From: Lachnospiraceae bacterium
GTDB taxonomy: Bacteria > Bacillota > Clostridia > Lachnospirales > Lachnospiraceae
Length of the DNA: 11,057 nt
Direction of reading: 5' to 3'
Assembly (NCBI GenBank): GCA_017437205.1
Contig: JAFSBP010000022.1
Coordinates: 1-11,057, forward strand
Positions 1 through 11,057 of the stretch are shown in pieces (position 1 is the stretch's first letter; each line of letters starts with the position of its first letter). A model generated the notes under the pieces. It saw nothing but the letters and a program-made list of their open reading frames with translations. It was not told the origin of the DNA and searched no databases. The position numbers were made by a program, and so were the translations under genes.

Positions 1-2
1 AG

Positions 3-1181
3 TATGGTTATGACAGTGACACCGGGAAGACTCTGTCTACCGCGGTTGCAGGACTGATGCTTGCAGATCCTGAGGTGTTAAACAATGCAGCTACCGCATA
101 CCGAACGGAAGTGGCGGGGGGATTCATCGGAATTGATATTGCCACCGGAATTCCGACCTCAATCGGCACGGAATATACCGGAATACATACCATCGAGGGA
201 GCTGAGTATGGACTGAATTATGTGATGAGCCGGGATTTTCTGGTGGGAGATACGTCCACCTATAAGGAAATTACCGGAGAGGAGCTGCCTGAACTGCCGG
301 ATCTGACAAAGGAACCGATTGCCCCTCTGTTCTACAAAGTTACCGGAAGCAACGGTGAACAAATGTGGCTCTTTGGAACGATTCATGTTGGCGATTTCAG
401 AACAACACAGCTTCCGGAAAAGATTAAAGAGGCCTTTAGCGGAGCGGATGCGCTCGCAGTAGAGTTTGATATCGATGCATTTTATGAGCAGATGGAAGCG
501 GATCAGAACCTTGCGATGCAGGTTTATCAAATGTATATGTACACCGATGGAACGAAAACAAAGGATCATTTTTCTGATTTGGAAACCTACGATTATGCAG
601 TGAAAACGATGAAGGCGATTGGTGCGATAGGACCGTATACCATGCAGATGAAAGCATCTTACTGGGGAACTGAGATTGAGAGTTTTTACATGCAGTGGGC
701 ACGAGGATTGTCCGAAGGTTATGGAGTGGATCTCAGACTGCTTCATATGGCGAGAAATCAGCAAAAGAAGATTCTGGATATCGAATCTGCAACGGAGCAG
801 TTAAGTATGTTGATGGGATTCTCCGATGGCCTGCAGGAATTGCTTCTGGCAGAAACGCTCTCCTCCGATGCGACCGCATATGGAAAAGATATACGCGAAC
901 TTTACGAGATGTGGTGTGAAGGCGACGAGGCAAAGCTGATCGCATATTTGAATGATAGCGACATTTCAGACATGACACCGGAGGAACTGGTCTTGTATGA
1001 AGAGTATGTGAAGGCCATGGAAACCGACCGCAACGCGAAGATGTTCGAGGTGGCGAAGGGGTATCTTGAGAGCGGAGATGTGGTATTCTACGCGGTGGGA
1101 CTTGCACATCTTTTGGCGGAGGATGGACTGGTGAACACACTCCGTGACGCGGGATACACGGTGGAATTGGTTGGTGATTGA
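3..1181 (+). CDS. TraB/GumN family protein, 5'-truncated by window edge
   Basis: Partial gene: the frame is open from the first complete codon (position 3), and the first ATG at 57 has only a weak AGGA upstream, so the true start probably lies outside the window. The 392 visible residues carry the TraB/GumN/PrgY pattern: GTIH around residues 125-128, the acidic AVEFD segment (Glu about 154), and a C-terminal block from VFYAVGLAHLL to GYTVELV with His about 369. In this family the GxxH motifs and the conserved Glu are thought to form a metalloprotease-like active site; some members modulate peptide pheromones. The first 100 residues, rich in Thr, Gly and Ala, belong to another region I cannot name. 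No membrane segment is visible in this part, and a signal peptide, if any, would lie upstream. The gene ends in its own terminator, so it is not co-transcribed with comEA. Family assignment is fairly safe; substrate unknown. Confidence 0.85.
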   Translation, partial: YGYDSDTGKTLSTAVAGLMLADPEVLNNAATAYRTEVAGGFIGIDIATGIPTSIGTEYTGIHTIEGAEYGLNYVMSRDFLVGDTSTYKEITGEELPELPDLTKEPIAPLFYKVTGSNGEQMWLFGTIHVGDFRTTQLPEKIKEAFSGADALAVEFDIDAFYEQMEADQNLAMQVYQMYMYTDGTKTKDHFSDLETYDYAVKTMKAIGAIGPYTMQMKASYWGTEIESFYMQWARGLSEGYGVDLRLLHMARNQQKKILDIESATEQLSMLMGFSDGLQELLLAETLSSDATAYGKDIRELYEMWCEGDEAKLIAYLNDSDISDMTPEELVLYEEYVKAMETDRNAKMFEVAKGYLESGDVVFYAVGLAHLLAEDGLVNTLRDAGYTVELVGD

Positions 1182-1187
1182 GATGAG

Positions 1188-1223
1188 TTGGGGCCATCGC
1201 ACGGAAACGTGCGATGACCCCAA
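1188..1223 (+). terminator. Strong GAAA-tetraloop hairpin after the TraB-family gene
   Basis: A 16-position stem (1188-1203 with 1208-1223) has a single C/A mismatch (1194/1217) and closes on a GAAA tetraloop (1204-1207). It begins 7 bases after the TGA stop. The following bases are AT-rich but have no clean T-run, so it may be a Rho-independent terminator of modest efficiency or an mRNA 3'-end stabilising hairpin. It separates the TraB-family gene from the comEA promoter. Confidence 0.7.
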
Positions 1224-1255
1224 ATGTTAATTTAGTGTTACATTTTGAAAAAGAC

Positions 1256-1284
1256 TTGCGCACCTGCGCAGGATTCGCTAAAAT
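1256..1284 (+). promoter_or_regulatory. Candidate sigma-A promoter for the comEA-comEC run
   Basis: TTGCGC (1256-1261, 3 of 6 to consensus) and TAAAAT (1279-1284, 5 of 6) are separated by exactly 17 bases. This is the best promoter match between the upstream hairpin and comEA. Start of transcription would fall near 1291, leaving a 5' leader of about 44 bases. The weak -35 suggests that an activator may be needed. Confidence 0.5.
1257..1270 (+). repeat. Two TGCGCA palindromes over the comEA -35
   Basis: TGCGCA occurs at 1257-1262 and again at 1265-1270, separated by CC. Each copy is a perfect 6-base palindrome, and together they also form an inverted repeat. They overlap the -35 hexamer and the start of the spacer, where an operator would act. 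The protein that might bind is unknown; the response regulator encoded in the same run is one candidate, though OmpR-family sites are usually direct repeats. Confidence 0.35.
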
Positions 1285-1334
1285 AGAATAAGGCGTGAAA
1301 AGTATGTGATATCTCTTTGGGAGGTATGATATAC

Positions 1335-1931
1335 GTGATAAGAAGATGGTGCTTGTGTGTACTGCTTGTGATGATGGTGGGAGTCTTTTCTGCCTGCGGT
1401 GAAAAAGGAGTTCTTCTGGTGGAAGGCACATCTGTGGAATTTTCTGCGACAGATGATTCGACTGAGCAACCGGAGAGCGTATCGGTGATATTGGTGCATG
1501 TTTGCGGGGCGGTTGCCTTTCCGGGAGTCTACGAACTGGAGGGCGGCAGCCGGATATATCAGCTGATTGAGCTGGCCGGAGGGTTTGCACCGGATGCGGC
1601 GAAGGGGTATCTGAATTTGGCAGGAAGTCTTTATGACGGTCAAAAGATCGTAGTGCCAACCGTTTCAGAAGCGGAAGATGACCCTTACGGCGAGAAAGAG
1701 CCTGTAGCGGAAACTGTTGGATCTGTAGCGGATGACAGACTAATCAATATTAATACAGCAGATAAGGCACAGCTGATGACGTTGCCCGGCATCGGTGAAG
1801 CAAAAGCATCGGCGATCATTGCCCGGCGCGAAGAGCACGGGGAATTTCGAACGAAGGAAGAAATTATGCAGGTTCCCGGAATTAAGGAGGCTGCATACGA
1901 AAAAATAAAGTCACTGATCACAGTGGACTGA
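1335..1931 (+). CDS. comEA: ComEA-like DNA-binding competence lipoprotein (SLBB + helix-hairpin-helix)
   Basis: Predicted receptor that binds double-stranded DNA outside the membrane and passes it to ComEC during natural transformation. With GTG 1335 as start the protein has 198 residues. GGGAGG at 1319-1324 sits 10 bases before this GTG, whereas ATG 1326 is only 1 base from it. Residues 1-21 form a basic, hydrophobic signal ending in the lipobox-like FSAC, so Cys21 would be lipidated. A low-complexity acidic linker follows, then an SLBB domain at about 51-109 (VHVCGAVAFPGVYEL to VVPT), a second acidic linker, and a ComEA helix-hairpin-helix pair at about 137-197 beginning ININTAD, with hairpins LPGIG (150-154) and VPGIK (180-184). 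B. subtilis ComEA is anchored by an N-terminal membrane helix; lipid anchoring here is inferred. It is first in a run with a two-component system, a GerMN lipoprotein and comEC; the response regulator starts 16 bases after its stop. Confidence 0.88.
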   Translation: MIRRWCLCVLLVMMVGVFSACGEKGVLLVEGTSVEFSATDDSTEQPESVSVILVHVCGAVAFPGVYELEGGSRIYQLIELAGGFAPDAAKGYLNLAGSLYDGQKIVVPTVSEAEDDPYGEKEPVAETVGSVADDRLININTADKAQLMTLPGIGEAKASAIIARREEHGEFRTKEEIMQVPGIKEAAYEKIKSLITVD

Positions 1932-1947
1932 TGAAGGAGACCGGGGA

Positions 1948-2622
1948 ATGGGTAGAAAAATTCTGGTAGTAGATGATGAAAAATTGATTGTGAAGGGGAT
2001 TCATTTCAGCCTCCTTCAGGATGGGTTTGACGTGGACTGCGCTTATGACGGCGTCGAGGCACTGGCGATGGCGAGGCGCGTCGAGTATGAGGTGATCCTT
2101 TTGGATGTGATGCTTCCGGGGATGGATGGATTTACTGTATGCCAGCAGATTCGAACATTCTCCGATGTGCCGATCATCATGCTCACCGCAAAGGGCGATG
2201 ATATGGACAAGATTCTCGGTCTGGAGTACGGCGCTGATGATTATATTACAAAACCGTTTAATATTCTTGAGGTGAAAGCCCGAATCAAGGCGATCCTGCG
2301 TCGTAATGGTAAGGGCGGCATAAATCTTATTCAAGTGAAGGGACTGACCCTTGACAAGGATAGCCGCAGAGTATTTTTACAGGATAAGGAGATCAGTCTG
2401 ACAGCGAAGGAGACCGATCTCCTAGAATTGCTTTTGACTAATCCCGGAAAAGTATACAGCCGGGAAAAACTGTTGAATATTGTGTGGGGGTATGATTACC
2501 CCGGTGACGCCCGCACAGTGGATGTGCATGTGCGTCGATTGAGAGAAAAGCTGGAGGAGAATCCTGCAGAGCCCGAGTATGTATATACGAAGTGGGGCGT
2601 GGGATATTACTTCAAGGGTTAA
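1948..2622 (+). CDS. OmpR/PhoB-family response regulator (WalR/PhoP-like)
   Basis: Transcription factor of 224 residues, probably activated by the kinase encoded next to it. The receiver domain spans residues 1-118, with acidic pocket Asp9-Asp10, phospho-acceptor Asp53 in the LLDVMLPGMDG motif, Thr80 and Lys102 (TKPF). The C-terminal winged-helix DNA-binding domain spans about 132-224, including the recognition-helix region DARTVDVHVRRLREKL and the terminal wing hairpin KWGVGYYFKG. Start ATG 1948 is supported by AAGGAG (1934-1939), 8 bases upstream. All key residues are present, so the protein looks functional. The overall sequence resembles the WalR/PhoP branch, but I would not assign WalR identity without comparison. 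Its position between comEA and comEC suggests it may control this operon or envelope genes connected with it. Confidence 0.93.
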   Translation: MGRKILVVDDEKLIVKGIHFSLLQDGFDVDCAYDGVEALAMARRVEYEVILLDVMLPGMDGFTVCQQIRTFSDVPIIMLTAKGDDMDKILGLEYGADDYITKPFNILEVKARIKAILRRNGKGGINLIQVKGLTLDKDSRRVFLQDKEISLTAKETDLLELLLTNPGKVYSREKLLNIVWGYDYPGDARTVDVHVRRLREKLEENPAEPEYVYTKWGVGYYFKG

Positions 2623-2669
2623 GCGTAAGGGTTGTTTGACGAAAGAAAGCATTGAACGGAGGGCGCAGG

Positions 2670-4112
2670 ATGGAACTGCAGCGAAAAAAAAGGAAAAAAC
2701 TGCAGAAAAGCCTGCAGGGCTGTCTGTTTGTATTGTTTGTGCTGATTGGATTTGTTCCGATGAGACTGGTGAACGATGTGACCGGAAATATGGTATATAA
2801 AGCCTTGGTTAATCAGAAGACCTCCGAGGTGCAGAGCCAGTGTACGGTAATGGCGAACCAGTTGACGAAGGATGGATATTTGAACAACCTTCAGGCAGGC
2901 GGAGCAGAGGCTGAGTTGGAGGTTTTGTCCAGTGTATACGATGCGCGTATTCTGGTAATCAACAGTGCTTATGTGGTGGTGAAAGACACATTCTCTCTGG
3001 CGGAAGGCCGAATCAATACTTCTGATGTGGTATTTAAGTGTTTTGCCGGAACCCCTTCCGTGGAGGTTAACCATGACGGCGGATATATCGTATTTACTCG
3101 TCCGATTTATAATTCCACGGGCGATACAATCAGTGGCGTTTTGCTGATGTCCGCATCCATCGAACAGATCGGAGCTATCGATGAGCAGCTTGGCTGGAAA
3201 AGCGGTCTGCTGGAAATTATTTTAGCGATGGTTTTGGTGGTAATCTCCGCGATTTTAGCGAGAGTGCTGGTGATCCCTCTGTATAAGGTGGCTGTTGCGT
3301 TTAACCGCACCGCTGTCGGAGAGAAGGAAGCGGAACTGAGCAGGGTTTCCGTCGATGACTATCGGGAGACTGTGTTGATTTCCGAGGCGTACAATAAGAC
3401 CGCTGATCGTCTGAGAATCCTGGATGAATCCCGTCAGGAATTTGTTTCAAACGTGTCCCACGAGTTGAAGACGCCATTGGCATCTATCCGAGTACTTGCT
3501 GACTCGCTGCTCGCGGCGGAAAATGTGCCTGAGGAACTCTACCGGGAGTTTTTGCAGGATATATCTGCGGGCGTGGATCGTGAGCAGCAGATCATCGACG
3601 ACCTGCTCACCTTGGTAAAGGTAGACCGCACAAAGGGTGAACTGAACATCACCAAGGAAAATATCAATGACCTTGTGGAGCGGACGATGAAGGAGCTGCT
3701 TCCTATTGCAGAAAAGAAAAATGTGGAACTGGTGCTTGAGAGCTTCCGACCGGTGGTGGCAGAAATTGACGCGTTGAAGATGTCACTCGCGGTGTCTAAT
3801 TTGATTGAGAATGCGATCAAGTATAACAATGACGGCGGCTGGGTTCGTGTGTCGCTGAATGCCGATCATAAATTTTTTTACATTAAAGTGGCTGACAATG
3901 GCATCGGTATTCCTGAGGAGAGTCAGGAGCAGGTGTTTAGCCGTTTTTACCGTGTGGATAAGGCGAGAAGTCGTGAGAGCGGAGGAACCGGTCTGGGGTT
4001 GGCGATCACGGAGAGCGTGATTCATTCCCATCACGGTGCGATTCGCCTTTTCAGCAAGGAAAATGTTGGAAGTACATTTACAGTCAGAGTTCCGTTGATT
4101 TATATTGCGTAG
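2670..4112 (+). CDS. Membrane sensor histidine kinase (HAMP-HisKA-HATPase)
   Basis: Partner kinase of the preceding regulator, 480 residues from ATG 2670. GGAGGG (2658-2663) lies 6 bases upstream; an in-frame TTG at 2652 lies upstream of that site and is unlikely as start. A basic N-terminus (RKKRKK) precedes membrane segment 1 (about 16-36). An extracytoplasmic sensor domain follows (about 37-178), with a Cache/PAS-like stretch around 92-165, then membrane segment 2 (about 179-203) and a HAMP linker. The phospho-acceptor His264 lies in SHELKTP. The ATP-binding domain has the N box around 377-386 (SNLIENAIKYN), G1 DNGIG (409-413), F box FSRFYR and G2 GGTGLGL (438-444). There is no extra cytoplasmic PAS domain, unlike canonical WalK. 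The gene starts 47 bases after the regulator's stop and its own stop overlaps the next gene's Shine-Dalgarno sequence. An A8 run (2684-2691) near the start could allow slippage. Ligand unknown. Confidence 0.93.
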   Translation: MELQRKKRKKLQKSLQGCLFVLFVLIGFVPMRLVNDVTGNMVYKALVNQKTSEVQSQCTVMANQLTKDGYLNNLQAGGAEAELEVLSSVYDARILVINSAYVVVKDTFSLAEGRINTSDVVFKCFAGTPSVEVNHDGGYIVFTRPIYNSTGDTISGVLLMSASIEQIGAIDEQLGWKSGLLEIILAMVLVVISAILARVLVIPLYKVAVAFNRTAVGEKEAELSRVSVDDYRETVLISEAYNKTADRLRILDESRQEFVSNVSHELKTPLASIRVLADSLLAAENVPEELYREFLQDISAGVDREQQIIDDLLTLVKVDRTKGELNITKENINDLVERTMKELLPIAEKKNVELVLESFRPVVAEIDALKMSLAVSNLIENAIKYNNDGGWVRVSLNADHKFFYIKVADNGIGIPEESQEQVFSRFYRVDKARSRESGGTGLGLAITESVIHSHHGAIRLFSKENVGSTFTVRVPLIYIA

Positions 4113-4121
4113 GAGGGAAGC

Positions 4122-5060
4122 ATGAAGAGAGGAAGATGGATAGCAATTCTTTTGGTCGTTATGGCCATGCTTATGCTGGCCGGATGCAATGATGATTCTC
4201 CCGAATTGACGGAAAATGCTTACGAGGTATATTATCTGGGAAATGAGGCATATTCGCTCACCACGGAAAGGCGTGAGATTCTCGGAGAGGATGTTAAGGA
4301 GCGGGCGTTTAAATTGCTGGAGGCCATGAAGCAGCCTGAAAAGGTACAAAATTCATCACTGTTTGCTAAAACAGAACTGGTAAATAGAGTTACCGTGGAA
4401 CAGGGAAACCTGCTTAATGTTTATATGAACGAACAGTACAGTCAGCTCAGTGTGGCGAACGAGGTTTTGTTGCGGGCCGGAATTGTGAAAACGCTGGTTC
4501 AGCTTGAGGGTGTGCAGTATGTGGCGATCTATGTGAACGAGCAGCCGCTCATTGATGTGACAGGAAAGACGGTTGGCATCATGTCAGCGGAATCGTTTCT
4601 TGATTCCCGTGGCGAAAATCTTAGTAATTACGAGCAGGTGGTACTGACGGTTTATTTCGGAAATGCGGCGGGAACCGGTCTGACGGAAACCAGTCGGGAG
4701 ACGACGATCAGCGGAACCTTTTCTAAGGAACGTCAGGTGGTGAATGCGTTGCTTGCAGGACCGGAATCGTCAGACATGCTTGCAACGATGCCACAGGGAA
4801 CCAATTTGCTCAGTGTTTCTGTGAAAAATAATATTTGTTACGTAAATTTCAGCGGTGGCTTTTTGACCGGTGATTTGGCAGTGAGTCCCTATGTGACCAT
4901 CTATTCGCTGGTGAACTCGCTGACTGCATTGTCAAATATCAGCAAGGTTCAGATCATGGTGGAAGGCGACTCGTCAAAGAAGTTTTGTGAGACGATCCCT
5001 TTGGATGTACCCTTTGAGCGAAATCTGGACTATGTGATGAGTGGAGGAAAAGAAAAATAA
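4122..5060 (+). CDS. GerMN-domain lipoprotein
   Basis: Predicted secreted lipoprotein of 312 residues attached to the outer face of the membrane. The signal ends in MLAGC (residues 18-22), giving lipidated Cys22. The C-terminal half, from about residue 175 (VVLTVYFGN) to 305, is a clear GerMN domain: the phrases VVNALLAGPESS, NNICYVNFSGGF and TIYSLVNSLT are typical. Residues about 33-165 look like a diverged first copy (VYYLGNEAY ... LNVYMNEQYSQ ... GIVKTLVQLEGVQYVAIYVN), matching the two-domain layout of B. subtilis GerM, a spore cortex and germination protein. GGAGG (4112-4116) overlaps the kinase stop and is 5 bases from ATG 4122, so translation is probably coupled. Lying directly after a sensor kinase, it may serve as an extracellular accessory of that sensor or act at the cell wall; both are inference. 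Its TAA stop overlaps the proposed comEC start. Confidence 0.85.
   Translation: MKRGRWIAILLVVMAMLMLAGCNDDSPELTENAYEVYYLGNEAYSLTTERREILGEDVKERAFKLLEAMKQPEKVQNSSLFAKTELVNRVTVEQGNLLNVYMNEQYSQLSVANEVLLRAGIVKTLVQLEGVQYVAIYVNEQPLIDVTGKTVGIMSAESFLDSRGENLSNYEQVVLTVYFGNAAGTGLTETSRETTISGTFSKERQVVNALLAGPESSDMLATMPQGTNLLSVSVKNNICYVNFSGGFLTGDLAVSPYVTIYSLVNSLTALSNISKVQIMVEGDSSKKFCETIPLDVPFERNLDYVMSGGKEK
5043..5059 (+). promoter_or_regulatory. comEC ribosome binding site pointing at an ATA codon
   Basis: GGAGG (5043-5047) is followed after 9 bases by ATA (5057-5059). Between the in-frame TGA at 5015-5017 and GTG 5105 there is no ATG, GTG or TTG in the comEC frame. GTG 5105 has only GGAGAG directly abutting it, a spacing ribosomes rarely use, and would remove conserved N-terminal residues. 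The site therefore decides the start in favour of ATA, or shows that a normal start was lost. Confidence 0.6.
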
Positions 5061-7468
5061 AGAGACCGATTTGCTGGCTTGCGGGAGCGTTTGTACTTGG
5101 AGAGGTGCTGTGCCTGAGCCAATGGTCATTGAAGGCTGTGTTGCCCGCAGTGGCGGCAGTTTTCCTTGTGTTACATAAAATGAGAAAACATGGGCAGTAT
5201 TGGCTGGGGCTGATACTGCTCTTCTTTGTCCTGTGGGGGTATATCTGTTGCGGTCAAGCTGTCCAAAATGAAAAGACCGCTCTCTGGCTGGTGGAGCAGT
5301 TGGAGAGTGTTCCGTCGGAGCGGCGACAGGCAGAGGCTGTTGGAGTAGTGATTTCCGTGGGAGCGATGGAAAACTCTTCCAAATATGTGCTGAAAGAGGT
5401 GAGGATGCAGACTGCAGTGGGAGAGGTAGAGCTTTCGAAACTGATTATCTACACTGCTGATGACACTGAAATTAGAGAAGGTGATCGGATATCAGTAATT
5501 GGACAGATCAGTAGCTTTGATACTGCGACAAATCCGGGACAGTTTGATTTCCGGGCTTACCAGTCGTCGATGGGGATGTATTTGCAGATGTATGGGCAGC
5601 ACATTGTAGTGGATATGAACTCGACAGAACCGTTTTTGGGGATGCTGGGGCAGGTTCGCCGCTATGTGAGAGGAATTTTTATGGCAGTGTCCCCCGATAC
5701 CGGTGGGACAATGCTGGCAATGGTACTTGGGGATAAAAGTGAGTTGCCGGATGAGCGGCAACAGCTCTATCTGGACAGTGGTATCGGCCACATCCTTACT
5801 TTAAGCGGCCTGCATTTGTCTTTGCTCGGGGTTGGCCTTTACGGGGGATTGAGAAAGAAAATGACGGTCTCTAAATGGCCGGCAGCGATATTGGTTAGTA
5901 CTCTTTTGTTTATCTATCTGCGCTTGATCGGCAGCGGGATATCCGCAACGAGGGCGGCAATCGCTATCGGCTGCAGTCTGATTGCCGGAGGAGTAGGAAA
6001 AACATACGATTCGCCTTCTGCAGCGGCACTGGGGATGGTGATCATTCTTAGAGAATACCCTTTGCAGATTACGCGTCCGTCGTTTTGGCTGTCATTTGGG
6101 GCAGTGCTATCGCTGGGTTTGATATTGCCTGAACTGGTGCGATGGTTAAAACTGAGTCGAAAGTGGGCGAAGACCCTGCTCAGTGTTCTTGTGGTGTGGA
6201 TGGTTCTCATGCCTGTGACAGCTATCAATCAGTATGTGATCCAGCCCTACAGTATTCTGCTGAATTTTGTTGTAGTGCCGTTGATGGGGCCAGTGTTGAT
6301 TGGATGTATTCTTGTACTTGCAGCTGGCAGTATTTCACTGCCTGTAGGTTCGGTGGTTTCTGTGCCGGTCAGATGTGCGTTCTTATTTGTCGACGAGTTG
6401 TGCCGACTGGCAGGGAAATTTCCGGGGAATCAGATTGTCGTGGGATGTCCCTCGTTTGGACAGCTTTTGGTCTATGCTGGAGTATTGACTGTATTTTTAT
6501 TTGTGCTGCATAGACAGAACCTGCGGGAATGGGAAAAGCAGGAGACGGGAGGTTATGAGGAAACTGAAGCGGAAGGGGAAGAAAAGCCGGTCAGAGCCGG
6601 TAAGGCAAAGCGCTGGTGTAGTCTCTTTGCGACGTGTGGGTTACTGGCAGTGATTCTTCTGTTTGGCATCGGGCGCAACCGTTTGGAGATTGTGTTTCTG
6701 GATGTCGGCCAGGGTGACGGTATATTTCTTCGGATGCCAAATGGTGCGACAATGATGGTGGACGGAGGAAGTTCGTCTGAGACTGCAATCTATGAAGAGA
6801 CGATTCATCCGAGCCTAAAGTGGGCGGGAGTGCGAAAGCTGGACTATCTGGTGATGACACATTTGGATAGCGATCATATGAATGGTCTGGTGGATTTATT
6901 GGAGTCCGGCTTTCCGGTCGGATGCCTTTTGGTCTCTGAAGTGACAATGGATGAAAAAGAAGTGGAGGAAATAAAAAAGATTGCAACGCAAAATGGCACA
7001 AGAGTGGTGAGGATAGGAATGAATGATGGAATCAAATTGGGGAAAGTGGAGATGAAATGCATTTCTCCGGAAACGATGATATCTCCACAGACGGAAAATG
7101 AGTGCTCAGTGGTACTTGAATTGACTTACCGAAACTTCTCCTGCCTGCTCACCGGAGATGTGGAAGGGAAAGGGGAGCGGACAGTGGAGGATTATGTGAG
7201 TAAACGACCTCCATATACGCTTTTGAAGGTGGCACATCACGGGTCGAAATATTCTACCTCTGAGACATTTTTGGCGGCAGTGCGGCCTGTTGCGGCAGTG
7301 ATTTCCTGCGGAAAGAAGAATTCTTACGGTCATCCACATGAAGAACTGCTTGATCGGCTGGCGGCGGTGGAGAGTGAGATATACTGTACGGCAGAGTGCG
7401 GCGCGGTGATGGTGAATACGGATGGCATCCGTTGGGAGATTAAGGGGTATGTATCCCAAAATCCGTAA
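5057..7468 (+). CDS. comEC: ComEC/Rec2 DNA-uptake channel, with apparent ATA start
   Basis: Polytopic membrane protein that carries single-stranded DNA across the membrane in transformation; 803 residues from ATA 5057. The first residues, KRPICWLAGAFVLGE, look like a normal ComEC N-terminus and lie upstream of the first standard start (GTG 5105), which would give 787 residues. Order: N-terminal membrane helices and DUF4131-like soluble segment (about 1-215), the Competence domain of many helices with the signature LTLSGLHLSLLG near 245-256 (to about 480), a charged cytoplasmic or external stretch rich in Glu (about 490-515), another helix, then a metallo-beta-lactamase-like domain: FLDVGQGDG (547-555), HLDSDH (602-607), LLTGDVEG, HHGSK (727-731) and GHPHEE (His759). 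The metal-binding-like HxDxDH motif is intact, so a nuclease role, as proposed for this domain, is possible. The reading frame has no internal stop. No comEB is present nearby. See the separate ribosome binding site entry for the start. Confidence 0.9.
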   Translation: MKRPICWLAGAFVLGEVLCLSQWSLKAVLPAVAAVFLVLHKMRKHGQYWLGLILLFFVLWGYICCGQAVQNEKTALWLVEQLESVPSERRQAEAVGVVISVGAMENSSKYVLKEVRMQTAVGEVELSKLIIYTADDTEIREGDRISVIGQISSFDTATNPGQFDFRAYQSSMGMYLQMYGQHIVVDMNSTEPFLGMLGQVRRYVRGIFMAVSPDTGGTMLAMVLGDKSELPDERQQLYLDSGIGHILTLSGLHLSLLGVGLYGGLRKKMTVSKWPAAILVSTLLFIYLRLIGSGISATRAAIAIGCSLIAGGVGKTYDSPSAAALGMVIILREYPLQITRPSFWLSFGAVLSLGLILPELVRWLKLSRKWAKTLLSVLVVWMVLMPVTAINQYVIQPYSILLNFVVVPLMGPVLIGCILVLAAGSISLPVGSVVSVPVRCAFLFVDELCRLAGKFPGNQIVVGCPSFGQLLVYAGVLTVFLFVLHRQNLREWEKQETGGYEETEAEGEEKPVRAGKAKRWCSLFATCGLLAVILLFGIGRNRLEIVFLDVGQGDGIFLRMPNGATMMVDGGSSSETAIYEETIHPSLKWAGVRKLDYLVMTHLDSDHMNGLVDLLESGFPVGCLLVSEVTMDEKEVEEIKKIATQNGTRVVRIGMNDGIKLGKVEMKCISPETMISPQTENECSVVLELTYRNFSCLLTGDVEGKGERTVEDYVSKRPPYTLLKVAHHGSKYSTSETFLAAVRPVAAVISCGKKNSYGHPHEELLDRLAAVESEIYCTAECGAVMVNTDGIRWEIKGYVSQNP

Positions 7469-7498
7469 AATTTGCTTTGAGAAAGTGGGTAAAGGGGC

Positions 7499-7535
7499 TT
7501 GTACGACCATGCCAAACTGTGGTAAACTGTATAAG
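7499..7535 (+). promoter_or_regulatory. Weak candidate promoter before holA
   Basis: The 92-base gap between comEC and holA contains TTGTAC (7499-7504) with TAAACT 18 bases on (7523-7528), and also TATAAG (7530-7535, 5 of 6 to the -10 consensus) without a fitting -35. The 7-mer AAACTGT occurs at 7514-7520 and 7524-7530, one helical turn apart, overlapping these elements. No terminator hairpin is visible after comEC, so holA may also be read from the upstream operon. Confidence 0.3.
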
Positions 7536-7560
7536 ATAGCGAGAAAGTCGAGGTCACGGA

Positions 7561-8541
7561 ATGCAGAAGCTGAATCAGGATATCAAGGAGCGTACATTTG
7601 AGCGGGTATACTGTCTGTTCGGAGAAGAAGAGTATCTGAAGCGCAGTTATAAGAATCGTTTGATTCAGGCGATCTCCGGCGATGATACGATGAATGTGAA
7701 CCGTTTCGTGGAGAAGGAGGCGGAGGTTACCGCGATTATCGATGCGGCAGAGACGATGCCCTTCTTTGCGGATTACCGGTTGGTCATCGTTGAGAACAGC
7801 GGTCTGTTTAAACGCGAGGCGGATCAGCTGGTGGAATATCTGGACCGGGTTCCTGATACCACCATTATCATCTTCGCGGAGAGTCAGATGGACAAGCGGA
7901 GCAAACTGTACAAAAAGATAAATACAGTTGGTTACGCGGCGGAGATGGGACGTCAGTCAGAAAAAGAACTGCAGATGTGGATCCTTCGTTTTCTGAAGCA
8001 GGAGAATAAGCAGATTTCCGCAAGGGCGATGGAACTGTTTCTGGAGATGGCCGGCGATGACATGGAAAATATCCGCATGGAGCTGGAAAAACTCATCAGC
8101 TACGTGGGAGAGCGTTCCGGGATCATGCCGGAGGATGTGTCGGCGATCTGCACACCGCAGGTGTCCGGACAGATCTTTGATATGATCGGCGCGGTGGCAG
8201 CGAGACGGCAGCAGGAGGCACTTCGTCTCTATTATGATCTCTTGACCATGAAGGAACCGCCGATGCGTATCCTGTTTCTCATTGCCCGCCAGTTCAACCA
8301 GCTTTTGCAGGTGAAGGAAGCGGCGGCGAAGTCGAGGGATAAAGCGGTGATCGCGAAAGCCTGCGGACTGACGCCGTATGTGGCGGGAAAGATGATCAGC
8401 CTGTCCGGAAATTTCAGCCGGGAAGTATTGCTATCATATCTGCAACTTTGCGTGCAGACGGAGGAGGATGTGAAGTCAGGACGACTGACCGACCGGTTGG
8501 CTGTGGAGCTCCTGATCATCCAATTCAGTCAGAGGCGTTGA
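7561..8541 (+). CDS. holA: DNA polymerase III delta subunit (clamp loader)
   Basis: Delta subunit of the clamp loader, 326 residues, which opens the sliding clamp so it can be placed on primed DNA. The N-terminal sequence YCLFGEEEYLKRSYKNRL (about 18-35) is the hallmark start of the delta family (PF06144), followed by FVEKEAEVTAIIDAAETMPFF-type helices, the VIVENSGLF strand and a C-terminal helical domain (from about 210) with the typical pattern PPMRILFLIARQFNQLLQVKE. Length fits the family. GAGGT (7550-7554) lies 6 bases before ATG 7561. In B. subtilis holA (formerly yqeN) also follows comEC, so the position supports the call. The ribosomal S20 gene rpsT, its usual downstream neighbour, is not found here. 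Confidence 0.95.
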   Translation: MQKLNQDIKERTFERVYCLFGEEEYLKRSYKNRLIQAISGDDTMNVNRFVEKEAEVTAIIDAAETMPFFADYRLVIVENSGLFKREADQLVEYLDRVPDTTIIIFAESQMDKRSKLYKKINTVGYAAEMGRQSEKELQMWILRFLKQENKQISARAMELFLEMAGDDMENIRMELEKLISYVGERSGIMPEDVSAICTPQVSGQIFDMIGAVAARRQQEALRLYYDLLTMKEPPMRILFLIARQFNQLLQVKEAAAKSRDKAVIAKACGLTPYVAGKMISLSGNFSREVLLSYLQLCVQTEEDVKSGRLTDRLAVELLIIQFSQRR

Positions 8542-8569
8542 CTCTGATATCATTTCTAATCTAAATAAT
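8538..8569 (+). promoter_or_regulatory. Candidate promoter for the mgtE leader
   Basis: TTGACT (8538-8543, 5 of 6) overlaps the holA stop codon. An AT-rich block at 8561-8569 could supply the -10, for example TAAATA (8562-8567, 18-base spacing, weak) or AATAAT (8564-8569, 20-base spacing). Transcription would start about 8575, just before the folded leader. The -35 is convincing; the -10 is ambiguous. Confidence 0.4.
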
Positions 8570-8582
8570 CATGTCTGCTGAC

Positions 8583-8718
8583 GCAGGCTATACCATGAAT
8601 GAATGTGAGGTGAGAGTATGGACGGAGACGGTAGTAGTTGCATAAAACGGGAAGATACCAAAACGCGGACATGCTCTCCCGTTTTATGTTCTATGCCTGC
8701 CTGAGTTTCTTTCAGGCA
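8583..8718 (+). promoter_or_regulatory. Structured, switch-like 5' leader of mgtE
   Basis: The gap between holA and mgtE has no supported gene but is rich in pairing. A long-range stem joins GCAGGC (8583-8588) to GCCTGC (8695-8700), extended inward by ATA/TAT (8590-8592 with 8692-8694) across a one-base bulge. Inside it lie a short CCAT/ATGG pairing (8593-8596 with 8618-8621) and a perfect 12-bp stem (8641-8652 with 8677-8688) with a 24-base loop. A separate hairpin, TGCCTGA (8698-8704) with TCAGGCA (8712-8718), uses the same bases as the 3' strand of the closing stem, so the two cannot coexist. Such exclusive pairing next to a Mg2+ transporter gene suggests a regulatory RNA. M-box riboswitches often precede mgtE; AGGTGAG (8607-8613) echoes that class, but the rest of its consensus is not evident. 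From 8719 to 8877 I see only a purine-rich tract and minor hairpins (8739-8744 with 8754-8759, and 8808-8813 with 8829-8834). Confidence 0.5.
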
Positions 8719-8877
8719 AGTCCCCAACCAAGAGAGATTCCGAGAAAAGACGTTCGGAAAAGAGAAGAGAAAGTCATGATAGCTTAACATAAGGCACATG
8801 GCTTGTTTAAGGTGGCTGTAATACGGGTACCTTAGGTTTACATTGACAAAAAAGAGCGAAACGAGGAGGGACATACA

Positions 8878-10248
8878 ATGGAACAGGAATTTTTGACCGC
8901 TGAAGAGATCAGCGAGCTGATTAAAGAAAGAAGATTTTCTGAATTAAAAGTATATTTAAACGAGACGAACCCGGCAGATATTGCGGAGCTACTGAATGAA
9001 CTGCAGAGAGAGCAGTATCTGATACTTTACCGGTTACTGCCTAAGGAACTGGCAGCGGAAGTGTTCGTCGATCTGGATACCGACCTTCAGGAGTCGCTGA
9101 TCGGTGCGTTCAGCGATGTGGAATTGAAGCAGATGCTGGACGAACTGTATCTCGATGATACGGTAGATATTATTGAGGAGATGCCGGCGACGGTAGTTCG
9201 CCGTATTCTCGCAAACTCCACGCCACACTCCAGAAAGGTGATCAATACTTTGCTTAAATACCCGGAAGACAGCGCGGGAAGCCTGATGACGCCGGAGTAC
9301 ATCGGTCTGAAGAAGGACTGGACGGTGGAGCAGGCTTTTGAGCTGATCCGAAAGGTTGCCATCGACAAAGAAACCATCTATACCTGCTATGTCACGGACC
9401 AAAAGAGGGTGCTCATCGGTCTGGTGACGGCGAAGATGCTTCTCCTGGCCGACCGGGATCAACTGATCGGCGATATTATGGAGGAAAATGTGATTGCGGT
9501 GTCGACCACGGAGGACCAGGAAGTGGTTGCGCAGATGATCGAGAAATATGACTTCCTTGCGCTCCCGGTTGTGGATGCGGAAAACCGACTGGTCGGAATC
9601 ATCACGGTCGACGACGTCATCGATGTTATGCAGGAGGAGATTGAGGAAGATATCGCGAAGATGAACGCGATCGCTGTCAGCGAGAAGCCTTATCTGAAGA
9701 CAACCGTGTTTGAACTGTGGAAGAACCGCATTCCGTGGCTGCTCCTTCTGATGGTTTCCGCTACCTTCACCGGCATGATTATCTCCGGATTTGAGGACGC
9801 ACTGGCGGTGCAGGCGGCACTCACTGCGTTCATCCCCATGCTCATGGGAACCGGAGGAAACTCCGGAAGCCAGTCGTCAGTTACTATCATCCGTGCCCTG
9901 TCTCAGGGTGAGATTGAGTTTAAGGACATATTCAGAGTCGTATGGAAGGAAATCCGGGTGGCGGTGCTCTGCGGCATATCTCTGGCCATCGGAACTTTTG
10001 TCAAAATCATTTTGATCGATAACCTGCTTCTTCAGTCAGCAATCTCACTGCCGGTGGCGGCGGTAGTCTGCGTCACCCTCTGCGTGACGGTATTTTGCGC
10101 AAAATTCATCGGCTGTACGCTGCCGATGCTGGCGGAGAAAGTCGGTCTTGACCCTGCGGTGATGGCGAGCCCGTTCATCACAACGATCGTGGATGCAGTA
10201 TCACTGGTCGTGTATTTTCAGGTGGCAGGGGCGATGTTTGGGTGGTGA
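8878..10248 (+). CDS. mgtE: MgtE-type magnesium channel/transporter
   Basis: Mg2+-selective membrane channel of 456 residues that closes when cytoplasmic Mg2+ is high. The N domain of helical repeats spans about 1-130 (ELLNELQREQYLILYRLLP), a CBS pair about 137-255 (GSLMTPEYIGL; DIMEENVIAVS; FLALPVVDAENRLVGIITVDDV), followed by the acidic connecting helix MQEEIEEDIAKM. The membrane part has five helices (about 284-304, 311-335, 358-378, 389-412, 430-454), with the family signature GTGGNSGSQSS (324-334) and Asp439 in TTIVDAVSL, corresponding to the pore aspartate known from Thermus MgtE. All expected parts are present. GGAGG (8865-8869) lies 8 bases before ATG 8878. The long folded leader suggests expression controlled at RNA level. 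No clear terminator is seen after the TGA. Confidence 0.96.
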   Translation: MEQEFLTAEEISELIKERRFSELKVYLNETNPADIAELLNELQREQYLILYRLLPKELAAEVFVDLDTDLQESLIGAFSDVELKQMLDELYLDDTVDIIEEMPATVVRRILANSTPHSRKVINTLLKYPEDSAGSLMTPEYIGLKKDWTVEQAFELIRKVAIDKETIYTCYVTDQKRVLIGLVTAKMLLLADRDQLIGDIMEENVIAVSTTEDQEVVAQMIEKYDFLALPVVDAENRLVGIITVDDVIDVMQEEIEEDIAKMNAIAVSEKPYLKTTVFELWKNRIPWLLLLMVSATFTGMIISGFEDALAVQAALTAFIPMLMGTGGNSGSQSSVTIIRALSQGEIEFKDIFRVVWKEIRVAVLCGISLAIGTFVKIILIDNLLLQSAISLPVAAVVCVTLCVTVFCAKFIGCTLPMLAEKVGLDPAVMASPFITTIVDAVSLVVYFQVAGAMFGW

Positions 10249-10283
10249 GGGGGCGATTTTATCTATTTTTCACCGTTTGCGGG

Positions 10284-10312
10284 TTGAATATTTGGGCATT
10301 TAATGCTACAAT
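10284..10312 (+). promoter_or_regulatory. Strong extended -10 promoter for secA
   Basis: TTGAAT (10284-10289, 4 of 6) and TACAAT (10307-10312, 5 of 6) are 17 bases apart, and TGC directly before the -10 (10304-10306) gives the extended -10 motif. Transcription should start near 10319, producing a leader of about 100 bases. This is the clearest promoter in the window. Confidence 0.7.
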
Positions 10313-10337
10313 ATTGTTTTAGAATGGAAAATAGGTG

Positions 10338-10389
10338 TGGTCTGCCCTGCAGACTAGCCGCCAACGAAAACTCTGTCGTGAGAGTTTTC
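10338..10389 (+). promoter_or_regulatory. Two-hairpin secA 5' leader
   Basis: Hairpin A pairs GTCTGC (10340-10345) with GCAGAC (10349-10354) around a CCT loop, extendable by two pairs (10338-10339 with 10355-10356). Hairpin B pairs GAAAACTCT (10366-10374) with AGAGTTTTC (10381-10389) around GTCGTG, followed by GCGAAAAAAG. Neither is followed by a T-run, so these are not ordinary terminators. They lie between the predicted transcription start and the secA ribosome binding site and could control translation or mRNA stability. Confidence 0.45.
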
Positions 10390-10418
10390 AGCGAAAAAAG
10401 TGTTACAGGAGTGAATGT

Positions 10419-11057
10419 ATGGGAATTTTTCAGAAGCTGTTCGGCACCCACAGTGAGCGGGAGTTGAAGCTGATCTACCCGATCGTAGACAAAATCGAGG
10501 CGATGCGCCCTGAAATGATGGCATTGAGTGATGCTGATCTGAAGGCAAAGACGGCGGAGTTTAAGCAGCGTCTTGCAAAAGGTGAGACCCTTGATGATAT
10601 TTTGCCGGAGGCATTTGCTGTCGTGCGTGAGGCAGCGAGACGTTCTCTCGGGATGGAGCATTACCGCGTACAGTTGATCGGTGGTATCGTTCTCCATCAG
10701 GGACGTATTGCGGAGATGCGTACCGGTGAAGGTAAGACGTTGGTGTCCACTCTTCCCGCTTATTTGAATGCGCTGGAGGGTAAGGGCGTCCATGTTGTGA
10801 CGGTCAATGACTATCTGGCAAAGCGTGATGCCGAGTGGATGGGACAGGTTCATGAGTTCCTCGGTCTGACGGTCGGCGTGGTACTCAACCACATGGACAA
10901 TGATGAGCGTCGGGCGGCATATCAGTGTGATATTACCTACGTGACAAATAACGAGCTCGGTTTCGACTATCTGCGTGACAACATGGTAAACTACCGGGAG
11001 CAGCTGACCCAGAGAGACCTGAATTTTGCCATCATCGACGAAGTGGACTCCATCCTC
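10419..11057 (+). CDS. secA: Preprotein translocase ATPase SecA, N-terminal part
   Basis: Motor ATPase that drives secreted proteins through SecYEG. The first 213 codons are present and the frame runs off the right edge. The start [17 protein letters not shown] is typical of SecA. Visible motifs are the Walker A segment MRTGEGKT with following [12 protein letters not shown], the [15 protein letters not shown] motif, [15 protein letters not shown] and the Walker B / DEAD-like IIDEVDSIL at the edge. AGGAG (10407-10411) lies 7 bases before ATG 10419. The frame is also open upstream to a GTG at 10335, but family length and the ribosome binding site favour ATG 10419. In many Firmicutes hpf precedes secA; here mgtE does, separated by a promoter and leader. 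Confidence 0.96.

Follow-up and report, generated by a model that had tools for sequence, protein, structure and literature searches.

A probable AUA start for comEC and its candidate mRNA pairing with a TadE-like pilus gene in Lachnospiraceae

The comEC locus

The window, meaning the whole 11,057-nucleotide stretch of Lachnospiraceae DNA analysed here, comes from an assembly that is split into 472 contigs and 70% complete, and carries an intact comEC frame on the forward strand (5057–7468). Its product passes the whole-protein model TIGR00361 (ComEC/Rec2) with 205.7 bits against a curated cut-off of 190.05 and contains the DUF4131, Competence and metallo-beta-lactamase domains (PF13567, PF03772, PF00753), all three of which are present in 21 of 21 aligned ComEC proteins. 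Upstream on the same strand lies gerM (4122–5060), encoding a Germane-domain protein (PF10646, E 1e-34), and the window further includes a comEA-like gene that encodes SLBB and HHH domains. At all 26 family loci inspected, an upstream open reading frame of at least 100 codons ends near comEC, with a gerM-like, RNLD-type C-terminus in 18 of them.

The comEC frame is bounded upstream by an in-frame TGA (5015–5017, forward strand), after which it reads GCG AAA TCT GGA CTA TGT GAT GAG TGG AGG AAA AGA AAA ATA AAG AGA CCG; its first canonical codon is a GTG (5105–5107, forward strand). The initial annotation had drawn attention to the absence of any ATG, GTG or TTG between these two points, to a suitably placed GGAGG and to an ATA one base removed from the ATGA overlap, and the frame reading agrees on each count. 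A GGAGG Shine-Dalgarno sequence (5043–5047, forward strand; duplex −9.3 kcal/mol) stands 9 nt ahead of ATA (5057–5059, forward strand), the proposed near-cognate start, at a position occupied by ATG, TTG or GTG in 48 canonical loci; and since the gerM stop is TAA (5058–5060), sharing two bases with this start, the junction reads ATAA, not ATGA. Close relatives also have ATA at this position: both other examined species of the genus (G001 and G002; 71–73% DNA identity) share the ATA and the GGAGG, beyond what chance would give, and both have an in-frame TAG three codons before the ATA (TAG AAC AAA ATA and TAG AAC CAA ATA).

Near-cognate starts across the family

Matches to comEC were obtained in at least 116 family genomes, and 5' ends were taken from 100 of these; together with G000, G001, G002 and 80 named loci (the best 80 of at least 574), and after removal of 8 duplicates, they made up 175 comEC loci, of which 28 were dropped as incomplete or because the R-P motif was not located, leaving 147. 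Among these family loci, drawn from the matches listed, 24 of 147 have no canonical start ahead of the R-P motif, and in 19 of the 24 the −3 codon is ATA, ATT or ATC (ATH), where relatives have ATG, TTG or GTG. An ATH codon likewise occupies this position in 16 of the 56 loci whose canonical start lies further upstream, where it is internal, so that part of the isoleucine signal may reflect amino-acid preference.

The comEC frame of G009 offers only ATT ATT AAA AGA CCT after the stop, and G075, added later for another test, has ATC with four codons between it and a stop. In the 6.9 Mb one-contig genome G071 the start is probably ATC; the label "likely AUH", applied to this genome and to G072, G021, G088, G073 and L192, is the author's judgement. 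AUA, AUU and AUC starts occur in many genera with the comEC frame and domains intact, and at least nine start-codon changes fall on supported branches of the tree. Shine-Dalgarno spacing is 4–8 nt at the family near-cognate loci, and the predicted duplex is stronger before ATH starts (−9.4 kcal/mol, n=19) than before ATG (−7.0 kcal/mol, n=67; p=4e-4), with no difference between ATH and TTG starts (p=0.71).

Negative controls were sought in 82 sequences, and a missing canonical start was found in 0 of the 35 gerM, 0 of the 18 holA and 0 of the 2 comEA loci located. As a positive control, infC (30 loci from 117 genomes) showed a near-cognate start and a similar layout in 27 of 30 family loci (26 ATT and one ATA; motif not found in the other three), although this control is looser than the comEC test, with a canonical codon at most 12 codons upstream in 7 of the 27 and an ATG four codons downstream in many. 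On this comparison of sequences, comEC appears to be a recurrent near-cognate-start gene in the family, and the suggestion that AUA serves here as a rare, weak start gains support from the three species of the genus and from AUH starts in many genera.

A conserved element complementary to a TadE-like pilus gene

Unusual DNA conservation downstream of the comEC start, overlooked in the initial annotation (5089–5105) and covarying with a pilus gene, is what prompted the pairing analysis. In the family comparison the core of the element, GTACTTGGAGAG (5093–5104, forward strand), is kept at synonymous sites over codons 13–16; codons 14–16 are CTT GGA GAG in 30 of 31 loci as against 3 of 102 elsewhere. 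A wider stretch (5083–5105, forward strand) is complementary to a TadE-like gene, with its partner at G000:C216:5413–5424 (L288:1501–1512). Allowing G.U pairs, the ungapped match in the window spans 17 nt (5089–5105), and an alternative pairing, read by eye in its bulged form, joins GGGAGC and TTGTACTTGGAGAG across a 2-nt bulge. The leader fold is unremarkable (z +1.27), the element is partly paired in cis fold predictions, and Rfam yielded no RNA family in the window or in five loci with other copies of the 12-mer. Presence of the element is associated with an AUH start, an association that vanishes once the tree is taken into account.

In 26 of the 32 element-bearing genomes (31 plus G075) a TadE-like gene contains the complement of the element in its 5' part, compared with 1 of 27 without the element, the latter being those in which both the TadE stretch and comEC were read. 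Four genomes fall in neither count: G078 (comEC CTGGGAGAG, no partner), G121 (partner present, comEC cut off), and G111 and G011 (comEC not read). Only 4 of the 26 partner-positive genomes formed the discovery set; in genomes added after the rule had been fixed, the partner was found in 9 of 10 of one batch and in 8 of 9 named genomes, and G075, examined in the reverse direction, agrees with the rule. The exceptions comprise G095 and L227, which bear the element but in which the partner motif was not found (L227 by pattern search only); G001, G073 and G088, in which neither a TadE-like gene nor a partner was found; G009, with a weak TadE match lacking the motif and a motif copy at another gene (L294); and G062, which has a partner-like motif although its comEC lacks the element.

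Native comEC–TadE duplexes (26 pairs) are predicted at −44.4 kcal/mol against −34.0 kcal/mol for swapped pairs (p=2e-5), a comparison in which some swapped pairs join near relatives and the pairs lack phylogenetic independence. Complementary runs measure 13–25 nt in 24 native pairs, with a mean of 18.0 against 13.6 when swapped, while 26 genomes without the motif pair show no native-over-swapped excess (p=0.34). Position −1 covaries, A facing U in 19 pairs, G facing C in 5 and G.U in 2 (Fisher p=5e-4 for the first 24 pairs); the excess of U.G at position +1 is explained by the comEC leucine codon, which forces it. The motif lies in one constant TadE reading frame in 16 of 17 genomes, so a coding constraint (L-Q-V/A) may contribute. 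The covariation between the comEC element and TadE suggests, at the level of sequence, a previously unreported connection of pilus and channel through RNA.

A cis model, with the Shine-Dalgarno sequence of tadE sequestered by the motif itself, was tried and rejected as not general, pairing exceeding 0.5 in only 2 of 18 genomes with GGAGG upstream (G014 and L210).

Alternative explanations

The covarying element could instead be a DNA site, for a regulator or for recombination, that comEC and the TadE-like gene carry in opposite orientations. In DNA such complementarity is symmetric, and a changed regulator specificity could shift two loci together; yet the partner stretches match over 13–25 nt in genome-specific ways, the 12-mer, present in 12 of 37 genomes, has only 1–4 copies in each of them, and within 21 nt G.U-compatible transitions outnumber incompatible ones by 33 to 13 (p=0.005, the differences not being independent). 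The same 21 nt also hold 56 transversions, which count against the pairing. We judge this reading unlikely.

Initiation further downstream, at GTG 5105 or some other canonical codon, has a considerably smaller chance of being correct. The two other species of the genus share this GTG, but it directly adjoins GGAGAG without a spacer and has no spaced Shine-Dalgarno sequence, and its use would cost the protein its R-P motif and the greater part of its first hydrophobic stretch, R3 and P4 being invariant in 21 aligned ComEC proteins (rows partly picked by that motif). Outside the genus the codon is not kept (for example, GTA in G009 and G084, ACT in G034), relatives lack a canonical codon there, and the first one in G009 comes 30 codons past its isoleucine codon.

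Equally improbable is that ComEC arises as an extension of GerM, through a frameshift or read-through. In the window gerM ends in AAA before TAA, where a −1 slip would reach the comEC frame; against this, G001 has ACC AAA at the site, so that a slip would mispair, and from genome to genome the upstream stop falls in any of the three frames (0, 1 or 2) with respect to comEC. The constant frame relation and slippery site of a programmed gerM–comEC frameshift were not found across relatives.

That a recent point mutation crippled comEC, as the natural competence off-switch raised by the initial annotation, is more doubtful still: AUA and AUU gave about 10% of AUG output in S. aureus reporters, and at most 30% in one medium, in the available part of that study (PMC13009471), but ATA is kept across three species with an intact frame, the ComEC domains are complete and a comEA-like gene accompanies them. 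Least credible of all is a sequencing or assembly error at 5059 hiding an ATG, also proposed earlier, which the fragmented source assembly might favour but against which stand the shared ATA of the other two species, the recurrence of AUA, AUU and AUC in other genera and the probable ATC of one-contig G071. Since both other examined species of the genus carry the ATA, error and crippling mutation are both discounted.

Proposed mechanism and known counterparts

The joint reading that comEC starts at AUA 5057 and that its early mRNA pairs in trans with the TadE-like pilus mRNA is, in our assessment, likely. Translation would begin at AUA 5057, or less likely at a different non-canonical codon no more than a few codons away, with AUA decoded as methionine by initiator tRNA and assisted by the strong Shine-Dalgarno sequence and perhaps by ribosomes terminating on gerM. 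Such a start may hold the ComEC channel scarce and render comEC sensitive to IF3 start-codon proofreading, as in infC. Counted from the start, comEC mRNA positions of about +33 to +49 would pair with the 5' part of the TadE-like mRNA, possibly linking the amount of channel to the Tad pilus transcript; because the site lies beyond the footprint of the initiating ribosome, mRNA stability would be the most likely route. With somewhat less confidence, we favour the view that one Lachnospiraceae branch has a dedicated comEC–TadE trans duplex, with compensatory change across genera, by which the Tad pilus and the channel, the latter often also kept low by an AUN start, would be expressed in step.

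The closest counterpart, infC, has an AUU or AUA start and is subject to IF3 autoregulation. It shares with comEC a near-cognate AUN start and a strong, well-spaced Shine-Dalgarno sequence in the same bacterial family; unlike infC, comEC does not encode IF3 and so would lack autoregulation, and its codon varies between AUA, AUU and AUC, with ATG or TTG frequent among relatives. In Staphylococcus aureus, the available part of an initiation-profiling and reporter study describes AUA for ccpN and citZ and AUU for cvfC1, conserved for ccpN and cvfC1, with extended Shine-Dalgarno sequences and low output (PMC13009471); these are other genes whose starts were shown experimentally, whereas that of comEC is proposed from sequence. 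Streptomyces sigR, in the part of the report consulted, likewise shows that a gene other than infC can be controlled through a non-canonical start, but the codon is GTC, the product is a stress sigma factor and IF3 repression was demonstrated (PMC5472188). In Listeria monocytogenes, comEC itself is among 39 genes with start codons that vary between lineages, although most of that variation stays within canonical codons in the portion of the paper available (PMC13068326).

Pairing in trans between functionally linked coding mRNAs has a parallel in Listeria hly–prsA2, with an effect on stability, according to the accessible part of a review (PMC8079631); there a 3' UTR meets a 5' UTR, whereas comEC–TadE would join two early coding regions that are complementary across genera. 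Liberibacter crescens, of a distant phylum, uses a Tad pilus and ComEC in one DNA-uptake route, with no RNA link described in the part of the source available (PMC8513845).

Significance

Competence has, to our knowledge, hardly been studied in these bacteria, and the portion of the open-licence literature covered yielded no paper on a near-cognate comEC start or on comEC–tadE pairing. Annotation restricted to ATG, GTG and TTG would misplace the comEC start across a sizeable share of this major gut family (24 of the 147 loci compared), and a recurrent AUN start outside infC would provide a natural gene series for measuring what weak initiation costs and how it is used. The comEC–tadE covariation would be, to the author's knowledge, the first comparative evidence of a coding-region mRNA duplex joining a DNA channel and a pilus; and the pairing, if true, would mark the Tad system as the pilus by which these gut bacteria take up DNA.

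Proposed near-cognate start of comEC

Rechecking the sequence confirmed the coordinates that the initial annotation had given for the gerM–comEC junction, within a window whose gene order is TraB-like, comEA-like, response regulator, histidine kinase, gerM, comEC, holA, mgtE and secA (response regulator and secA identified from their translations) and which forms contig C221 of a 2.09 Mb, 472-contig, 70% complete assembly, G000. Comparison across the genus and family favours the proposed AUA (ATA 5057-5059) as the putative comEC start. ATA and GGAGG are present in both other species of the genus, G001 and G002 (71-73% DNA identity, approximately window 4704-5230), where TAG lies in the comEC frame three codons 5' of ATA (TAG AAC AAA ATA; TAG AAC CAA ATA) and therefore leaves no room for a hidden upstream canonical start. 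The shared ATA and the upstream TAG thus exclude both a sequencing error at 5059 and recent damage to the start, which had been offered as alternatives.

comEC was found in at least 116 of 120 family genomes, and its 5' ends were surveyed in 100 family genomes, G000, G001, G002 and the best 80 of at least 574 named loci, 147 loci being kept after removal of 8 duplicates and 28 unusable rows. Most of the 80 named relatives bear the label Lachnospiraceae or that of a genus belonging to this family, and for some the label is of Clostridiales or Clostridiaceae type only. ATG, GTG or TTG occurs at most 10 codons before the proline of the conserved Arg-Pro motif in 116 of the 147 loci, only farther upstream in 7, and not at all in 24, in which the third codon before the proline (-3) is ATA (11), ATT (7), ATC (1), GTT (2), GTA (1), AGT (1) or AGC (1). 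Because 48 canonical loci have their start codon at exactly this place (ATG 32, TTG 13, GTG 3), the isoleucine codon at -3 is best read as the initiator, with the caveat that internal ATH (ATA, ATT or ATC) occupies -3 in 16 of 56 loci having a start further up. On these sequence comparisons, the AUA start is well supported and recurs across the family, and a near-cognate start is apparently new for comEC as far as the literature searches made show. Under a similar rule, a canonical start was missing before the N-terminal motif in 0/35 gerM, 0/18 holA and 0/2 comEA loci (comEA being found in two only).

The five non-ATH loci, L211, L062 (G031), L091 (G107), L141 (G127) and L223, with GTT, AGT, AGC or GTA at -3, are candidates for GTT, CTG or ATC initiation, CTG lying at -5 in G127 and -4 in G031, and ATC at -4 in L223. 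TTG is frequent among canonical starts (29/104 assigned), which may reflect general selection for weak comEC initiation.

Predicted pairing to the 16S tail is stronger before ATH (-9.4 kcal/mol, n=19) than before ATG (-7.0, n=67; p=4e-4) and does not differ from that before TTG (-8.7, n=29; p=0.71), with a spacing to ATH of 4-8 nt. The ATH loci resemble in this respect S. aureus near-cognate starts, which have extended Shine-Dalgarno sequences according to excerpted text of PMC13009471. The AUA start is also of the same ordinary kind as that of infC, which in the family has ATT in 26/30 loci (L250-L279) and ATA in one, the motif not being found in three; a GGAGG-like sequence is placed as at comEC, and 7 of the 27 ATT/ATA loci also have a canonical codon at most 12 codons upstream. 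The ATG four codons after the infC ATT/ATA is missing in some genomes.

A ComEC tree of 86 rows, built by a quick method and weak at 32/83 inner branches, requires the strict AUH state to change at least nine times on supported branches, and sister pairs differ as ATA/ATT (L210/L206), ATA/ATC (G034/G071) and ATC/ATT (G088/G073), the assignment of G071, G088 and G073 being 'likely' only. These changes and pairs argue that the AUH start is repeatedly maintained or re-acquired; the tree fits either.

Conserved element and its putative partner in the TadE-like gene

Downstream of the comEC start, the junction alignment contains DNA identity beyond the protein's needs. The Leu-Gly-Glu codons 14-16 of comEC, within the core of the element (5093-5104, codons 13-16), are CTT GGA GAG in 30/31 comEC loci with LGE there, against 3/102 other LGE tripeptides of the loci examined (Fisher p=3e-25), and the element co-occurs with ATG, TTG and ATH starts alike. 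GTACTTGGAGAG occurs in 12/37 genomes with 1-4 copies each, 21 in total versus 9 for the reversed control; comEC accounts for 7, and of the 14 elsewhere, four are found reverse-complemented within the 5' portion of the same TadE-like pseudopilin gene in four genomes (G000:C216:5413-5424 in the window's genome). TadE identity rests on Pfam in three of these genes and on alignment for the fourth; neighbours are a DUF5702 gene upstream in L288 and a prepilin-peptidase gene downstream in L283. A search with the four discovery genes found the TadE-like gene in 114/120 family genomes, and many profile matches contain one stop (L305-L308, L312, L313 and others).

CTCTCCA[AG]G[TC] is present at the TadE-like gene in 26 of 32 genomes with CTTGGAGAG in comEC, the discovery set (G000, G014, G018, G021) making up four of the 26. 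Once the rule was fixed, the partner was found in 9/10 genomes and in 8/9 named ones, and the comEC element of G075 was correctly predicted in reverse, from the tadE side. The motif, which corresponds to the L-Q-V stretch, stands ahead of the gene in G136, 241 nt 5' of the TM stretch and out of frame with it. The partner was not found in G095 or, by pattern search only, L227, both with comEC variant GCGCTTGGAGAG; G001, G073 and G088 yielded no TadE-like gene or TadE-linked motif despite the comEC element. G009, whose comEC carries the element, has a weak TadE match without the motif, the complementary 12-mer being located instead at a DUF6382 gene, close to its 5' end (L294, G009:C63:27111-27122). 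Where comEC has no element, the partner motif occurs in the examined TadE stretch of 1/27 genomes (G062), and CTCTCCGGGCA in that of G085 and G032. CTCTCC[AG]GGCA[TG] in TadE-like genes L312 (G085), L324 (G062) and L329 (G032), whose comEC is without LGE, is perhaps an older or different partner.

Covariation and possible function

The comEC–tadE complementarity is the more surprising result than the AUA start, and the argument for it is covariation. comEC ATA for GTA is matched by tadE TAT for TAC (G072, L176), and comEC GTG/TTG/CTG by GCA for GTA in 5/7 cases and by G.U in 2/7 (position covariation, Fisher p=5e-4, 24 pairs). In 24 pairs the pairing runs, G.U allowed, span 13-25 nt, with a mean of 18.0 for native partners and 13.6 for swapped ones; duplex energy is -44.4 kcal/mol for native and -34.0 for swapped partners (26 pairs, permutation p=2e-5), with no native excess in 26 genomes without the motif pair (-51.0 versus -50.7, longer segments, p=0.34). 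The window genome's duplex reaches -54.0, compared with -26.9 on average (sd 5.2, minimum -48.0) for 1676 window segments on both strands, a background that leaves out the element's own antisense.

In 24 pairs, 15 differences fall within the central 12 nt and comprise 12 G.U-compatible ones, 9 of them at one position where a Leu codon fixes the comEC base, 3 transversions at the end and 0 incompatible transitions; the 21-nt span holds 33 compatible transitions, 13 incompatible transitions and 56 transversions. The main rival to an RNA duplex, that the covarying element is a DNA-level site, we consider unlikely. Since the element core starts at +37 from the comEC start codon, past the initiating ribosome, an RNA duplex would more probably affect mRNA stability or processing than block initiation. 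In Liberibacter crescens, the Tad pilus and ComEC share one uptake route, as described in excerpts of PMC8513845, and coordinating the two would therefore make sense.
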